From contig OY754469.1 in NCBI GenBank assembly GCA_963575645.1, positions 44,970,753 to 45,034,752 of the forward strand: a stretch of 64,000 nucleotides of DNA, read 5' to 3'. This document shows, one piece after another, positions 1 to 64,000 of this stretch. The notes below the pieces were generated by a model. It was given only the letters and a program-made list of their open reading frames with translations, made no database searches and had not been told where the DNA came from. The stretch comes from Xanthostigma xanthostigma. Taxonomy: Eukaryota > Arthropoda > Insecta > Raphidioptera > Raphidiidae. The translations under genes and the position numbers were made by a program. Each line of letters opens with the position of its first letter. The stretch's first letter is position 1.

Positions 1-461
1 TAACTGGACGCTTGAAAATACTCAAACGGCTATGTTCGTTTAGCACATAGCGGTAAAACTGTTGAACTGTCTGAGAACAGCTTTAGTGCATTTCAGTTTG
101 AAAACTGGAACTGAATGGCACTTAAATGGGGTCATTTAAAATTGCATATAATATGTAGTAGTTAAACTTATGAAAGAAAATATAATCATACAAAATAAAT
201 CAACTTACGTTAACAATAAACACACAAAAGCAACGTATAATAATTATTCATAAGTTTTAATTAGACTGTTTATCCCGCATTTAAACTTATATTTTCACAT
301 TAAAACTACTTATATTTATGTTAATGATGCAACAGCTCGTCATATGACAGGGCTTACGGAAAACAAAATATCATATTTATTCGAAATAGGTCTTTTTTCC
401 ATTTTCAAAATATTCTAAGAGATGTAAAACCAACCATTGAACCCTTTGAATTTATAACAAA
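1..461. other. Gene-free AT-rich stretch
   Basis: I see no supported gene, RNA or repeat boundary here. The stretch is AT-rich, with short A and T runs and no long reading frame. Confidence 0.5.
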
Positions 462-1510
462 ATAAAATAAGACACCTTGATATTATGGTATGATAAAATT
501 ACACGGGATACAAGGCTAAATATAAAAACAATTTTAATGAGCCTTTTTCCTGAGAATAGTGCAGCGAAAGTGTCACGAGAGGCAGCACTAGTAGTAGGGA
601 CAAACATAAAATATTTACATGCCAACCAATGTTATTTACGTGATATTATTTTATTATTTAAAAAATTTTGAACTGATAAACTTATCACTGAGAGTCATCA
701 TTTACATATGTTATCGAAATTATTTTTAAAATTAATTAAAAAATGAATAGTAAATTTTTGACAGTTTATTACCATTGATTAGAATGAGATATAACCTCAA
801 TCTTTTATTAAATTATATTCATTTATTATATTTAATTAAATTTATTTTATTACCATATATTTTTGATTCATATTTCATTTGGAAATAAATCTGAAATTCA
901 TAATTATTTTCAATTTCTCTTATTACAGTCTGCATACTAACCTGTCTATTAATTCATTTTTTTTCCAGATACTTTTAAATTACGACACGCAAGCCAACGT
1001 TTTAATGTTACTACATTGTTATCTTTTACAGTTGCAAATTTTAGTTTTGCTCCAGGAACATCATCTTCTGTTAAAATTTTTTTTCAAGTACACTTTAATG
1101 TGTGTTTATATGGGGATTTGACAGTGTTTGTCCCTACCGAACTACTAGCGCTACTAGTGAGTGATTTTTCGTACTTCATGAAAAAGGCTCATTCACTAGA
1201 ACATCATTTAATCGTCAACGTTTCAGCAGAAATTCATGTTTTCTTCAGGACCTTAAAAATGTCTAGTAAAAAGTCATAAAATTAAAAACATAAAATAATT
1301 TAAAAACATTATTATCAAACATTTAAAACTTTTATAAAAACTAAACTTCACAAATAATAAAAACTTTAAAAGATCTATTTTAAAAAATTTAAAAATATAT
1401 CCATTCTTTCTAAAAAATTTTGAGATTTTGTTCTAGTGAATTAAAATTGTTTTTATATTTAGCCTTGTATACCGTATAATTTTATCATATTTGAATTTAT
1501 AAGATGTGAT
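462..1510. repeat. Penelope-like hairpin repeat, family with GGGATACAAGG arms, split by an AT-rich insert
   Basis: The left arm (about 462-549) and right part (about 1180-1500) carry the same sequence in opposite orientation: GGGATACAAGGCTAAATATA at 504-523 and its complement around 1460-1485. AATGAGCCTTTTTC (536-549) is complementary to 1180-1193. Between them, on the minus strand at 1221-1248, is CTGAAGA followed by a weak stem and GAAA. The same family is better preserved at 43015-43200. About 630 bp of AT-rich sequence lies between the two parts. The Penelope-like assignment is an inference from structure, not from a reverse transcriptase. Confidence 0.5.
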
Positions 1511-1541
1511 TTTTTTTAATTCATTATATCTTTATTTAACA

Positions 1542-1776
1542 CCAGTGGCCCGGTCCGGCTTCGCCCGAATTTGTAGATTGCCACCGTTTTTTCGTCGACT
1601 TACGTTAAAAAACTGGTCTTCACGAAAAACGATTTTATTTTAACGCAGTAATATATAGCCTATATATCCATCCTGAAGATCTATTCTAAATATTGGTGGA
1701 AAAAATTATAAATCGGATGAGTGGTTTACCCGAACACACAAAGTTTGCACTCTCTCTTTATAATACTTAGTATAGA
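1542..1776 (-). mobile_element. Short non-autonomous Helitron-like element (234-bp family)
   Basis: Read on the minus strand it begins TCTATACTAAG and ends with a small hairpin followed by CTGG; the host bases are A and T on the two sides, as expected for Helitron insertion. It matches the better copy at 61129-61362, including CCCGGTCCGGCTTCG near the 3' terminus. The terminal CTGG replaces the usual CTAG. It has no coding capacity. Confidence 0.65.
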
Positions 1777-2737
1777 TATAATATGCAACATTGCAAGCAT
1801 ATCACTGCAAAAATCTAAATATCTTCGGTAGAAGTTTTCTGTATAAATAAAACTGTAGTCTCTCAAAAAAATTGATTCTTTGAAAAATTCCAAGAACTTT
1901 TTGTCTCTTGCGATTTTTCAAAAAAATCTACGATTCGGCAGTAAAAAAAATCATAAAAATTTGGAAATTCAAATTTTGGACCGTGGATATCCCGGAAAAT
2001 ACGGGATTTAGAGAAAAATGTTTGGAACAAAAGTTTCATGTTTTTTCACAATCAATCGAATGCTGATGTAAAAAATGAGTTACCACTAAAAAAAAAATGT
2101 TGACGCTGAATGACCTTGAACCGTCGACCCAAGGTCAAAAGTGATCCTTCGAACCAATCAACTTTGTCCTGAACCATTTTTCGATTTTATCCCACCCTGA
2201 AAAGATAATGACTCGCCTATATATATACATTATACGTAGATATAGTTAGTCAAAGTTAAATTAAAGGTGTTGGTAAAGAGCTATTCAGATTGTTTGGAAT
2301 AACAAATGTTTGGCGTGGAACGGTTAAGCGAGACTCTTGATCTTTCATAACACCTGTGGCAAGTATGAATGCAAAGTCATTTGCAACAGCTGTATATACA
2401 TATTCTCATAAATTCTCCACTTTCGGTGGGATATGTTTATCTATCTGCACGCTACCTTTTTCCCTTCCCCACGCTACCACCGCTACCGCCGCACCTATAT
2501 AGGTATGTATCCATCCCAACAATTCACGTAAAGCCAAAGGCTAGGTATTTCCATAAGACGCGAAACTCGAACAACGAAACTGATATTCAACTGAGATTGA
2601 TGATCCAATCTAATTAAAGAGGTAGTCGTTGATTCTCGGAAACATTCGGGTCGACACGTAATCTGACACATATTTTCATTAAATAGCACCAACGATCTCA
2701 ATTCGACTACTAAAGATATAATACAACAAAAAAATAA
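1777..2737. other. Gene-free stretch, no recognised repeat
   Basis: I see A-rich text with short frames only. The frames at 2369-2701 overlap on opposite strands and show no family motif, so I do not call them genes. Confidence 0.4.
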
Positions 2738-3332
2738 TTTAATTTTTTACGTGATGAAAACATAACCCTACCAAAAATATTAATGTTAATACAAAGAACA
2801 AGTGGGTTTGCCGGCTTTGTCAAAAAAAGAAGAAGTAAGATCTAAGAAGGCGCCAAGTTTTCACTTGGCAAGTTTACATACACGAGTCATTTATCTATAC
2901 TAATATATAAAGATGAAGTGTTTATTTGTTTGGTTGAACGCGCTAATCTCAGGAACTACTGGTTCGAATTGAAAAAATGTTTTTTTTGTTGGATAGCCCA
3001 TTTATCAAGAAAGACTATAGGCTATATATAATATCACGCTATGACCAATAGGAGGGGAGGATCAATGACAAATGTAACTCAAAATTTGTCCGTCCGACAA
3101 AAACTTTTGAACGGTAACTCCGATCATCATGAAATTTTGACACAGCATTCATCTCGATAAATTAAGTTGAATGTGCGTACTCATTGTCCCTCCCCCATTC
3201 GTTCTTTTGCACCGCTAGTTTGTAATATAAAACATAAAAACTTGCCAAGTAAAAACTTGGCACTTTCCTTAGGTCTCACTTTTCAAATTAATGTTTTTGG
3301 TGGGATTTCAATACGTTTTGTAAAGTTAAATT
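2738..3332. mobile_element. Foldback (long inverted repeat) element interrupted by a Helitron
   Basis: The two flanks of the Helitron at 2894-3218 are imperfectly complementary. ACCCTACCAAAAATATTAAT on the left pairs with ATTAATGTTTTTGGTGGGAT on the right, and the inner GCCAAGTTTTCACTTGGC pairs with GCCAAGTAAAAACTTGGC. Removing the Helitron leaves a foldback of roughly 270 bp. The ends are approximate and I found no clear target duplication. Confidence 0.55.
2894..3218 (+). mobile_element. Internally deleted Helitron-like element nested in foldback DNA
   Basis: It begins TCTATACTAATATATAAAG after a host A and ends CTAG before a host T, the standard Helitron insertion signature. The 5' third (GTTTGGTTGAACGCGCTAAT) and 3' third (ACTTTTGAACGGTAACTC) match the composite copies at 5892, 24251 and 48698. 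The tRNA-like middle module of those copies is absent. Confidence 0.7.
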
Positions 3333-4946
3333 CTTACTTATTCTAATAGTCTTGATAAATAATATAATAAATTTCATTATATCACGCATCATGCACTGAC
3401 TGGACACGAGTAGTCTTTGGACGATCTGTTGATGCATTCGAGTCGTTGTTCCCAGCATAGGCTAAACGTTTGTGAATTTATGAGTCAGTCAGTCAGTCAA
3501 CGAATGCCCAAAATTGTGATTTTTGACTACTATTCCACTTAGTTATAGGGAAAAAAATCACTTCTGTAACTTCGAGATAGAGGAGAATCGAAAAGGACTC
3601 GAAATGGTTCATCAGAGAACTTGGCCAGGGCAATCCGTTCGCTCTAATTTATTGGATACATACTTTGGATTACATATTGATGATGTTTACAATGTAAATC
3701 TACTGTTAACATTTAAAAGTAGAATTCTCCATTTAGGTATATACTTTTATCGTGAACGTCCGTGCTGAAATTTATATGGAAATCTCGTGTCACGATGTTC
3801 GTCCGCGCTAATGTTCGAAACTACTGAACTGATTTTAATGAAATTTTGTAAATGTGTCTTCCTCGGTCCAACTTAGACTGTAGGATAGTTTTTTAAATAT
3901 CTTGTAAAAAATTACGACGTTTTTTGAAAAAAAAAAACTATTTTAGTAGCATGTAGTGACATCTGATAGAATTTGCTCAAAGCTATTAGTTCAGAAGCAA
4001 ACAAAAAAAAGTAGCGACATCTGATAATATAATTTTTTTTTTGCTTTTAGTTTGTTTCAAGCAATAATTACATAGCTACCAAATATAAACAATTCCTTAT
4101 TGTAATTGGTCGCGAGGTAATCATGTAAAATTAGGTTTTAATCCAACCGTTCTACAAACGGAATTTTCAATGCGACTTGCTGTTAACGGATTCTTGCGAG
4201 AACGGTTGAGCCAAGTTTCCGCCGGTATATATACACATATTGACTTAAATTATACAGAGGGAACATGGAGTCGATCATAACACAACACTGTATGACTTGG
4301 CTCTGTGAGGAGCATACATAATGTCGGAATAGGGGTGTGCGTAGTAGCAATGTAATATTCACATTCGCCTTCGGGAATAGTCGTTTATTTTTTGACATCC
4401 GCTTTCGCAAAATTCATTCGAATATTAATATAAAAATTCCAGCCAATTAGGCTTTTGAAAAAAAAATAATTATCGATTTTTTTATTGTATTTTAAAACTT
4501 TATTATAAATAATATTGATAATCGATGCAAAAAACTTTCAAAAAACTTTTTTTAAATTAATTATAAGCAATTTAAAATTGATAAAATATTAAAAAAAATC
4601 ACGTGACTGCAAACGCACTAAAATTGTTTTTGACACTTGTGACGTCATAATGGTAAAATGTATATATGCAGTATACTATCAATGGCTTCTACTGTCATGT
4701 GTATTGACTAAAACATTATGACGTCACATTATGTTCGGGAAATGTCGGCGCGCTCTCGGAACTGGGTACAAAAATTTATTTTGAATTATAACGAAAATAA
4801 AAAAAAGAAAAATAGATTTGTTATAAAACTTATATACGATCTTTCCATTTATGACAAAAAAAAATTTCATTCTAAAGCCCAATTGGGCGACGGGACCATT
4901 CCAACTTCAAAAATGTTGACATTTGATTATAATAAAGAAAATACAA
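3333..4946. other. Gene-free stretch with a Helitron-type internal module and a TGACGTCA hairpin
   Basis: At 3950-4035 the sequence contains AATTTGCTCAAAGCTATTAG, GTTCAGAAGCAAAC and GACATCTGAT, which recur on the opposite strand at about 25350-25480. At about 4637-4733 TGTGACGTCATAATG and CATTATGACGTCACA form an inverted repeat around some 65 bp. The rest is unrecognised. Confidence 0.4.
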
Positions 4947-4984
4947 TTTCTGATATCGCGTGAGGTGACGCGGGTAATGGCTAG
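4947..4984 (+). mobile_element. Helitron-like 3' terminus
   Basis: GTGACGCGGGTAATGGCTAG followed by T resembles the 3' ends at 39190-39228 and 56455-56482, where a GC-rich segment precedes CTAG. The matching 5' end could not be placed, so only the terminus is called. Confidence 0.4.
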
Positions 4985-5025
4985 TATTCAATATGATATT
5001 AACTATTCGTAGCCATGGTTACCTA

Positions 5026-5335
5026 CATAGTATGTTCCACGTCATGTAAAAATTAATCAAAGCATGCCTAACTAGTTTATTTCTGACAAATCCATAAAAC
5101 AAAAGAGCGGCTGATTGTTTTTTATTTTCAAAATATTTCCGAAACTATAAAGTTTAGAAAAAAATTTTTTAACAAAACTTTCTTGAAAAAATAAATAGAA
5201 TAATAAGCCGTTATGAAAAGTATACCATTATTATATAAAAAATATCGTTTTAGCATATATCTCTTCTGCGCATGCGCCGATTTTCCCCAAAAACAATAGG
5301 GCTCTTCATATTTGCATACCAAACATCTTTCCAAA
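5026..5335 (+). repeat. Interspersed repeat shared with 19440-19755
   Basis: Both copies share CACGTCATGTAAAAATTAA, TTCAAAATATTTCCGAAACT and ATAGGGCTCTTCATATT in the same order and orientation with scattered differences. I do not recognise the family and see no coding motif. Confidence 0.6.
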
Positions 5336-5890
5336 ATTTGGTTTCAATCCGCTCATCCGTTTGACCTGTATCGTGTTCACAGACAAACAGACTAGAGACG
5401 CACAGAGTTTTTCCAATTTTGGATTCGGGGGACCTCAAAACGGAAAGATATTGTAAAATTTTTGAAAAGTGAACTAGTACCATTCCCCACTAGTGGGTTG
5501 GAATGGTAAAACAACTTTGATTTCAACTGCTGATACATTATTTTTATATCTCAACCCATCCCTAATATATATGCAAAATATGCGGTAAACATATATCTGC
5601 ATAAAACTAAACAATAAGCAAGGAAAATATGTGTGTTATTTATTTTCTCTCATATGTTACATATTTGTTGATGGAAATTTTCATTTGAGGTTCACGAAAA
5701 AAGATACGAAAAATATTCTATAAGTAATTTTCTTGTCAACGAGAATTTTCCAAGCCAAATTTGTTGTTTTTTTATCGTTTTCATTCAGTAGTGTTTTATA
5801 AATATATATCCTCTACATCAGAGGAAAACTTATTTTTAACAAATTAATAGATGGTGATATAGAAATTAAATATTTTTTGTGACGTAATAA
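5336..5890. other. Gene-free stretch
   Basis: I see no supported feature. GGTTTCAATCCGCTCATCCG near 5340 followed by repeated A-rich text suggests old interspersed repeat, but I found no second copy in this window. Confidence 0.3.
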
Positions 5891-6176
5891 ACTAGCGGTC
5901 CCGTCCGGTTTCACCCGGGTGTAAAAGAACGAATGGGGAAGGGAGGAACATGAGTAGGTACACACATTTATCTTAGTTTACCGAGATGAATGTTGTGTCC
6001 AAATTTCATGATGATAGAGTTACCGTTCAAAAGTTTTTGTCGATAAAAAGCAGTATTTATACTATTTTTAACTAATATTTTTATTTTAATTAATTAAATA
6101 AAATTAGAATAAATTTAAATGTAAGCCTTAGAAGAAAGCAATGTAGAAAATAAAAAAAAGTAAATAAAAATGCATT

Positions 6177-6248
6177 CGCCCAACGTAGGGCTCGAACCCA
6201 CGACCCTGATATTGACAGTCGTGTGCTCTACCGATTGAGCTAGCCGGC
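6177..6248 (-). repeat. tRNA-Lys(CUU)-derived module in a Helitron
   Basis: On the minus strand it reads GCCGGCTAGCTCAATCGGTA, an A-box-like start, and later GTGGGTTCGAGCCCTACG, a B-box/T-arm. It resembles animal tRNA-Lys(CUU), but the anticodon arm is altered and the surrounding sequence is repetitive. I treat it as tRNA-derived repeat sequence, not a working tRNA gene. A residual RNA polymerase III promoter is possible. Confidence 0.7.
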
Positions 6249-6283
6249 ATTGTATTCTGACAACGCTAATATGAGTATATTTA

Positions 6284-6529
6284 ACAAAAATATTAGGAGC
6301 ACTGTGGTTTGAATCTAATAAAAAATAGAGAATAGTTACTTCTTACCACAACAAGTTTATTAGTGGATGTACATTTCGAGAGCTATGCTCTCATCTTCAG
6401 CAATACACTAAACTAAGTTCATATAGTTTCATATAGTTTAGTGTATTGCTGAAGATGAGAGCATAGCTCTCGAAATGTACATCCACTAATAAACTTGTTG
6501 TGGTAAGAAGTAACTATTCTCTATTTTTT
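6284..6529. mobile_element. Hairpin retroelement with 13-bp target-site duplication and paired hammerhead-like motifs
   Basis: Arms at 6319-6415 and 6434-6530 appear perfectly complementary (97 bp, the outermost base falling in the duplicated site) around an 18-bp loop, with about 35 extra bases at the left. ATGAGTATATTTA occurs at both 6271-6283 and 6530-6542, while the related Helitron at 24251 has one copy of this region, so it is a target-site duplication. Each arm has CTGAAGA, one T, the stem GAGAGC/GCTCTC and GAAA (minus 6374-6400; plus 6449-6475). No protein is encoded. Related single arms lie at 7700-7830 and 43640-43745. Penelope-like origin is inferred. Confidence 0.75.
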
Positions 6530-6758
6530 ATGAGTATATTTAGTTAGTGCATTTCACCTGAATAGAAGCTTATTTTTGAGATAAATTTTTTAACATTTTT
6601 CATTAATGCTCCGTTCCTAATGGTCGTAGCCTGATTTTATATAGCCTATAGCCTTCCTCGATAAATGGGCTATCCAACAAAATTTTTTTTTTCAATTTGA
6701 ACCAGTAGTTCCTGAGATTAGCGCGTTCAAACAAACAAACAAACTCTTCAGCTTTATA

Positions 6759-7137
6759 AGATAAGATAAGATAAGATAAGATAGCATTTATTGTCAGTAG
6801 AGATACAAATGATCTATGTGACACGTCAAAAAATTTTGGAAAACAAAAATATTATTTAAAATAATCTATGAATTCATTTACATTATAAAATGCATTTTCC
6901 AGTAAAAAATCCTTTATCTTTTTCTTGAAAACCTTTAATTCATTAATTTTAAAACTCACAGGTAGTTTATTATAAAGAGCTGCTGCGAAAATCAGTGGGC
7001 AAAACTTGAAAATATCAATACTTGCCATAGGTAATTTTATGTAATTTTTAAGACGAGTATCATGATCATGACCATCCTCTGCTAAAGAATAATTGGATTT
7101 GTTATGGTGTGCATAAATTAACGCATGGAAAATTATA
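6759..7137 (-). pseudogene. 5'-truncated non-LTR retrotransposon: C-terminal end of ORF2 and 3' tail
   Basis: The minus strand encodes a reading frame of roughly 85 residues ending near 6853 that contains DTRLKNYIKLP, then AALYNKLP and FLLENAFYNVNEFIDY. This order is typical of the C-terminal region after the reverse transcriptase of jockey/CR1-type LINEs. The frame is followed by an untranslated tail with AATAAATGC and a short TTATC repeat at the insertion edge (6759-6785), a usual LINE 3' end. The same protein region occurs at 38423-38986 in a different subfamily. It lies inside the Helitron at 5892-7161 and so is younger. It lacks the catalytic domains. Confidence 0.7.
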
Positions 7138-7161
7138 TTATATATTATATATTAGTATAGA

Positions 7162-7699
7162 TTATTTTTGGATATGTTCAAGCCCACCTGCCCCCCCCCC
7201 CCCCCTCTTGCTACGTCCATGGAATATCCTACGCCCTAGTAGTGATGACTAACAAACACAATAGTAATTGAGTTCGGTGAAAACGAGCCTTAGAACCTTA
7301 CAATGTTATAATAATGACAATCTAACGTTTTTTTCTCCGAATGAGTAACTTTATTGTCTATTTATTTATGACTATATTTTGTTTAATTAACTTCAAGCAG
7401 TACGTTTTAGCAGAGCACTCTTAATTAAAACATGTAAATGTTCTCTGTATTATTTTTATACAACGGGCAAATATACTTGTTTTTGTCTTTCATATTTAAT
7501 AACGAATAAAACATCCTGTTTCCGCCATAACAGACGCCACCCACGCCTGAATAATCTAATTAAATAATGACTTAAAATATAAAAAATAAAATTTATATAT
7601 TTCATTTGCAGCTTCATTCTACGCATATACATTAATCTTTAATTTGACACAAGTAAATATTTATTATTATTAACGTCGAAATAATCAGTAAATAGAGTA
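7162..7699. other. Gene-free stretch with poly-C run
   Basis: A run of about 16 C bases lies at 7190-7205. I see no gene or classified repeat in the rest. Confidence 0.4.
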
Positions 7700-7830
7700 A
7701 CAATATTAAGAGCACTGTGGTTGAAACAAAAATAAAAAATATAGAATAGTTACTTCTTACCACAACAATTTTATTAGTGGATGTACATTTCGGGAGCTAT
7801 GCTCTCATCTTCAGCAAACACTAAACTAAA
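7700..7830 (-). repeat. Single arm of the hairpin retroelement family at 6284
   Basis: AATATTA, GAGCACTGTGGTT, TAGTTACTTCTTACCACAAC and GGATGTACATTTC match the left half of the element at 6284-6529. The minus strand has CTGAAGA, a T, GAGAGC/GCTCCC and GAAA (7788-7814). The second arm is missing. Confidence 0.65.
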
Positions 7831-8109
7831 ATTACAAAACAAACATCTTAACTTAATATAAAAAACACAGGTATAAAACAAAATTAAATCTAGACTGCCG
7901 CATATTTTTGATTGGTTTTTGAATAGAATATCTTGCAACTAAAATACTTTACAAAAAAAAATGTTAACGCACAAAGTTCTATTAAACCCAAAATTCTAAA
8001 ACGGAGTTACAAGTTTTGAAATAAAGAAAACAGTATCATATTCACCCCCCTTCCCACACCCCCAATGTCGAAGTGTTGCATTAAAAGTTTCTCTTCTAAA
8101 AATAAAGAA
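7831..8109. other. Gene-free stretch
   Basis: I see no supported feature; CACCCCCCTTCCCACACCCC near 8042 is a simple C-rich patch. Confidence 0.3.
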
Positions 8110-8475
8110 AACTCTTATTAGTGTATTTGCCATAAGGCACTTACAGTATTGGCGTCGGTCGGATGGTGGGACCTAGGGGTCGGACCAAAATTTCTCGACG
8201 TTTCATAGCATAACACTGGCACTATTTTTGGAAATGTTTTAACTCTCGACAGACTTAATCGATTTTAACGGGTCTACATGTTGGAATCCACCTCAGCACG
8301 AAGACTTTAAAAAGGGGCCAATCGGGTCACTTTTAGGGTGAATGAGAAAAATTTTGGGCCTAAAAATACCGAAAAAATTCTCGGAATCGTTTCAAATTTG
8401 AAATTTAACTCTTTAGTAATATTTAAAATGCGCGGCTAAAATTTTAATAAAGTCAGCCCGACAGGACCGGACTTA
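8110..8475 (+). repeat. Interspersed repeat, inverted copy at 26575-26790
   Basis: GCCATAAGGCACTTACA, TTGGCGTCGGTC, TCTCGACGTTTCATAGC, GAATCGTTTCAAATTTGAAA and GACAGGACCGGACTTA recur complementary and in reverse order at 26575-26790. The second copy lacks about 150 bp from the middle. There is no reading frame and the class is unknown. Confidence 0.6.
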
Positions 8476-9262
8476 CAAATTTATGAATTAAACGCGTTTA
8501 AAGTTTTGATTTCAGATGTCTTACAAAAAAAATAAAAATGTATATTTACACTAATCAGCTATGCCTGGTGCATATAGTAAACCTTCCGTTTCTTCAAAGG
8601 CATCGTTTTCTACTAATGTTTTACTCTACTCTGCGAGAGTATAAGAGTAACGTAATAACAATTGAGAGGTAAGAGCAGGTAAGAGTCTTACCGTCGTTGC
8701 AGCACTCGACTATATGCTATAGCTTTGTAAATATTTAATATTTCGGTCTAAAATTTTTACAGTATTTTCTCAATATATTATACTTGCGAAAAATGTAAAA
8801 GAAAAATTAATTCGATATTCCGAAACCCGAACACCAGACTACGTCCTTAAATATAGCAGCCAAATCTAGCGGCACACCGCAAAAACTATGAAAACAGAAC
8901 ATCCTGTACATCCGATTAAAAATGGTAAGTAGAGCGGAGATTCAAGCCTACTAAATTAGTAGATTCCAGAGTATATTTCCATGTTATGTAGTACCGCTGT
9001 ACCACATGCTGTACGCACTAGTCTGGAGTCCTAGACCCATGGTCGTACCTCGGGATTATAATTAAATACGCTAGGATTAGAATTCAGTTGACCTTAAGCG
9101 AATGAATGCTAATAATTCCACATACCTCTATAATATAGCCGTATGTTTTTAAACTATTCTATGCTATTAATTTTGTATTAAACTACCTATGTTAATTTTT
9201 GCAAAAAAACATTTCTTCAAAATGAAAGAAATATAAATGGAAATATATGCACAAGCAATCTA
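8476..9262. other. Gene-free stretch
   Basis: I see no gene. AGAGTATAAGAGTAACG and GTAAGAGCAGGTAAGAGTCT near 8635-8690 show weak internal repetition only. Confidence 0.3.
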
Positions 9263-10035
9263 AAGCCGGTAACGGACTGAGAGCGATAATATAATATATA
9301 TTTTATCTTACATATTACAAAAATATCGCTTGTGATTAAAAAGTACAAAACGCCGCGCATTGACGCTATAATATATATCTATATCCAAGCGGTATATTTC
9401 ATGAAAGTACAAATATGCTTTCCGAGCGATATTTTGCATTATATCTCACCTTCCTCTTGCGTCTTGTCGCCCGCAGATGTCCTGCTGCCGTCGGTCACTT
9501 TGTTGTCTATAGACTACATATGCTTTTTGGCAGCTTTTCTATTTCAAATCACCGATATACAAACCTTAAAGTAATTGCTAGTCGCTCTAAAGAACTAATG
9601 CTTTCCCGAAAATTTGTATTTTTATTCTTTATATCATCTTTAATTAAATCATGAAGTTCAAAAAATGTTTTTCTCTCCATTCGAAATTATTTGTAAATTT
9701 TTCGTCACTCAAGTCATTAAAAAGCGTATTTTCACCCCGTTCTTTTCTAAATTTAATATGCTCAGATATTCAAAATCTTGGTTTTTCATTTTGGACAGTA
9801 GCAATCATTAAAATATCATCACATGCGGCATTTGATTCATCCTCCGATGAGCTATCGATGGTATCCAGCAATAGCATTTTGAAAAAAAAATATGCACATA
9901 CACTAGGAAATAAAAAGTTTAAACTTGCAAAATATAAAAAATTAGTCCGCAGCACTCAACATATAATATTATATTATATCTCATTACAGAGCTATAATAT
10001 ATATTATATTATCGCTCTCAGTCCGTTACTGGCTT
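9263..10035 (-). mobile_element. PIF/Harbinger-like element, copy 1 (773 bp, oldest)
   Basis: Terminal inverted repeats begin AAGCCGGTAACGGACTGAGA on the left and are complementary on the right, continuing into an AT-rich GCGATAATATAATATAT. TAA can be read on both sides if the repeat is counted from AGCC. Compared with the 803-bp copies at 10048 and 21149 it lacks about 30 bp and has many substitutions. It carries a broken transposase N-terminus on the minus strand. Confidence 0.75.
9570..9885 (-). pseudogene. Harbinger-type transposase N-terminal remnant, copy 1
   Basis: The minus strand encodes a decayed version of the 113-codon segment described at 21304-21645. TIDSSSEDESNAACDDILM and ATVQNEKPRF are visible, followed by a stop codon and frame disruptions. 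Relative to the other two copies the SSSGG segment reads SSSED, so this copy may preserve an older state. No catalytic domain is present and it cannot encode transposase. Confidence 0.55.
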
Positions 10036-10047
10036 AAACTTACCTAT

Positions 10048-10850
10048 AAGCCGGTAACGGACTGAGAGCGATAATATAATATATATTATATCTTACATAT
10101 TACAAAAATATCGCTTGTGATTAAAAAGTACAAAACGCCGCGCATTGACGCTATAATATATATCTATATCCAAGCGGTATATTTCATGAAAGTACAAATA
10201 TGCTTTCCGAGCGATATTTTGCATTATATCTCACCTTCCTCTTGCGTCTTGTCGCCCGCAGATGTCCTGCTGCCGTCGGTCACTTTGTTGTCTATAGACT
10301 ACACATGCTTTTTGACAGTTTTGTTTTATTAATGACTAGTTTTCTATTTCAAATCACCGATATACAAACCTTAAAGTAATTGCTAGTCGCTCTAAAGAAC
10401 TAATGCTTTCCCGAAAATTTGTATTTTTCTTCTTTATATCATCTTTAATTAAATCATGAAGTTCAAAAAATGTTTTTCTCTCCATTCGAAAATAATTTGT
10501 GAATTTTTCGTCACTTCAGTCATTAAAAAGCGTAAATTCAACCCGTTCTTTTCTAAATTTTATATGCTCAGAAACCCAAAATCTTGGTTTTTCATTTTGG
10601 ACAGTAGCAATCATTAAAATATCACATGCGGCATTTGATTCACCCCCCGATGAGCTATCGATGGTATTCAGCAATAGCATGCTATTAAGAGCCATTTTGA
10701 AAAAAAATATGCACACACTAGGAAATAAAAAGTTTAAACTTGCAAAATATAAAAAATTAGTCCGCTGCACTCAACATATAATATTATATTATATCTCATT
10801 ACAGAGCTATAACATATATTATATTATCGCTCTCAGTCCGTTACCGGCTT
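10048..10850 (-). mobile_element. PIF/Harbinger-like element, copy 2 (803 bp)
   Basis: It starts only 12 bp after copy 1 and has the same termini, AAGCCGGTAACGGACTGAGA and complement. Its length equals that of the inverted copy at 21149-21951, and the peptides read from both copies in several frames are identical. Copy 1 and copy 2 are therefore different insertions arranged in tandem. A clean three-base target duplication is not seen here. Confidence 0.8.
10354..10695 (-). pseudogene. Harbinger-type transposase N-terminal remnant, copy 2
   Basis: This is the mirror of 21304-21645, with the same single in-frame stop after FTLFND and the same terminal stop after ITLRFVYR. The identity of both breaks shows that the element spread after the gene was already disabled, using transposase from elsewhere. 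Confidence 0.65.
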
Positions 10851-11536
10851 AAGACACGTCGATATTAAGCATAACTGAGATATTTATGTATTTTTCAAAT
10901 ATCGTAAATCGTTTCATGTTCTCATGGGTTTTTTTAAGACACTAAACGATTTTTGGCCTGTTTTATATTAACCGAACTTATAGAAAAAGTCAAGCTGAAT
11001 CGATTCCGACAATCCGTAACATAGAATCACTTTTAGTTTCAGAGATACGAGCGTTTATTTATATTATTTGATAAAAATTTAAAAACGCCATAACTTCTAA
11101 ACGAGTAATGATACAGAAGTGGGAGTGGTCTAAATCGATTCAGCGCAATTTTTTCTATTTGATTAACCTCAGTATGTAAACAATATCTCACAGTTTTCTG
11201 GATTTTTTTTTATTGGAAAATTTTTGTAAAAAAAGTTCGCTCTGTGTCGTATGATATTATGCATATCTATAGAAAAAAGTCATTCTGGATGGACTCCGAC
11301 CATCAGCAACATTGTATTTCCTTTAGTTTTGGAGATATAGCCAATTTTAAATTGTTTAAATTTTTATACATTTTAAACAGTCATAGCGTCGAAACTAATC
11401 GAAATACGAATTTGCGCTTAGGTCTAATCGATTCAGGGTACTTCTTTCTTCAAGACACGTCAATATTAAGCATATCGGGGCTATTTATATATTTATATCG
11501 TAAATACTTGCATGACCGTAGTTTATTTAATTACAC
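10851..11536. repeat. Unclassified DNA with a direct repeat at each end
   Basis: AAGACACGTCGATATTAAGC at 10850 and AAGACACGTCAATATTAAGC at about 11453 are direct repeats some 600 bp apart, each followed by similar AT-rich text ending ATCGTAAAT. The interior has two similar blocks containing CTAAATCGATTCAG-like text. The class is unknown. Confidence 0.4.
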
Positions 11537-11539
11537 CCA

Positions 11540-11960
11540 TCCCCCGATTTACACGGTACTTGTTTTACACGTTTTCGCTTTTACACGGTTTTCCAAATAA
11601 GTTTTTTTTTGTTTTTATCGCACTCTACTAAATGCTACTGTGATTGAACACGTGCGCTGTGTACACATCTCACGGGGAATCCCGAGCTTATGTGCTGACT
11701 TGCTGCACACGCACACTGTGTCTGTATTTCTTCGCATAAAATTAAAGTTTTATCTACGGAAAATTGTATTTGAGTGAAAGTTTCACAGTTTCAGAACCTG
11801 TCAATGCATTTTATTTTTATTTCTGTGTACACCTAAAAATATTGAAAAAAATCATGCATTTTCTGCAAGATTTTCGGTTTACACGGTTTTGACTTGAAAA
11901 TTTTTAATTTTCGATTTACACGTTTTTCTCAGGAACGTATCTACCGTATAAATCGGGGGA
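11540..11960. mobile_element. Pogo/Tigger-like MITE
   Basis: The ends are TCCCCCGATTTACACGG on the left and the complement of TCCCCCGATTTATACGG on the right. Subterminal text repeats TTTACACGG three times on the left and ACACGGTTTT on the right, as in Tigger-type elements. It is 421 bp with no transposase. A TA duplication is not clear at the left edge. Confidence 0.5.
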
Positions 11961-13040
11961 TAGGCGTACTCTCTGATGTCAATATATTTAACCTTTACTC
12001 TCTTGGATCATATTATGTAGAACTTTGTGACCAGGTAGTTGGAAAACAATCGTAGATAGACATTTGGTTGGACGTATGCAACGAAACGGAACGCGTGACC
12101 AGTGGAGGGGCACACCGACTGAGCCTTGCCATGTCGATGATGGTGCAGATCAATTATGTACAGTTAATGGATATTTAACTTGCCACATGCCTTTTTAAAT
12201 CATAGCGCACGGAGTGCGCCGGCCGAGTTCTTGCCACGCATTGCAACTGTGCCCCATCTTTACACGAACCATTTTCGACCAGAGAGGAAACGGATAGCTG
12301 CTTTGCCGGATACCGAATATCCTGCCCAATTTGTAGTCGGATATTCGGCCGAACATAGCCGATTGGCGCATCGTTACACGAGCGAACCTTCGTAGCTGGC
12401 GCACGAACGATCGGATGGGCTCGGGCCTTTTCGTTCTTGAGCGAAGTCTTATTGAATTGATAGTAAACACAATCATGGCCAAAAAAGTGGCCTTGTACAT
12501 GAAGACAAGCATTATAATTTGAAGTACGAGTATTAATTTTCTTTGTTGTGTAATAAAAAATGATCATGATTTTATTTATTTTGAGTGCCTCTAAAGTTTA
12601 AACGTCGTATTTTTCTAAAATCCGGTATCCGATCGGATTTTAAATTTAGGCCGGATAGTTACCGGATATCTATTACATCTCTAATTACGATCCTCTTTAT
12701 CTCTAAAACTAGTTACTAGTTACAGAACTGTTTTTTCACAGATTTTTTTAATTTTCTCATTGCTTGTGTGTGAAACCCAATCAACATACCAAATTTCAGT
12801 TCTCTATAACTACGGGACTTACCCTAAAAGTTTCGACATTACTGACATTTGCGTATTAATAAAATCTAAAATCTAAAGTAGTAATGAAATTTAGTACGAT
12901 GTGTAAGATTAGTAGCTCCATCCTATCCTGACTATTTCAGACCTGAAATGTTGTCCAGACCAAAGCTACGAAGTTTCAGAAATAACGCCGAATCGCTTCG
13001 AAAAAAGATATGCTATGCTAGACAGTGCGTGAGTTGGCGG
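11961..13040. other. Gene-free stretch with a GC-rich, CGGATA-containing patch
   Basis: About 12200-12440 is GC-richer than its surroundings and contains GCCGGATACCGAATATCC and GTCGGATATTCGGCCG. Similar CCGGAT words recur at 12615-12670 and at 46250-46745. Long overlapping frames on both strands reflect the GC-rich composition, and no protein motif was recognised. Confidence 0.35.
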
Positions 13041-13240
13041 ATGCACTCAAGGGCATAGATTTTTTTTTCTGTGAGCGGGGGAAGGGCAAAACAAAAAAAA
13101 TTTTTTTTAATTTTATTAATATCAAACAAAATATTAATTCCAAAACTAAATATGTTACAAAATACGCTGTTGCAATCTTGTCTAAATTTTGTTTTTTAGT
13201 TTATAGGTATTCGTAATATTTTCAGTTTTATTTTTTAGTC
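13041..13240 (+). repeat. Left part of an interspersed repeat ending ...CTACGCCCTTGG
   Basis: GGGCATAGATTTTTTTTTCT, TTTTATTAATATCAAACAA, ATGTTACAAAATACG, TTGCAATCTTGTCTA and TATTTTCAGTTTTATTTTTT match 22117-22330 in order. The missing right end, with GGTAATTACCCTC and TCTACGCCCTTGG, lies at 14945-15002 beyond about 1.7 kb of other insertions, so 13041-15002 is probably one split copy. Confidence 0.55.
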
Positions 13241-13264
13241 AAATCTTTGATTAACGTTTGATTA

Positions 13265-14610
13265 TAGTTAGGTACGCGGTGACAAAAGTGCCTTGCAACT
13301 CCCAAACGGATGATAAGCACGTTTTTGTATAGTTCGAGTGTCGTTCTCGAAATCCGTGTTGTCGAGTAGGGGTCTGGCGTCCGGCGTTGAGCGGCTATAG
13401 TATTTTTTCCGAATTTTGCCCAACGGTTCCAAAAATCATTTCCCAAACGGATGAAAATTACTGTAGGGCATCTACGCAAACCCCCAATTACCGGAAAAAT
13501 ATTTTCATCCGATTTGATATTTGCAAAGAGCTCTTCCAGAAGCTCTAAAAAAAAGGGAAAAAAGGGGGGGAAAAAATTTCCTCATTTGAACTTGAAATTT
13601 GGCAGGGAGATATAGTTCGTGTCTGAGAATATGTAAAAAAATTTTTTTTGCTCTATGTATCGCGATCGCTTTGTAACAATTTTCCAAAATTTAAATGGGC
13701 CAAATTTGATAAAGTAATTCCCAAATGGATGAAAATTTGCCCACAGGTTCTTTGACACCTACAGAACATCGAAAAATTATTTTCATCCAAATTTGTTGCG
13801 GTCAAGTCCAGATCATCCATAATAATGCTCCGATATACCTATTCATTATCACGGGAAACTGCAGGATCTGAATGTTCAATCTTTAATGTGGAAAGGCCGA
13901 TTACAATCAAATTGTGTATTATTGTCCTAAACATTGATGAGACTATTTTCCTCTGATTTGACGATTATGAAGGGAACACTCCGACTTTTGGACCGTGTGA
14001 ACGCTCCAAGCGCATACTTCATCCACAAATTAGCTAGTATCTCTTTACTAGTGTTTGACTAGCTTTGCTCGTGAATTAAATTTGGTTATTATATAGGCCG
14101 ATTGATACCAAAGTATATATGTATAGCCACATATTATCAGAAAATTTACGGAGAACTCCGGGATCAAAATCACGCGCGCTGGCGGGGTTTTTTGTTATTT
14201 GGCATAGTTTAGCCAGGCGCATTTTGGATGAAAACTTTTTTTTCTAATAACATAAATAATAATCATTCATATCAGTCCGGTTGCATGCATGCGGCTGATG
14301 ATTTTTTTCATTTCGGAGTCTGGGTCCATTTAATTGTACTGCAGGCTACGGCAAGGATCAAATCGGATGAAAATATTTTTCCGGTAATTGGGGGTTTGCG
14401 TAGATGTCCTCCAGTAATTTTCATCCGTTTGGGAAATGATTTTTGGAACCGCTGGGCAAAATTCGGAAAAAATACTATAGCCGCTCAACGCCGGACGCCA
14501 GACCCCTACTCGACAACACGGATTTCGAGAACGACACTCGAACTATACAAAAACGTGCTTCTCATCCGTTTGGGAGTTGCAAGGCACTTTTGTCACCGCG
14601 GCCCTAACTA
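13265..14610. mobile_element. 1,346-bp TIR element with TTA target duplication
   Basis: Inverted repeats of about 245 bp (13265-13519 and 14365-14610) begin TAGTTAGG and include GCGGTGACAAAAGTGCCTTG. The bases TTA flank both sides (13262-13264, 14611-14613). The empty site, GATTAGAA within GTCTGATTAGAATTCTTC, is seen at about 39848, which supports the TTA duplication. CAAACGGATGAAAAT or close variants recur at least five times inside in both orientations. Three-base TTA duplication is typical of PIF/Harbinger, but no transposase was found. Confidence 0.7.
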
Positions 14611-14625
14611 TTAGAACTCTTCAAT

Positions 14626-14935
14626 AAATAAAATTATCGACCAATTTTTCAGACAATATATTAACAAAAAAATATATAATTATTTCCATGACTACATAAT
14701 AAGAAATTGTTTGTTATTATTTTTTCATTATTTTGATAATCATTAATAATTTTGAAAGATTTTATAAAAAGCTAATTAAAATTTAAATATTAATTATTTT
14801 TTATCTTTTTTAGATCAGTTCTGAAGAAGGTCCAAAACCGGATTGAAACGTTAATGTATTAATTATATATTTTTTTGTTAATATATTGTCTAAAAAATTG
14901 GTCGATAATTTTATTTATTTGACTAATACTAAAAA
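14626..14935. repeat. Penelope-like inverted repeat, family with ATCGACCAATTTTT arms
   Basis: The arms ATTATCGACCAATTTTTCAG (14632 on) and its complement near 14895-14920 flank a plus-strand CTGAAGA, an A, GGTCC, a loop, GGATT and GAAACG (14821-14848). The same family is at 57266-57660, and single arms occur at 39850-39890 and 43935-44000. The TIR element at 13265-14610 inserted into its left flank. Confidence 0.6.
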
Positions 14936-15309
14936 ATAAATTTAGTATTATGGTCCTGGAGAGGGTAATTACCCTCTTTATCCCTCATATCTACGCCCTT
15001 GGATGCACTGCTAGATTGGTTTATTTTTGTACCGTAAATTACGTAAAATACATTATTATTAAATATCAACGATTTAATCACTTCTTTGAGAATCTGTTTA
15101 ATAAAATGATATTGAATTCAAGTCATTTACTCTTTCTTTCCAGTTGAACCATTTGATCTGTAGAAAGAGAGAGAGTGAGAACGTATGTAGTCACAGAGAC
15201 AGATATCGGCAATTCACGGAAAAGATCAGTCATGCCCAACGCGAATCGACTATAAGTACTTACCTACATGATATATTTGTACTATAAATTCAAAATTTAA
15301 GGAGTGAGT
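14936..15309. other. Right end of the CTACGCCCTTGG repeat, then gene-free sequence
   Basis: GGTAATTACCCTCTTTATCC and TCTACGCCCTTGG (to 15002) complete the repeat begun at 13041. The remaining 300 bp contains GAAAGAGAGAGAGTGAGAA and nothing else that I recognise. Confidence 0.4.
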
Positions 15310-15480
15310 CAAATAAAGGTGCAACCGTGAGTAGTATTTTTTTTTTTATTTTAACAAAAAAAAAAACAAGTGAATCGGCTGCTGTGGCCATTATCTCTAC
15401 AAATTGATTACAATGGTTATCATCACAATTCTGCAAAAAATACAAATAGTATTGGTAATTTTACTTATTAGATAGGTAAG
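15310..15480 (+). repeat. Interspersed repeat shared with 20215-20320 plus 21090-21115
   Basis: AACAAGTGAATCGGCTGCTG, GATTACAAT, and TGGTAATTTTACTTATTAG followed by GATAGGTAAGT match the later copy in order. The later copy is split by about 770 bp of inserted DNA, so this one shows the uninterrupted form. Confidence 0.6.
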
Positions 15481-15654
15481 TGTGCATATTGTATATTATT
15501 AAAGGGCATATATTTTCATTTATACTTCTTTCATTTTATTTATATTTTTCAGGTATTTTAAAAACTTTTTAATGTTGTTTTCTTCATTGTTTAATATAGT
15601 TAGTAGTATTTTTGTTCATTCAACTCACGCCCGTTAACTCATTGCAAAATTTTT

Positions 15655-15865
15655 GAAATTAAACGTTTTTAGGCGCGGTAGAGCAAACCGACCTGAATCG
15701 GACGAAAGTCAAACGCTTCCCCTTTCTCCGACTTCTACCGGGAGTTGGAAGGAAAGAGTGGGAGAATCGTTTCTACTCTCTCTGTCAAAGCGTCTTATGT
15801 ACTCTACACGCATGCGCAGTGCTGACCGTGTGCGTATACGTAGCCATTTCTCTAGCCACGATACT
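15655..15865 (+). repeat. Repeat block related to 40989-41050 and 41455-41580
   Basis: AAACGCTTCCCCTTTCTCCG, AGTGGGAGAATCGTTTCTAC, CAAAGCG and CACGCATGCGCAGTG recur at 40993 on and 41500-41580 with variable spacing. The overlapping frames on both strands look fortuitous. Confidence 0.45.
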
Positions 15866-16257
15866 GCGATGTTAAAAATACCTTTAGAGATCGACATTGA
15901 AATTTGAAAAAACTTCGGGACAATTTCAAATTGGAGTGTCAGTTAAAATGTCCCTTTAAAATTTAAGCAAAACATTATCAAAGTGATTGTATTTATTAAT
16001 TTATTTGAAACAATAAACACAACAGAACAGAAAGTTCCAAATAGTGTACAAAATAAAATAATAATCTCAATTGAAAGACTACAATCACAGTAAATGATTC
16101 GTTAATTGTTTTAATGTAGCACAAAAAATATCAATATTTAATTCATTGGCAGAACTGCACATATTAAACAGAGGGGAGTATGCAGACATACTAAAACACA
16201 TTCTATATTCGTGCCTAAAAATTGGTATCATGTACCTAGAATATGAGTTTTATATGT
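15866..16257. other. Gene-free stretch
   Basis: I see AT-rich text and no supported feature. Confidence 0.3.
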
Positions 16258-16261
16258 CTAG

Positions 16262-18376
16262 TCCAAGAACGATCTTCGTGAAATACCTAAAATCTCAAAC
16301 GGCTAAAAATTTCAGTGATCGTTCTTGGGGTTACAAGAAACTATTCTGACTATGAAAAAGTGTGCTCCGATTTGCAGTTAGGGTAGAAACCGCCCCTTTA
16401 AATTTTGTTTTCTAATTATCTCGCAAACTATGAGATATATGAAAAAAGGTTTCGACAAAAAATTGTAGATTTTTATATTTGCTACAAAAAAGTGCTCCAC
16501 CCTCTTACCCCTATCTACAATAGTTTACTCGTAAACCGCCCCTAAATGTGAAAAAAATGGAAATAATTTGTTTTTTCGGCAGATTCGGGTTTTCTGTGAC
16601 ATTTAAAGAAGAAAATACTCTTGGCGTTTTCTTCGAAAAATGATTATTTTAGAAATTACAAAAAAACGGATATTACCCCCTTTGCACAATAGTGTAATCT
16701 CATTGTCGTGAATTATTATAAAGAAATCGTATCCATGATTTTAAAATGTAAAACAAACTTAAAATAAACGTTACCATAACTATATTTCAAAATCAAACTT
16801 GAGAATTCAAAAAATTTGTTTATTATATTTTTACATTTATTTTAGAAATTTATTTGTACCGTTGTTTACGTGGCGTGTTTCTATGGTTTTTTAAACAAAA
16901 TTGTTGACATGGCCTAGGATAACTTTTAATATGAGAATAATAATTTTATATTTTTTCAAAAATATTACATAAATAAATAAATAAAGAAATTGCATAACAT
17001 CCGAATTTTTATTATTTATTCTTTTTTGTTTAAAATTTACAGTGAACATAATTTTGTTACCATGTTTTTTTGTCTTATATATACCCTGTTAATTGCTATG
17101 GTTAGTAATTAATATTGATTTTCATAATTGTTATTGTTTTTAATTTTCTGTATGTACCTACTTAAAAAAGTCTAAATCTATAGACGTCTATAGACTTAGA
17201 ATTTTTCAAGTACATACAGAAAATTAAAAACAATAATTTATTATGAAAATCAACATTAAGACAAAAAACATGGTAACAAGTTTATGTTGACTATCAATTT
17301 TTAACAATAAATAATAAAAATTCGAATGTTAGCAGAATTTCATAACATAATAATTGTACTGACTACATTTTATACCCTAATATGGCACGCCGTTTTACTA
17401 TTTAGTCGTAAAATATTTTTACAAAATATATAAAAATATTTAACAAATTCAATTTCAGAAAAATTTTTTGAGTGAATTTTTTTATGTAGTTAGGTACTGA
17501 CAAGCAAAATACAATATTATTATGTTCTGACAAAATTAAATGCATAGGTATACATAGGAAGAAATACGAAAAATAATAATTATGTTGCGACATAATTATA
17601 ATTACCTAAGTATTTATGATTCTTCTCTTGAAAAAATAAGAATATTTTTATGATCTTGTGACATAAAAATATTATGTAAGGGCATAATTTTATTATTTTT
17701 CGTCAGAATATTTTAAGTTAAAAAAATATTTTCAAAAAAAATTCTGAAATTGAAAGTGTTAAATATTTTTATATATTTTATAAAAGTACTTTACGGTTTA
17801 AAAAACGGGGTGCCATACCCCCTAACTTATATTAATTGCTATGGTTAGTAATTAATGTTGATTTTAATAATTACTGGTTTTAATTTTGACAGTTGCTGAC
17901 GATGATATAGTGGAACAAGCTCCGACAATCGTGCTATCTCTCTCACTACAGTATCGTGCAAAGGGGTGTCGTTTTTTTGTAATTTCTATAATATCCATTT
18001 TTCGAAGAAAACGCCAAGAGTATTTTCTTCTTAAAATGTCACAAAAAACCCGAATCTGCCGAAAAAACAAATTATTTCCATTTTTTTCACATTTAGGGGC
18101 GGTTTACGAGTAAACTATTGTAGATAGGGGTAAGAGGGTGGAGCACTTTTTTGTAGCAAATATAAAAATCTACAATTTTTTGTCGAAACCTTTTTTCATA
18201 TATCTCATAGTTTGCGAGATAATTAGAAAACAAAATTTAAAGGGGCGGTTTCTACCCTAACTGCAAATCGGAGCACACTTTTTCATAGTCAGATTAGTTT
18301 CTTGTAACCCCAAGAACGATCACTGAAATTTTCAGCCGTTTGAGATTTTAGGTATTTCACGAAGATCGTTCTTGGA
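16262..18376. mobile_element. 2.1-kb foldback element with ~390-bp terminal inverted repeats
   Basis: The ends are TCCAAGAACGATCTTCGTGA and its complement, and the match extends about 390 bp inward (16262-16650 against 17986-18376). CTAG lies immediately outside both ends (16258-16261, 18377-18380), which may be a 4-bp duplication. The interior has further inverted repeats: about 17040-17290 around a centre near 17190, and 17405-17470 against 17700-17790. No transposase was found. Confidence 0.7.
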
Positions 18377-18380
18377 CTAG

Positions 18381-18783
18381 TCTGTGGTTATGTACTTTTT
18401 GTGTTTTTCAATAAAAATAAAATGTGATACAATTTTGCACGTTTTTATTTCAATAAAAGCATTTTCCATACAGAACTTTCCTTTTAGAAACAACGGAATA
18501 GCCGCCGGTAAAAAAAGAAACTATCTCAATAAATTTGTTTGTTAGCATTCTAAACTGTTTACATTTATAGTAGTTAGTGAAGGCATCAATATACTAAATT
18601 AATTTCTAAAATGGTGTCTTCCGTTGAGCAGTTTCATGTGCACTACTGGATGATAATTACGCGTTTGTGCAGTGTATACAAAAGCGATGCTGGATAACTA
18701 GATACATAATAAGAATATGTAAACATTTGTTTTAAGTTCATCTACTTAATACTCCAGGGTTGTCACGAAAAAAATAGTATATT
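18381..18783. other. Gene-free stretch
   Basis: I see no supported feature between the foldback element and the candidate LTR. Confidence 0.3.
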
Positions 18784-19388
18784 GTTACAAACTCGACAAA
18801 GACTCTCGATTCGTCATTGTAACAAAGACATACCGGTTGTTGTGGGCACAACAATCGGCTTGATTGTTGTTAAAACAATATGCGTAGGTAAAAAGGCCTT
18901 TGTTGTCAAATTCCAGACAACAATGAGAGCAACAAAGGAAAGAACTATCCAGCGCCTATATAAACACAGGGACAGTCATACAGTGTCCCTCATCGAGTGA
19001 TACATAAATTCGACATAAATTAACAGTTAGAGAACAGTGTTGAGGTAACTGCTGAAACAAATAGTTTAACATAAATAATCTCCTGTAGATAAATAAATGA
19101 ACTGTGTAAATAATAGTGTACGAAATAAATAGAACTGTATATAGTAAATAAATAACTGTGTTAAATAAATTTTGGTGTGTTCCCGTGTTGTAAATAATCT
19201 TGTGTTTAGTATAGTAATTAGTGACTTTATATTCTTTGTTACTTATTCTTTTATTTTATTAGTTAGAACTGTTGTTTTGTTTCTGTTACGCCAAAGAGAA
19301 GTGCTTTTTAGTTTGTTTGTTTGTTCCTTTAACGCTTCACTATTGTAAATAAATAATTTCCACCACGAATTAAAACAGTTTTGTTACA
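18784..19388 (+). mobile_element. Probable solo LTR
   Basis: It begins TGTTACAAACTCGAC and ends AACAGTTTTGTTACA, giving TG...CA termini. Inside are a TATATAA box (18957-18963) and, about 15-20 bp downstream, an initiator-like TCATACAGT, followed by several AAATAAA signals, an order expected for an LTR. The following TTACGCC could be a decayed primer-binding site. I found no target duplication and no second LTR. Confidence 0.45.
18950..18985 (+). promoter_or_regulatory. Candidate core promoter in the LTR
   Basis: TATATAA at 18957-18963 lies in GCGCCTATATAAACAC, with TCATACAGT starting near 18976 as an initiator-like site. This is a sequence call only. Confidence 0.35.
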
Positions 19389-19439
19389 TTACGCCGAAAG
19401 TTCGATATTATTGCACTGCGCGCCATGATGCCCTGCCTA

Positions 19440-19755
19440 CATAATATGTTAACACGTCATGTAAAAATTAACCGAAGCATGCTTGTCAGTTACGTAATTA
19501 ATTTATTTTTGACAGACCTACAGAACAATAGAGTAGCTGATTTTTTTTTATTTTCAAAATATTTCCGAAACTATAAAGTTTGGAAAAACATTTTTTCTAG
19601 AAAAGTTCTTGTAAAAATAAATATCTAGGTACATAGAATAATAAACTGTTATAAAACGTATACCATTATTATGTTATAGCATCTATCTCTATTGCCATCC
19701 ACAAAAACGATAGGGCTCTTCATATTAGCATATCAAGCATTGTCCCAAAATTGTT
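19440..19755 (+). repeat. Second copy of the 5026-5335 repeat
   Basis: See the shared words listed at 5026. This copy has an extra TCTAGGTACATAGAATAATA segment and differs at many positions. Confidence 0.6.
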
Positions 19756-20213
19756 TTGTGGTTCTTTTAAACTAAGAAAAAAAAACATAAGGTCGCAGTG
19801 CAGAATCCTTAAAAGTTTTGGGAAAGCTAGGGAGGAGTTACGGAGGAGTCACAGATGTCGCGTCTAGTTTAAAAGTTTTGCATCGACGTAAGTTTTATCA
19901 ATGGCTGTAAAATGAGAGCCCTGAGTCAAGCACCCCTATAAAGGACAGAGAATAGAGATCCTTTAGTGAAGAAAAGAAGAGTTTATTTACAAAGAATGCA
20001 TTGCGGAAGTTTCAGCCAGTGAATCTTTATTATCACGCCTCCGGATAAACTCAATTTATTTTCATTATGTCAATTACAAGTTCACTTGATACTGAAATGT
20101 AATTTTCTTTTCGTTTTTTATTTATTGTGAGTTAACGAATAGAAAATAACAAAAATGTTTTCGATTAAAGAAATACGAAAGGTCAGTGTTAATAAGTAGG
20201 GTTAGAAAAACCT
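19756..20213. other. Gene-free stretch
   Basis: I see no supported feature. GCATTGCGGAAG and GGCTGTAAAATGAGAGCCC are not recognised elsewhere in the window. Confidence 0.3.
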
Positions 20214-20320
20214 TTATTTTAGTTTATAACAAAAAAAAAAAAAAAAACAAGTGAATCGGCTGCTGTGTCCATTATCACTACAAAATGATTACAATACTGC
20301 AAAAATTACAAATTTATTAA

Positions 20321-20600
20321 TACAATACAATACAATACAATACAATATCTCTTTATTTATAACCATAGTCGGTATAAATTGAGTCAATATACACAAGTTT
20401 AGATACAAAAAAAAATATAAAATCAGATACAAATGCTGAATTAATATAAAAACGTAATTACAATAAAAACTACTTTATTCAAAATTTAAAAACAACTAGA
20501 GTGACCTGTGCGAATTATTCGCACTAAATAAGTATAATAATTATCACTTTACAAAATTATTTTTTAAATATGATTGCAGGTATTCAATTCGTTTCTAATT
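20321..20600 (-). mobile_element. LINE-like 3' tail with (TATTG)n end
   Basis: On the minus strand the sequence ends AATAAAGAGATATTGTATTG and continues as a short TATTG repeat (20321-20346). A polyadenylation-like AATAAA followed by a short-period tail is typical of insect LINE 3' ends. I could not read a convincing ORF2 upstream. Confidence 0.4.
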
Positions 20601-20619
20601 TTTGCACACTGCTTATAAC

Positions 20620-20925
20620 GTTCTTCTTTTTGTTGTATTACAATATGAAGCTCAGATGACAGATCGAAGAAATATTTTACTAAAATTGTCATATAGAGGC
20701 TCAAGTAGCAAAAGCGTTGAGCTAAGCCGTCAGATGGCATCATGCAGCATTGCTGTGACGTTGTTCAGCGTTGCTCGCTGTTTCAAAATTAAAGTCGCAG
20801 ATGGCAGTATGCAGTATTGTGTCTGTTGTATAACAATATGAAAGTCAGATGACAGATCGAAGTGTTGACGTTGTTTCAAAATTAAAGCCGTAAGATGGCA
20901 GACGTTGTTCAGCGTTGCTGTATTT
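20620..20925. repeat. Degenerate tandem block, CAGATGACAGATCGAAG words
   Basis: TGTATTACAATATGAAGCTC then CAGATGACAGATCGAAG (20633-20671) recurs at about 20826-20862. TTGTTCAGCGTTGCT occurs at about 20762 and 20907, and TTTCAAAATTAAAG occurs twice. The period is about 130-190 bp and irregular. Confidence 0.5.
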
Positions 20926-21148
20926 TAATTAATTTACAAAAACAAAAGCAATAATAAATTTTTTAGTTGTCGATGTCAGTAGAGCAAGCAATTATCTGTA
21001 AAATGATATATAATTTATGTGGAGAAATTGTGAGGTTTTTTCTAAAATGGGAGGCAAACATCTTTAACCTTAGCGTATTAATATATATGATGGTAATTTT
21101 ACTTATTAGATAGGTAAGTATTTATTATGGATATAGTATATTAGTATA

Positions 21149-21951
21149 AAGCCGGTAACGGACTGAGAGCGATAATATAATATATGTTATAGCTCTGTAA
21201 TGAGATATAATATAATATTATATGTTGAGTGCAGCGGACTAATTTTTTATATTTTGCAAGTTTAAACTTTTTATTTCCTAGTGTGTGCATATTTTTTTTC
21301 AAAATGGCTCTTAATAGCATGCTATTGCTGAATACCATCGATAGCTCATCGGGGGGTGAATCAAATGCCGCATGTGATATTTTAATGATTGCTACTGTCC
21401 AAAATGAAAAACCAAGATTTTGGGTTTCTGAGCATATAAAATTTAGAAAAGAACGGGTTGAATTTACGCTTTTTAATGACTGAAGTGACGAAAAATTCAC
21501 AAATTATTTTCGAATGGAGAGAAAAACATTTTTTGAACTTCATGATTTAATTAAAGATGATATAAAGAAGAAAAATACAAATTTTCGGGAAAGCATTAGT
21601 TCTTTAGAGCGACTAGCAATTACTTTAAGGTTTGTATATCGGTGATTTGAAATAGAAAACTAGTCATTAATAAAACAAAACTGTCAAAAAGCATGTGTAG
21701 TCTATAGACAACAAAGTGACCGACGGCAGCAGGACATCTGCGGGCGACAAGACGCAAGAGGAAGGTGAGATATAATGCAAAATATCGCTCGGAAAGCATA
21801 TTTGTACTTTCATGAAATATACCGCTTGGATATAGATATATATTATAGCGTCAATGCGCGGCGTTTTGTACTTTTTAATCACAAGCGATATTTTTGTAAT
21901 ATGTAAGATATAATATATATTATATTATCGCTCTCAGTCCGTTACCGGCTT
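21149..21951 (+). mobile_element. PIF/Harbinger-like element, copy 3 (803 bp, inverted relative to copy 2)
   Basis: The termini are AAGCCGGTAACGGACTGAGA and its complement, with ATA immediately outside both ends. It has the same length as copy 2 (10048-10850) in opposite orientation, and the peptides read from both are identical in the frames examined, which implies very recent duplication or gene conversion. It carries the transposase fragment at 21304-21645. Confidence 0.8.
21304..21645 (+). pseudogene. Harbinger-type transposase N-terminal fragment, copy 3
   Basis: The frame opens at ATG 21304 with MALNSMLLLNTIDSSSGG and runs to FTLFND, where one in-frame TGA (21481-21483) interrupts it. 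It then continues in the same frame through NYFRMERKTFFELHDL and NTNFRESISSLERLAITLRF to a final stop at 21643-21645. Family knowledge: Harbinger transposases have an F(R)M-R-TF segment followed by an ERLAITLRF segment shortly before the catalytic domain. The DDE domain is absent, because about 300 bp of other sequence leads directly to the right terminal repeat. It cannot encode an active transposase; a repressor-like role is conceivable but untested. Confidence 0.7.
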
Positions 21952-22116
21952 ATAGCGGTCGGGATGTAAAAAAATTTTAGTAACTTGTAAAAACTGAAAT
22001 TTGGCATCGGATTATTTTATTCTAAAATTAATTTTTAATCATGTTCTCTTTTAGCACATTATACCCACGTTTTATTTCTACGTCTAATTCTGAATCACCT
22101 GTGGGTGTTATAAGCA

Positions 22117-22376
22117 GTGGCGTAGATATTTTTTTCTGGGGGGTAAAGCAACAAAAAATCAAAATTTGTTTAAGTTTTATTAATATCAAACAAGAATACT
22201 CACGAAGGAAGATGTCAAGCGAAATATTAATTCACAAACTAATCATGTTACAAAATACGGTATTGCAATCTTGTCTACATTTTGTTTTTTAGTTAAGTAT
22301 TCATAATATTTTCAGTTTTATTTTTTATTATTATGATCCTGGGGGGGTAATTACCCCTCCTTATCTACGCCCTTGG
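22117..22376 (+). repeat. Intact copy of the ...CTACGCCCTTGG repeat
   Basis: It runs from GTGGCGTAGATATTTTTTTC to GGTAATTACCCCTCCTTATC and CTACGCCCTTGG. GGCGTAGA at the start is complementary to TCTACGCC at the end, so it has short inverted termini. Copies lie at 13041/14945 and (terminus only) about 36375-36395. Confidence 0.6.
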
Positions 22377-22920
22377 TTATAAGTTCATTTGAATTTCATA
22401 CCGTCTGATTAGAGTAGCTCTCTTTCATATTCACACTAACCCTATCATTTAACAAAATCAGTCAGCTAACATGCCACATCGAATGTGCCTTTGTATACAG
22501 AGTGTCTCTTACAAAATACACTTAATTCCTCATTTATATGAATGTTCCCAGCGCGTGTCCGGAAATGCAATAGACATGTCTAGATATCATATTATTTACT
22601 ACTGTTTCCGACAATTGTCGAAATTTTTACTAGGATACCGAATGTCCGCAATTTTTAGTATCACCCAGAATTAACCGATGTTTGATTTTAATTTATGAAT
22701 TAAATATTTAACCCTCCTTTGGGGATGAAGTTTCAAAAAGCCTTTCTTAACACTCGCCTATATAAGGAACTCCTGCGCAAAATTGCATGCATCTAAACCC
22801 ACCGGTTTAGTCTATGCTTTGTCTGCAGTCAATCAGTTACGTAGAAGATATGTAAGATTTTAGAGTTTTAGTGTGTACATAAGATCTTCAACTTAACCCA
22901 TTAGCAGTGTATATTATAGT
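22377..22920. other. Gene-free stretch
   Basis: I see no supported feature. Confidence 0.3.
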
Positions 22921-23068
22921 AATACCGGTCCGGTAAAATTGGTCCATCCTGAAAGTTCATTCGAAATATTGGTGATAAAATTTTTGAAATCGCGGATGAG
23001 TAATTTTGGAGATTTCCTCCTACATCTAAACTTACAAACTTTACCTTTTTACAGTATCAGTATAGAGA
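22921..23068 (-). mobile_element. Remnant of the 234-bp Helitron-like family
   Basis: TTCGAAATATTGGTGATAAA, GCGGATGAGTA, TTTCCTCCTACATCTAA and CTTACAAACTTTACC match 61129-61362, but the left 80 bp and the CTAG terminus are lost. Confidence 0.5.
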
Positions 23069-23154
23069 TACGTGGTGTCGTATCATGAATGAACTAACTT
23101 CGTAACTACGATAGTAATCTAGCAATTAAATAATGCAGTTTATTCAAGTAGTTT

Positions 23155-23735
23155 GTTATTTTATTCAGATATGAAAATATCGAAAGTAAGCGAACGTAGC
23201 TCCATCCTACGGGACGATTTTGAACTTTGTTTAATGGTACTCGAGGTGCGAGTTCTAGTCAGACTTGTTCTTCTTTTATTCAGATATGAAAGTGTCGAAA
23301 ATAAGCGAAAGTGGTTCCATTTTACGTGATGCTTTTGAACTATGTTTAACAGTACGGAGCACTCGAGCTGCAACTTCTACTCAGAATTGTTCTCTTTTTA
23401 TTCAGATATGAAAGTGTCGAAGGTAAGCGAAAGTGACTCCATCCTACGTGACAAATGTGAACTATGTTTAACAGTACGGAGCACTCAAGCTGCGACTTCT
23501 ACTCAGAATTGTTCTTCTTTTATTCAGATATGAAAGTGTCGAAGGTAAGCGAAAGTGACTCCATCCTACGTGACAATTGTGAACTATGTTTAACAGTACG
23601 GAGCACTCGAGGTGCGAGTTCTACTCAGAGTTGTTCTTCTTTTATTCGGATATGAAAGTGTCGAAGGTAAGCGAAAGTGACTCCATCCTACGAGTTCAAG
23701 TCAGACTTGTTCTTCTTTTATTCAGATACAATTAG
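23155..23735 (+). repeat. 122-bp tandem array, about five units
   Basis: TTCAGATATGAAA recurs at 23163, 23279, 23401, 23523 and (as TTCGGATATGAAA) 23645, giving spacings of 116, 122, 122 and 122 bp. Units share AAGCGAAAGTGACTCCATCC and TTTAACAGTACGGAGCACTC. The unit length is not a multiple of three, so the short frames across it are not conserved as protein. Confidence 0.85.
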
Positions 23736-24250
23736 TTTTCCGGCTCGGTAGGAATTCGTATGAGTTTCTTCGGCGTGTAACGAAAGAACGACGCAATGGA
23801 ACATACAGTATACAAACAATAGGATATATTATATAGTGCTTTGAGCAACGGGGAGTGTTCGCGCACGATTGCATTATCCGCTTGATTTGTTACATTTTGC
23901 TGTGAACCTGTCTTTGATTAAACATACAAAAGTTCTCTCTGTTTGTGTTTTGAACAGAGAAATCCGACATCAGCAGCAGAACCAGCACACACACCGAATG
24001 CCTGACACAACTATCATGACGCCGCCGCCGCCGCCGCCACATGCATTCCCGGCATACATATTATGCAACACAAACATCATGTTGTTTCGGCCGTTCCCTA
24101 AACAACAACCAAATCCCAAACAATACTAACTGCTCATTGCCTAATGCTTATAGCATCTCATGAATTTATATTATCTACCTATACATAACAGTATTCCAAA
24201 ACACATCTCGACCAGATGCGGACAATTTATTTAAATAAAATTATCGGTAA
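23736..24250. other. Gene-free stretch with a short (CCG)n run
   Basis: The run (CCG)n lies at about 24020-24037. A frame at 23869-24129 overlaps it, encoding a proline run, but has no family motif. Confidence 0.35.
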
Positions 24251-24435
24251 CTAGCGGTCCCGTCCGGTTTCACCCGGGTGTAAAAGAACGAATGGGGAAG
24301 GGTGAAACATGAGTACACACATTCATCTTAGTTTACCGAGATGAATGTTGTGTCCAAATTTCATGATGATCGGAGTTACCGTTCAAAAGTTTTTGTCGAT
24401 AAAAAGCAGTATTTATACTTTTTTTAACTAATGAT

Positions 24436-24823
24436 TTTTGACGTGATAACGTCTTATAAATTTATGAATCACCAATCTTATAAATTGATAAAACACCGAC
24501 TGCATGCACGAAAAAGTGTAACGTAACGTTCCTAACGCGTAACGCGTAACGTTCCGCCTGACCCTGTGCGTGCTTTTTGCTAATTTCTCGCTCAATTTAA
24601 ATCAGATCGGTTTGAAACCAGTCTTAAACGAAAGAGGAGAACATTTTACATAGATTTCGTATAACAGAATTTGCCTAAACAGTTTTTTTATACAAATTTA
24701 TATAGAAAAATAGCTGTATAAATGCAATGTTGTCTAATGATGTAGAATTTAGGTTATGTATTACGGAATACGTTATCACGTAAAACTATCGTCCGTAAAC
24801 CGACTTTACAGACAACCAATTTT
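24436..24823 (+). repeat. Interspersed repeat shared with 45229-45833
   Basis: TTTTTGACGTGATAACGTCT, CTGCATGCACGAAAAAGTG, GTTCCGCCTGACCCTGTGCG, GTATTACGGAATACGTTATC and CCGACTTTACAGACAACC occur in the same order in both copies. The 45-kb copy has about 200 extra bases in the middle. The class is unknown. Confidence 0.65.
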
Positions 24824-24912
24824 TTTTTATTAATTAAATAAAATTAAAATAAATTTAAATGTTAGCCTTAGAAGAAAGCAATGTAGAAAATAAAAAAAAA
24901 TAAAAATATATT

Positions 24913-24990
24913 CGCCAAACTTGGGGCTCGAACTCACGACCCTAATATTGACATTTGACAGTCACATGCTCTACCGATTGAGCCACCTGG
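24913..24990 (-). repeat. tRNA-Lys-derived module in a Helitron
   Basis: The minus strand has GGCTCAATCGGTAGAGC (A box) and GTGAGTTCGAGCCCCAAG (B box). A few extra bases in the anticodon region rule out a normal tRNA. Confidence 0.65.
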
Positions 24991-25271
24991 AGTCGTGTTC
25001 TCACAACGCTAATATGAGTATATCTAGTTATTGCATTTCACATGAATAGAAGCTTATTTTTGAGATACATTTTGCAACATTTTTCATTAATGCTCCGCTC
25101 CTAACAGTCGTAGCTCAGGTAATATTATATAGCCTATAGCCTTCCTCAATAAATGGGGTATCCAACAAAAAATTTTTTTTTACAATTTGAAGTAGCTCCT
25201 GAGATTAGCGCGTTCAAACACACAAACAAACTCTTCAGCTTTATATATTAGTATAGATTTATATAAAACAA

Positions 25272-25560
25272 CTAGCGGTCAGTCTCGGCTTCACCCGGGT
25301 GCGATAGTTATAATTCTGCAAAATGTATTTCATTTTGCGGCCCGGCGTCTGAACTAAAAGCTTTGAGCAAATTCTACCAGATTTGCTTCTGAACTACTAG
25401 CTTTAAGGGAATTTAAACAGATGTCGCTACTTGGTACTAAAACATTTTTTTTTGTTTGCTCCTGAACTAATAGTTTTGAGGATAAAATCGTTGCTATGGA
25501 AGTAGTTCAAAATCGACTTGAAAGATTTGATCCAACTGACTCACTGACTGACTGACTTAC
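25272..25560 (-). mobile_element. Third Helitron-like family, 3' part
   Basis: The minus strand ends CCCGGGTGAAGCCGAGACTG then ACCGCTAG at 25272, following a host A, directly beside the Helitron at 24251-25257. Internal words GAGCAAATTC and AGATGTCGCTACTT are related to 3950-4035. A GACTGACTGACTTACTG stretch marks the far side, but the 5' end is unclear. Confidence 0.45.
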
Positions 25561-26078
25561 TGATAAACATGTACTACAGTTGTATAAAAGCATTTTTTTG
25601 ATGATTTCGTATATATTTGACTATAGCCTCAGCGTAATGAATTTAATTAATCTTTATTTAGTAGATTAAATTTAATTTGTTAATTTGTCAAACGCAAAAT
25701 TAACGGATCGTGTAATTAATATAAATAAATAATAATTAACGCAAATAGAAATGTGCCTTGAATTTGACGCTAAACGGTCGAGTGTCGTCTTAACAAAACG
25801 TTTCCCCGCCTTGAGCCAGGTTCACACGGGGACAATATTTAGGACATTACAATAGAACAAGATATACGTGTGAATAATGATTCGAGGAGATGGCAATGAT
25901 CATTCATTTTAACCTGGCTTGTTCTAGTATCTAAACTGCTCTCACAAACGATGGAACAATACAATATTTTTTAGAGTATGAACTATGGAATCAGATCTGG
26001 TGCTATTTAAGCACAGAGGAAAGTGAATTCGAGCGGTTGGAAGCTCATGTCACCGGTTAACCAAATCATAATAGGTTC
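25561..26078. other. Gene-free stretch
   Basis: I see no supported feature. Confidence 0.3.
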
Positions 26079-26236
26079 GTTCCAAGCAGCCGCGAACGGT
26101 AATAGAACCGTACACAGTCTTGTCACTGCGCAAGACTAATTTGCGCACTAGCTCAAAAATCGATACTGCGCAAGACAGTCTTGCGCAGTAACAAGACTGT
26201 GTACGGTTTTGTTACCGTTCGCGGCTGCTTGGAACA
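26079..26236. mobile_element. 158-bp palindromic MITE
   Basis: GTTCCAAGCAGCCGCGAACG on the left pairs with CGTTCGCGGCTGCTTGGAAC on the right, and complementarity continues through GTACACAGTCTTG and GCGCAAGACT toward the centre. No coding capacity or clear target duplication was found. Confidence 0.65.
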
Positions 26237-26574
26237 TCATTTTGGCAAGAAAATAGTGAACGCGAGGCAAATTTGTACTTATAGCTTAAGAAATAGTAAA
26301 CAGTTACCGACAATATAAATTTCAAAAACTCGGGTCTCAGTGCCAAATCTTTCGACAATATAATGTATTTGCTTTTATAGACAGTGTGGCTTTATTATAT
26401 GAACTTAACTTCGTTTTTGGGCAAAATAAAAAAATTGCCCCTTAATACATCTCTTTAAACAACATTTTTTTTTACTTAATTTCAATATTAATATCAATTC
26501 AACATCTGTCCTAAATTATATACACCCTTCAGTATGTAAATGCATATCAGTAAACTAGTAAACTATAGTGTTTT

Positions 26575-26790
26575 AATAAAATTTAAGTCCGGTCCTGTCG
26601 GGTCGATTTTATTAAAATTTTAGCATCACATTTTAATAATTACTGAAGGGTTAAATTTCAAATTTGAAACGATTCCAAGAATTTTTTCGGTATTTTTGGG
26701 CCTGAAAACTTTTGGCTATGAAACGTCGAGAAATGTTGGTCCGACCCATTGGTCCCGCCATCAGACCGACGCCAATAGTGTAAGTGCCTT
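26575..26790 (-). repeat. Inverted, internally deleted copy of the 8110-8475 repeat
   Basis: Complementary words are listed at 8110. The deletion joins sequence corresponding to about 8205 with that near 8345. Confidence 0.6.
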
Positions 26791-27861
26791 ATGGCAATTA
26801 CCAAAAATTTCTTAAAACTGTGAATTACCAATGATGCGTACAAACAATACAAAACACGCAATGAAAACTTTCGAAATATGCCACGCTTGAGCCAACAGTC
26901 ATTTTGCACGCAGTCTGCAGTCTTGTTCTGAATATTGTCCCCGTGTAAAACCGGCTGTGCAGACATCATTTGAAGCATTTACTGTTCTTAGAAGTATGCA
27001 AAAATTAAACAGTTAGCAGCTTATAGCAGAGAGAAAATTAGATTACTCGCTACGCATATTATAATAAAGGCTAAAGCCGACACATTATGCACGTATTTAA
27101 TTTAAAACCTGAATACAAATTGCATTCTAAATTCAATTTTCTACATTCTTTCATAGCATTTCACGTAAAAACGTTTTCTCCGACTTTAAGAGCCCGTTTG
27201 CCGATCACAGAGGGGAAGCTGTATTTTGCGGCGTGTGGTGAGGAAACATTTTGAAACATTCCATTCATAGTAGTACACCTAATTATTGTGGTCTATGAGA
27301 ATTGAATGCTCTCTCTCTATCTTTCACACATGTGAGAAGGATTGACAAAGAGAACCGAATTATTATATGCCTCGTTATAGTGATATACATACAATTACAT
27401 GTGTTAGTATACTAACACAGGACGTATAGACTGCAGATATCAAATAGGGATGTGCTATATTCATTTTATATCCAGAATTACAAAACTTTACAACATATAA
27501 TTTATCTGCAAAGAAATAGTTTACAAAAAATAGAATTATGTTAAATGTCACAAAAATATGGAAAAAAAATGTATTGTATATTCATAATAATAACTATAAT
27601 ACAGTACTGTTTGCTACAATTAGGGTTGCCACCTTTTTTTCGAAAAAAAAAAGTATTTTTTTAAAGTTGCAAAAATATAGGACTTTCATTATTTGTTTTA
27701 TATATTATTTATTTAATTATTTAATTTATGACTGAGTTTCTTTACTCCACAGTGACACAACTATTAGCCAACTTATGAGCTAACGAATGAGCTATGGAAT
27801 CTAATACAGTTGCATAAATAAAAATTTGAAAAGAAGTTTGAACCTGCAGGCCATCCCTGTA
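26791..27861. other. Gene-free stretch
   Basis: I see AT-rich DNA with short frames that carry no motif. A T/A-rich patch at about 27630-27662 is simple sequence. Confidence 0.3.
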
Positions 27862-28256
27862 ACTTCCCGCTATTTTCAAGTTCAAAACGCTCAAAAATAT
27901 ATAAAATATAGCAAGAAGTTTATTTTTTAGCTCTTCGAGCCCAAAAAAAAAACACTTTGTTACGAAATTTTCGTTCACGATATCTCATGAACAAATGAAC
28001 CGATTTTGATACGATTTGCGGTAGTCGACGCAATTTTTTAACCTAAAAAAGTAATTTATTACAGAAAAATCGATCTCATAGGAATTTTACGAGCAATTTA
28101 AAAAAAAAAACACTTTTTTACAAATTTTTCGTTCATGATATCTCGTGAACAAATGAGCCGATTTTGATGCGGTTTGCGGCGATCGACGCAGTTATTTTAA
28201 CCTAAGAAAGTAAATTATTACAAAAAAAACGAATTGATAAGAATTTCACGAGTAAT
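27862..28256. repeat. Left half of a TIR/tandem repeat element split by the DIRS insertion
   Basis: The left terminus AACTTCCCGCT (27862) is complementary to AGCGGGAAGTT at about 34473-34483. Between these ends are units of about 155 bp with TTCGTTCACGATATCTC, CCGATTTTGATGCGGTTTGC and ATCGACGCAG, two here (TTCGTTCA at about 27970 and 28128) and two to the right of the DIRS element (about 33828 and 33981). The DIRS element therefore entered an existing array. Confidence 0.6.
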
Positions 28257-28454
28257 TTTATTTCGAGTATTTTCCTCAAGATCAGTTACTTGATAGATAA
28301 GCCTTCTGCTTGATGTTGCCACAGTGTTTAAATCGTGTAGAAACAAAATCTATGGTGTCCCTACACATTGCTCCACTCTGTCTACATCTCCATTACGGTT
28401 TTCTGTGCGACGCGTTGCTTACAGTGTTTTTTCTTCTCACCTTTAATCTTCAGG

Positions 28455-28670
28455 ATGGGCAAAAGAAAAGCCGAAGAAAAAATAAGAAAATTGAAAAAGG
28501 GACTAAATAAATACGAGGAACAAATGGAAAAAGAAAAATCAGGTGAGAAAACATCGCATGATCGTTTTCTATGCAACTACAAATTGTTCAATTTGCGACA
28601 TAACCTGTCATACACTGCTGTCATATCACAGACCTTAGACCATGTACACTGTACAGTTATGCAGTTGTAG
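28455..28670 (+). pseudogene. DIRS gag-like ORF1 N-terminus
   Basis: The frame begins MGKRKAEEKIRKLKKGLNKY and continues with EEQMEKEKSGEK, a highly charged, coiled-coil-like start of the kind found in DIRS ORF1 products. After about residue 33 it enters sequence related to the tandem array downstream and stops at 28670. TTTAATCTTCAG directly before the ATG looks like a splice acceptor, but I cannot tell whether it is used. The rest of ORF1 resumes only near 30269, so the array seems to have split or replaced its middle. Assignment rests on position and composition. Confidence 0.5.
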
Positions 28671-28689
28671 CCTGTGAGGTCAAAAATGA

Positions 28690-30225
28690 GAGGGAGCGCA
28701 ATATGTTTCCAACAATATAGTACTGGCAAAATATAGTATTGGAGAAGTTTTTTCCGCGTAGCGGACATTACAGATGTGTGACATCTTCCTACAATACAGT
28801 ACTGGCTAAGCATGTTCCGGTTTCCTGTGCGATACGTTAAACAGTGCTCTTTCGTCGGCGATTTACATCGAACAAGTTCACATAACCTCTGTGTGGCGAA
28901 TGACGCATTTCCTATGAGGTCTAAGAAGAGTAGGAGCCAAGTATAGTCAACTATACAACACTGACATTTTATGTCCAAACACCAAGGAGGTCTATCAAGA
29001 TGCAGCGGTAACAAACATGTATCTGTTACGATCATGTTAGATGTGTGACATCCATCAACTACAATACCGAAAAGCATACACCTTGCGAAGGTTATGCTAG
29101 ATGTACATTACATCTATTGCAACTACTGTTCGGTAACAAACATGTATCGTGTTACGATCATGTTAGACGTGTGACATCCATCAACTACAATACCGAAAAG
29201 CATACACCTTGCGAAGGTTATGCTAGATGTACATTACATCTATTGCAACTACTGTTCGGTAACAAACATGTATCGTGTTACGATCATGTTAGATGTGTGA
29301 CATCTATCAACTACAATACCGAAAAGCATACACCTTGCGAAGGTTATGCTAGATGTACATTACATCTATTGCAACTACTGTTCGGTAACAAACATGTATC
29401 GTGTTACGATCATGTTAGATGTGTGACATCTATCAACTACAATACCGAAAAGCATACACCTTGCTAAGGTTATGCTAGATGTACATTACATCTATTGCAA
29501 CTACTGTTCGGTAACAAACATGTATCGTGTTACGATCATGTTAGATGTGTGACATCTATCAACTACAATACCGAAAAGCATACACCTTGCTAAGGTTATG
29601 CTAGATGTACATTACATCTATTGCAACTACTGTTCGGTAACAAACATGTATCGTGTTACGATCATGTTAGATGTGTGACATCTATCAACTACAATACCGA
29701 AAAGCATACACCTTGCTAAGGTTATGCTAGATGTACATTACATCTATTGCAACTACTGTTCGGTAACAAACATGTATCGTGTTACGATCATGTTAGATGT
29801 GTGACATCTATCAACTACAAGACCGAAAAGCATACACCTTGCTAAGGTTATGCTAGATGTACATTACATCTATTGCAACTACTGTTCGGTAACAAACATG
29901 TATCGTGTTACGATCATGTTAGATGTGTGACATCTATCAACTACAATACCGAAAAGCATACACCTTGCTAAGGTTATGCTAGATGTACATTACATCTATT
30001 GCAACTACCGACAATACAGTACTGGCTATACATGTTCCGCGTGGCGGACATGTTAGATGTGTGACATCTACCTGCAATATAGTACTAGCTAAGTATGTTC
30101 CGCGTGGCGGACATGTTATATGTGTGACATCTACCTACAATACACTACTGGCTAAGCATGTTCCGCGCGGCGGACATGTTAGATGTGTGACATCTACCCA
30201 TTTTCCAAATCAATTGTCAATCTTG
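28690..30225 (+). repeat. Tandem array: 63-bp monomers and eight 126-bp dimeric units
   Basis: ATGTGTGACA (ACGTGTGACA in the second unit) recurs at exact 126-bp steps at 29041, 29167, 29293, 29419, 29545, 29671, 29797 and 29923. Each 126-bp unit is two diverged halves of 60 and 66 bp (TAGATGTGTGACATC and TAGATGTACATTACATC). Simpler 63-bp units flank it, with TTCCGCGTGGCGGACATG at 30035, 30098 and (variant) 30161 and a degenerate copy near 28750. Both lengths are multiples of three, giving 21- and 42-residue repeats such as HVRCVTS. The first three units read GCGAAGG; the later units read GCTAAGG, creating a stop in each. Confidence 0.9.
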
Positions 30226-30268
30226 ATCACCTAGACCCAGATAACTGTAAAAGACAGTAAACATACAA

Positions 30269-30538
30269 TACTTCGGTATTAAACATCAGGAACTAAGCAA
30301 GCCTGGTTTAGTTTCAGGAAACAACTCCATAGACAATAATGAATCATTCATTCAGTCAATCACCAATAGCAGTCACTCTAGTGTCACCTACAGCGAATAC
30401 GAGTATCCGGAATACCCCCTCAGTGAAGGGCCAGACGGAGATGAACTAAAACTATTTCCTGATCAGGAACCTGTGGAAGACGTCATCGAAGGAGTGCTAC
30501 GATCTCGGAGACCGTGGTCAACAGAGATAAAAAGTTGA
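30269..30538 (+). pseudogene. DIRS gag-like ORF1 C-terminus
   Basis: An open frame without a start reads through SSVTYSEYEYPEYPLSEG and GDELKLFPDQEPVEDV to RRPWSTEIKS and a stop at 30536-30538. It is acidic and Ser/Tyr-rich and directly precedes the reverse transcriptase frame, the usual place of the ORF1 end. No zinc finger is visible. I infer that it is the tail of the ORF beginning at 28455. Confidence 0.45.
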
Positions 30539-30548
30539 ACGAAAGACA

Positions 30549-31960
30549 GTGTCAAATAAGTGCGACAGTCTCAGCTCTGGGAACAACATTATCAGAGCTA
30601 GTAAGATCCAAAGAAAACTAGATACTCGAAAAATTAATAACTGCATAAATGAGCTACTTGAAATGGGTGCCATTTCAAAATGTCAGCCTACTGTGGGTCA
30701 GCACCTATCAAAAATCTTCGTGGTGCCAAAACCAAATGGCAGTAACAGATTTATTTTAATTTAAAAAAAAATCTAAATACCTTTCGAAACTCGAAACATT
30801 TTAAGTTGGAGGACATTAGGACTGCGATAAAATTAATTTCAAAAAATTGCTATTTTAGCACAATAGATCTGAAAGATTCATATTTTTGTTACACCTATAA
30901 ATGAGGGTCATAGAAAATTCCTTAGATTCTTTTTTTCAAGACATTTTGTATGAATTCAATTGTCTACCATTTGGCCTGGCCTCAGCTCCATACGTATTTA
31001 CAAAGTTAACGAGACCAGTACTTACATATTTAAGATCACGTGGTTGTATCTCAGTTAATTATTTGGATGATTTTCTAATAATAGAAAGTACGGCAGAACA
31101 ATGCAAAGATAATATCGACTTCACTTCCAAGTTACTTCAGTCACTAGGGTTTATAATTAATTTTGAAAAAAGTCTAACGACCCCTCGTAGAGTTTGTACA
31201 TTTCTTGGGTTTGAATTAAACTCACAAACTTCTACATTGGGCATTCCGCAGGAAAAAAGAAATAAAATATTTCTTTTAATACGACATTTCAAAGAACGAA
31301 GACAGTGTTCTATAAGAAAACTTGCTCATTTTATTGGCGTCATAATATCAATATGTCTAACAGTAGTATACGGTTGGGTACACACAAAAATGTTGAACGT
31401 TATAAATATTTAGCGTTAAAGAAAAGAGATAATGATTACAATATATTAATCACATTCCCGACCGAATTTACAAGCGAATTTCTCTGGTGGCATAACAATA
31501 TCTTACATTCTGTTAATCCTATTCGAACCAACAATTTCACTACGGAAATATATACCGATGCTAGCACTACGGGATGGGGTGCAGCATGCAATGGGGAAAC
31601 ATTCATGGTTTCTGGAAAGAAGATGAAAGTTCACATCATATCAACTATTTGGAAATGCTAACGGTATATCTCGCAATTAAATGCTTCACAAAGGACTTAA
31701 AAAACAGCGAGGTATTACTTCGTGTCGATAACACAACAGCGATTGCTTATGTGAATCGTATGGGCGGTATCCAATTCCCAAACTTAAACAACTTAGCCCG
31801 AAAAATTTAGAGTTGGTGAGAACATCGACATATTTGGATATTTGCATCGTATATCCAATCTAAAGAAAACAAAGAGGCTGATTTTGAGCCAGGTAGAACA
31901 AAAATCGAAACTGAATGGGAAATACACCCAGACATTTTCAAAAAGATTGTCAGTTGTTTC
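30549..31960 (+). pseudogene. DIRS reverse transcriptase and RNase H
   Basis: Frame 1 (30549-30764) ends with GAISKCQPTVGQ and KIFVVPKPNGSNRFIL, the finger region of a DIRS reverse transcriptase. After a frameshift at an A run, 30780-30895 holds STIDLKDSYF; then 30901-31413 has FNCLPFGLASAPYVFTKL and the catalytic box VNYLDDFLII, followed by CTFLGFELN. A further shift leads to RNase H: EIYTDASTTGWGAAC (31545-31589), NYLEMLTVYLAIKCF, and VDNTTAIAYVN (near 31750), so the acidic residues of the active site are present. After 31800 more frameshifts join to the DIDLFAS-type segment (IDLFASRINKKCSKFVSW, 31973-32026). At least four breaks destroy function. Confidence 0.85.
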
Positions 31961-33133
31961 GGTAAACCAGAAATAGACTTGTTTGCCTCTAGAATAAATA
32001 AAAAGTGCTCAAAATTCGTATCTTGGAAAAAGGATTCAGAATCGTACGCAGTAGATGCGTTTACAAAAATGGGAAAAATTTTTACTTCTATGCTTTCCCG
32101 CCATTTTTCTATGATTATGAAAACTTTACAAGCTTACCCTGGTTTCCGCGAAGTTGTCAGCACGGCATATCTAAGAAAGGGCCATTCTAAACACAGCATT
32201 GAGGTCATCATAGCTTCAATATCCAACGCTACAGCTAAACAATACGACCTCTACTTACGTAAGTGGTAAATATACTGTAATAAATGTCAAATTAGTCCGT
32301 ACACACTAGACGCCGCTCTTATTAATTTTTTAAATGAACTGTTCAGTAATGGAGCTGCATATGGTTCCCTTAACGGCGCTAGATCAGCATTGTCAATGAT
32401 TATGGGTCCGGAAGTAGGTTCTGATCCCACAATAAAGAGATTCTTTAGGGGGGCCTTTAATTTAAGACCCTTAAAACCGAAATACGAAAAAACCTGGGAC
32501 CCATCGCCAGTGCTAGAACACTTAGGCACTTTCGCCTAATGAAAGTTTAAACCTAGAAGTCTTAACCAAGAAAACAGTAACCTTACTATCTCTGTGTACA
32601 GCTCAGAGAGTACAAACTATTTCCTTATCAATATAGATAATATATCAATATGTAACGAAACGTTAGAGATAAAAAAAAAAAAAAAAAAAAAAACTGAAAA
32701 ATTTAAGACCACTGGCCTGGGTAGATTTCAACCTTTGTTACGAGTTCCAGACTTTACGGACAACCCTAACATTTGTCCAGCAACGGCTCTAGTGGGGTAC
32801 ATGAATAAGACTAAGAATATTAGATCTCACGCTAATAGACTATTTATTACATTCAAAAGACCATATCACGCAGCCTCTAGTCAAAGTATCAGCCGGTGGA
32901 TTAAACAAACACTAGAGGACAGCGGAATTAATACAAATATTTTTTCCGCCCATAGCACTAGACATGCTTCAACCTCTCTAGCAGAGAGACAGGGCATTAA
33001 TATAGACATTATAAGGAAAACAGCAGGATGGACAAGGTCGTCTTGTTCCTTCGCAAAATTCTACAATAGACCTATTGTAGGAAATGGCCTAGAATTTGCA
33101 AAAACAATTTTGCAATCCACCAAAAATAAGTAA
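31961..33133 (+). pseudogene. DIRS tyrosine recombinase
   Basis: The N-terminal helices are visible in KQYDLYLRKW (to 32269) and, after a stop, DAALINFLNELFSNGAAYGS and GARSALSMIMG (32310-32400). The catalytic domain follows: CTAQR with the first arginine (about 32599-32613), then, after an A-run of about 25 bases (32671-32692), RFQPLLRVPDF, HSTRHAS with the HxxR pair (about 32950), AGWTRSS, and FAKFYNRPI with the nucleophilic tyrosine (about 33053-33079). The R, H, R, H/W and Y set is thus recognisable across three frames. The family acts in integration of the circular DNA form. The poly-A expansion and stops make it a pseudogene. Confidence 0.85.
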
Positions 33134-33415
33134 AATGACCAAATATGGTAACTTATGTGATTAAAGAAAAAGAATTATTGTTATTTTTTTTAAATTGCTT
33201 TAACATCACTTTAGAAATGTTAAATGTGATAATTTATGTGATTTAGTCAAGAGAAATAGACTGTTATTTTTTTATTTACCTTAAATAAGAATGTTAAATA
33301 CATATACATTATACACCTTTATATATAGGTCTATACCAGATTGTTTAAATATGGCGGTGAGTGTAATAAAGTATAAAATATTCGCTCTCCGCCTTAAAAC
33401 TTCTTTGCTTTAAAC

Positions 33416-33805
33416 ATCTATCAAGTAACTGATCTTGAGGAAAATACTCGAAATAAAATTTTATGATCAAAGGAACTTACCTAAGTGATCTTCGATCATA
33501 ATTTTATGAGAATATTTTCCGAAGAGATCAGTATCCCTCCCTACCCGAACGCATTCTTCTTCCCCTGTGGAAGTTATAAGGCTGCGAATATTATGATTTT
33601 TCTCAGCTCTCAACTATAATGGAGATGTAGACAGAGTGGAGCAATGTGTAGGGACACCATAGATTTTGTTTCTACACGATTTAAACACTGTGGCAACATC
33701 AAGCAGAAGGCTTATCTATCAAGTAACTGATCTCTTCGGAAAATATTCTCATAAAATTATGATCGAAGATCACTTAGGTAAGTTCCTTTGATCATAAAAT
33801 TATAA
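33416..33805. repeat. Right terminal region of the DIRS-like element: nested inverted repeats
   Basis: Block a (33416-33458) complements the left end. Block b (about 33462-33537) is complementary to block e (about 33732-33805), sharing GAAGATCACTTAGGTAAGTT in e. Block d (33619-33735) complements left sequence 28278-28395. Either this is the internal complementary region plus right terminal repeat of one element, or b-e is a deleted relative with ends like GAATATTTTCCGAAGAGATC inserted beside the first. Confidence 0.65.
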
Positions 33806-34277
33806 AAAATTACTTTTTTCCTAATTTTTCGTTCACGTTATCTCATGAACAAATGAACCAATTTTTATCTGGTTTGCGGCGATCGACGCAGTTTTTTTAG
33901 CCTAAGAAAGTAATTTAGTACAAAAAAATCGATCTGATAACAATTTTAAGTCATTTTAAAAAACACTTTTTTACGATTTTTTCGTTCACGGTATCTCGTG
34001 AACAAATGAACCGATTTTGATGCGGTTTGCGGAAATCGACGCAGTTTGTTAAGGAGAAGAGCTGATTAGATTTTGGAATTAATCGGTTTAGTAGTTTAGA
34101 AAATATTTTACAAAAACAAATTTTAAAAAATTTTTGAAACTTGTTTTTTTAAGATTTCTCAAAAATTTTTGGGCCCAATCATTTCAAATTTTCAGGAAGT
34201 CTAAGTTCACCAAGTTCACGTCAGATCCCGCAAACCGCGTTTCAGTCGGACACTCCATTCAAAAGATATAAAAGGTT

Positions 34278-34308
<31 letters not shown>

Positions 34309-34486
34309 CAACACACACACACACATACAGCCCTGAGAACATCATCGCCAAAATAGTTTCAATAGCTTCCTAGGACCTCAAAACGTCGATATCTGGCGAA
34401 AACTCGATTTTCAAAAATCGAGGTGAAACCAATAACTTCCCGATTTTTGAAAAAAAAATTTTTTTTTTTTTAAGCGGGAAGTTAAT
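33806..34486. repeat. Right half of the ACTTCCCGC element with ~155-bp units and (CA)n
   Basis: TTTTTCGTTCACGTTATCTC and TTTTTCGTTCACGGTATCTC (from about 33826 and 33979) continue the units seen left of the DIRS element. An (AC)n run lies at about 34285-34325. The right terminus AAGCGGGAAGTTA ends near 34484. It was continuous with 27862-28256 before the DIRS insertion. Confidence 0.55.
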
Positions 34487-36239
34487 AATAAATCAGTTAA
34501 TTTACTAGAAATCAATTAAAAAAATGAATGCACACTTTTTATTTTTTTGGTTTTTTAATTCTGAATTTTTATTATGTACATAATTTTATTACAATTCATT
34601 CTTATTTTATTATGTCCACTCATGCGCCTAGGCACAGGTTTTTTGACATTAGCGCGTTATAACTTTAAAAATATTAATTTTAGAAAAAAAGTTTGAATTT
34701 AAAGCTGTAGAAAATTTGTAGATTTAAAACTTAAGTCATTAGCATTTTATTGTTTAAACAATTATTAGAAGAGATATGGATCCAAAAGTCAATAAACAAA
34801 TCGTAATAGTTGAATAAGTCGTAAACGGTAAGTGATACAAAAAAAAAGTATTGAACAAAAAAGATAGTAAATTTATTTATCTACAATAAAGGTTATTACC
34901 TTTTTTCGCCTCAAGTGCACGGTTAGGGAGATATAGGCTGAAACGGTTTTTGTCAAAATGGCGGCACTTCCGCCCTCCTAATTTGTAAGGATTTTGTGCA
35001 TTTAGGGTCAGTACGTGATACTGAACCTATTTAAGAAAAAAAAAAAAGTTGTAGGATAATGCAGAAAAAAATTCTCTATTACCTGTACTAGTGCCATAGT
35101 AATTAAAACAGTTTTATTATTTACATCATTTTAATTCAAAATTCTTCTTTTGTCATTAATTCTGAATTTTTATTATGTAGGTACATAATTTTATTTGAAT
35201 TCATATTTATTTTATTATCTCTTCATAATTAAAATTCTCAATATATTCTATGAATCTATGTGTATAGATATAAAATTAATCTCTTCCATTTTAATTATGC
35301 TGTGACAAAATTTTTTTTCTGTTTTGACTTTTCAGATAATTTTTCTTCTACTATTAAATACAATAACTTCCTATTGGAAGTTAAATATCAATATAAATCA
35401 ATAAAATAAGTATTATAGATAAAATATTTACCTATTATATTTGGCAATGTTACATTTTTTCTTACGTTCTGTTGACAAAGGTAATCTTGTTTATTTTCCA
35501 CGGTGATAATCCATGTTGAAACGCTGGACTTCTGTTGGTACAAATCTGGAAATGAAGTCACTGTGGGCTCGCCTGCTAACTCACAAAATTACAATAAGAA
35601 CAGGGGCTATTGTTCTTTCAAGGTCATCTGCTGGCTCTGAGCAAGAACCAATCTAGAAACGGTATCTTGTAACGTGGGCGACATGAACAAAGGCCCACAA
35701 ACAAACATTATGACATAGTGTGTGTTTGTAAAGATGTCTCGTGTGATGGCAAGGTGACCTCTTAAATGACAAGGAATGATTTTAATACCAACTGTGTAAA
35801 ATGGTGTGTGTATCGTAGCTGCCCTGGGAATGGTGTTGTCACAACAAGCACGTTTCCAACAAAATGGTTGATGTTTAAAATACATTTCCTCTTATAATTG
35901 TAATTTTGTAAGAATTGAACAGTTTTTTATCCTTTTTTATTAAATAATATTGTTCATAACATAAGTAGACAATTTTGAAACTCCCGCTTTGATGCACTTT
36001 GGTGAGCTGGCGCCATTTCAGCGATGCCAATGACTGAAAAAAGTTCGTCAAAAGTACATTTTCATTAATTTTCATGCTATCATGTTGGCATTAAAATTAT
36101 TCCTTCAGACAAATAAGAGAAGCTCGAATAGCATTGAGTTTCATACCCCTGGTCAGTCCTGCATTAAAGTTCCGTGTCCCGTATTATAGGAAATGTCCCG
36201 CATTATTACGTGAATTTTACGAGACCCGTGTGGCTATAT
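34487..36239. other. Gene-free stretch with a ~600-bp-spaced direct repeat
   Basis: ATTCTGAATTTTTATTATGT occurs at about 34559 and 35159, each followed by ACATAATTTTATT-like text. The rest is unrecognised. A minus-strand 92-codon frame at 35607-35885 has no motif and is not called. Confidence 0.35.
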
Positions 36240-36395
36240 GAAAAAGACTTTTTTTTGGCTCTTCGAATTCTACCCAAAATAAAGTTTTTTAGTTTAGTCG
36301 TTTGGTTTTGGTGTTCCTCTTAATAAAACTTAAAAATATTGATTTCTTTAGCTTTATACCCCGCCCCCCAGAAAAAAAAATATCTACGCCCTTGT
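36240..36395 (-). repeat. Partial copy of the CTACGCCCTTG-ended repeat
   Basis: AAAATATCTACGCCCTTGTG (36376-36395) is preceded by CCCCGCCCCCCAGAAAAAAA and by AATAAAACTTAAAAATATTG, recalling the T-rich and C-rich ends of 22117-22376 in inverted order. The boundaries are uncertain. Confidence 0.35.
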
Positions 36396-36713
36396 GTGAA
36401 GTGAGCACATAATAGCAATTAAGAAAACTAGTAGTGAAATCTAGCGGCAAATCCAGCCTCGTATGCAGCGAACTTTAAATTAAAATCGTTGCAACGAATA
36501 TATCAAACCACTATATAGTATACAACCCAGCCCTAAATTTTAACGGCACATGCCAGCACAGAGGATAATTTCAAAAACACCCGTTCTTTCCGTAGTTACA
36601 GCACCAGTCAATTCAACATATTACGATATTTTTTCATTGCAGAGCTACGGCTTCCTGTATAAACTGGGTCGTAATTTTGGAAAACAGGCTACGGCATATT
36701 TTTTTCTAGTTAT

Positions 36714-36886
36714 ATTAAGGATCAATCTATGTCCGTATTGTAACAAATTTTTCATTTTTTACTTTGTTAATTAATGGCGAATGCTTTTAAAAGACACTTT
36801 TTACGGTTTTTAAAATTTTTATAAAAATTTTTCTGCTAAAAAAATTAAAAAAATGGTACAATAGGGACATAGATTGATCCTTAATC
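36714..36886. repeat. Inverted repeat AAGGATCAATCTATGTCC
   Basis: TTAAGGATCAATCTATGTCC (36715-36734) is complementary to GGACATAGATTGATCCTTAA (about 36866-36886), with about 130 bp of AT-rich DNA between. It could be a short MITE; no target duplication was read. Confidence 0.5.
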
Positions 36887-37425
36887 TCCATAAAAATAAT
36901 TTTTCATAATTTTATCTCTCGTTTTACGATCAGATTTATACGGGACCGCAGACCACTGTATTGCATTGAGAAAACCAGGGGAAACGGGCTCTTAAAGCAG
37001 AACAGTAATAACTTTAAATTCACAACGTTGTTAATTGTTCGAACTTGAAATGGCTTGTTTTAAAAGAAGTATTTATAGCCTTAGTTGCCGCACACTGTTT
37101 TTTTTTAATAAAAAAAAAAAAGAAGTATTTGAATATTTTTAAAAGAAATACGTCGACGTTTAAAAGACCGCGCGCACTGTACCTGCACAGACCGGAAACG
37201 CCTGATCGCGAAAGTAGCCGCGTAGTAACGCCCATTAGATCAGCGCCTGCAACCAGCAATGACCGTCAGAACAAATCGAGTCGATCGGGATACAATTCTG
37301 ACCTGCAATGTCTATGTTTGGCCGTGCTGGATCGACTTAATTTATGTTTTGGTACTGTAGTTTGTAGATGAGGAATTTATGCAAGAGAACATAATAAAAT
37401 AAAACATTTTACAAAAAAATACTCT
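36887..37425. other. Gene-free stretch
   Basis: A slightly GC-richer patch at 37140-37330 gives overlapping frames on both strands without any recognised motif. Confidence 0.3.
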
Positions 37426-39130
37426 TTTTAGGAAAAAAGGAACCCTTATAGGATCAATTTGTTGTCCGTCTGTCTGTCAAGACTCTTGGGAATCAAAACC
37501 TATAGGATATTTTCCGTTGACCTAGAGTCATGAAATTTGGCAAGAAGCAAAACAGCACAAGTAAAGGTCAAAATCTTAAAACCGTAAATTTGTAGTTACA
37601 TAAAAAATGTTTTTTTTATTGGTGCCCTATTTTACCTATTTAAAGCACGCCTCAGAGTGTTTAAATCGAACTTTCAAAAACGCGCGATTTTTAAAGTTAC
37701 CATGGGAACATCAACAACTCGAGAATTTTTTGATTATTGATTTGACAGGAGTAGCGTGTAACGTCAAATAAAATATTACTAACAAATGCAAAACCTTTAT
37801 TCAAACATTATTAAACAATTAATATTTAATGACAAAATTATTGTTAATTAATTTCTGTTTTTCTCATTTCCATGACAACGAAAGGTATACTGATGTCACA
37901 TCACGAATTCAACCATTTTACATTATCAGTTTTTATTTCCATTTTTTTGTAGTAATAATACCAGTATTTATGATTTCAAAGTGTACCGATAAAAAAAAAA
38001 TAGCGTGAAGTATTCGTGGATAACTGGTCTTCAAAACACTTGCTCTATTTCGAGCACTCCGGCTGCGCCGTCGTGCTCGAAAAATCACGCGTGTTTTAAA
38101 GACCTTTTTATCCACTTATACTTTAATGTACTATTTAAACCGCAACAACATGCTACGCACGTACACAGTAACAATACTAAACAGGCGTCCGCACCGGTGC
38201 GTTTATACAGCACAATATAAGCACTTTCGCATACAACACGGTACAACAACTAGGCTATCGAATATAGCCACGAGGTACAATACGGGTCAGTAGTCCATCT
38301 GAACTCATTGCAATTACACGCTTAGTTGGAGAACTGACCGCGACGTTTGTCGATGTATGGGGACAACAGTTTTCCGACGGCTAAGCGGGAAAAATCTTTG
38401 AGATTTGAACTATTTAAATTGAAAAGATCAAATAGACAACATAATTAAAAAAGCTAGTAAATATGTATATCTATTAAAATGTCTGGGAAAATTTATTCCA
38501 GAATCAGTTCTCGTCACTGTCTATACTGCCTTTGTTGAATCTATATTTTCATATGGGATTGTCTTCTGGGGCAACTCTGTAAATACTACTCAACTTTTTA
38601 TTGTGCAAAAGCTCTGCATCAGAGCAATCTGTAAAGTTCCTCCGAGAACACACTGCCGCCCCCTTTTTAAAACACTAAAGATCTTAACATTTCATGACCT
38701 TTATATACTAGAATGTGCAAGTTTTGTCAAATTTAATTTTAATCTTTTCTCTAGAAATACTACTAGTCACACATACAGCACAATAACACGAACAAACTTT
38801 AGACTAAACTACACGTCATTAACTACTGTGAACAAAGGTCCTGTTAATGCTATGTTGAAAATTTTCAATAAGTTGCCCCCTGAAATCAAAAATCTACCGG
38901 CTACAAAATTTAAACAAAAATTAAAATCTATTTTATTAGAGACAAATTTTTATTCTGTTGAGGAATTTTTTAATCATAAATTTTAATTTTATATATGTAA
39001 CTGACGCATTCTACACTGTTCTGACAGTATTAACAGAATAAAGTTTCTTATCTATCTATTTACATATACCTACAAGTTTGTACGGAACCCTTGGTGCGCG
39101 AGTCCGACTCGCACTTGACCGTTTTTTTGT
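37426..39130 (+). repeat. Insect-type GGAACCCTTATAGGATC repeat split by other sequence
   Basis: The left part has GGAACCCTTATAGGATCAAT and TTGTCCGTCTGTCTGTCAAG (37440-37482). The right part has TACGGAACCCTTGGTGCGCG and AGTCCGACTCGCACTTGACC (39083-39119). In insect genomes I know these blocks as neighbours in one repeat. Here about 1.4 kb lies between them, including the LINE fragment at 38423. Confidence 0.45.
38423..39050 (+). pseudogene. 5'-truncated non-LTR retrotransposon, C-terminal ORF2 fragment
   Basis: The frame runs from 38423 to 38986 (about 188 residues) without internal stops. It contains VYLLKCLGKFIPESVL, VESIFSYGIVFWGN, VQKLCIRAICKVPPRTHCRP, LFKTLKILTFHDLYILE, then NKLPPEIKN and ends LLETNFYSVEEFFNHKF. 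The SYGIxFWG and THCRPLF motifs follow the reverse transcriptase domain in jockey/CR1-type LINEs. A short 3' UTR with AGAATAAAG and a TCTA-rich tail (39037-39058) follows. The upstream endonuclease and catalytic reverse transcriptase are missing, as expected for a truncated insertion. Lack of internal stops suggests moderate youth. Confidence 0.8.
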
Positions 39131-39189
39131 TGTTAATTAACCAATTTTAATCGAACTTTTAGTTTGGTGTTTTAGGCATCAGGTCAAAA

Positions 39190-39228
39190 ATCGACATCAA
39201 CGCGAATGAAGTCGCGGGTATAGACTAG
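39190..39228 (+). mobile_element. Helitron-like 3' terminus
   Basis: GCGAATGAAGTCGCGGGTAT followed by AGACTAG and a host T has the GTC...GAC hairpin directly before CTAG. This is a classic insect Helitron end. The corresponding 5' end was not found. Confidence 0.5.
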
Positions 39229-40022
39229 TTAATAAAACCGTTCTTTTGCTACACTGTCATTTAGATTAAGTTTCTCGTTTTAATATGTTTTTATTATTGT
39301 TACGATAAAGAATGACATTTAATTTCTAAGTTCTATAAAATTGAAATTATGTTACGAACAAGAACCTAATAATATTGTAAACCTTCCGCCTTCGCGGTAT
39401 ATACTTTTTAAACGATGAAAGAATTTGCTGAAGAAACTCGAGCGTAGCTATAACCTGCGTATAGGTAATGCAAATTTACGTTTTTAAAAGCGTTTATATC
39501 TTACCTAATACATGTCCAAAATTTTCAAAAAAGGAAATATGTAAATAGACCTAACCGTGTATTCTTTTTTCATAATTTAAAGAAAAAGTAAATTCAGTTG
39601 CATAATTTTAACGAAATTCTAGGACCCGTGACCGCAAGCGTCAACATATATTAAGTTACAGATTCGCATAACTTACAATTTCACTTTTTTGAGTAGACAT
39701 GATGGTGATAATTAATAAATTAGTATAATTAAACAAATAGATTAGCAAATTAGGAAGCAATCATCGTTTGACGTTGCGTTCCGGGTTTGACTTCCGGCAG
39801 TAACATTGGTTTAAATAAATCTTTCTAATTCAAAAGTTTGATTAACGTCTGATTAGAATTCTTCAATAAATAAAATTATCGACCAATTTTATGATATGAC
39901 CGGCATTAAATACACGTTCCCCTTCAAGGAAATTTTTTTTTTCGGTGATTTGTATCAGCCCAATTACATATTGTGCTGATACTTATCATTTTATTGCACT
40001 TAAAAAAATTCACAATTGCACT
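39229..40022. other. Gene-free stretch with one arm of the ATCGACCAATTTTT family
   Basis: TCTGATTAGAATTCTTCAAT and AAATTATCGACCAATTTT (39845-39890) match the flank of 14626 and 57640. GTTCCGGGTTTGACTTCCGG near 39778 is weakly B-box-like, but I see no A box. Confidence 0.35.
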
Positions 40023-40474
40023 GTTTACTAAACAGTATGTAAACGCGTAAGGTGCACATAGGGAAATTAGCATTAGAAAAAAATACTTGGATCAGAGTTA
40101 GCCATGACTGCATTAATTGTTATTTCTATTGAATTATCGTGGTAATCATGAGGATTTCTATTTTATTTTGATTTATTTTTATTTTACTTGGCTTTTTTAA
40201 TAATAAAAAGCTCTTATAAATCATTATTTTAATTTTTTTGTACAAAAATAAAACAAAGTATTTTTGGGAATTTAATGTCCCATTAATAAAAAAGTCCGAT
40301 TATGTTGTAATCATTTGAATATTTTCTTCGGTAGTAAACACATTCATTTTGCAAAGGAATATTATCTGTCAAATTGAAAAACAAGATTTCAAGGCTCACT
40401 CTGATCCAGTCATTTTTTCCCAATGTTAATTTCCCTATGTGCACCTTACGTGTTTACATACTGTATAGTAACCA
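40023..40474. mobile_element. ~450-bp MITE with ~70-bp inverted repeats
   Basis: ACAGTATGTAAACGCGTAAG and GTGCACATAGGGAAATTAG on the left pair with TAATTTCCCTATGTGCACC and TTACGTGTTTACATACTGT on the right. Weaker pairing (GATCAGAGT/ACTCTGATC) continues inward. It has no coding frame. A TA-target family is likely but the duplication is unclear. Confidence 0.65.
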
Positions 40475-41059
40475 TAGTAGGTAACTATGGGAAATGATAC
40501 CCCATCGTCGCCATGTTTTTAAAGTTCCACTCATTTGAAGGACCCCAATACTTTTACTTTTTCCTCTGAAATAAATTGCGTGGGTGGTTTAACACAAGAT
40601 TCAACTCAAATTCTGATCAATTTGTCAACCAGACCTCAGAAATGTGCCTCGTATTATCTGATACCTTCAATAGTATCTGAAAATAAATCTATTTGCTTCA
40701 CTAATAAATTAATATGTTTTTGAAGTTTGTAATAGCGTTATATTTCGATTCCATATAAAATGAAGAAAAATTACTGGCCTTTCGTATACAATTAGTTGAA
40801 ACGATAAAATGAAACGACTGACTGAACTTATAATGTGTGCTGAAAATGTGACAAGAGCTTTTGTATAGTCATTAAAGTTTAAACATGCATGCCGAACCGG
40901 CGATATATGTACCTACACCGAGCGACACTATAGTCTATTAGTATAAATCTATGATTACAAAACAAAATGGCCGATGTTCATATTTTTCAAGTGAAACGCT
41001 TCCCCTTCTTCGACTTCAATCAGCAGTTGATAAAGTGAAAGAATCGTTTCTACCATATA
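40475..41059. other. Gene-free stretch ending in a repeat block
   Basis: At 40993-41050 GAAACGCTTCCCCTTCTTCG and GAAAGAATCGTTTCTACC match 15700-15785. The rest is unrecognised. Confidence 0.35.
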
Positions 41060-41425
41060 TTTAATAGTTTCTATATTGCTAGTGACCGTAAGTGGAAGCG
41101 TGGTCCATGAAGTGAGACAGCAAATGACTGTTTTCTATCTCTTTCTTTTTACTTGACCCGTTGTGCGCAAGTGTCGCGTCTGTAGTGGGACAATTAGTAA
41201 GTGGAATAGAGCTAGCCACCTCCCTTTCACAGCTTAGTTCCATCTGCAAACTGACGCGCATGTTCCATTCACGGACATGCGCATGAGACTCAGAGTATAG
41301 TAAAAGAGACAGACGTATAAATGTCTGCACCGTAGTGTTTAAGTCTTTTTTCCGATCTTTGCTAGCAATATAGATGGTATTAAATATGTAAATGTTGACT
41401 AATAAACTATTCTATTCTATTCTAT
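41060..41425 (+). repeat. ~330-bp repeat, copy 1, with (ATTCT)n tail
   Basis: It is a close direct match to 42515-42845 (GTAAGTGGAAGCGTGGTCCA, AGCCACCTCCCTTTCACAGC, GCGCATGTTCCATTCACGGA). It ends AATAAACTATTCTATTCTAT, a short-period tail suggesting retrotransposition. Frames on the minus strand are similar in both copies but have no motif. Confidence 0.65.
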
Positions 41426-41511
41426 TATGTTCTACACGCACGCACAGTGTGTACTGTGTGTATCCCTTCTCCTTAAGCGGGTAGCTGAGAAAATAGAGTG
41501 GGAGAATCGTT

Positions 41512-41543
<32 letters not shown>

Positions 41544-42514
41544 GGCAAAGCGACATACACACTCAACACGCACGCGCACTTGTTTGTTTTTATTAATTTT
41601 ATTTCTATTAGGACACGAAAAACCATTGTTTCTGTTTATTGTTTTATTTTTTTTTTGTTGTAATAATCTGAAAAAATAATGGCAAGAAAGTCATTTGTGT
41701 TTAATTGAATAAAAGCAAAAAAAATAATACTCTTCCGTTGAGCCAGCGATTTTTTTCTCCAAAAGTCGCATAGCTGCCAACGTATTGCAAATATACGATA
41801 TTAAAAAAAGTGAAAATTTGTAATAAGCGTTTTTTTCTAGCGGCCACAGATATATACGCCAAACGAGACACTATAGTCTATTAGTATAAATAACGGCGTC
41901 ATTCTCTTTGCATAGAAATTGGAATTTTCCAAGCGCAAAGTAAAAAATAATCCTACATAATTCCGTAGCCCTTTGCGTGAAAATTTCCACTATTTATACA
42001 GCATCATTACCACCTACATCCATTTTCCCATTTTCTCGTAGCCTTACAAAATCTCTTTACGAAAATTGATATACATATAATACCTACAAGTAAACATAAA
42101 GATGATAACAAAGATTGTATTTCAATATACAGTGTGCAATTTTGTTGAAAACTAGCCTTTTCCCGCACCTCTGCGCGCATTCATGTCAGTTTTTTGACTA
42201 CTGCTGAGCCCATCAAATAATGATATACATGCAGTATTGTTCACGATATCGAAACTTATTTCGAACATCCCCCATCTATCAAAATATGATTTATTCCTTA
42301 TACATAAACAATTAATAAGTATAAACTAAATATTCTTCCTATGTGCAAACAAAAATTAAAAACTTGTATTCATTTCAAACGGCTTACTTGAGGCGTCATA
42401 TTGATGACGTCAAAGCTGAACCTAGTCAGCATATCACTTTCGCGCCTAGATAAAGAGAGGTATGTCTATGGAAAGAGCTATCTATACTAGTACCGATTGA
42501 TACGAGTATATATT
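41426..42514. other. Gene-free stretch with (TC)n run
   Basis: A (CT)n run lies at 41516-41541 between repeat words also seen at 15760-15830. ACTATAGTCTATTAGTATAA occurs at about 41869 and 40929. The rest is unrecognised. Confidence 0.35.
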
Positions 42515-42845
42515 TAATAACTTCTATATTGCTAGTGGCCGTAAGTGGAAGCGTGGTCCATGAAGTGTGACAGCAAATGACTGTTTTTTATCTCTTTTTT
42601 TTTACTTGACACGTTGTGCGCAAGTATCGCGTCTGTAGTGGGGCAATTAGTAAGTGGAATAGAGCAAGCCACCTCCCTTTCACAGCTTAGTTCCATGTGC
42701 AAACTGACGCGCATGTTCCATTCACGGACATGCGCATTAGACACAGAGTATAATAAGTGAGACAGACGTATAAATGTCTGCACTGTAGTGTTTAAGTCTT
42801 TCTCCCGATCTTTGCTAGCAGATGGTATTAAATATATGGATTATG
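42515..42845 (+). repeat. ~330-bp repeat, copy 2
   Basis: It differs from copy 1 (41060) at scattered sites, and lacks the ATTCT tail: after CTTTGCTAGCAGATGGTATT it passes into unrelated text. Confidence 0.65.
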
Positions 42846-43014
42846 GATACAAGTCTAAAGAATCATTGGGCGTGATTCAACCGTGGCAGCCAATCAGCTG
42901 ACGTTGTCTAGCAATGACGTATCTCTGTAGCGGGGCTATTCTATATTTTAAACTGCATTTAACGCTTTTTGGGCTTTCTTTTCTTGTAGAAAAAGCTTCC
43001 AAACATAAAAAAGT

Positions 43015-43200
43015 GATGAAATTAACGGGATACAAGGCTAAATATAAAAACAATTTTTATTCACTATAGAACTTCATTTAATGTCAACGTTTCGGCAAAA
43101 ATTATTGCCTTCTTCAGGACCTATAACAAATAAATATTGTTTTTATATTTAGCCTTGTATCCCGTTAATTTCATCATAACATAATACCAAGGTGTCTTAT
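43015..43200. repeat. Penelope-like hairpin repeat, GGGATACAAGG family, best copy
   Basis: Arms GATGAAATTAACGGGATACA (43016 on) and its complement near 43160-43180 extend about 45 bp through CTAAATATAAAAACAAT. Between them the minus strand has CTGAAGA, an A, GGCAA, a loop, TTGCC and GAAACG (43090-43117). The related split copy is at 462-1510. Confidence 0.65.
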
Positions 43201-43639
43201 TTTATTAAAAAAAATGTGTTATTATTAAAACAAAAAAAAAATGTAGGACGAGTCCATTGAGGATGATCCGATATTGAATGCCCTAGTTCGCACACATGTG
43301 TTACTGAACAACTAACGTAAAACAAACTGTTGTTGGGCGAAATATAACCAATATGCGAGCATTATGCAAACTGTCTCTATTTGTATTATTTTATTGATAC
43401 ATTCCACAATATACAACACGGTTTGTTATTCAAATACATAGAACACACAAGCTCCGATAAAATATTCAGCGAACTATATTGTGCGTACAACGGGGGGGTC
43501 GTCCCACATTTGTTTGAAGTGAAACTTCTTATGCGGCGCCACTGCGCCTCGGCGATTTGTTTTTACGCGGGACAATATATTGCCAGCAGTAAAAAGTCGC
43601 AGTATTGGTCTGTACCACAAATACATCATTTTTAATACA

Positions 43640-43745
43640 ATACAGTTTAGTGTTTGCTGAAGATAAGAGCATAGCTCCCAAAATGTACATCCACTAATAA
43701 AACTGTTGTGGTAAGAAGTAACTATTCTTTATTTTTTATCAATTT
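43640..43745 (+). repeat. Single arm of the 6284 hairpin family
   Basis: CAGTTTAGTGTTTGCTGAAG, ATGTACATCCACTAATAAA and GTTGTGGTAAGAAGTAACTA match one arm of 6284-6529. The motif is decayed: GAAA reads CAAAA. Confidence 0.65.
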
Positions 43746-44586
43746 TAATGATTAGTTGGTTTTTTCTATTCCGAAAGTATTTTAAGTTTGACTACGAACA
43801 TAATTGGTAGTGGATTTTAATGAACTTTGGTAGATAGGCACTATCTACCAAATTTTATTAAAATCGATCCATCCGTTTTCAAATAATGCCGATACAAACA
43901 GGGAAACAATGCATACTTATTTTTTAATATCTTTGATTAAATGTTTGATTAGAAATCTTCAATAAATAAAATTATCGATCAATCTTTCAGACAACTATAT
44001 TTCATGCAAACTTATTTTTTATTTAGACACAAAATATCTTAAAAATAAAAACTAAGAATGATTATGCTGAATTGCCTCATATGGCCTGCCACTGGCCGGA
44101 CTTGTTTCAATATGAACTTTGTGAATTGTTTGACTGGAAAATAAATGCTTCAATCATTTTTTACTCGAAAATTCAATTGCATTTAAAACGTTTTTAAATT
44201 ACGTTTATTGTTTGTCAGGAAACTAAATTTTGTTGAAATCTAATAAAAGGCATTTCGTATTTTTATAACCAGCATTTTGTAATTTAGTCAAAACAGACGT
44301 CACCGATCAGGGCTGAACTTTTTGTAGGCCCATAAAATTGGCATAAAAAAGGTCACAAACATAAAAATGTTACAGCCTAGCAAACGTTCAATCTTAAACA
44401 GTAAGAAGTATTTCGTGGTGGTATACTATTGGTGAGTGTAATTCAATAAACTAATTAAATTAACTGTTAGTCGTTTATCAACGAATCAACTGTTTTTGTT
44501 TTTAGATTTAACTGGTTGATGATTCAACTACTTTACCAATCATTAACAATAATGCATTCTGTACGCAAAATTATTATTCCCTCATA
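43746..44586. other. Gene-free stretch with one ATCGACCAATTTTT-type arm
   Basis: TGTTTGATTAGAAATCTTCA and AAATTATCGATCAATCTTTC (43940-43990) match the arm family of 14626. The rest is unrecognised. Confidence 0.35.
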
Positions 44587-44588
44587 TA

Positions 44589-44916
44589 CAGTAGAGCCCC
44601 GATTATCCGAGGTAACACCCTACTCGGACAACTGAAAACTCGGATAATCCGGATTTATTTTTTATTCATAAAAAAAAATAAACACAAATGTACTTTAAAC
44701 GATTTATAAACGTTTTTACCATGTAAATATTTTTATTAATAAATTATTTTATCGCCCCGACGATTTTAAGTGGAAATATGTACATTACATACTATATTTT
44801 AGAAGCTCGGTTAATGCGGATATTGGGTCTTTAGTGGCTCGATTAATCCGGATCATAGACGCATTAGTTAATCCAGAGCTCGGATAATTGCGACTCGGAT
44901 AATCGAGGTTCTACTG
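44589..44916. mobile_element. Pogo/Tigger-like MITE (328 bp) with TA duplication
   Basis: The ends are CAGTAGAGCCCCGATTATCC and the complement of CAGTAGAACCTCGATTATCC, and TA flanks both sides (44587-44588, 44917-44918). Subterminal copies of CTCGGATAAT occur several times. The terminal sequence is typical of the pogo branch of Tc1/mariner. It has no transposase. Confidence 0.85.
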
Positions 44917-45228
44917 TATTGTAGCTCATTGTGGTTAGTGATCTTGCGTAACGTAAGTTTTATGCTAATTATGTTTTTTTGTTTGTTGCAGGTGCACAAT
45001 TTTGGTGAGTGAAATTGTTATTAGTTGCTCTTCGGTTTCATCGGACACTAGCAATTTAAAATAAAAAAACATTTAAAAAAATTGATCATCCTTCAAAAAA
45101 AGGGTCACTAAAAAGCGTAAAATAACAAAGTTTTGAGTTCAGCACCAATTTAATGAACTGAAGTAAGTAAAACGTGATACTAGTAATTAAATTGGTGTCG
45201 AAGGAGAGTCAATTTTTTTAAAGTTTTT
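44917..45228. other. Gene-free stretch
   Basis: CACCAATTTAATGAACTG and AATTAAATTGGTGTCGAAGG (45140-45205) form a weak inverted repeat. There is no gene. Confidence 0.3.
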
Positions 45229-45833
45229 GACGTGATAACGTCTTATAAATTGATGAATCACCAATCTTATAAATTGATAAAACACCGGCTGCATGCACGA
45301 AAAAGTGTAACGTTCCTAACGTAGCGTTCCTAACGTTCGTAACGCGTAACGTTCCGCCTGACCCTGTGCGTGCTTTTCTCGAAAACGGCCCTAACGATTT
45401 GGATGAAATTTACTGAAAAGGGATCTTGGGGGGCAAAAAATCGTTTTAGCTAGGTCTCATCTCTCGAAAAAATCATTTTCTTACAAATTTTATCATTATA
45501 AAAATCAATTTTTTGACGTATGAAAATACTTAAATATTGTAAGTAGGTTTTGGAATTTTATATTATAAACAGTGAAACAATTGTTTTATAAATATTATGA
45601 CAGCTAATCTTTGAGACTTAAAAAAAATACGAAAGAAAGAAAGTTAAAAAAAACAATTATATTATATGGTGAGTAATTTAAATAAATAAAATTAACCTAA
45701 ATTTGAAGCGAAAGATGCAATATCATAGATTCGAATTATTATAATTATTATATGTAGAATTTAGGTTATGTATTACGGAATACGTTATCACATAAAACTA
45801 TCGTCCGTAAACCGACTTTACAGACAACCAATT
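45229..45833 (+). repeat. Longer copy of the 24436-24823 repeat
   Basis: Shared words are listed at 24436. The extra middle (about 45375-45740) is AT-rich with a GAAAGAAAGAAAG run. Confidence 0.65.
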
Positions 45834-46239
45834 TTTTAATTTAAATTTTTAGTGAACTAAAATGCCCAAGTTTTATAGAGATATGTTTCGACCACAAATT
45901 ACTACATGTGTAGACAGACCTTTATACACCACTTCATTTGTTCAATATTTAGAATATAATTTATTCATTATTTTGCAGACATAAAAACGAAAAAATCTCT
46001 GGCAATAATTTATATTTATTCCCGTACAAAGCGGTCGTACTTATTGTTGTGGTAATTTTTCTAAATATTCTATTTGTTTTGAAATAGGTGGCATTCACGT
46101 ATAGAAGCGGACAGTAGGGGCATTATTATACATATATAAAATAGGGTAGGTAGGCTATATAATAGCTGTGACCACAAGATACAATGGTTTATGTAGAATT
46201 TTAGGAAATCACTTAAAACATAGTTTTGTTAATTATTAC
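45834..46239. other. Gene-free stretch
   Basis: I see no supported feature. Confidence 0.3.
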
Positions 46240-46780
46240 TAGTGATGTGCCGGATCGTTAAAAATGTATATCCGCGGATACGGATCTGAATACGGATATT
46301 TGGTTTCAAGATCCGCGGATACGGATACGGATCTTAAATTTCTTAGAGTACGCGGCGGTAAATATTGCACATCGACCTTTGGAAAGAGACTATCTGTTAT
46401 GGGAAAAAGTTATTGACCTCTTTAAGAGTTAACTCTCATAACAGATTGTCTCTTTCCAAAGATCGATGTGCAATATCTCATTATAAAGATAGTTTTTTAG
46501 TACCTTTGAGTTATGTATTATTGGTATGGTACTCACTACGATAAATTTTTGCAATATAAAGGTGCCAAATATACGATTTTAAAAAATAAAAAATGATCTG
46601 AATGGAATTTAACAGTTTTTCATTATTAACTAATCACCTATATATATAAAATTTCATCTATGAATTGAAAATTAATAAGGTTAAAGATCCGCACAAAAAC
46701 TAACGGATACGGGTCTTTATTCTCTCTCGGATATCCGGAAACCAAGAAGATTTGGATCGTAATTATCGTCACCATGTTTA
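46240..46780. repeat. CGGATAC-rich repeat with an internal palindrome
   Basis: GCGGATACGGATC recurs at about 46273 and 46316, with CGGATACGGGTC at 46703 and CGGATATCCGG at 46729. AGTGATGTGCCGGATC at the left edge resembles a hAT-type terminus. Inside, ATTGCACATCGACCTTTGG (46363 on) and its complement near 46460-46475 form an inverted repeat of about 120 bp. Confidence 0.5.
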
Positions 46781-47079
46781 TTTTCTGAGAAATGTGACAT
46801 AGCCGCTTTGTCTCATGACCACCGATTGTGTTATTCGTGTTCAGTATTCACCAGTACAATACAGAAAACAAAATGCATTGTTCGCAGAGCGAGTTTCAAT
46901 TCAATTTGCAAATAGGTGTATTGGCCACAGGCTGTTTGGATCAACAAAGGCACATCGCCGGTTTACAGCTATCGTTATTCTAGATATACGTAGACTGCTA
47001 TTGGCTGTTTTTATTCTAAAATCGTTCACCTTCAAGAATTTCAGACGGACAGTTACAACGCCATATGATCAATTTAAGT
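46781..47079. other. Gene-free stretch
   Basis: I see no gene. The 97-codon frame at 46815-47108 runs into the neighbouring MITE and has no motif. Confidence 0.3.
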
Positions 47080-47405
47080 CAGGGGTCGGCAACCTGCGGC
47101 TCTTTTGATGTAAAGTTGCGGCTCTCCAGTTCCATACGCAAGAAATAATTATTTTATTATATAAACCCTTAAAAATCGTCCAATCGATCCATGATTAAGT
47201 ACCATGTCTATCTCTCAGCCATTTCCATTCGCGTCTCACCCGCACCGCCCCCGTCGCGACGTGTCGTCCTCGGATATATATATTATACCTATATAAGCAA
47301 ATACTATAATACTGAAACGAATATGTTTAGTGGCTCTTTAAAAACTGGGAAATTTTGTAAATTGTAACTTTTGGCTCTTCCGTCTCAAAAGGTTGCCGAC
47401 CCCTG
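47080..47405. mobile_element. hAT-type MITE (326 bp)
   Basis: The left terminus is CAGGGGTCGGCAACCTGCGG and the right ends GGTTGCCGACCCCTG. Flanks are ATTTAAGT and ATTTTAAG, close to an 8-bp hAT duplication with slippage. A left-half copy is at 53717-53879. There is no coding capacity. Confidence 0.8.
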
Positions 47406-47556
47406 ATTTTAAGTCAATCAGCTTGTCAATTTGTTCATGACTCGTTTTTTTAATAAGATAATAAACAAAAGTCGCACTAGCTTTGTCTGTTTGCAATCTA
47501 AATAACAGTAAAAGGTTAAAAAAACGCCGTCAAAATAGAACACGGTGACGTTGGTT

Positions 47557-47690
47557 TAAAATACGCGCCACGGATCTAAAAGGTTCGGAAGTTAGTCACA
47601 AGCAGCGTCACAAAGGCACATTTTAGAGCCGTTGAGACTCCCACCATCTCTCAGCTACTTGCACGGAACGTGCGCTCGTCGGTGATTGGC
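47557..47690 (+). mobile_element. Truncated copy of the 60478 TIR element
   Basis: TACGCGCCACGGATCTAAAA, GGTTCGGAAGTTAGTCACAA and CACGGAACGTGCGCTCGTCG match the right half of 60478-60786 in inverse orientation. The copy stops where the palindromic MITE DNA begins (47690). Confidence 0.6.
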
Positions 47691-47828
47691 CGTTTATATG
47701 ATAACGCGCGTTCAACGCGCCACCAACGCGCGTTATCATATAAACAGTCCTATACAATTGTATAGAAACTGTAAACGCGCGTTGGGTCAACGCGCGTTGA
47801 ACGCCTCTCATATAAACTAGGCCTTATA
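47691..47828. mobile_element. Truncated copy of the AACGCGCGTT palindromic MITE
   Basis: It carries GTTTATATGATAACGCGCGT, TTCTATACAATTGTATAGAA-like centre text and ends CTCATATAAACTAGGCCTTA, matching the right two-thirds of the intact copy at 47853. Confidence 0.7.
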
Positions 47829-47852
47829 TATTGGTATAGATATTGCACACGT

Positions 47853-48066
47853 AAGGCCTAGTTTATATGAGAGGCGTTCAACGCGCGTTGGCCCAACGCG
47901 CGTTTACAGTTTCTATACAATTGTATAGAACTGTTTATATGATAACGCGCGTTGGTGGCGCGTTGAACGCGCGTTATCATATAAACAGTTCTATACAATT
48001 GTATAGAAACTGTAAACGCGCGTTGGGCCAACGCGCGTTGAACGCCTCTCATATAAACTAGGCCTT
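47853..48066. mobile_element. Near-perfect palindromic MITE (~214 bp) with AACGCGCGTT repeats
   Basis: The ends are AAGGCCTAGTTTATATGAGA and its complement. AACGCGCGTT or its overlap occurs eight times, symmetric about the centre near 47960, with two TATACAATTGTATA palindromes. TA lies outside each end. The whole element can fold into one hairpin. Confidence 0.8.
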
Positions 48067-48697
48067 ACTGGTGATTTAAAATATACTAACCTTTTACCTT
48101 TATGACCGATTATTTATGTAACTGCTATAAAATTTGGATGAAATGCTTGATTTTATATTCAGTGATTATATGGTCGTGATATTCATTAAACAGTCAAATA
48201 TATTTATAACGAATATTGAAAAAATAGATATGGTTTTATTATAAGGTGAAGTTGGTGGAAATTTTGCACAGGCACGCAGACAGTCTGCTGTTTTTCGGGG
48301 CGTCGTCCTGTTCGTGAAGCACGCACTTTTAATAAAATTGTGCAACTTTTGTAAATCTGTGAATTTTATTATTCCATCGAAGTTTTGTGTATTATTTTTT
48401 CTTTTAATTTTGCGTTCGTTTTCAAATAATACAATTAAAGTAAAAATACATTAAATTACTACATAGGTCACGGTTGCTCAGGGTTTGAAAAATGTTGTCT
48501 CGGATTTTTGATAATAAAGCGAGTAATTTAATAAATGCGAGCATGTTTCCAGAAATCACGGACGCAATCGACGTTCACACGGCTGAAATGGCGAGATAGA
48601 GCACTAAAATGTTAAATTTAATTTTTAAATATCAAGATTTTGTTCAACAGCACTGGATTTTTTTTTTATTAGGCCATTCTCATTTTTATTCAAAAAA
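48067..48697. other. Gene-free stretch
   Basis: I see no supported feature. Confidence 0.3.
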
Positions 48698-49408
48698 CTG
48701 AAGAACGAATGGGGAAGGGAGGGACATGAGTACGCACATTCATCTTAGTTTACCGAGATGAATGTTGTGTCCAAATTTCATGATGATTGGAGTTACCGTT
48801 CAAAAGTTTTTGTCGATAAAAAGCAGTATTTATACTTTTTTTAAGTAATAAATTTTAAATCAATAATGACTGTAATTAATAAAATATAATAAATATTTAA
48901 TTGAAAACACTGTATGATAATTATTTTTATATATAGGTACCTATAGTTTTAACAGTTTTCAAATGAGCTATTAATTAGATTTATTTAACTTTAATTAGTC
49001 GTAAATAAAATTAAAATAAATTTAAATGTAAACCTTACAAGAAAGTACCTAATGTAGAAAATAAAAAAAAAATAAAAATACATTCGACCAACGTGGAGCT
49101 CGAACCCACGACCCTGATATTAACAGACGCATGCTCTATCGACTGAGCCAGCCGGGTTTGTGAATGTACAATATTGGTATATTTAGTTAGGGCATTTCAC
49201 CTGAATAAAAGCTTATTTTTTATACATTTTGCAACATTTTTCATTGATACTCCGCTCCTATTGGTTGTAGCGTGATATTATATAGCCTTCCTCAATAAAT
49301 TGGCTATCCAATAAAAACATTTTTTTCAATTTGAACCAGTAGTTCCTGAGATTAGCGCGTTCAACCAAACAAACAAACAAACTCTTCAGCTTTATATATT
49401 AGTATAGA
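48698..49408 (-). mobile_element. Composite Helitron lacking its CTAG terminus
   Basis: The minus-strand start is TCTATACTAATATATAAAGC at 49408 leftward. The tRNA-like block is at 49085-49156 and the ACTTTTGAACGGTAACTC block at about 48790-48810. The element ends at GAAGAACGAATGGGGAAGGG instead of the hairpin and CTAG, so the 3' end is truncated by about 40 bp. Confidence 0.7.
49085..49156 (-). repeat. tRNA-Lys-derived module in a Helitron
   Basis: The minus strand has GGCTCAGTCGATAGAGCATG and GTGGGTTCGAGCTCCACG. It resembles the modules at 6177 and 24913 and is not a functional tRNA. Confidence 0.65.
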
Positions 49409-50021
49409 TTAAATTATATTGAGTTTGGGGGCATCCTAACGCTGTTGAACAAAAATCTCTATATTTAAAAATAATTTTTATTTTTAAGTGCACTTTGCTG
49501 TAAAGGCGCGTTTATTTAGTTTTTTTTTTAACTACAATTTCGTTCTTTTCTTACCTCATAAATGTGAAGTCTCTCTAATAGGAATAACCCCCTGTCTCAA
49601 ATATTTCACCTTACCGTCAGGAAACTTCTATATCTATATATACTTACAAAGGACAGTAACACTGTTTCATCGTTGATAAAATCAATTTAAAATGTCTTCC
49701 AAATTGAAAAAAAGATGGCTACATAAAAGCATTGCTGTCATTCAGAGAGCATCAGTTTGATTTAGTGTTCTATTTGATAGCTGATGTTTGCTCTGTAGTT
49801 GGCTATAATACGACTTTTGTCAATACACAATAGGAGATAGTAAATTTCCTGTTAAACAGTGATTTATTCAACAATTTCCGGATCTGAATTGAAATTATTA
49901 TTGAAATGCTTAGCAATAAACAAATTTATACATAAATTCAGTCAGTATTTCAAATAAGTACATAAACATCTGTTTGCCAATTTGATGAATATTGATCGAT
50001 TATTTGAGCATACATATACAT
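49409..50021. other. Gene-free stretch
   Basis: I see AT-rich DNA and no supported feature. Confidence 0.3.
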
Positions 50022-50145
50022 GTTACGGTCAATGTCCGGAATACGGGCAATGTCGACAGTGCCCGGGCAATGTCGACATTGACCGGTCAATGTCGACAAT
50101 GCCCGAGCCACATCGGGCAATGTCCGAAATCGGACAAGATTAAAA
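50022..50145. repeat. Cluster of CAATGTCGACA palindromic motifs
   Basis: GGGCAATGTCGACAGTGCCC, GGGCAATGTCGACATTGACC and GGTCAATGTCGACAATGCCC lie in succession (about 50045-50105), flanked by GGTCAATGTCCGGAATACGG and GGGCAATGTCCGAAATCGGA. Each unit is about 22 bp and near-palindromic around GTCGAC. Confidence 0.7.
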
Positions 50146-50239
50146 AAATAGATTAAAATAGGTGCGAATGGCGTCTGTTATGACATAGAGTCGAGATACG
50201 GACGTTAAAAGCATTATTTTTATTATTATTAATTTATTA

Positions 50240-50949
50240 TTAAGGAGGTTGAGCCGTTTTACGAAGATAATGAAAAAAATCTGAAATAAAGTTTTTTTAA
50301 TAGATTTTTTTATGACAAAATTTTCTGGAAAAAATACAAAATCATTAGGAGATTTATAAAGTTAAAAATTAAAAAAACTTTTACATGTATAGTCTTATGG
50401 AAAATATGTCAACCTAGCATGCAAACTGTTCATTTTATTTTTTTGCAAATAACCAAATAATGTCAGCAGTTTCGAAAACTAACTATGTAAAGCATCGATG
50501 TCTTACTCATATTTTAATATTTTTTCCAATTTAATTAGGAGACTTTTAATCAATAAAAAAAAATTATTAAACCTTAGCACTTTTCGATTATGGACTTTTA
50601 TTCTTGAGTTTTAACAATTTTAACTGAATTTTCAACTTTTTAATGATTTAATTTTAATTTTTATTACTTCTAATTTATTTACTGCAAAAAATATGTAAAA
50701 TACAGATATTTACATACATTTATTTTTTTTAACCTAACTTTGTACATAAACTTCAAAAGTTAGTCCATTAAGTAAAATACTGAAATAATTAATTATAATT
50801 TAAAAAAAAAAATATTTATTTATGCCTTTATGACAATAATTTATTGGTATCATCGACTTATAACCTTTTGAAAAAATTTATTATGGAAAATTTCCTATTT
50901 AGAATTCGACTTATTTTTTATTGGGACTGTAACGGATCAACCTTCTTAA
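50240..50949. mobile_element. Possible TTAA-flanked TIR element (~700 bp)
   Basis: TTAAGGAGGTTGAGCCGTTT on the left and the complement TTAAGAAGGTTGATCCGTTA on the right form an imperfect 20-bp inverted repeat that includes TTAA at both edges. TTAA is the piggyBac target, but no transposase is present and the interior is AT-rich. Confidence 0.45.
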
Positions 50950-51387
50950 AGAATAAGAAGCTCATACAAATGCCATTGATTTAAACACTGAAATAATTTC
51001 ACCTTTCGCATCTTAAAAAATACTCCGTCTTTAATACTTGCAAAGAGGATTTATAATACTAGATACTAAAATAATTACACTTTGACATGACATCGAATAA
51101 AGACAGCAAAAACAGCGCCTGTACGTGCTACAAAAGTATAATAATTGATGGTTGTATGACGTTTTTTAATCCAAAAGGTCATTAAATAAAATATATCTGT
51201 TATTATTATTGATAGATGTGAGCTAACCTCTTATAATGATCATTAAAAATTAACAAAGCTTCGTCAATGGACTCAATAAAAATACAAACAATAAACGGGT
51301 ATGATTAACTTTAGCTTTAGCACGTTGTAAACACATATAAGATAATTTATTGACTCAGTTTACGCGATTTAGGTCAATGAGCTAATC
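50950..51387. other. Gene-free stretch
   Basis: I see no supported feature. Confidence 0.3.
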
Positions 51388-51674
51388 CAGGCCTGGACAA
51401 ATGGCAGTCACGGGCCGGATCCGGCCCGCAGTAGAATTTTCTCCGGCCCGCGAAGCATTTTATAAATTATTATTAAAATCAAAGTAATTACTGTTTGCCA
51501 ATATAAATTGTCGTATAAAAAGAATTTTAGAAAAATAGTAAATATTGTTTAAAAACTAAAATTGTTGTTTCAAAAAAACTATACTTAAAATTAGAAAAAG
51601 AAATTGTTTGGCCCTGCACGGTCAAATTTTCATTCGCAATGTGGCCCGATGATCAAAAGATTTACCCACTCCTG
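51388..51674. mobile_element. hAT-type MITE (287 bp)
   Basis: The left terminus is CAGGCCTGGACAAATGG and the right ends TTTACCCACTCCTG. Subterminal GGCCCG words occur three times on the left (GCCGGATCCGGCCCGC, CCGGCCCGCG). Flanks CTAATC and TTAATC suggest a decayed 8-bp duplication. Confidence 0.65.
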
Positions 51675-52329
51675 TTAATCAGATACAAAATCTATATCTA
51701 TAGTTCTATACTAATATTATGAGAGAGCGCGAATTTTATAAATAAAATAAATAACGCAGCTTTTTTGAAAATTCGTACATATTGTAATGAAATACAAGAG
51801 AAAATACCAGCGTGCCGCGAAACATTCTTTGTATATTAACGGTATTAAAATTATAATCGTCGATATTAATTAATAACCATTTAATTAAATATATAAACAA
51901 TAAAGGAAAGTATGCGTTATATATTATACTTTTCAATTGTGGAATTTTCTCAGATCCCACAAAGCCAAATCGCTTATGTCGACATTTTCAGTCTTCATAT
52001 AGATTAATCAAATTAGATTATTGTATATGCTTTAGCACTGAATTAAATTTCGAAATCGAGTGTTTTAATGATCTTAATATTAAGAAAAATCGCAGGAGTG
52101 TGGAAAAATGTTTTGACCATCTTGCGATTTACAGATAATATTATTATCACGATGGACACGATATCTAATATAAAGTTTTAATGGTTCTTTATAGAACGAA
52201 GCTCATCTCTGGTAAACAACATTTCTGTCTTTATATAACGACTTGCATAATCATTTTTGCTGATGGGATCCACTGAAATTTGGTTCGCCCTAAATAGTCT
52301 AATTTGACTGATCTATTAATCTGATTTTA
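51675..52329. other. Gene-free stretch
   Basis: TCTATACTAATATTATGAGA near 51703 resembles an insect Helitron 5' end, but no downstream body is recognisable. Confidence 0.3.
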
Positions 52330-52467
52330 CCATCGAGCTTACATATCTGGAGGGAGCAAAGCGGGTGCATTTGCGTTAAGACTTAAGAAAGCATGACCCC
52401 GGATTTTCTTAAGTAGTCACATAAGAAAAAGCATTGCATGCTCCCTCCAGGTATGTAAGCTCGATGG
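52330..52467. repeat. 138-bp hairpin repeat
   Basis: CCATCGAGCTTACATATCTG then GAGGGAGCA on the left pairs with TGCTCCCTCCAGGTATGTAA then GCTCGATGG on the right. The inner CTTAAGAAAGCATG and GTGACTACTTAAGAA portions pair weakly. It may be a MITE. Confidence 0.6.
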
Positions 52468-53716
52468 ATTTTACTAAAAGTCTGACATAGTCCATTTTAC
52501 ATTGTGATCACAAAATACGAAATATGCGTTTTGTTCAGTTTTGTCAATGAATATAACATTAATGAATGTTAGTATTAATTATGAAACACAATATTGTGTA
52601 GGTACATGTACAATGAATTTTACAATATTGAAAAGATAATTCGTAAATGTTTCAATTAAATTCCCAAAATTTCTGAAACAATTTTATTATATTTTAGTTA
52701 CACGTCCTTTTTACGATGATAGGTTTTTGTTTCCAACCGAAATATATTACACTTAGTTTCAGACCTTCAGAATCATTTTAAACATTTAGGGGTGATTTTT
52801 TCTATAAGAATAAATTTATTCCCAGATTAGTATCTTATATCTTTAATAGTGTTCGGTGAAAATGAGCATAAACAAAATATCAAGTAGAAAAGTTAGTTAA
52901 AGAATAAATGCACTATATTCCTTGCTCTTTTTGTTGAATATTGTGACGTTCACCCAAAAATCCAACCAATGGCGTTTGTGTAAACGTCGAAAAAAAAGTT
53001 TCACAAAATAATAATGTTTTATCCTACACAAAACTTCCACTAGCTTAAATCTTTTACAAGTACACACTTCACAAGAGGTTAATAAACAACACATAAATAA
53101 ATTCACAAGAGCAACTGTAGATATTTAATACTCTATGTTTATAGGTTAGCTATTGTGATCTATGTGGCGGCCATTATTATTTTATCAGGCGAATAAATAT
53201 TTATACCCTCAAAGTAAAACAGAATAGATATTATAACATGCAATAATTATGTTTGGTGAAATGAATTATTGCTATTTATTCGGAGGAATAGCTACCTAAA
53301 GAACAAATGAATAAATAACTACTCACGTTCGGTGAATATGGCCATCTGAAATATTTTTAAATTTTCATACAATGCAAGTAGCTTTTATACTTTTTTGTTT
53401 ACTTAAAAATGTAGAATGGAGATGTGGGTTAAACAAACATAAACTTTTTTGAGATTATACGATTCTCACCGCCTGTGATTGTACCATAATGTAATTTTCG
53501 ATCTGATTTTGTTTGTAAACAAGGCTATGTTCAAAAATAGAACAAATAAATCGGGGTTTTCTTTAGAGCATCTGGTTTTGTAATAATGCATTGCGGATGT
53601 CTTTGTACTCCCAGCTGTTCAATCAGTTTGATAACCGAATGACGCAAATGTTTCCAGAGTATAGTCTATTCATATTTCACATCAAAAACAAATACATATT
53701 TTTCTAGTACCTAGAA
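52468..53716. other. Gene-free stretch
   Basis: I see AT-rich DNA without supported genes or repeat boundaries. Confidence 0.3.
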
Positions 53717-53879
53717 CAGGGGTCGGCAACCTGCGGCTCTCCAGTTCCATACGCAAAAAATAATTATTTTATTATATAAACCCTTAAAAATCGTCAAATC
53801 GATCCATGATTAAGTGTACCATGTCTATCTCTCAGCCATTTCCACTCGCGTCTCACCCGCACCGCCCCGTCGCGACGTG
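53717..53879 (+). mobile_element. Left half of the hAT MITE seen at 47080
   Basis: It starts CAGGGGTCGGCAACCTGCGG and matches 47080-47262 up to CCCGTCGCGACGTGTC, with a 22-bp internal deletion near the start. The right half is absent. Confidence 0.75.
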
Positions 53880-53934
53880 TCATAGATATCTGTATAGTTG
53901 GCAAAACGAAAAGTGCACATCCCGCAAGTTTTCC

Positions 53935-54147
53935 ACTGTACATATTATAGGTAATGAAAAAAAAATTGAAAAAATAGATTTAAAAAAAAATGAGAAAATA
54001 GATTTAAAAAAACCAATTAAAAAAATAGAAAAAAAATTAAAAACAAAATGGAATAGAAAAAATAATATTACTTGTGTCAGCGGGAATCGAATCCGGCACC
54101 TTGCTATGGACCAACGCTTTTAACCGCTCGACCATTCCGATATAGTA
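53935..54147 (-). mobile_element. tRNA-Leu/Ser-derived SINE-like sequence
   Basis: The minus strand has GGAATGGTCGAGCGGTTAAA (A box) and GGTGCCGGATTCGATTCCCG (B box) at 54071-54147, followed by an A/T-rich tail (53950-54065 in plus coordinates). It resembles type-II tRNA heads but lacks a complete cloverleaf, so a SINE head is more likely than a gene. Confidence 0.55.
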
Positions 54148-55190
54148 GCTTGCGTTGTTATTGTGGTATTATATAGCAGTGTAGTAGGTATTCTACGTAA
54201 TACACTACATATTTTACAATAACAGTAATAGGTATTTTTTTGTTTTTTTAAGGTTTTTTATTTTATTAGCTGTCAAAAATAATAAAATAAAACTGTTTAT
54301 AAAAAATAAACTACTGAACACATTTATGTGAATTTATATAGGGTTCTGGTCTGATACTACACAACGTGAATAAAATATAACCCAAGGCAATCCGACCAAA
54401 CTTGCGATCTGTAGAGTCGTAACGTACATACGTGCATACGTTCATACGTACATACGTACAGACCAACCGACAACTGCTGTTTGTAATTTTCAATTACAAT
54501 TTTAATAGTATTTATGAACTCGAACTGATTTAAAAATGGTACTGTTTTATAGATCAGAATCTCCTCTTTTCAAAAAGCTTCAATTCGAATGGATTTCGTG
54601 TGAAATTAACATAGATATAACTTCTTATATGAACGAAAGTCAGCTCTGACGCACAAAGCGACAATAAAGCACATAACGCTAGTTTAGCGGTATGTGCAAT
54701 AATCTACATAAAGGTACTACGGACTAAAATGAACGGACATATACAAGATCGGTGTGAAAAGCAGGCCGTGTTATTATTATGCTTTTTTTTTATCTTATAA
54801 AAATCCAGTCACTGCCGCTCTGTCGGTATAGGCAACGCAACGTTTCTATTCAGAAGTGGGATATTATGCGCCTACCATGCCCGTCTGAATAGCTCTCACT
54901 ATGTTATTTTTAGATGCTCATTTAACATTTTATGTTGCAGCCATTTCAAACGAATACGCCGTATAAATGCGCGTGTTTATTGTGTTAAATAAACAAAGAA
55001 ACAGGCTTTTTATTGTGTTTATAATTGGAAAAATTGGCACAGAACGAGGTGTAGTAGAGAAACTTTCTCATTTCATAAATATAAGATTATAATAGGGGAT
55101 TTCCCGGCGTTGTCTTTTTTCATCAGAATTAGCAGTCTATTTGTTTCAAAGCGTATGCGTTCATGCGATAACAAATTTCGAATGACTTTA
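54148..55190. other. Gene-free stretch with TACG-rich patch
   Basis: ACGTACATACGTGCATACGT recurs in loose form at 54421-54460. Otherwise unrecognised. Confidence 0.3.
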
Positions 55191-55196
55191 TCTATA

Positions 55197-55657
55197 CAGG
55201 ATGAGTTTTAAGTTGATGCTTTTTTTTTACAGCGTGTAAAAATCAAATAGACGAGCAAATATTTCAAATAGTTTTTTTATCAAAACTCAAAAATAAGAGA
55301 GAAATAGCCTTTCGAAGTTTAAATAAATTTTATTAAATTTTCTTTAATTTTGAAGTCGGTCCTGGGGTTATATTATGTCACTATGGAAATATGTTATTAT
55401 TATCAAGTATTCACAGAAATTGTTCAAAAACAGAACAATACACATACTTGATAATAACAACTTATTTCCATAGTGACATAATATAACCCCAGGACCGACC
55501 TCAAAATTAAAGAAAATTTAATAAAATTTATTTAAACTTCGAAAGGCTGTTTCTCTCTTATTTTTGAGTTTTGATAAAAAAACTATTTGAAATATTTGCT
55601 CGTCTATTTGATTTATTACACGCTGTAAAAAAAAGCATCAACTTAAAACTCACCCTG
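55197..55657. mobile_element. Palindromic Tc1/mariner-type MITE (461 bp)
   Basis: It begins CAGGATGAGTTTTAAGTTG and ends CAACTTAAAACTCACCCTG, and the two halves are complementary for about 215 bp to a centre near 55427. TA flanks both sides, and removing the element with one TA restores TCTATACTAATATATAAAGC, the Helitron 5' end. It is non-coding. Confidence 0.85.
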
Positions 55658-56198
55658 TATACTAATATATAAAGCTGAAGAGTTTGTTTGTTTGGTTGAA
55701 CGCGCTAATCTCAGGAACTACTGGTTCGAATTGAAAAAACATTTTTTTGTTGGATAGCCCATTTATCGAGGAAGGCTATAGGCTATATAATATCACGCTA
55801 CGACCAATAAGAGCGGAGCATCAATGAAAAATAATGCAAAATGTATCTCAAAAATAAGCTTTTATTTAATTGAAATGCCGTAACTAAATATACCAATATT
55901 AGCGTTGCACATTCAGAAGCCCGGCTGGCTCAGTCGGTAACTAATATATAAAGCTAAAGAGTTTGTTTGTTTGTTTGGTTGAACGCGCTAATCTCAGGAA
56001 CTACTTGTTCTATTGAAAAAAAAAATTGGTTGAATAGCCTATTTATCGAGGAAGGCTATAGGCTATATAATACCACGCTACGACCAATAAGAGCGGAGCA
56101 TCAATGAAAAATGTTGCAAAATGTATCTCAAAAATAAGCTTCTATTTAATTGAAATGCCGTAACTAAATATACCAATATTAGCGTTGCACATTCAGAA

Positions 56199-56275
56199 GC
56201 CCGACTGGCTCAGTCGGTAGAGTATCTACGCGACTCTTAGTATCAGGGTCATAGGTTCGAGCCCCACGTTGGGCG
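56199..56275 (+). repeat. Best-preserved tRNA-Lys(CUU)-like module
   Basis: It starts GCCCGACTGGCTCAGTCGGT and ends GGTTCGAGCCCCACGTTGGG then CG. The acceptor ends pair (GCCCGAC with GTTGGGC), CTCTTAG would present anticodon CUU, and both internal promoter boxes are present. The anticodon stem is broken by about three extra bases, and it lies in a Helitron, so it is not called a gene. Confidence 0.7.
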
Positions 56276-56482
56276 AATATATTTTTAATTTTTTTTTATT
56301 TTCTACATTACTTTCTTACATTTAAATTTATTTTAATTTTATTTACGACTAATTAAATAAATCATCAATTTGGAAATTTATTAGGGGGGGGGTCTACGTC
56401 GAAAAAGGAGTAACTATGCCAGATAATGGGAATGCATCCTTGTTTCGTCTCAATCGTGTGCGAAGCCGCGGGTAACGGCTAG

Positions 56483-57265
56483 TCGATTTATACATAATAT
56501 GCTTGTGTGTATAGGTGTATTTTTGGTGAATTCTACAAAACTCGAAAATCGTGCTATATGGTTTGACACTGGACGCAGATAATCTTTGCATTTAAATAGT
56601 TTTAAATAATATAATTCGAAAATTGTATGTGGGGATCGTATTTTCTTGAAACAGATTAGGTAAATGGAATATTATTTCTATTCACCGTGATTTAATATAC
56701 AATTATTCAGTTTAAAGGTTTTCAGTAAATCAAAGCGTGTTTCAGACTTCAGTTACTTTGCAGATTAGCCGTATGGCTTTTGACCCTTTGACAATTATTA
56801 GTATAAGGGTCAAAGTATACATTACACAAATGCAATGTTATACGTCGTGTATTATATTATACGGATTGTTCAAAAAAAATCTCAAATATACATATAGCAC
56901 GAACATACGTGGATTCAGAATATTTTTTTGAAGGGGACGTTGGAAAAGTGCAAAGAAAAAATGTCAAGGTCAAGTAAAATTGACATTTTCTTACTTTTTT
57001 TTAGTGTTACGTGCAAAACAGATCACTTATGGAATCGTTACGGTGTTACAGATGATTTTCTCTAAAACTATTTGACGTAAAAATTTTTAATTTGGCACAC
57101 AGATAGAGGGTGGTGGGCCAATTACAGACGTGAAGTATTAAAAGTTGAATTTAGATTTTGGGGGTTAATTTCAGGGTGTGATGAAAAGAAAATGTTTTTC
57201 AAGCGCATCGTGTGGGCTATCAAATGAAATCTTATGGAAACACAATATCTAATTTTTCAATACCT
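56483..57265. other. Gene-free stretch
   Basis: I see no supported feature. Confidence 0.3.
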
Positions 57266-57660
57266 AAATAAAAATATCGACCAATTTTTTTTACAAATAT
57301 ATTAACAAAAAATATAATTAATACATAAACGTTTCGATCCGGATTTGGATATTCATCAGAACTGATCTAAAAATATAAAAAGTAATTAATATTTAGTTTC
57401 TATTTATTTTTAATCAAATTCGTGAATGATTTTTTAATATTGAAATATTGAAAAAATAATATTCAATAATATTAAAAAATCTTTCACGAATTTCATTAAA
57501 AATAAATAGAAACTAAATATTAATTACTTTTTATATTTTTAGATCAGTTCTGATAAAGATCCAAATCCGGATCGAAAGGTTAATGTATTAATTATATTTT
57601 TTGTTAATATATTTGTCTGAAAAATTGGTCGATAAATTTATTTATTAAAGAGTTCTAATC
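57266..57660. repeat. ~390-bp inverted-repeat retroelement remnant with two hammerhead-like motifs
   Basis: The halves mirror around about 57455: ATCGACCAATTTTTTTTACA at the left against the complement of GTCTGAAAAATTGGTCGAT at the right. Each half carries the motif: minus CTGATGA, then ATCC/GGAT stem and GAAACG (57332-57359), and plus CTGATAA, an A, GATCC/GGATC and GAAA (57550-57577). The plus copy has one core change (G to A). The right arm continues to TCTAATCAGACGTTAATCAA. Confidence 0.65.
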
Positions 57661-58290
57661 AGACGTTAATCAAAGATTAAACACCTAATTTTTTTTTATT
57701 TTATTTTTTAAACTTTTTCGAGGAGTAACGCTTAAAAATTACTGTCCCCGACACTTATCACTCAGAAAAATCTGAAAAAGTTATGAGTATTAAAAATTAG
57801 GTGTAGATCGATCGAAAATTATCAAGTTTGAAACATTCTAGCGGAATCAATTGTTATAAAAATTTGATTGACTATATTTCAATCAATGAATGAATGAATG
57901 TTAAACTGGTATACAGTATTATTGAGCTCCATAAACGAGCTACGCTGCCTTGACCGTACAGCACAAGACGTAATTGCAGGATCGTGGGTTCGAGCCCCAC
58001 GTTGGGCAATTTTGTATTTAATTGTATTTTTAAATTATTTTTTCATTCTTTTTAGTAAAAAATTTGCATACGTAAAAAGAAAACAATATCGGGATTTAAA
58101 AATTCTAGAACGATTAATTGTTATAAATAATTCAAGTGTTTATATTTATTTTAATTACGGATATAAAATTTTTCATCAGAGCACATAGTACGTGGGGAAC
58201 AGACCAATTGCGCGAGTATAACTTGCACTTGACCGATTTTTACGCTTTTGTTCTGAAAATAATCTTTTTTAACTTTTGAAGTAGCTATAT
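57661..58290. other. Gene-free stretch with 3' half of the tRNA-like module
   Basis: GATCGTGGGTTCGAGCCCCA then CGTTGGGC (57980-58007) matches the T arm and 3' end of the tRNA-Lys-like module, without the A box. GCGAGTATAACTTGCACTTG near 58213 recalls the tail at 39100. Confidence 0.45.
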
Positions 58291-58712
58291 AGTCAGAGGG
58301 CCCGTCGGCAAAAATTTTACTGACAAATACTCTCCCCAAACTTTGTATATGGCTTCATTAGGCCTAGTCTGACACCTATTTCCTCTATGACTAAAATGTC
58401 TGACACCTCGAATATGTTCGACATACCTATTCGAGGTGTCAGACATTTTAAATGGTTCATGTTATTTGTCAGAGAACATTATTTTAGCGTTTTGGTTGAA
58501 GTTTTTAAGCTATCCAATTAAAAAAACAAACAGTATCTATAAATTTTTACATGTCGTCAAAACGACATCTTTTGAAAATTTAGAGGGAAAACGCCCCAAA
58601 ATCAAGAAAAGTCATAGAGGAAATAGGTGTCAGACTAGGCCTAATGAAGCCATATACAAAGTTTGGGTAGAGTATGTATCAGTAAAATGTTTGCCAACGG
58701 GGCACTCTGACT
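58291..58712. mobile_element. 422-bp MITE with ~100-bp inverted repeats
   Basis: The ends are AGTCAGAGGGCCCGTCGGCA and the complement of AGTCAGAGTGCCCCGTTGGC. Complementarity extends through CAAACTTTGTATATGGCTTC and AGGCCTAGTCTGACACCTAT. A further inner palindrome, TCTGACACCTCGAATATG and complement, lies at 58399-58447. There is no coding frame. Confidence 0.75.
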
Positions 58713-60477
58713 ACTATTTCAATTTAAAAAAATGTTAATTTCAGTTCGATGACAGCACTAGACCACAAGAATAGTAAAGATAAAGAACCAGAAGTGCAAC
58801 TCTAAGGCGGTTCCTTTGATCTCGTGGCCTTGAATCGATACAAACGTTCCATTTAAGTCGATATTCCATAGGCGTACCTACCTTATTTATTTACGGTTTT
58901 GTTTAAAAAAATATGTTTTACTATCACAACAAGAACAATTATTTATTCTTGTGACTAGACTGTGTAACATTTTAGCATGGACACATCGTATATTTTCTAT
59001 ACTTAGTTAACCCAGGATAGGTATCGTTTACATTAGTTATATCAATATTATCACTGTGCATTCAGTGGCTATTATGTAAGCAATAGCAGGTGTCCACCGT
59101 CCGAATTCTGTCCCACTGGACTACTGTAGCTAACCTTTTAAACACTGTGTCCCTGGATCGAGTAACCAATAGAAAAAAAATGTTGTGCGTTTTTCGAAAA
59201 AAAATATTATTCTTTATAACTCCTGCTTGTTTTAGAAATGAGATTGCTATAAAACAATGTTGAGTCAAAGGTACAGGGCGCTTAGTATTTAAAAGAAACA
59301 CACGGGTTGCACTCCGGGAGTGCCGGCAGAAGTGAAAACTTGAATATTAACGTCTTACGAATTTTCGATCAGGTCACGTGTCCTGACGTGAGTTTAACAT
59401 TTTTTACCCATTATAAAAAAAGTGTACAACGCCGCTAAAGAAGTTTTCACTTCAAAAAACATGAAAATGCATCAAAAGAAAAGTACTACAAATATGACGT
59501 CACACATCATGTGAATACAAATCGATAATTTCTGATTTCTTATTCGATAAATAATGGTATTGAGTATTCACATAATTTAATCGTTTATGTTTTGTAGTGT
59601 CAAAAACCCCATTTTACCTTTTAGTCACAGATAAGTACAGTATTTATGTGAATGAATGAACTGATTTTAATTCTAAAGAATTTAAATCCCTTTAATCAGT
59701 CTTAATAGAATATCTTCAACAAGCGCTTAAAAATAGGTTGCAAGTATAGGTACACTATTGAAACACATTGTTCCGTTGAATTAGTGGATCTATAAAAAGA
59801 AATTTTAATCTCTGTGAAATTTCAAGTGAAGCATTACTTACATGACGTCTAAGAATCAGACTTACTGTTTCTCTTCACATTATCTTACACCGAAGTTATT
59901 TTTGAACATTCGGAAATAATATAAAACAGGCCATTTATTTTTATACATCTCTCCAGTGTACTAAAGGTGCCGTCAATTTTAAACGAAGAAATCAATTCAC
60001 AGTACAGTAACCTCTCTTTAAAAGAACGTGCACACTTGTCCAGAAAGTCCTGTTCTTAAAAATAAATCCAGTAATTTAGGCGTGATGCTCTTACAATATA
60101 AACCAAACGTTTTTCGAAAGAAATTCTCTAAAAGATTGTGAATACCGCATTGTGTAGTTAAGAAGTACAAACCGAAAAATGCGGATTAGATATGGGAAAA
60201 GTCGTCACTATGTGATCACAGTGACTGTTATACCAGTTACACAAAAATCGCAGTGAAAAATCACCGTAGCTCTGTCACGTCGATCCCGACCGAGCAAACA
60301 CTCGGTCAGACGTTAAGTCGGCTACTCGGTTGGAGCGACCGTCGTGATTGCGGTGACATGGAACAGCATACGTTACTTTGGAAACGTAGTTACCTCTTGT
60401 CAGATCACAGTGATAATTTTAGACTGCTGGTCACTGTGATTTTTTCATCGTGAAGTTCTTTATTCCCCAACTCTATA
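58713..60477. other. Gene-free stretch
   Basis: TCACAGTGA-type words at 60213-60222, 60404-60411 and 60429-60440 suggest a weak inverted repeat around 60200-60460. No gene is supported in the rest. Confidence 0.3.
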
Positions 60478-60786
60478 GTACGCGCCACGAATCTAAAAGA
60501 CTCGGAAGTTAGATGCGAATGCAGGCTTGCGCTTGTACAGTCTGTTGGAAAACTACAAACTCGCAACTCAACAAAACTATAACATAGCAATAACAACTTG
60601 ACAATAGCGTACTCGACTGTACTTTAAAGCAAGAAAGCGACAAGTGACAAAGGCAACGAGCGATCACGGCCAATCACCGACGAGCGCACGTTCCGTGCAG
60701 GTAGTTGGGAGGTGGCGGCTCTAAAACGTGCCTTTGCAACGCTGTTTGTGACTAACTTTTGAACCTTTTAGATCCGTGGCGCGTAC
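60478..60786. mobile_element. 309-bp TIR element, GTACGCGCCACG ends
   Basis: Left GTACGCGCCACGAATCTAAA with AGACTCGGAAGTTAG pairs with right CTAACTTTTGAACCTTTTAG and ATCCGTGGCGCGTAC. TATA lies outside both ends. A truncated copy is at 47557-47690. Confidence 0.75.
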
Positions 60787-61128
60787 TATAACGCGGATAG
60801 CTACTTTGTTTTACATCATTTAGATTTTAGAGAAGAGACGCTCGTGTGTTAGATTTCAAGGCATGTTTGGAACTAAGAATGATCAGAAGAGACTCTCATT
60901 AATTAAGTCTGCGTTTTATTTCGTACAAACCCGTAGGCAATGACTTAATGAAAGTCTACTGTAGACAATTTTCAAAGTTAAATCTGTAGATAAAATAAAT
61001 ATGAAGCATACTTGAAATATCTGCCATCGGGTATTGAAACAAATTGATTATGAGGGAATAGCAGTTATGAGCAAAGCCAAAGGAATGGTTTGATAATAAC
61101 AGGGAAATATTTTTGTTGTTTGAATATA
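60787..61128. other. Gene-free stretch
   Basis: I see no supported feature. Confidence 0.3.
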
Positions 61129-61362
61129 CTAGCGGCCCGGTCCGGCTTCGTCCGAATTTGCAGATTGTCACCGTTTGTTCGTCGACTTACGTTGCAAAAT
61201 TGGTCTCCAAGAATGGAGATTAACGCGATTATAGCCTATGTTCATCCTGATGGTCCGTTCTAAATATTGGTGAAAAAAATTTTGATGTCGGATGAGTAGT
61301 TTCGGATATTACCTCCTACATCCAAGCTTACAAACTTTACCTCTTTATAATGTTAGTATAGA
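61129..61362 (-). mobile_element. Intact short Helitron-like element (234 bp)
   Basis: The minus strand begins TCTATACTAACATTATAAAG and ends CGAAGCCGGACCGGGCCGCT then AG, with host A and T outside. The 3' CGG...CCG hairpin abuts CTAG. Copies lie at 1542-1776 (full) and 22921-23068 (partial). Confidence 0.75.
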
Positions 61363-61604
61363 TTGGTAAAATATGGGAAATATAATTTAAAAATTATTTA
61401 GTGCCTAAAGAAAGATCCGTTTTTCCAATCTTTAGCGGACAAAAGTATCTTCGGGTGTCCGGACATCTAACTGAGATTTATCAGTTACCAGTATAGTCAC
61501 TTAAGTGACTCTTTTAGTAGCTTAAAGTTGCTGTAGCCATAGGACTTTATGAAGTGTTTGTGGAGTGTCCATAAGGCTTTAGGAAGTGTCTGTAGTGTTT
61601 ATAA
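61363..61604. other. Gene-free stretch
   Basis: GTGTTTGTGGAGTGTCCATA and GTGTCTGTAGTGTTTATAA show weak repetition; no gene. Confidence 0.3.
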
Positions 61605-61938
61605 CAAATAACATGAACCATTTAAAATATCTGACACCTCGAATATGTCGACATATTCGAGGTGTCAGACATTTTATATGGTTCATGTTATTTGCCAGAG
61701 AACATTATTTTAGCGTTTTGGTTGAAGTTTTTAAGCTATCCAATTAAAAAATCAAACAGTATCTATAAATTTTTACATGTCGTCAAAACGACATGCTTCG
61801 GAAAATTTAGACGGAAAACGCCCCAAAATCAAAAAAAGTCATAGAGGAAATAAGTGTCAGACTAGACCTAATGAAGCCATATACAAAGTTTGGGGAGAGT
61901 ATTTGTCAGTAAAATTTTTACCGACGGGCACTCTGACT
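61605..61938 (+). mobile_element. Left-deleted copy of the 58291 MITE
   Basis: It contains a perfect-looking palindrome (TAACATGAACCATTTAAAAT through GTCGAC to its complement, about 61606-61692), then matches 58450-58712 to CTCTGACT at 61938. The outer left repeat is absent. Confidence 0.65.
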
Positions 61939-63442
61939 AAAAGATTTATAACTTAAAGCTAAAATTTACCTACTAGGCACGGCGGTTTCTAGTTTAGTTT
62001 TTATATTTTTTGACTCTAGACTGTAAGATTGCATTCTTCAAATAAGTTTTTTTTTATATTTTAAAATTAACATACATACCTTAACTTTACAGTGTGACCT
62101 GTGATTCTTAAATAAATTAATGCTGTTACACTTTGTGAATGCAATGATATTATATTTACATATCTACGTGCAGAAGTTTGCATACTAAGAGAGTAAGAAA
62201 TATTTAGTAATTTACATTCCATAAACTGAATATTGTGGAATGCAGAATCAAAATATTACACAGCAAGCTTTTGAACAAGCAGTTACATCCAGTTTAGACG
62301 TATATTTATATAATAGCATATTATTCCAAATTAATATTCGAGTAATTACAGTGACGAATTTTTTGCAAAAAAGTTTTGTCTACTTCCATACGTAGCCAAA
62401 ACTTTTTTTTCATAAAAAAAATTCGCCTCTGGGATTTGTAGTGTAATTCTTGGTCCTTAATTTAAATTTTACCAAAACTTTAAAAATAGCGTCATGAGAG
62501 CTTAACCGTTATTAAGCGAGGGAAAATTATTTGAAATGAAAAGCGCAGGGGGGTATTTGTACATATTCATTGCTCTTAAATTGATATAACGTCTATAATT
62601 TTATAATTTCGTAACTTCGTTATCTGATAGCAACGAATCAGATTTTCTGACGGTGTTGTCTACAACCCGATATGAATCTCTTGGCACATACTTCTCGTGT
62701 AGAGTGTTTTTGGCTTAGAGATCAAAGTTTTTGAAACTAATAATAACAGATTGAAATTATGAACCGGAATTATGCTTTAATAACCTTAGCACTTCGTAAC
62801 CTTAAAAAATATATCGGTATCAATGAAAAATAACACAAATTAAAAATACACGATTCTAAAATAAAAAATCCTTGAAACGGCGCTAAATCTGTAATTAATT
62901 AAAGCAATAACAAAACAAAGCAAAAACAGACAAAGCATTTTAAATTATGCTTACATATACAGATTATTACATTTTTAGTTGGCAAAAACAAATACGCGTA
63001 TGAAAATGTAATTGAGGAAACGGCCGATTTTTTCAGTTTGTTTGTCCTGTTTTATTTATTTTTGAGAGGCAATTAGCATTCTCAGCATTTTTTTACTAAC
63101 TGGGAAAATGACGGTACGCAGCTGGTGTTAATAGCTAGTGCTTACTGTCGATGGCTCCCTACAATGTAGAAATAAACAGCTGTTTTTGTTTTCATTTGCG
63201 CTACTCGCGTCAGTCATACATGTATTTTAAGTACACAGCGTTCAAGAATTACTCGCGTTATATAACGTCCACTACTACAATGTTGGATTGCTGAAAGCAA
63301 TGCCAAAAAATTTATTTGATAAATGTTTTTGCTGCTAGATTTGACTGCTAGGTTGCTGTGGCGCTGGGTTTCGTGATGGCTTTTATGTGTTCGCTTCACA
63401 CGATGCGTGTATTGCAGCTGGTTTTGTAAATGAGTTTGATGC
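61939..63442. other. Gene-free stretch
   Basis: I see AT-rich DNA with short frames and no recognised family. Confidence 0.3.
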
Positions 63443-63841
63443 TGTAGTGGATACATACATTAAGTAGGTTAAGTTACGTATATTAATTGAAATGTAAACT
63501 ACAAAGGTAGTGTTGATTATAACACTTACTTAAGTGTTCTAGTTAAAACGCATGGGTTAACTTAATTTAAAATGAATTAACTGTAGTGGATACATACATT
63601 AAGTAGGCTAAGTTACGTATATTAATTGAAATGTAAACTGCAAAGGTAGTATTGATTATAACACTTACTTAAGGATATAGTTAAAACGCAAGGATTGCAT
63701 TTCAAATATGATATAAATATATGTATATTGGAAGTCGAGCTGGCTTATTTCGACGTTGGTGTTTGTAAATAAATATGATTAAATCAAATTAAAAAGTATT
63801 ACTAACTCAAAAAGAACCTGAACAACCACCAACAATATACA
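63443..63841 (+). mobile_element. Candidate LTR with duplicated 5' segment
   Basis: TGTAGTGGATACATACATTA occurs at 63443 and 63592, and about 100 bp after each is nearly identical (149-bp spacing). The segment ends CAACAATATACA at 63841, directly before a primer-binding-like site, so TGTAGTGG...ATATACA has TG...CA termini. AAATAAATATG at 63768 could be a polyadenylation signal. The partner LTR would lie beyond the window. Confidence 0.45.
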
Positions 63842-63857
63842 TGGCGATCCTGCCAGC
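63842..63857 (+). promoter_or_regulatory. Candidate primer-binding site
   Basis: TGGCGATCCTGCCAG begins immediately after the LTR-like CA and starts with TGG, complementary to a tRNA CCA end. The priming tRNA is not identified. Confidence 0.4.
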
Positions 63858-64000
63858 TCAAGGAAACAATACAATGCGCGCGCAGTGGCAGTTCGAATGT
63901 TAACATAGAGATATTACAATAGAATACGCGAGAGAGCAGTGTCTGCAATTAAGAGAGAGAACGTATCTCTATTGTAACTAATGATGCAAAACAATGCTGA
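63858..64000. other. Window edge, leader-like sequence
   Basis: If the LTR call is right this is the untranslated leader. No gag frame is visible before the window ends. Confidence 0.25.

Follow-up and report, generated by a model that had tools for sequence, protein, structure and literature searches.

Hammerhead-Type Cores in Head-to-Head Penelope-Like Repeats of Xanthostigma xanthostigma and a Probable Two-Ended Mode of Insertion

Introduction

The hammerhead core consists of CUGANGA, stem II, and GAAA, and in the textbook form stem II begins immediately after A9. Cervera and De la Pena reportedly described minimal hammerhead motifs in Penelope-like elements (PLEs) in 2014, and Lunse et al. 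are said to have described in 2017 small dimeric hammerhead variants that act as dimers.

According to a review (PMC6155905), the minimal hammerheads of PLEs are located in the pseudo-LTRs (pLTRs) and have a minimal core with little or no stem III, as do the motifs considered here. The present genome differs from these known sets, with which it is compared by their descriptions only, in that it contains several families, which are distinct in stem I, in stem II, and in the palindrome of stem III, as well as families with a U3/A8 core.

PAc, a Poseidon PLE of Anolis carolinensis, has two internal start sites, the interval between which constitutes its "tail"; both strands of the target are cut and extended, the protein is predicted to be a dimer, and the uncleaved RNA is the main template (PMC11167929). 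PAc and our family A are alike in having an ORF with RT and GIY-YIG and a pLTR hammerhead near the start of this ORF. The PAc ORF is said to begin at the start of stem II, C3 and G8 preceding the ATG (PMC11167929), which in our view would fit a U spacer after A9. In this element the ATG is inside the ribozyme, whereas in family A it is about 125 nt downstream of C3. The Penelopes of Adineta vaga have inverted pLTRs arranged head to head, one of them with an optional 31-bp tail (PMC3846280), and the insertions described below resemble them in the inverted head-to-head pLTRs, the tail, and the target duplications. For a hammerhead of Aedes aegypti, a palindromic stem III was likewise proposed to pair in a dimer, and natural covariation from C3–G8 to U3–A8 has been reported (PMC3088659). 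The present motifs differ from the Aedes case in their PLE source and in the spacer after A9, which is absent from the insertions in the text of that paper (figures aside).

Hammerheads of PLEs, inverted pLTRs, and tails have all been published before. With more than 26,000 matches to core patterns, the present genome preserves sites of initiation, ends of cDNAs, and cuts in the target in a natural archive, which bears on the integration of PLEs and the purpose of their ribozyme. The regularities of our sample are mostly one tail per two-armed insertion, an end point shared by most of the arms, and almost no ribozyme-cut templates. Taken as a whole, the data are probably best explained by hammerhead-type ribozymes in the pLTRs of several PLE families that insert at two ends.

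Core Sites of the Window

The genome of Xanthostigma xanthostigma used here comprises 623 Mb in 28 contigs, and the window, i.e., the whole stretch of 64,000 nucleotides that was analyzed, corresponds to positions 44970753–45034752 of contig C6. A sequence-only reading of the window had listed nine core sites, whose coordinates and strands we confirmed. In family A, these hammerhead-type cores are at 6374–6400 (−) and 6449–6475 (+), in the left and right arms of insertion A1, at 7788–7814 (−) in copy A2, and, in decayed form, at 43657–43683 (+) in copy A3. Family B has one core at 1221–1248 (−) in insertion B1, with a partly decayed stem II, and one at 43090–43117 (−) in insertion B2, with GUC/GAC in stem I and GGCAA/UUGCC in stem II. 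The family C cores are at 14821–14848 (+) in insertion C1, with two G–U pairs in stem II, and in the two arms of insertion C2: the left one at 57332–57359 (−) has lost the first pair of stem II, and the right one at 57550–57577 (+) has an A at position 8 and an altered stem III palindrome. The full core is present at seven of the nine sites, the exceptions being 57550, with its A at position 8, and 43657, where the G of GAAA is gone. The same reading had treated the families as unrelated; the stems and tails of A, B, and C do differ, but a single architecture is common to all.

The pattern CTGAWGA-N(8-30)-GAAA has 10 matches in the window, three of which (1673+, 28430−, and 55100−) are not among the nine sites. 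Dinucleotide shuffles give 1.63 on average, and none of 100 shuffles reaches 10; a chance origin of the motifs was rejected. If the stem must have five or more pairs without interruption, 6374, 6449, 14821, and 43090 are left, compared to 0.02 per first-order random window; in each of the four, a single unpaired base separates CTGANGA from the stem. At the remaining sites of the nine, stem II is interrupted or the core is altered.

With a covariance model (R1) that represents five other families of this genome, none of them present in the window, the eight best matches all belong to the nine sites and have scores from 41.6 to 17.8 bits. These include 43090 (41.6 bits), 14821 (34.7 bits), 1221 (26.8 bits), 57550 (24.7 bits), 6374 and 57332 (22.9 bits each), and 6449, which also passes the pattern and stem tests; the eighth-ranked site, 7788, has an E value of 0.11 only, and the next match, outside the nine, scores 17.7 bits. 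With a model of 15 family representatives, which include further copies of families A, B, and C (R2), all nine sites, 6449 among them, are the top nine matches, with 39.2 bits for 6374 and 17.6 bits (E 0.06) for the decayed 43657.

The search with hammerhead covariance models that had been proposed along with the nine sites went against them, as the Rfam models give no hammerhead call in the window at their gathering scores and none at E values up to 10. Searched alone, 6443–6489 scores 11.6 bits to RF00163, with a cut-off of 34, and the 43090 stretch has no Rfam hammerhead match. The proposed folding gave a mixed outcome: in the monomers of family B and of the GAAAA family, stems I and II are paired and the core is left open, but the monomer of GATAC does not adopt the hammerhead fold. 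For the family A dimer, an extended duplex is calculated to be 0.7 kcal/mol better than the double hammerhead, and the extended duplex is likewise preferred for the B and GATAC dimers. The computed folds are compatible with a ribozyme, nothing more. The hammerhead reading calls for caution on two counts: the search patterns preset the core, and the hammerhead fold is not the favored one for the GATAC monomer or for the dimers of A, B, and GATAC.

Pairing of the Stems in Genomic Copies

In the whole genome, CTGAWGA-N(8-30)-GAAACGT has 19,200 matches versus 121 for the reversed pattern, family A, searched as CTGAWGATG-N(9-18)-CGAAAT, has 2,367 versus 5, and the exact family C core has 1,570 versus 0; the PLE-type core patterns sum to more than 26,000 matches. 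These counts do not represent independent events, because copies share descent. Two non-random samples, both consisting of the first places on contig C1, were considered. The basic-pattern sample has 77 regions, which hold 99 of the first 100 places listed (place 2433564 was left out), and the family A sample has 40 regions, 24 with close pairs and 16 with single cores, which hold 64 of 100 listed places.

The core was defined as C3 U4 G5 A6 N7 G8 A9 ... G12 A13 A14, with A15.1–U16.1 and H17. Its invariance is no evidence, because most of these bases are preset by the search patterns. The basic pattern asks for no pairing, however, and the 99 sampled cores can for this reason be used as a test of the stems. 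The free position H17 is T in 73 of them, C in 21, A in 4, and the disfavored G in 1. With one spacer base, 73 of the 99 cores form at least four of the five Watson–Crick pairs of stem II and 55 form all five, while with 0, 2, and 3 spacer bases at least four pairs are found in only 3, 1, and 0 cores, respectively. The sample contains 29 distinct stem-loop combinations, many of which are variants of fewer families; the latter include GATCC/GGATC, GAAAA/TTTTC, GATAC/GTATC, GTTGT/ACAAC, and GGCAA/TTGCC.

Stem I was examined in 49 distinct cores, where 71% pairing is found in the hammerhead register versus 22–48% in six shifted registers. For the nine pairs of the 15 family representatives, 88.1% of the cells are formed, which none of 500 shuffles reaches, versus 50.5% after shuffling and 31–50% in slid registers. 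In the first alignment (A1), the family A row, which has a longer palindrome, is off register in stem I and those stem I cells are misplaced; the second (A2), with gaps inside stem II, was set aside for a third of five equal-length families (A3). The stems of the genomic copies thus covary as the sequence-only reading had anticipated for stem II, and stem I does so as well. The short palindrome that it had pointed out as a stem III is also found. GAAA is followed, depending on the family, by ACGT, ATGTACAT, or ACTAGT, ATGTACAT being the palindrome of family A and ACGT that of family B. Of stem III there is only this palindrome of 4–8 nt, which could pair between two RNAs, and the folding energies do not discriminate.

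Cores in which U3/A8 replaces the C3/G8 combination have 4,594 matches in the genome versus 5 for the reversed pattern, compared to 604 for the single change U3/G8 and 374 for C3/A8. Independent decay would lead to about 12 U3/A8 cores, if the 19,200 matches of the looser pattern are taken as the unchanged count. The 23 sequences listed include at least three U3/A8 families (L526 is an example), and we read the excess as going back to a few events that copying has multiplied. Such families parallel the known C3–G8 pair and match the covariation reported for it (PMC3088659). Downstream of an 840-codon PLE open frame, UUGAAAA replaces CUGANGA next to a six-pair stem I, as judged by eye. A literature search with the core as a text string found nothing relevant. 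The main interpretation, that the nine sites are minimal hammerhead-type cores, is supported by these results; the motif would work like a PLE-type hammerhead, short of strict membership, and its cleavage is predicted.

The Spacer Base before Stem II

The 73 paired cores depart from the textbook spacing of stem II by one spacer base, which is A in 45, T in 27, and G in 1. That such an extra base is unusual, as had been remarked for the window, does not hold up against viral contigs. There, the spacer pattern has 47 matches in 46 stretches, 21 of them with a stem II of at least four pairs, and stems III and I are also formed in 18 of these 21 versus 1 of the 26 others. We take the spacer base as a variant, because complete three-helix hammerheads of viral contigs have it too. 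The 18 matches, in which a U is situated between A9 and stem II, come from 17 viral loci (L241, L242, L248, L258, L259, L261, L263, L265–L267, L270, L272, L275, L279, L281, L282, and L285), and one Paenibacillus locus (L302) has a complete hammerhead of the same kind. In the bacterial scan, a stem II of at least four pairs is found in 7 of 84 matches, one of them complete, and 1 of the 77 others passes for stems III and I.

At the Rfam gathering scores, no spacer-bearing core is called in 12 of the viral and bacterial loci, 8 of which have a complete hammerhead; the sole hammerhead call in these 12 is a type II elsewhere in L248. The core of L258 has no spanning hammerhead match at a relaxed threshold, a weak type II match of 12.1 bits overlapping its 3′ part only. 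In the loci scanned, the spacer after A9 of complete viral-contig hammerheads thus escapes the current Rfam models. Wider patterns were also tried on the viral contigs and rejected, as a stem of at least five pairs occurs in 3 of 240 stretches among the matches listed and none is convincing.

Penelope-Like Source of the Repeats

The sequence-only reading had taken the repeats for relics of one ribozyme-bearing retroelement lineage and had pointed to Penelope-like retroelements. For family A a source of the latter type is borne out, the core being found about 250 bp after frames for RT and GIY-YIG. The PLE origin stands, but a single lineage is too narrow, since this genome contains several families of PLEs, of which some have long open frames and many copies of equal score.

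Scoring of 150 of 521 candidates gave at least 37 GIY-YIG matches, which fall into 20 loci. A core with paired stem II lies downstream on the same strand at 12 of the 20 (L456, L462, L463, L465–L470, and L472–L474), which correspond to 11 distinct places because L465 and L467 overlap; the other 8 have no paired core within about 1.5 kb. At L468, L469, L470, L472, L473, and L474, a family A core identical to that at 6449 is situated about 250 bp beyond the open frame. All three open frames tested (L472, L466, and L475) contain RVT_1 and GIY-YIG, and the stretch examined at L475 has no core. At L476, an open frame of 804 codons (open frames are counted from stop to stop) is located between two tandem family A cores with an inverted partner, and a 15-bp duplication is present. 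No CTGANGA is found in L525, the 351 nt downstream of an 823-codon PLE frame, and the core of that family may be more diverged, further off, or lacking. A tandem PLE array with a spacing of 3,097 bp and five copies with 823-codon frames was seen at contig C7:24097379–24113211.

The elements display the PLE traits of RT followed by GIY-YIG in one ORF, tandem or inverted pLTRs, an optional tail, and a target duplication. A PLE source is observed for family A and some families outside the window, and for families B and C it is suggested by the shared architecture. In the window itself, tblastn matches 6283–6342 (−) to the first 20 codons of the 804-codon L476 frame with 95% identity. This stretch belongs to the tail of A1 and precedes the ATG at about +125, and it may be untranslated. 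A search of the window with seven query proteins found no other PLE coding sequence.

Insertions of the Window

Self-comparison of the window gives inverted repeats at 6315–6534 (A), 43014–43176 (B), and 14623–14919 and 57265–57644 (C), in each of which the core strand points outward from the center. These hairpin repeats are head-to-head insertions of PLE pLTRs. Insertion A1, at 6284–6528 (245 bp), has a tailed left arm and a right arm without tail (class LS); its inverted repeat is 93.6% and the arms are identical at 100 of 101 aligned bases. It is flanked by a 14-bp target-site duplication, TATGAGTATATTTA, at 6270–6283 (+) and 6529–6542 (+). The bounds and the duplication are assigned because the dispersed repeat that hosts A1 is uninterrupted at 24820–25245.

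The other two family A copies are one-armed: A2, at 7699–7829 (−), is tailed, and A3, at 43637–43737 (+), is without tail and has an imperfect 12-nt flanking repeat. B1, at 458–1489, has the core and the tail in its left arm and neither in its right arm, and is flanked by a 13-bp target-site duplication, TTTGAATTTATAA, at 445–457 (+) and 1490–1502 (+). Another element, with short terminal inverted repeats and GAGCCTTTTTC at one end, is nested in B1 at about 540–1190. B2, at 43013–43206, has a left arm with core and without tail and an inverted, core-less right arm with a tail of about 30 nt. In C1, at 14610–14919, the right arm has the core and no tail, and the left arm is core-less with a partial tail. 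No clear target duplication was found in the flanks of B2 or C1. The C2 palindrome, at 57258–57682, has a tailed right arm and a weak flanking repeat of 9–11 nt, and self-comparison also gives family C tail fragments at 39837–39890 (−) and 43929–44001 (−). One short arm and one with extra 3′ sequence (about 30 nt; 13 nt in C1) are found in all five two-armed insertions of the window.

Near-perfect terminal inverted repeats with target duplications are also what foldback DNA transposons (MITEs) would leave, the hammerhead-like sequence then being incidental. We consider this barely credible, because an element with RT and GIY-YIG has the family A arm as its pLTR, one-armed copies occur, the 3′ ends of the arms are about 34 nt apart, and the length of the duplication is variable.

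Orientation, Tails, and Target Duplications in the Genome

Among the core neighbors within 500 bp in two listings of 100 places each, 40 of 41 are in outward orientation and none is inward, while at 500–20,000 bp the orientation bias is absent. Neighbors of the PLE GIY-YIG domains within 8 kb, with 150 of 1,947 candidates scored, are outward in 22 cases, on the same strand in 11, and inward in none. The U3/A8 core listing has 11 outward and 4 same-strand neighbors within 500 bp. Retrozymes, i.e., small non-autonomous elements with circular RNAs that are delimited by cleavage at hammerheads, are likewise small, non-coding, hammerhead-bearing animal repeats (cf. PMC7229834). However, as described there, the animal retrozymes have direct tandem repeats and canonical type I ribozymes, whereas the close pairs here are head to head in 40 of 41 cases, stem III is minimal, and the units of family A begin elsewhere than at the cleavage site (1 of 75 arms is near the cut); an origin of this kind is highly improbable.

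The tails were classified at 43 family A loci, 40 from contig C1 and 3 from the window. The arm ends form two groups, at 79–98 and 112–142 nt from C3, with four outliers, and the interval between the short and the tailed ends is about 34 nt. Eight of the 43 loci have a single arm, and five of these eight come from the 16 single-core regions. The other 35 are two-armed, and 34 of them could be classified: a short arm is combined with a tailed one in 30 (P = 2.8e-6), and the 4 exceptions with equal ends are both short in 3 cases (SS) and both long in 1 (LL). The start sites of PAc were used in vitro without strand difference (PMC11167929), whereas here one of each is found in 30 of 34 insertions. 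The tail, optional in Adineta vaga (PMC3846280), becomes a near-rule here, and the data fit two-ended priming.

A reference-free search over several families found a target duplication of at least 10 nt in 18 of the 40 outward pairs, compared to 2.2% in mismatched flanks; in the other 22 no 10-nt duplication was found. One of the 41 pairs (L503), with unlike arms, had been dropped. The duplications are 10–17 nt long, with one ambiguous value of 20, and 14 of the 18 are 12–15 nt, whereas 8–10 bp are given for the described cases of Adineta vaga (PMC3846280). In 17 of the 18 pairs, the two arms differ by 28–45 nt; the difference of 5 in the remaining one (L504) is ambiguous, as its duplication is repeated. 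In the family A pair regions, 20 of the 24 were examined and 14 have a duplication of 9 or more nt. The tail rule also holds for three of four long insertions (5.9, 2.1, and 2.7 kb), with duplications of 15, 14, and 13 bp and arms of 117/83, 119/79, and 118/83 nt, respectively. The exception, L482, has an 8-nt repeat only and arms of 91/74.

The same evidence bears on an unlikely though serious alternative, namely that both head-to-head arms derive from a single cDNA, which would fold back and serve as its own primer, or that an antisense template is involved, as put forward for the rotifer Penelopes. Self-priming has been proposed for such inverted structures (PMC3846280), and it would agree with arms that meet mostly near one point and, in A1, are the same at all but one of the aligned bases. 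However, a snap-back predicts equal 3′ ends, while one short and one tailed arm are found at 30 of 34 two-armed loci, and the arm ends abut target duplications in 18 of 40 pairs. We therefore retain two-ended insertion.

Starts of the Arms

The starts of the family A arms are clustered, 58 of 75 being 8–20 nt upstream of C3 and 16 elsewhere; only 1 of 75 starts near the predicted cleavage site. The peak, with 28 of the 75 arms, is the A of AGTTTAGTG. In full-length PLEs this A is preceded by TC, CT, or TT, which we take to resemble the arthropod initiator. From the position of this peak, the arms probably extend as far as the 5′ end of a transcript that has not been cleaved. At L519, the initial 22 nt of the family A ribozyme are repeated four times in tandem between two arms.

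That the predicted cleavage products are nearly never templates would also agree with a protein-binding hairpin for packaging or priming, whose catalysis is lost or marginal. Moreover, the hammerhead of the anole PLE cut only with added protein and insertion did not need cleavage (PMC11167929), the core bases are preset by the search patterns, and catalysis is here a prediction only. Against such a hairpin, the double change U3/A8 (4,594) outnumbers the single ones (604 and 374), which fits a catalytic C3–G8 pair, stems I and II vary yet stay complementary, and the stem III palindrome is family-specific. Considering these points, we regard the hairpin as quite improbable and keep the hammerhead-type ribozyme in the following.

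Proposed Mechanism

On this basis we propose that the RT/GIY-YIG protein of the element would cut both strands of the target with an offset of about 13 nt, and that each target 3′ end would prime reverse transcription within a pLTR of the element RNA, possibly simultaneously. Of the two putative priming start sites, the upstream one would give no tail, and the one about 34 nt further downstream would give a tail. Both cDNAs would usually pass the uncleaved ribozyme and end just upstream of stem I, probably at the 5′ end of the transcript, and would then be joined head to head. Because priming takes place inside the pLTR and every transcript would begin in a pLTR, the most frequent product would be a short pair of pLTRs joined head to head. 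The ribozyme would act as a dimer in which the palindromes after GAAA (ACGT, ATGTACAT, or ACTAGT) pair between two RNAs to form stem III, with cleavage expected 3′ of the base that follows the palindrome.

A more specific version of this mechanism, which we put forward tentatively as a possibility somewhat short of probable, is that insertion is two-ended by design, each target 3′ end using a different one of the two start sites about 34 nt apart, on an RNA that both share or on two RNAs that are paired. Each complete insertion would have exactly one tail, the hammerhead would have to remain uncleaved at that stage, and the palindromic stem III may pair the templates. No statement of two-ended PLE priming was found in the PLE literature searched, a weak negative as the key papers are outside the coverage.

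Other Features of the Window

Long hairpins at 10000–10083, 46367–46478, 47794–47885, 47913–48006, and 61617–61682 have sub-cut-off matches to unrelated microRNA models. A microRNA identity was rejected for all five, which look like palindromic repeats, three of them matching on both strands. The dispersed repeat that hosts A1, perhaps a SINE, is found at 6080–6758, 24820–25245, 48984–49396, and 55668–56361, and its tRNA-like segment at 6177–6248 scores 24.1 bits to the Rfam tRNA model, below the cut-off. A DIRS-like retroelement remnant at 30901–33133 (+) has a reverse transcriptase match, a tyrosine-recombinase match just under the cut-off, and a weak Dam methyltransferase match, also under the cut-off.
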